Source: Candidatus Desantisbacteria bacterium CG1_02_49_89
GTDB taxonomy: Bacteria > Desantisbacteria > UBA1551
Assembly (NCBI GenBank): GCA_001871075.1
Contig: MNUP01000056.1
Location: forward strand, 1-10,905
Length of the DNA: 10,905 nucleotides
Reading direction: 5' to 3'
Shown in pieces: positions 1 through 10,905 of this stretch. A program made the translations under genes and the position numbers. The notes under the pieces were generated by a model. That model searched no databases. It was given only the letters and a program-made list of their open reading frames with translations, and was not told where the DNA came from. The stretch's first letter is position 1. Every line of letters starts with the position of its first letter.

Positions 1-1
1 A

Positions 2-2572
2 AGGACGTTTTTGTGCGACCTGGGATCGGGTTTTGCCTGTTACAGGCAGGGAGAAGATGTTGAGATAAACGTGAAGGCGGTGAACCAGGGGAGTGAAAGC
101 CAAAAACTGCAAGTCAAAATGCAAATTTCAAATTGCAAAATGCAAAATGTATATGAAGAAACAGAAGAAGAGACGCTGGAAGCGGGAAGGAGCACAAACC
201 TGACGTTCACGTGGAAGGGAGGGAAATTTGACAGCGACCTGTATAACATAAAGGTAACGCTTTATTCCGGCAACAAGACAATTGACGCGATGGAAAGCGG
301 ATTCACTGTCTGGGACGAGAACATAATAAAGAACGGTATCCCGGTCACGATGGAAAACAATTATTTCAGGGTTGGAGAAAAACCGTTCTTTGTTTGCGGC
401 ACGAATTATACCGGAGTAGTATTCGTTTCAAACGCTGAAAACCCGTGGGTATTGGAGCAGGATTTCAGGAAGATGCAGGATTCTGGTTTAACCTGCATAA
501 GGGTCCTGCATTTCGGGATAAAGAATTTCTTCCCGGATTTCCTCAAGCCGAAGGAAAAAGTGATGCGCAGGCTTGACGCGCTTGTCCAGCTGTGCCAGAA
601 GCATAAGGTAACTCTGCTCCAGACAGTGCACGACTGGCTTGAGGTGAACGTTTCGGACAAGGACCTCAACGCTCAGAAGGAATTCTGCAGAATGCTTTCC
701 GAACGCTACAAGGGTGTTCCCGGGATACGCTGGGACATACAGAACGAACCGTCCTGGAGCTCATATGATCCCAGGCCCACACCCGACATAAACCGCGAAT
801 ACAACACTTTCTTGGCTGAAAAATATACTACAGCGGAAAACTGGCAGGAAAAATGGGGGGATGAAGCAAAAGGGGAGTTCGGCAGCCTGAAATTCGACGC
901 GAAATGCGGCCAGAACTGGGACAATATCAAGGCGTATGACCTGCGGCTTTTTCGAAGACGGCTGTTCCAGCGGTGGATAGACGGTAATTTCCAGGGGCTT
1001 ACGGCATCCAGAAGGTATAACATAGACGTTAGCGGGGCAGAGGCATATGACCAGGTCCTGTGGGAGAACATTGACGCCACCGCCATCCATTTCTACGATT
1101 CGTGGAAGGATTTCCCCCAGCGCCTGAAATACGCTGACCAGCGTTACAGGGGCATCCCGTTCGGGGACGAGGAATTCGGGCAGAAGGTGCACCCGGCATG
1201 GGGCGGCAGCGGTCCAGCGACCCCGAAAGTTTTTCCTCCGGCGATAGACCACTTCCTGGCGCTGGGGCATTACACCCTGGGCTTGGGCGGTTACGGGCTT
1301 CTGAACTGGGACTGGAAAGATATGCAGGAATGCCTGTTCCTTTGGGGTTTGAACTTCAACGACAGGCTTGTTTCAAAGCCAACGCTTACCGCGTTCAGGA
1401 ATATGAGCCTGCTATTCAGGACCTTGCAACCCGTATATGAAGCGCCTGAGGTTTATTTTGTAATACCTGACAGCCACAGGCTTGGCGCAAAGGCGGAGAT
1501 CATAGAGCGGGTAATACTGAACGGGCTGAAACTTCTTATAAGCACGCACCTGGATTTCGGCGTGATAAACGAATTCAACCTGAGCAGGCTGCCGAAAACC
1601 GCTAAGGTCCTTATGTACCCGGTCCCGTTCTGCCCTGAAGACACGGCATACAGCCTTGTCAGGGATTTTGTGAAGAAAGGCGGGACGCTCTATGTCTCCG
1701 GGGATATTTCCTTTGATGACCGTAGGCGGCGCACCCGGACCCAAAGGCTGTCTGAGCTATGCGGGGTGGAGTTCCAGGAAGAGAACTACCAGAATATAAG
1801 TTATTCCACGGGAAGCGCGGAGCAGGTAAGCGGGGCAGGCCTTGTTTCGTATCAGGGGTACCCCTGTATAAAGGTGAAACCCAAAACCGCAAGGAATTTG
1901 GGCGGCAGCGTTATTTTTGAAAATAAATTAGGTTCAGGCAGGGTTTTGTACGTGACTGATCCCTATGAACTGCACGCCAGGGAAAACAGCCTGTATAAGT
2001 TCTTTTTGAAATGGGCAGGGGTGCAGAGGAATGAAATTACTCCTGACAATCCAAAAATACACTTTTTCAGGGTTCCGCTTACGGACGGCGGAACAGCTTA
2101 TGTAATGATGAACGCGGATGAGGCGACACAGGATATTTCTTTCAAGCACGGCGATATAAATCTTGCGATGACGCTTGGCAGGTACAAATCCGGGCTTGTG
2201 GCGATCGCGAAAGACGGAAAAATATTCGCTTTGGAAACATCGGGTAAAATAAAGGCGGGTAATGATATAATAGCGGATTTCACTGGCCAGGGTATGGCGT
2301 TCTCCCTTGACAGCGAAGACATCCGCTCAAGTTCAGCAGTCGTGCTTATGCCTGTCCAGGCAGGAAAATTCTCCCTGAAATGCAAAGAAAACCTTACCGT
2401 TGAATTCGGAGAAGTCCGTTCCGGCAAATGGCAGGTTTTTAATGTAGCGGCAGGGCTTGTCCCTGCCTTATCCATTTCCCCTGACCAAACCGACTGCCAC
2501 TTTCTGTTTTGCGCGGGATCCGAACAGGCCAAATGGCGTGCTGCGTTCGAAAAATTCGTCAACCTTGAATGA
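2..2572 (+). CDS. Glycoside hydrolase, clan GH-A-like barrel with GH42-like C-terminal domains (5'-truncated)
   Basis: The frame is open to the left edge, so the gene starts upstream; the in-frame TTG at 11 has no ribosome-binding context. Numbering here counts that TTG as residue 1. Residues 1-105 look like a beta-sandwich accessory domain. A TIM-barrel-like region starts near GTNY (130-133). It contains IQNEPSW with N245-E246-P247, the usual acid/base motif of clan GH-A, and GDEEFG at 385-390, where E388 is the likely nucleophile. From about 454 (SKPTL) the protein resembles the Rossmann or trimerisation domain of GH42 beta-galactosidases; AKVLMYP at 531 and the GGTLYVSG strand fit that fold. 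The last 250 residues are beta-rich. A retaining glycosidase acting on a plant- or algal-type polysaccharide is inferred; substrate and exact family (GH5, GH42 or an unclassified relative) cannot be settled. Base composition matches the 1126-residue gene downstream. Confidence 0.8.
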   Translation, partial: RTFLCDLGSGFACYRQGEDVEINVKAVNQGSESQKLQVKMQISNCKMQNVYEETEEETLEAGRSTNLTFTWKGGKFDSDLYNIKVTLYSGNKTIDAMESGFTVWDENIIKNGIPVTMENNYFRVGEKPFFVCGTNYTGVVFVSNAENPWVLEQDFRKMQDSGLTCIRVLHFGIKNFFPDFLKPKEKVMRRLDALVQLCQKHKVTLLQTVHDWLEVNVSDKDLNAQKEFCRMLSERYKGVPGIRWDIQNEPSWSSYDPRPTPDINREYNTFLAEKYTTAENWQEKWGDEAKGEFGSLKFDAKCGQNWDNIKAYDLRLFRRRLFQRWIDGNFQGLTASRRYNIDVSGAEAYDQVLWENIDATAIHFYDSWKDFPQRLKYADQRYRGIPFGDEEFGQKVHPAWGGSGPATPKVFPPAIDHFLALGHYTLGLGGYGLLNWDWKDMQECLFLWGLNFNDRLVSKPTLTAFRNMSLLFRTLQPVYEAPEVYFVIPDSHRLGAKAEIIERVILNGLKLLISTHLDFGVINEFNLSRLPKTAKVLMYPVPFCPEDTAYSLVRDFVKKGGTLYVSGDISFDDRRRRTRTQRLSELCGVEFQEENYQNISYSTGSAEQVSGAGLVSYQGYPCIKVKPKTARNLGGSVIFENKLGSGRVLYVTDPYELHARENSLYKFFLKWAGVQRNEITPDNPKIHFFRVPLTDGGTAYVMMNADEATQDISFKHGDINLAMTLGRYKSGLVAIAKDGKIFALETSGKIKAGNDIIADFTGQGMAFSLDSEDIRSSSAVVLMPVQAGKFSLKCKENLTVEFGEVRSGKWQVFNVAAGLVPALSISPDQTDCHFLFCAGSEQAKWRAAFEKFVNLE
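107..150 (+). repeat. GCAAA/AAATGC-type low-complexity segment inside the hydrolase gene
   Basis: Short words such as CAAAATGCAAA, CAAATTGC and GCAAAATGCAAAATG recur within 44 bases. The segment reads in frame as KMQISNCKMQN, unlike the surrounding codon use. It resembles A-rich TGCAAAAT repeats that are scattered through some uncultivated bacterial genomes. It could equally be a normal beta strand that happens to use A-rich codons. Confidence 0.35.
2444..2467 (+). repeat. GTAG-headed palindrome inside the 3' end of the hydrolase gene
   Basis: GTAGC is followed by a perfect 7-base stem, GGCAGGG at 2449-2455 and CCCTGCC at 2461-2467, with loop CTTGT. The head GTAGCGG is identical to that of the intergenic palindromes at 2734, 9578 and 9889. 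It is read in frame as VAAGLVPA (residues 812-819), about 35 residues before the stop. It is interpreted as a REP-like element sitting in coding DNA. Confidence 0.55.
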
Positions 2573-2594
2573 TTTCCCCTCCGCCCGCCCATTT

Positions 2595-2618
2595 GTAGGG
2601 GCTCAATTTATTGAGCCC
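2595..2618 (+). repeat. GTAG-headed palindrome, arms GGGCTCAAT/ATTGAGCCC
   Basis: GTAG at 2595-2598 is followed by arms 2599-2607 and 2610-2618, perfectly complementary with a 2-base centre TT. A variant with a damaged left arm is at 9643-9662. It could act as an mRNA 3'-end stem for the hydrolase transcript, but no T-run follows, so intrinsic termination is doubtful. Confidence 0.7.
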
Positions 2619-2620
2619 GC

Positions 2621-2641
2621 GTAGGGGCGACCATGGTCGCC
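2621..2641 (+). repeat. GTAG-headed perfect palindrome, core GGCGACC/GGTCGCC
   Basis: GTAGG leads directly into a fully self-complementary 16-mer (2626-2641) centred on CCATGG. It begins 3 bases after the preceding palindrome, so the two are arrayed head to tail in the same orientation. Confidence 0.65.
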
Positions 2642-2650
2642 CAATCTTTC

Positions 2651-2703
2651 GTAGGGCAAACCTTTCCGAAGGTCCGCCAATTTTGTTAGGCGGAAGGTTT
2701 GCG
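2651..2703 (+). repeat. Compound branched palindrome, copy 1
   Basis: GTAG at 2651 precedes outer arms GCAAACCTT (2656-2664) and AAGGTTTGC (2694-2702). Between them sit two further possible stems: CCTT/AAGG (2661-2664 with 2669-2672, competing with the outer arm) and TCCGCC/GGCGGA (2673-2678 with 2689-2694). A near-identical copy lies at 9721-9772, and two shortened derivatives of the TCCGCC part lie at 9799 and 9847. Confidence 0.7.
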
Positions 2704-2704
2704 G

Positions 2705-2727
2705 GTAGTCGCAGGCTTTAGCCTGCG
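2705..2727 (+). repeat. GTAG-headed palindrome, arms CGCAGGCT/AGCCTGCG
   Basis: GTAG at 2705-2708 and one T precede perfect 8-base arms at 2710-2717 and 2720-2727 around a TT centre. The flanking TGAT on the right also follows the related palindrome at 9617-9634. Confidence 0.65.
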
Positions 2728-2733
2728 TGATAT

Positions 2734-2757
2734 GTAGCGGTCCCGATTTATCGGGAC
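2734..2757 (+). repeat. GTAG-headed palindrome, arms GTCCCGAT/ATCGGGAC
   Basis: GTAGCG at 2734-2739 is followed by perfect 8-base arms (2740-2747, 2750-2757) around TT. The trailer AATTC and an adjacent CCC-TTT hairpin are shared in layout with the copy at 9889-9910, whose arms differ. Confidence 0.7.
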
Positions 2758-2760
2758 AAT

Positions 2761-2781
2761 TCTCCCTTTTATAAAGGGAGA
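2761..2781. repeat. Hairpin TCTCCCTTT/AAAGGGAGA
   Basis: Nine-base perfect arms (2761-2769, 2773-2781) enclose a 3-base loop, directly after the AATTC-type trailer of the preceding palindrome. A looser equivalent follows the palindrome at 9889. No T-run follows the right arm. Confidence 0.6.
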
Positions 2782-2825
2782 CGATAGAGGGATTTACTTC
2801 TCGAATTTCATAGAAAAATAAGAGG

Positions 2826-2892
2826 AATAAGAACCTTCGTTCCACTCAGAACCTTGTTTTTCGTTGGTGAAGTCGTGGGAATGTCAAAATAA
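2826..2892. repeat. 67-base dispersed repeat, copy 1
   Basis: This stretch matches 10780-10846 at 66 of 67 positions; the difference is C against T in the word CCTTCGTTYCACTC. It contains the words CAGAACCTTG and GGTGAAGTCGTGGG. It encodes no credible protein. In both copies it is followed within about 30 bases by an A+T-flanked GGCTGTCCCTATTTT hairpin. Confidence 0.85.
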
Positions 2893-2916
2893 AAAATGGT
2901 GGCTGTCCCTATTTTT
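2893..2916. terminator. Degenerate terminator-like hairpin after repeat copy 1
   Basis: This is the counterpart of the perfect hairpin at 10856-10878, with substitutions in the left arm (AAAATGGTG instead of AAAATAGGG) and the same CTGTCCCTATTTT right half. One mismatch and one G-T pair remain in the stem, and a T-run follows. Terminator function is inferred and weak. Confidence 0.35.
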
Positions 2917-2955
2917 AAAAGAATATATAGGTTAAAATAAACTTGTGCCATAAAA

Positions 2956-2988
2956 GTTGCGAGTAGGTTGCGAGTAGGTTGCGAGTAG
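2956..2988. repeat. Three perfect tandem copies of GTTGCGAGTAG
   Basis: The 11-base unit repeats at 2956, 2967 and 2978 without a mismatch. The array lies 34 bases upstream of the restriction-modification start codon. One unit is close to one DNA helical turn, so the copies would face the same side and could be a regulator-binding array. No convincing -35/-10 pair was identified nearby. Slippage-generated repetition without function is the alternative. Confidence 0.75.
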
Positions 2989-3013
2989 TATTGAGATTGA
3001 TTATTTTTAAACC

Positions 3014-3018
3014 GGAGG
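3014..3018 (+). promoter_or_regulatory. Ribosome binding site for the restriction-modification gene
   Basis: GGAGG sits 4 bases before the ATG at 3023, which supports that start even though the frame contains other possible starts. Confidence 0.75.
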
Positions 3019-3022
3019 CAAA

Positions 3023-6000
3023 ATGCTGAAAGCATATTTTGCAGAAATATTTAAGACTGCAAATCAAGGAGACGCAAGAGAAGAAAGTTTTTATCCTACT
3101 CTCAAGAAGCTACTTGAGGCATATGCTAATTCAGTCAAAAAATCGGGTATTCAGGTAACATCCTTGCCAAAAAAGACAGAAGCCGGAAATCCAGACTTCA
3201 GAATATGGGATGGTAAACAGCATATAGTAGGATATATTGAAGCAAAAGCGCCAAATATTGAATATCTGGACCAAGTAGAAAGCTCAGAACAACTGGAGAG
3301 ATATTTAAGAATATTTCCTAACGTAATCCTCACCAATTTTTTTGAATTCAGGCTTTACAGAAACGGAATTTTAACAGACAGAGTTCTTGTGGCAAGGTCG
3401 AATAACCTTTTTAAGCTTAAAACTATTCCGCCCGTTGAAAAGGAAACAGAATTCTTAAATTTGCTTGAAAAATTCTTTTCTTTTTCTTTACCTCAGGTTT
3501 ATAACGCCAAAACACTGGCTGTGGAACTTGCAAAGAGGACACGATTTTTAAGAGATGAGGTAATCGCAGAGCAGTTGAAAGAAGAAGAATTCTCAGAAGA
3601 TAATTATATTTTTGGTTTTTACAAAGCATTTAAGAAATATCTCATAAGCGGTCTTTCAAAAGAGGATTTTGCCGATCTTTATTCCCAAACTATTACTTAT
3701 GGTCTTTTTGCGGCTCGCACTCGTACAGAAAATACATTCAATAGAAAGCTTGCTTATGACAATATACCATCAACCATCGGAATTTTACGAGATCTTTTCA
3801 AATTTATTTCCCTTGGAAATATACCGCAACAAATGGAGTGGATAATTGACGATATCTCAGAAGTTTTATCAGTTACTGACGTCAAAAAAATACTCCATCA
3901 ATATTTTCACGAAGGCAAAGGTAAAGATCCTATAGTTCATTTCTATGAAACTTTTCTTACTGAATATGACCCAAAAACAAGAGAAAAAAGAGGCGTTTAT
4001 TACACACCGGAACCGGTTGTTTCCTATATCGTTCGTTCTTTGCATAAGGTTTTAAAAGAAAAATTTAATAGAGCAGAGGGTCTTGCAAACGAAAAAGTTA
4101 CTATTTTAGACCCTGCAGCAGGAACACTTACGTTTTTAACAGAAACAGCTAAAGTTGCATTGGAAGAATTTATTTCTAAATACGGTGAAGGAGGAAAAAG
4201 TAAATTTATAAAGGAGCATATACTTAAAAACTTCTTTGCTTTTGAATTAATGATGGCTCCTTATGCTATAGGGCATTTAAAAATGTCTTTTCTATTAGAG
4301 GAACTCGGTTATAAATTGCAAAAAGATGACAGGTTCAAACTTTACCTAACCAATACATTAGAAATGGAAGAGTTATCAGAGACTGCACTTCCTGGTATGG
4401 CTTCTCTTTCTGAAGAATCCCACCTTGCAGGAAAAGTAAAAAAAGAACAACCAATTCTTGTTATTCTCGGGAATCCTCCGTATCATGGTCATTCTTCCAA
4501 TGTCGGAAAATGGATTTCTGATGAAATCAAGGTATATTATCAGGTAGACAGGAAACCTCTTAATGAAAGAAATTCTAAATGGCTTCGAGATGACTACGTG
4601 AAATTTATTCGTTTTGCTCAATGGAAGATAGAACAGGCAGGAGAAGGTATTTTGGGATTCATTACAAATCATAACTATCTTGATGCTCCCACCTTTAGAG
4701 GAATGCGTCAATCATTAATAAATAGTTTTAATGAAATTTATATTTTAGACTTACATGGAAGTAGTCAGAAAAAATTAAAAGGTAGTTCTAAAGACGAAAA
4801 TATTTTTAAAATTGAACAAGGAGTAGCAATTGCTATTTATATAAAGAAAAAAAATTCAAAAGAATCTAATGTCTATCATTCAGAGCTCTGGGGATTAAGG
4901 AATGAAAAATTCGAATTGCTTTCTAATAATGACATTTATAAAACGAAATGGAAGAAATTATCTCCAAAATCCGAATCTTATCTTTTTATCCCAAGAAATG
5001 AGAAGCTTTTAGGAAAATATGAAGATTATTTGAAAATAACTGACATTTTTCCTACAAATAGCGTGGGTATAGTTACTGCAAGAGACGAGTTTGTTGTTAA
5101 TTTTGACAAAGAGAAGCTCAAACGCAACATAAATCTTTTTTGTGATGAAAAAATGACTGACGAGATTATAGCTAAAACTTTTCACTTTGAAAATAAAATG
5201 GATTGGTTAAAACAAGCAAGGCAGGAACTAAGGAAAGATGAAGATTGGAAAGATACAGTTACTCAAATTTTATATCGTCCATTTGATATTCGCTGGATTT
5301 TATATCACGATTCAGTGGTTGAACGTTCTCGTAAAGATATAATGGGACATATGTTACAGGAAAATTTGGGATTAATAACTTGTCGTCAACAAAATCAAAT
5401 AGGATTTTGTCACGCATTAATTGCAAAAGATATAATAGAAGCATGCGTTGTTTCAAATAAAACAAGAGAAATAAATTATCTTTTTCCACTTTATCTATAT
5501 CCCAAAAAAGAGAGTTTCAAGAAGCGAGCTTCAAGTAATATTATGATGCTTTTTGAACCCGATGTAGGTTATGGAGAAAAGAAATCAAATTTATCTTCAG
5601 TGTTGATTGAGCAATTAATAAAAGATTACAAAAAGACACCAGAGCCAGAACAGATTTTATATTATATTTACGCAGTGCTATATTCAGAAATTTACCGCAA
5701 GAAATACGCCGAATTTTTAAAAATGGATTTTCCAAGGATTCCATTTACAAAAGAATATAAAGTATTTGAGAAAATGTCTAAGATGGGTGAAAAACTTGTT
5801 GATATGCATCTGCTCAAATCAAAAGAACTTGATTCACCGGTTGCCAGATTACAAGGCAAGAATGATAATAAAATTGAGAAAGTTAAATATGACGAGAAAG
5901 AAAATAGAGTTTATTTTAATAACCTTCAATATTTTGAAGGAGTTAAAAAAGAAATCTGGGAATATCAGATAGGCGGTTATCAAGTTTGCGACAAATGGTT

Positions 6001-6136
6001 GAAGGACAGAAAAGAAAAGTCTTTATCACTTGAAGAGATAAAATACTATTGCAAAATAGTGACATCTCTGGAAAAGACAATAAAAATCCAGGAAGATATT
6101 GATGAAATTTATCCAGAAATAGAAAAAAGCCTTTAG
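3023..6136 (+). CDS. Single-polypeptide restriction-modification enzyme (Type IIG-like, Type ISP-like specificity domain)
   Basis: The 1037-residue protein should both methylate adenine and cut DNA. An N-terminal PD-(D/E)XK nuclease is visible as P57-D58 and E73-A-K75 (NPDFRI, YIEAKAP), followed by the strand LTNFFEFR. A helical linker leads to an N6-adenine methyltransferase: GVYYTP at 324-329 (motif X region), DPAAGT at 363-368 (SAM-binding motif I) and NPPY at 484-487 (catalytic motif IV). The C-terminal third, with IFPTNSVGIVTARD (675-688), YRPFD (751-755) and LFPLYLYP, resembles the Type ISP (LlaBIII-like) specificity domain. The ATPase/helicase domain between nuclease and methylase in true Type ISP enzymes is absent, so a Type IIG-like mode is inferred. 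The gene appears intact. It is markedly A+T-rich beside its neighbours, which suggests horizontal acquisition. The next gene starts 17 bases after its stop. Confidence 0.9.
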   Translation: MLKAYFAEIFKTANQGDAREESFYPTLKKLLEAYANSVKKSGIQVTSLPKKTEAGNPDFRIWDGKQHIVGYIEAKAPNIEYLDQVESSEQLERYLRIFPNVILTNFFEFRLYRNGILTDRVLVARSNNLFKLKTIPPVEKETEFLNLLEKFFSFSLPQVYNAKTLAVELAKRTRFLRDEVIAEQLKEEEFSEDNYIFGFYKAFKKYLISGLSKEDFADLYSQTITYGLFAARTRTENTFNRKLAYDNIPSTIGILRDLFKFISLGNIPQQMEWIIDDISEVLSVTDVKKILHQYFHEGKGKDPIVHFYETFLTEYDPKTREKRGVYYTPEPVVSYIVRSLHKVLKEKFNRAEGLANEKVTILDPAAGTLTFLTETAKVALEEFISKYGEGGKSKFIKEHILKNFFAFELMMAPYAIGHLKMSFLLEELGYKLQKDDRFKLYLTNTLEMEELSETALPGMASLSEESHLAGKVKKEQPILVILGNPPYHGHSSNVGKWISDEIKVYYQVDRKPLNERNSKWLRDDYVKFIRFAQWKIEQAGEGILGFITNHNYLDAPTFRGMRQSLINSFNEIYILDLHGSSQKKLKGSSKDENIFKIEQGVAIAIYIKKKNSKESNVYHSELWGLRNEKFELLSNNDIYKTKWKKLSPKSESYLFIPRNEKLLGKYEDYLKITDIFPTNSVGIVTARDEFVVNFDKEKLKRNINLFCDEKMTDEIIAKTFHFENKMDWLKQARQELRKDEDWKDTVTQILYRPFDIRWILYHDSVVERSRKDIMGHMLQENLGLITCRQQNQIGFCHALIAKDIIEACVVSNKTREINYLFPLYLYPKKESFKKRASSNIMMLFEPDVGYGEKKSNLSSVLIEQLIKDYKKTPEPEQILYYIYAVLYSEIYRKKYAEFLKMDFPRIPFTKEYKVFEKMSKMGEKLVDMHLLKSKELDSPVARLQGKNDNKIEKVKYDEKENRVYFNNLQYFEGVKKEIWEYQIGGYQVCDKWLKDRKEKSLSLEEIKYYCKIVTSLEKTIKIQEDIDEIYPEIEKSL

Positions 6137-6144
6137 AAATAAAA

Positions 6145-6150
6145 GGGGGA
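6145..6150 (+). promoter_or_regulatory. Ribosome binding site for the 1126-residue exported protein
   Basis: GGGGGA lies just before the ATG at 6154, inside the 17-base gap after the restriction-modification stop. An out-of-frame ATG at 6150 is ignored because it opens no long frame. With so little room, transcription probably comes from within or upstream of the preceding gene. Confidence 0.55.
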
Positions 6151-6153
6151 TGA

Positions 6154-9100
6154 ATGAAGAAAATAATTTTATCGGCAGTACTGGTTTTGCTATTGCCCAT
6201 TATGGCATTAGGAGGGGAAGTGGTGACCAACGGCAAGGTAAGCGTGCAGTCTGTTGACGGCAAGAAGGGGATTGCCGGGTTTGACATTTTCGTGGACGGG
6301 AAACTCCTGTGCCCTGTGCGGCTCAGCTCCCAGGAAGGCATTGTTGCGAAGAACGTCAAAAAGGATGGCAGCATCCTGGTTTTTTCAGACCTGTCAGGCC
6401 AGGGTGTGACTTTCGGGAAAGGTTCGTTTGTCAAGGTTGAGGTGAAAGCGAACCATCCTTATCCGGAGATCTCATTCCGGCTGGAACTTGACAAGTTCGA
6501 CGAAGGCGCGTGGGGTTCTGTTTTTGGGAATTCACCGTTTCACTTTCTAATAATGAAACAGGAGAACGCGGAGGCTTTGCACCACCGCGGCTGGCTTGTC
6601 GCGACCCCGGTGCTTGACCCATATCCTTTAAAGGTCGGAAGGCAGGGGATAGTGTGTTCAAAATGGTCCCGCGAATGGATGTGGGCCCCGCCTTTCGGCG
6701 CCTGCCCGATCCCGGTTGCCGCGTTATGGAGCCCGAAAGAAAAGAAATACGTCGGCCTTGATTTTACTCACGCACGCCTTACAGACCACTCTGACAAATA
6801 TATCGCGTCTTCATACTGCTGGACGTCCGGCCCGGACAAGAATTTCGTGACGCTGGTCTACCCGCACGCGAAGGGATACGTGAACGCGGTAAGGTACCCG
6901 AATAACGGGGATATGATCGCGTCGCACTGCGAGCTTATTTATAACCTTGAACTTCCTTACTGGAAAGACCCAAATACATTTTATTTTGATTACATCTGGT
7001 CCAGGTATAAGGACCTGCTTCCCGCGGGTCCTGTACTGAACGACCTTTCATACATCCCGGGCGATTCACAGATACGCGCGTTCCCTATGCCTGGCGGAGT
7101 GGGCCTGACGTATAAAGTGCCCGCGAACGACGGCTGGGAGAGCATGTTCATGGAAGAAGGCACGATAGTCCCTGTCGGGGATGTCTGGACCCTTCCGAGC
7201 ATTGATTATCTTTACCTTATGGCAGGCGGTAAAACCGATAACGCCCAGATCACGGGTATCAAGAACCAGCTTTCATATATGGAAAGCAAGGCAAAAAAGT
7301 TCAAGGTTGAGGGAGATGACTGCGTTTTCTGGGAAAAGCCGCTGGAAGGCCCGCCGAAAATAAAATACGCTGGCGACGTGACAACCCTGCGCGAGGTCCA
7401 TGGCTGGTCAACAGCCCAGACATTCCTGGACGTTTACAGAAATGAGAAAAACTCGATGTCCGAGGAACAGAAGAAGGCTTACCTGGAGATAATCGACGGG
7501 GCATTGAACTGGACGAAATACAATATCTGCACCCGCAACGACATCTCTGATGTGCCTGAGGCGATGTTCCTGATAGGGCAGCCCGGAGTTTCGTTCTGCC
7601 TCAGTTATTATTACACGTTCCGCGACACGCCTGAACGGAAGAAGAACGCGGAGCTCGCGTATGAAATGGCGCGCAGCCTTATGCTGCGCTACCTTACGAT
7701 ATTTATCGCTGACACGGACGAGGAGGATAATATTGAGGGCACTTTCCTTATAGAGCCTAATTCAGGCCAGCCCTGGACAGGCGCTGCGTGCGCGAATGAG
7801 TGCTGCCTGATACCAACCGAAATGATAGACGTGTACGTGGCAACCGGGGATCCGCTCCTAAAATACTTCGTCCAGGGAATGCTTGAAAGGTGGTCATTGA
7901 TGTACCAGCCCATCCTTTACCCGTCAATTAAAAAGTCAAAAGGCAAATTTACCGAGTGCTACGGATTGTTCGATGACTGCGCTATCGGCGGCAGGGGCAA
8001 AAGGGCGCTTTACGGCAGTTTCAGCAGCTATAACCAGGTGGCTTATCCTCCCGGAGCGGCAAAAGCAAGGATAGTGTGCGGCGAGAAAGCCGCGATCGTT
8101 TTCAACAAGGACGGAGTTCACACGGATATTTCCGAGTACCGCTCGGCGAAGAACGGGGAGAATTTTTCCTTCAGGGTGAATTCTACCCTGAAGGAGCCGT
8201 TTGAAATAGCGGTTTCATACCAGTGGCCCTATCCCAACCTTATGGAGAAAGATATTTTCATTAAAAGGAAGGGCGAGATAAAAAAGCTGAGCCTGGAAGG
8301 GGATAACCCGGATTACAAGAAACCAGCAAAGCGTTCTTTCTGGTGCCTGCAGATCTTTAAGGTTCAGGACGGGGACGTGATCGCTGTGGGAAAATTAGAC
8401 GAAAAACTTCCTGTGCTGAAAAGCGAATCAATAAAGACCCTGACCCTCAATCCGAAAAATTATGAAAACGAAGGATTTAAGATCATAGATCTGGCCAAAA
8501 CCTGCAATGAGGCACCGAGCCTGAACTGGGATGACAACGCCTCCTACGCCCCGTATTTCCCCGGTGAACACTACTGCTTCAAGGTTCCGTATTACCTGGT
8601 TCCCGCTGCGCTTAATAACGGGAAGATATGCGTCTCAAGCGGCGAAATACCAGTTAACCTTTCCGTCCCGTACCTCTGTTTCTTTATAAGCGAGGTTAAG
8701 GACAGTTCAAAACTCACAATAAATTATGATGACGGCAGCAAAGAACCGGTTTCGTTCAAGGGAAGCTATCTCGCCTGGCAGGGATGGCCTTCGCTTTTCC
8801 AGTGCAGGACAGATATGGTGGCGCATAAATGTGGCGCAAAGGCAGTGAAATCAGTAACCGTTGAGAATATGTGGGTATGGGCGGTTACTGTAGCAACACC
8901 CGCAAGCGGCGCTGCGAAAGTGGAATGGGCTTTACAGAAGATCTCCGGGATCCAGAAAGCCGAAGCTGAAGAAAAAGAAAGAGATAGGAAGCGGCAGGAA
9001 AGCCTGAAAACCGGGTTTGCCCTGTGCCTGAAATCGGATTATGCCGAAGCAAAGTCCTATGAGTTCACCTATATGGTCGTGACTGACGAGGAACAGGAAA

Positions 9101-9534
9101 TACCTGCGAATTCCTTCCTTGAATATGACATCCATATTTCCAAGGATAGCTCAGGCATAAACGGAGGGTGCGAGCTCACAGGCGGGACTGTCGGGAATAT
9201 AAGGGACAAGGTAGGCGGCACGCATCCGGGCCAGAAGATAGACGAAAGCAAAAAAGGCCAGTGGGTGCACAGGAAGAACGACCTGACAGACGTGGCAGGC
9301 CAGACGTTCCAATATACCACGATCGCGGTGGACGGCAACGATCACAAGGCAGGCACGTACATCGCTTATTATAAGAACATCTATATTACTGACGGAAAGG
9401 ACAAGATATTTTTAAAGCTCTACAACAACGAGAATGCCATTCCATGCGGGGAAGCAAGTGTCGCGCCCAACGGCGGTGTGAAGGAAATGACCAATTTTGC
9501 AGTTGAAGTTGTCCCGGCCGCCAACGTTAAATAA
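6154..9534 (+). CDS. Large exported protein of unrecognised family, possible carbohydrate-active enzyme
   Basis: The 1126-residue product starts with a typical signal peptide: KK, a hydrophobic run, then MALG with probable cleavage after G20. I do not recognise a named family. Residues 25-330 are rich in beta strands and aromatic residues (HHRGW at 143-147, a WMWAPPFG segment). Residues about 410-590 look alpha-helical with repeated aromatic pairs (HGWSTA, MLERWSLMY), compatible with an (alpha/alpha) toroid as in many polysaccharide lyases and glycosidases. A charged helix near 930-953 (AEAEEKERDRKR) links to a C-terminal beta-sandwich-like module (954-1126) containing IPANSFLEYDI and KNIYITDGKD, plausibly sugar-binding. 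No catalytic residues can be assigned. The neighbouring hydrolase gene supports a role in polysaccharide breakdown, but this is inference. Its codon use resembles that hydrolase and not the intervening restriction gene. Confidence 0.8.
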   Translation: MKKIILSAVLVLLLPIMALGGEVVTNGKVSVQSVDGKKGIAGFDIFVDGKLLCPVRLSSQEGIVAKNVKKDGSILVFSDLSGQGVTFGKGSFVKVEVKANHPYPEISFRLELDKFDEGAWGSVFGNSPFHFLIMKQENAEALHHRGWLVATPVLDPYPLKVGRQGIVCSKWSREWMWAPPFGACPIPVAALWSPKEKKYVGLDFTHARLTDHSDKYIASSYCWTSGPDKNFVTLVYPHAKGYVNAVRYPNNGDMIASHCELIYNLELPYWKDPNTFYFDYIWSRYKDLLPAGPVLNDLSYIPGDSQIRAFPMPGGVGLTYKVPANDGWESMFMEEGTIVPVGDVWTLPSIDYLYLMAGGKTDNAQITGIKNQLSYMESKAKKFKVEGDDCVFWEKPLEGPPKIKYAGDVTTLREVHGWSTAQTFLDVYRNEKNSMSEEQKKAYLEIIDGALNWTKYNICTRNDISDVPEAMFLIGQPGVSFCLSYYYTFRDTPERKKNAELAYEMARSLMLRYLTIFIADTDEEDNIEGTFLIEPNSGQPWTGAACANECCLIPTEMIDVYVATGDPLLKYFVQGMLERWSLMYQPILYPSIKKSKGKFTECYGLFDDCAIGGRGKRALYGSFSSYNQVAYPPGAAKARIVCGEKAAIVFNKDGVHTDISEYRSAKNGENFSFRVNSTLKEPFEIAVSYQWPYPNLMEKDIFIKRKGEIKKLSLEGDNPDYKKPAKRSFWCLQIFKVQDGDVIAVGKLDEKLPVLKSESIKTLTLNPKNYENEGFKIIDLAKTCNEAPSLNWDDNASYAPYFPGEHYCFKVPYYLVPAALNNGKICVSSGEIPVNLSVPYLCFFISEVKDSSKLTINYDDGSKEPVSFKGSYLAWQGWPSLFQCRTDMVAHKCGAKAVKSVTVENMWVWAVTVATPASGAAKVEWALQKISGIQKAEAEEKERDRKRQESLKTGFALCLKSDYAEAKSYEFTYMVVTDEEQEIPANSFLEYDIHISKDSSGINGGCELTGGTVGNIRDKVGGTHPGQKIDESKKGQWVHRKNDLTDVAGQTFQYTTIAVDGNDHKAGTYIAYYKNIYITDGKDKIFLKLYNNENAIPCGEASVAPNGGVKEMTNFAVEVVPAANVK
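8167..8195. repeat. Perfect 11-base inverted repeat within the exported-protein gene
   Basis: TCCTTCAGGGT (8167-8177) and ACCCTGAAGGA (8185-8195) are exact reverse complements around a 7-base loop. The segment encodes SFRVNSTLKE starting near residue 672. An 11-base perfect stem with a short loop is unlikely by chance in a window this size. It lacks the GTAG head of the intergenic palindromes. Confidence 0.7.
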
Positions 9535-9558
9535 CGTTCATCGTGCATCGTTCATCGT
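9535..9558. repeat. CGTTCATCGT direct repeat
   Basis: The decamer occurs at 9535-9544 and 9549-9558, and relaxed versions (CGTACGTCGT, CATCGTA) continue to about 9575. It begins immediately after the exported-protein stop codon. It is short and may be simple slippage. Confidence 0.5.
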
Positions 9559-9577
9559 ACGTCGTAACATCGTATTT

Positions 9578-9599
9578 GTAGCGGTCGGATTCATCCGAC
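9578..9599 (+). repeat. GTAG-headed palindrome, arms GTCGGAT/ATCCGAC
   Basis: GTAGCG (9578-9583) leads into perfect 7-base arms at 9584-9590 and 9593-9599 around TC. The head and centre match the unit at 2734, but the arms differ on both sides in a compensating way. Confidence 0.7.
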
Positions 9600-9616
9600 A
9601 GCTTGCAATTTGTAAC

Positions 9617-9634
9617 TCAGGGCTTCAGCCCTGA
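9617..9634 (+). repeat. Palindrome, arms TCAGGGCT/AGCCCTGA
   Basis: Perfect 8-base arms flank a TC centre. The head reads GTAAC instead of GTAG, and TGAT follows as after the palindrome at 2710. It is treated as a diverged member of the same family. Confidence 0.6.
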
Positions 9635-9642
9635 TGATGTTA

Positions 9643-9662
9643 GGATTCAATTCATTGAGCCC
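9643..9662 (+). repeat. Decayed palindrome related to the unit at 2595
   Basis: The right arm ATTGAGCCC is identical to that at 2610-2618. The left arm is GGATTCAAT instead of GGGCTCAAT, leaving two mismatches. The GTAG head is also altered to TTAG. Loss of the head and loss of pairing coincide. Confidence 0.55.
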
Positions 9663-9674
9663 GAGTGTTTCGCC

Positions 9675-9718
9675 CGCCCCTTTGGGGCGAGGTCTCGCCC
9701 CGATGTGATATCGGGGCG
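9675..9718. repeat. Two adjacent CGCCCC palindromes
   Basis: CGCCCC/GGGGCG (9675-9680 with 9684-9689, loop TTT) is followed by CGCCCCGAT/ATCGGGGCG (9696-9704 with 9710-9718, loop GTGAT). Neither carries GTAG at its 5' side. Confidence 0.55.
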
Positions 9719-9720
9719 GA

Positions 9721-9772
9721 TAGGGCAAACCTTTCCGAAGGTCCGCCAATTTTGTTGGGCGGAAGGCTTGCG
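9721..9772 (+). repeat. Compound branched palindrome, copy 2
   Basis: It aligns with 2652-2703 from TAGGGCAAAC onward with very few differences: TTGGG for TTAGG, GGCTTGC for GGTTTGC, and a changed final base. The head is ATAG, not GTAG. One outer-stem pair is lost in this copy. Confidence 0.7.
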
Positions 9773-9798
9773 AGCCTGCCCTGCTTTGCCCGCCTTTG

Positions 9799-9820
9799 TC
9801 CGCCAATTTTCTAAGGAGGA
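9799..9820 (+). repeat. Shortened TCCGCC repeat unit, decayed
   Basis: TCCGCCAATTTT is retained from the compound element, but the right side reads CTAAGGAGGA, so the stem is partly lost. The AAGGAGGA it contains looks like a ribosome binding site but precedes no believable gene. Confidence 0.5.
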
Positions 9821-9846
9821 AATCTTTAAGGTGGGAACCTGCTGTG

Positions 9847-9868
9847 TCCGCCAAGTTTGTTAGGTGGA
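9847..9868 (+). repeat. Shortened TCCGCC repeat unit with G-T pair
   Basis: TCCGCC and GGTGGA still form a 6-base stem through one G-T pair around AAGTTTGTTA. This is the fourth copy of the TCCGCC unit in the window (others at 2673, 9742, 9799). Confidence 0.5.
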
Positions 9869-9888
9869 AGCGGAGCGAATGGTTTAGG

Positions 9889-9910
9889 GTAGCGGTCGCA
9901 TTTATGCGAC
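9889..9910 (+). repeat. GTAG-headed palindrome, arms GTCGCAT/ATGCGAC
   Basis: GTAGCG (9889-9894) precedes perfect 7-base arms (9895-9901, 9904-9910) around TT. The trailer AATTCCC followed by a CCACTTT...AAAGGGGG region parallels the arrangement after the unit at 2734. Confidence 0.7.
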
Positions 9911-9977
9911 AATTCCCACTTTGGAAAAGGGGGATTAAGGGGGATTTTAACCCATGCATGCAAAAAATAACATTTAC

Positions 9978-10000
9978 AAGCTAAAATTAACTTTTAGCTT
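9978..10000. promoter_or_regulatory. Inverted repeat overlapping the vapBC promoter, probable operator
   Basis: AAGCTAAAA (9978-9986) and TTTTAGCTT (9992-10000) are exact reverse complements with a 5-base spacer. The last two bases are the first two of the -35 box. VapB/AbrB-fold antitoxins, alone or with VapC, are known to repress their own promoters by binding palindromes, so this is the best operator candidate. Binding is inferred from position. Confidence 0.6.
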
Positions 10001-10027
10001 GACAAATCAAAATAAATCTTGTATAAT
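9999..10027 (+). promoter_or_regulatory. Perfect consensus sigma-70-type promoter for vapBC
   Basis: TTGACA at 9999-10004 and TATAAT at 10022-10027 are separated by exactly 17 bases, all at consensus. The expected start of transcription is near 10034, giving a leader of only about 14 bases that begins almost at the ribosome binding site. This is the clearest promoter in the window. Confidence 0.85.
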
Positions 10028-10034
10028 ATAGTAT

Positions 10035-10040
10035 GGAGGT
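10035..10040 (+). promoter_or_regulatory. Ribosome binding site fixing the vapB start
   Basis: GGAGGT ends 7 bases before the ATG at 10048. An earlier in-frame ATG at 10033 overlaps this site and lies at the predicted transcription start, so it cannot be used with a ribosome binding site; 10048 is preferred. Confidence 0.8.
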
Positions 10041-10047
10041 GATTGAT

Positions 10048-10296
10048 ATGCAGACTACTGTGACGGTTCGCGGACAGACGGCGGTTCCCGCAGAGATCCG
10101 CCGTAAACACCATATAAAAGAGCGTATGAAGCTTGAGTGGATAGATGACGGAAAGGTCATCACGGTTATCCCTGTGTCAGAGAACCCGGTTCAATACGCG
10201 CGCGGAATGCTGAAGGGAGCGGGATTGACGAAATCGCTGTTGAAAGCAAGAGCCGAAGAAAGGAAATTAGAGGAAAGGCGGGATGGCAGAAAATAA
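10048..10296 (+). CDS. vapB: AbrB/MazE-fold antitoxin, VapB-type
   Basis: The 82-residue protein begins MQTTVTVRGQTAVPAEIRRK, the swapped-hairpin AbrB-like DNA-binding fold (about residues 1-43) of many VapB and MazE antitoxins. The remaining charged tail, ending KLEERRDGRK, is the probable toxin-binding part that would cover the VapC active site. The gene sits under a consensus promoter with an overlapping inverted repeat and overlaps the toxin gene by 14 bases, so translational coupling and self-repression are expected. I chose the ATG at 10048 for its ribosome binding site. Family assignment is firm; the VapB label rests on the PIN-domain partner. Confidence 0.9.
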   Translation: MQTTVTVRGQTAVPAEIRRKHHIKERMKLEWIDDGKVITVIPVSENPVQYARGMLKGAGLTKSLLKARAEERKLEERRDGRK

Positions 10297-10705
10297 CGGC
10301 AGTTCCTATGTTCTTGACACTTCGGCGATACTTGCTTTTCTTGAAGACGAGCCAGGAGCGGATGTTGTGGAACGGCTTCTGAAACAGGCGGGTTCAAGAA
10401 AATTCAGGGTCTTCGCTTCATTTATGAGTTTTATGGAATGTTTTTATCATGTGTATATGGAACAGGGCGAGGAGTCAGCAAAAAAGGTCTATATGAACCT
10501 GAAAACCCTGCCCATTCACAGAGTTGACGCGGACGAAGAGCTTATCCTCATCGCTGGAAGCATAAAGGCGAATTTCCGCCTGTCTGTGGCTGATTCCTGG
10601 ATTATCGCCACCGCAAAAAAGAAAAACGCCAAACTTGTCCACAAGGACCCCGAATTCGAACAGGTCGGCAAGGAAGTCATTCTCCTGTCTCTTCCTTATA
10701 AGTAG
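10283..10705 (+). CDS. vapC: PIN-domain ribonuclease toxin, VapC-type
   Basis: The 140-residue protein has the usual length of a VapC toxin, a Mg-dependent endoribonuclease that typically cuts tRNA or rRNA. The four PIN acidic positions are visible: D12 (YVLDTSAIL), E52 (SFMEC), D104 (SVADSWI) and D122 (HKDPEF), so it should be active. The start lies inside vapB, with the purine-rich AGGAAAGGCGGG just upstream. It shares the vapB promoter. The target RNA cannot be read from the sequence. The TAG stop belongs to a GTAG-headed palindrome at 10702-10723, which may have replaced the original 3' end of the gene. Confidence 0.92.
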   Translation: MAENNGSSYVLDTSAILAFLEDEPGADVVERLLKQAGSRKFRVFASFMSFMECFYHVYMEQGEESAKKVYMNLKTLPIHRVDADEELILIAGSIKANFRLSVADSWIIATAKKKNAKLVHKDPEFEQVGKEVILLSLPYK

Positions 10706-10723
10706 GGGCGGGCTTGCCCGCCC
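10702..10723 (+). repeat. GTAG-headed GC-rich palindrome at the vapC stop codon
   Basis: GTAG at 10702-10705 supplies the vapC TAG stop. It is followed by perfect 8-base arms GGGCGGGC (10706-10713) and GCCCGCCC (10716-10723) around TT, then TTTGT. A GC-rich stem with a short T-run could also serve as a weak intrinsic terminator for vapBC. Confidence 0.7.
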
Positions 10724-10727
10724 TTTG

Positions 10728-10765
10728 TCATTGCGAGTTCCCGTTTGTCGGGACGAAGCAATCTC
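10728..10765. repeat. ATTGCGAG...GCAATCTC nested palindrome
   Basis: ATTGC (10730-10734) pairs with GCAAT (10758-10762), and an inner CCCG/CGGG stem (10740-10743, 10749-10752) has loop TTTGT. The outer words TCATTGCGAG and GAAGCAATCTC match a dispersed repeat style familiar from many bacterial genomes. The 8-mer TTGCGAGT also occurs in each unit of the tandem array at 2956-2988. Confidence 0.6.
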
Positions 10766-10779
10766 AATTTCCATTGAAA

Positions 10780-10846
10780 AATAAGAACCTTCGTTTCACT
10801 CAGAACCTTGTTTTTCGTTGGTGAAGTCGTGGGAATGTCAAAATAA
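10780..10846. repeat. 67-base dispersed repeat, copy 2
   Basis: This copy is identical to 2826-2892 except for one base, in the same orientation. The near-identity over two sites 8 kb apart implies recent copying or continued homogenisation. No coding potential is seen. Confidence 0.85.
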
Positions 10847-10855
10847 GGAAAATAA

Positions 10856-10878
10856 AAAATAGGGGCTGTCCCTATTTT
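10856..10878. terminator. Terminator-like hairpin AAAATAGGG/CCCTATTTT
   Basis: Perfect 9-base arms (10856-10864, 10870-10878) enclose GCTGT. The A-run on the left and T-run on the right make it plausible as a bidirectional intrinsic terminator. It always follows the 67-base repeat in this window and contains the word CTGTCCCTATTTT. It may equally be the end structure of a mobile element. Confidence 0.5.
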
Positions 10879-10882
10879 GTCA

Positions 10883-10901
10883 CTCGCCCCTTAAGGGAGA
10901 G
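10883..10901. repeat. CCCTTAAGGG palindrome at the right edge
   Basis: A perfect 10-base palindrome at 10888-10897 is extended by CTC on the left and GAG on the right. It resembles the TCTCCCTTT/AAAGGGAGA hairpin at 2761. The element may continue past the window edge. Confidence 0.4.
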
Positions 10902-10905
10902 GTCC

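Follow-up and report, generated by a model that had tools for sequence, protein, structure and literature searches.

GTAG-tagged REP elements, a GTAA-tagged branch and head-to-head doublets with unlike tips in a Candidatus Desantisbacteria genome

The window (the whole stretch of DNA analysed, 10,905 bp of contig MNUP01000056.1 of Candidatus Desantisbacteria bacterium CG1_02_49_89) carries a glycosidase-like ORF, a PIN-domain (vapC-like) gene and a series of short tagged palindromes (Table 1). When a unit is defined as GTAG followed by 0-2 bases and a perfect stem of at least 7 bp, eight positions qualify (2444, 2595, 2621, 2705, 2734, 9578, 9889 and 10702), all on the + strand. These are eight of the nine GTAG-headed palindromes listed in the initial annotation; the ninth, at 2651, is also a GTAG REP, but its stem is not contiguous, its paired arms (2656-2664 and 2694-2702) being parted by a second palindrome of 29 nt. 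Two elements were missing from that list: the GTAA unit at 9612 and, at 9720-9771, a further copy of the interrupted REP whose tag has become ATAG. The TAG of the 10702 REP doubles as the stop codon of the PIN-domain gene. Separately, a small palindrome was found nested at REP tips, including in the window.

Table 1. Tagged palindromes and related elements in the window
Element	Position	Strand	Remarks
GTAG unit GTAGC(GGCAGGG)cttgt(CCCTGCC)	2444..2467	+	within 3' end of glycosidase-like ORF 11-2572
GTAG REP	2595..2618	+	arm GGGCTCAAT, loop TT; recurrent arm, 4 copies in sample
GTAG REP	2621..2642	+	arm GGGCGACC; sole window unit also scoring as terminator-like
GTAG REP GTAGG(GCAAACCT...AGGTTTGC)	2651..2702	+	tip interrupted by another palindrome
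Tip insert around TCCGAAGGTCCGCCAATTTTGTTAGGCGG	2665..2693 (boundaries approximate)	+	within the 2651 REP
GTAG REP GTAGT(CGCAGGCT)tt(AGCCTGCG)	2705..2727	+	
GTAG REP GTAGCG(GTCCCGAT)tt(ATCGGGAC)	2734..2757	+	arm with 8 copies in sample
GTAG REP GTAGCG(GTCGGAT)tc(ATCCGAC)	9578..9599	+	
GTAA REP GTAAC(TCAGGGCT)tc(AGCCCTGA)	9612..9634	+	type of the hairpins flanking the genome's RAYT genes
Second copy of interrupted GCAAACCT REP	9720..9771	+	tag decayed to ATAG
Copy of tip-insert palindrome	9798..9826	+	nested in another copy of the tip-insert palindrome
GTAG REP GTAGCG(GTCGCAT)tt(ATGCGAC)	9889..9910	+	
GTAG REP	10702..10723	+	arm GGGCGGGC, 17 copies in sample

The eight occurrences of GTAG beside perfect hairpins compare with a mean of 0.04 in 300 dinucleotide shuffles of the window (maximum 1), and no other tetranucleotide was found beside window hairpins more than 4 times. 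As GTAG itself is not enriched (39 occurrences, 40.6 expected), it is only its placement beside hairpins that is unusual. Genome-wide, GTAG ranks first of the 256 tetranucleotides beside hairpins, at 20 times the median. In a 507-kb sample, whose contigs were not picked for hairpin content though RAYT contigs were included, GTAG stands 5 bases ahead of a stem 28 times (1.0 expected) and GTAA 41 times (2.3 expected). GTAA-tagged hairpins include GTAAC-TCAGGGCT and GTAAC-TCAAACCT.

A larger sample, covering 1.37 of the 2.48 Mb of the genome, contained 253 dispersed units in seven families; the contigs added to it were mostly picked for carrying GTAGGGGC, so that counts from them are biased. Most units lie outside genes, ORFs of 120 aa or more containing only 39 of the 253, and the base preceding the tag differs by family (T, C or G). 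The arms had initially been described as nearly free, yet they fall into discrete types that recur, constant at the base of the stem and variable at its tip: among 44 arms genome-wide, 28 recurrent ones, distributed over the seven families, account for 223 of the 239 perfectly paired units (93%). Nor are the arms always complementary, as had been stated, although most are. When units were chosen by their prefix rather than by their pairing, 230 had no mismatch, 18 had one and 10 had two, and a few units combine a left arm of one type with a right arm of another (for example GTAGGGGCGACC-TT-GCCCGCCC and GTAGGGGCGTGAT-TC-ATCGCAC).

These counts bear on the earlier suggestion that one arm is the template from which its partner is actively copied (quasi-palindrome correction), which would proceed by template switching. 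The excess of fully paired units (230) over those with one mismatch (18) would fit such copying, as would the several base pairs that differ at once between some tip types. However, the scarcity of intermediates is accounted for by recent amplification of each type, chimeric units such as these stay uncorrected and mismatched units persist, and changes within the head-to-head doublets described below are mostly of single base pairs, several of them passable through G.T. The suggestion is thus unsupported, and we regard it as highly unlikely. Mismatches of the G.T and A.C kinds were also compared, to see on which strand selection acts; at 9 to 4 they were too few and the difference was not significant.

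A second alternative is that the units are terminators or mRNA 3' stem-loops held by selection, with GTAG incidental. The units do lie mostly between co-directional genes (both neighbours run in the unit's own direction for 92 of 116 classifiable GTAG units), and the unit at 2621 scores as a terminator. Against this, a scan of the window for intrinsic terminators (a GC stem followed by a T run) gave 14 matches, equal to the 13.2 in shuffles, with only that one unit among them, an Rfam search gave no match, and the hairpins cluster at RAYT genes. Furthermore, six syntenic intervals that carry units in the relative G001, a distant genome with mostly 50-90% amino-acid identity, have none in the source genome. 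Unit position therefore varies between related genomes, and these empty sites refute terminators as the main explanation, leaving this reading with a very slight probability; a secondary RNA role for the units is possible. Together with the genome-wide enrichment of GTAG, the empty sites bear out the description of the palindromes as REP-like.

GTAG units are oriented predominantly on the G-rich strand (148 of 166). We rejected this bias as proof of lagging-strand insertion, since genes here run along with the GC skew, so that effects of replication and of transcription are inseparable, and since the few GTAG units at the relative's loci are unbiased (6 to 4).

The absence of a visible transposase, as first remarked, is true of the 10.9-kb contig but not of the genome, which encodes nine RAYT-like genes and one IS200 tnpA. 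Two RAYT paralogues (L007 and L008) sit within dense arrays of GTAA-tagged hairpins. Both exceed the NF047646 cut-off (99.6 bits against 80) and match the E. coli TnpA-REP structure 4er8, the motifs PDHLHLL and AKYIFNNP aligning with its H-x-H and Tyr regions; the catalytic HUH and Tyr are thus present. A RAYT gene with the same units in its own flanks is thus present for the GTAA type. Most units in the window are single GTAG REPs, and for their families a cognate RAYT was not found in the 93.5%-complete assembly. At 79 related RAYT loci, drawn from many phyla, the density of GTAG hairpins is 3.60/kb up to 300 bp from the gene and 0.122/kb elsewhere (approximately 30-fold), and 52 of the 79 loci have at least one. 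The window palindromes are RAYT-type REPs/REPINs, a known kind of element, together with an unusual GTAA-tagged branch, and we infer that a RAYT moved these particular elements. Under the known cross-pairing model, the change of tag from GTAG to GTAA would shift the cut site from CT to TT; no clear dinucleotide was seen when this predicted site was sought in flank profiles.

The GTAA-tagged REPIN is a 48-bp doublet of two 8-bp hairpins with their tags outward and a 2-nt spacer. It occurs 18 times in the sampled genome and 21 times in G001, the one genome of the same order that was compared, and a reversed-pattern control gave none. Two G001 contigs, C4 and C116, end in REPIN arrays. All 39 copies are heterodimers, although the doublets are copies of one another and hence represent far fewer independent events. 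The prevailing tip pair is GGG/AAC in the source genome and GGA/AAC in the relative; AAG/AAA, AAC/GGA and AAG/AAC also occur. In other phyla, tips are equal in 5 of 58 head-to-head pairs, compared with 43 of 59 tandem pairs (Fisher p 3.6e-13). Within the 48-bp doublets, covariation gave 15 double-changed cells for two separate hairpins (0 of 500 shuffles) and 0 for one long hairpin, which supports the proposal of selection on hairpin pairing. Predicted energies for natural doublets are -12 as two hairpins and -7 as one long hairpin; equal-tip versions would reach -24 as a long hairpin, a stability that is true by construction, so that the evidence lies in the rarity of such doublets.

Based on these results, we consider it very probable that REP identity, spread by RAYTs, tips that switch and are copied, and doublet tips that are kept unlike together explain the palindromes. 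Y1-HUH RAYT transposases, working on single-stranded DNA in its folded form, would have dispersed the GTAG REPs at some earlier time, and the branch that looks active today would be the GTAA-tagged 48-bp REPIN, whose hairpin type is that found around the two RAYT paralogues. Arm diversity would then have two sources. First, REP families appear to number at least seven, the tag-proximal base being constant within each while the tip varies, and tips would switch by compensated base-pair changes and then be copied, which is why each paired version of an arm recurs. Second, the head-to-head doublet would keep its two tips different: identical tips would produce one long perfect palindrome, while different tips would let each REP form its own hairpin. 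Avoidance of the long palindrome, whether through RAYT recognition or through hairpin-cutting nucleases or deletion at replication, presumably maintains the difference.

Only this last step is contested by another reading, in which a doublet must offer the RAYT two distinct ends, one left REP and one right REP. Across phyla, GGCT is the usual ending of one doublet member, and CCCT or ACCT that of its partner, as would be expected of two end types, and LE and RE of IS200/IS605 elements differ. E. coli BIMEs likewise join y with z REPs (PMC8266576). Conversely, the AAG/AAA, AAC/GGA and AAG/AAC pairs suggest that any tip difference is enough, REPIN orientation is unbiased (6 vs 5), and the enzymes assayed in the BIME study neither bound iREP nor cut it, so that each REP would be recognised on its own strand only (PMC8266576). 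We therefore consider a need for two ends rather unlikely, and favour palindrome avoidance.

The elements share with the GTAG REP superfamily (Di Nocera et al. 2013, PMC3733652) the GTAG tag, a short stem, a loop of 2-3 nt that is often TY, subfamilies whose stems carry alternative but still complementary residues, dimers arranged head to head, several families per genome, and a location 3' of genes. They differ in that a whole branch is tagged GTAA, as seen here with one relative compared in the phylum. As in the REPIN/RAYT system (Bertels and Rainey 2011, PMC3116915), the inverted REP doublet is mobile and the RAYT is flanked by REPs of the same kind, but the doublets here measure only 48 bp and, whereas the SBW25 consensus doublet forms one long hairpin, that form is disfavoured because the two REPs differ at the tip. 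E. coli BIMEs with TnpA-REP (PMC8266576) similarly pair two REP types inversely and have a sequence-related RAYT; the present units have short, fully paired stems that lack the group-2 bulge. IS200/IS605 transposons also use a Y1-HUH transposase that recognises hairpins, and one true IS200 tnpA is present in this genome, but the units carry no gene.

A preference for heterodimers was reported in 2013 with no obvious explanation, along with the suggestion that they protect from SbcCD-type cleavage (PMC3733652); avoidance of the long palindrome is the explanation that we would add. The question of why unlike partners are preferred now has a clear quantitative form, tested over RAYT loci of many phyla. 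It is possible, and we propose it tentatively, that RAYT doublets follow a general rule by which tips are selected to be non-identical yet self-paired, so that the doublet would always fold as two hairpins, and that one clade of RAYTs saw its guide tag change from GTAG to GTAA. A natural experiment on the preference for unlike partners is provided by two genomes from a single order that share the 48-bp element, differ in the tip pair that prevails and have unlike tips in 39 of 39 copies. Likewise, the way in which the tag directs cutting finds a natural test in the GTAA-tagged clade.

Of the nine palindromes that the initial annotation had picked out as headed by GTAG, eight have, always on the + strand, GTAG followed after 0-2 bases by a perfect stem of 7 bp or more; in the ninth (2651), also a GTAG REP, 29 bases separate the paired arms. 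Shuffles of the window gave a mean of 0.04 GTAG hairpins and a maximum of 1, and other tetranucleotides reached at most 4 each, while GTAG by itself is not over-represented in the window. The source genome comprises 2.48 Mb in 150 contigs, one of which is the window in its entirety. In a 507-kb sample, stems of 8 bp or longer have GTAG 5 bases ahead of them in 28 cases (1.0 expected) and GTAA in 41 (2.3 expected). Across 1.37 Mb (55% of the genome, part of it picked for carrying GTAGGGGC), GTAG ranks first among the 256 tetranucleotides adjoining hairpins. In this larger sample, the G-rich, gene-sense strand carries 148 of 166 GTAG units; insertion into the template of the lagging strand would give such a bias, but in this genome the orientation of genes goes together with the skew.

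Features of the window and of other loci
Feature	Location
GTAG units	2444, 2595, 2621, 2651, 2705, 2734, 9578, 9889, 10702
GTAAC-(TCARRCCT) unit	9612
REP tag whose TAG is the stop codon of the PIN-domain gene	10702-10705
TCCGCCAATNTTNNNGGAGGA palindrome, window	2665-2693, 9741-9769, 9798-9826
TCCGCCAATNTTNNNGGAGGA palindrome, other loci	L183:10168, L049:6682, L022:2828, L037:3668, L193:15254
TGTCATTGCGA...GAAGCAATC repeat	10726-10763
Near-identical ~100 bp stretch	2826-2915, 10780-10878
Glycosidase-like ORF	
Type ISP restriction-methylation gene	
1126-aa ORF	
MazE-like/PIN-domain pair	
GGAGTAG doublet, examples	L029:18745, L044:18416
G001 contig ends within REPIN arrays	C4:7002, C116:9312
Empty-site intervals from REPIN flanks	L215/L029, L211/L173

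The units fall into seven families, each with a constant tag-proximal part (GTAACTCA, GTAGGGCA, GTAGCCGC, GTAGGGGC, GTAGCG, GTAGCTGC or GTAGTG) and a variable tip. The arms had been described as nearly free. This is not the case, since 223 of 239 perfect units carry an arm that occurs at least twice; the arms form a menu of recurrent types, each of them copied. When units were picked by prefix and pairing was ignored, 230 were fully paired, 18 had one mismatch and 10 had two. A few are chimeric, joining the left arm of one type to the right arm of another.

A 48-bp head-to-head doublet (REPIN), GTAACTCA-tip1-TGA-TA-TCA-tip2-TGAGTTAC, occurs in 18 copies in this genome and 21 in G001, a relative of the same order (87% complete) that served as the one comparison within the phylum; a reversed-pattern control gave zero matches. 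The two tips are unlike in 39 of 39 REPINs, although these copies are not independent of one another. The commonest tip pair is GGG/AAC in this genome and GGA/AAC in G001, with AAG/AAA, AAG/AAC, AAC/GGA and AAA/GGA also present. In an alignment of 22 distinct REPINs, 99.7% of cells are paired in the two-hairpin structure and tip changes are compensated: in 15 cells both sides have changed (0 of 500 shuffles), whereas a long single hairpin has no such cells. Natural doublets have average predicted energies of -12 kcal/mol when folded into two hairpins and -7 in the long single form (DNA parameters); setting either tip equal to the other takes the long form to -24. This gap follows from symmetry, and the finding is the scarcity of equal-tip doublets. 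Head-to-head pairs of any family in this genome have like tips in 0 of 19 cases. The compact doublet GGAGTAG-GGGCTttAGCCC-CGT..ACG-ACCCTaaAGGGT-CTACTCC also has unlike tips (18 pattern matches, corresponding to some 9 elements, each counted once per strand).

The absence of a visible transposase, as first annotated, does not hold for the genome, which has nine RAYT-like genes besides a single IS200 tnpA. Two paralogues on contig C23 (163 aa, 86% identical) exceed the curated cut-off for REP-associated tyrosine transposases, can be aligned to E. coli TnpA-REP and sit within dense arrays of GTAAC-(TCARRCCT) hairpins, a family also represented in the window. No units lie near the remaining RAYT-like genes. 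When one genome per species (84,980 species) was searched for relatives of the C23 proteins, 79 loci were obtained in Deltaproteobacteria, Scalindua/Brocadia-type planctomycetes, Chloroflexi, Acidobacteria, Zixibacteria, WOR-3, Bipolaricaulota and others. At these loci, GTAG hairpins number 3.60 per kb within 300 bp of the gene and 0.122 elsewhere, and GTAC and GTAT hairpins are rare. Like tips occur in 5 of 58 head-to-head pairs compared with 43 of 59 tandem pairs (Fisher p 3.6e-13); counted per locus, like tips are the majority in 2 of 27 and 14 of 25, respectively. The GTAACTCA-tagged RAYTs (this genome and loci L059 and L060) group with that of GTAG-tagged locus L061 (support 0.96), which suggests that an original GTAG tag became GTAA within this clade or close to it.

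The 93.5%-complete assembly has no RAYT linked to the GTAG families that make up most of the window's units. These families resemble units beside RAYTs of other phyla (for example GCAAACCT/GCAAGGCT at L067, CGCAACCT at L065); they may be relics, or their gene may have escaped assembly. Two G001 contigs, C4 and C116, are broken within REPIN arrays, and the missing RAYT of G001 may lie in the gap between them.

Unit sites are lineage-specific. Six syntenic intervals carry GTAA or GTAG units in G001 and none in this genome (two identified from REPIN flanks, four by automatic scan), and no unit site is common to both genomes among 22 scanned intervals. Palindromes conserved in place as ordinary terminators, with no empty sites in relatives, are opposed by these six intervals, although the two genomes are distant. 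A terminator scan and Rfam likewise gave no support for a terminator role.

A second palindrome (25-29 nt, consensus around TCCGCCAATNTTNNNGGAGGA) lies exactly at REP hairpin tips, where the REP arms still pair around the insert; it also occurs within other palindromes and nested in its own copies. Small nested repeats (SDR) are found in cyanobacteria, and the TCCGCCAATNTTNNNGGAGGA palindrome recalls them. A second repeat superfamily, TGTCATTGCGA...GAAGCAATC, with 70 matches in the sample and very variable, sometimes nested centres, resembles the CGTC-tagged REPs that Di Nocera et al. described in 2013 (PMC3733652). The near-identical stretches of ~100 bp, found at full length nowhere else in the sample, stand at either end of a block containing the restriction gene, the 1126-aa ORF (no family match) and the toxin-antitoxin pair; ORFs were called mechanically.

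The RAYTs tested bind and cut single-stranded REPs on the tagged strand only, with GTAG helping to choose where the cut falls; in E. coli REPs, the upper stem can be swapped to its complement with binding and cleavage retained (PMC8266576). This tolerance directly accounts for tips that vary yet stay paired. Each version of a unit would then have been spread by a RAYT. Equal-tip doublets may be lost as their long hairpin conceals both REPs from the RAYT (an idea from PMC3116915), or as long palindromes are cut or deleted (an idea from PMC3733652).

GTAG REPs, families with complementary stem changes, G.T pairs, RAYT linkage and a preference for heterodimers have all been published, and the units thus belong to a known kind. 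A literature search did not find GTAA together with REP tags, which is weak evidence of novelty. A specialist might be surprised by the strength of the heterodimer effect and by a branch whose tag is GTAA.
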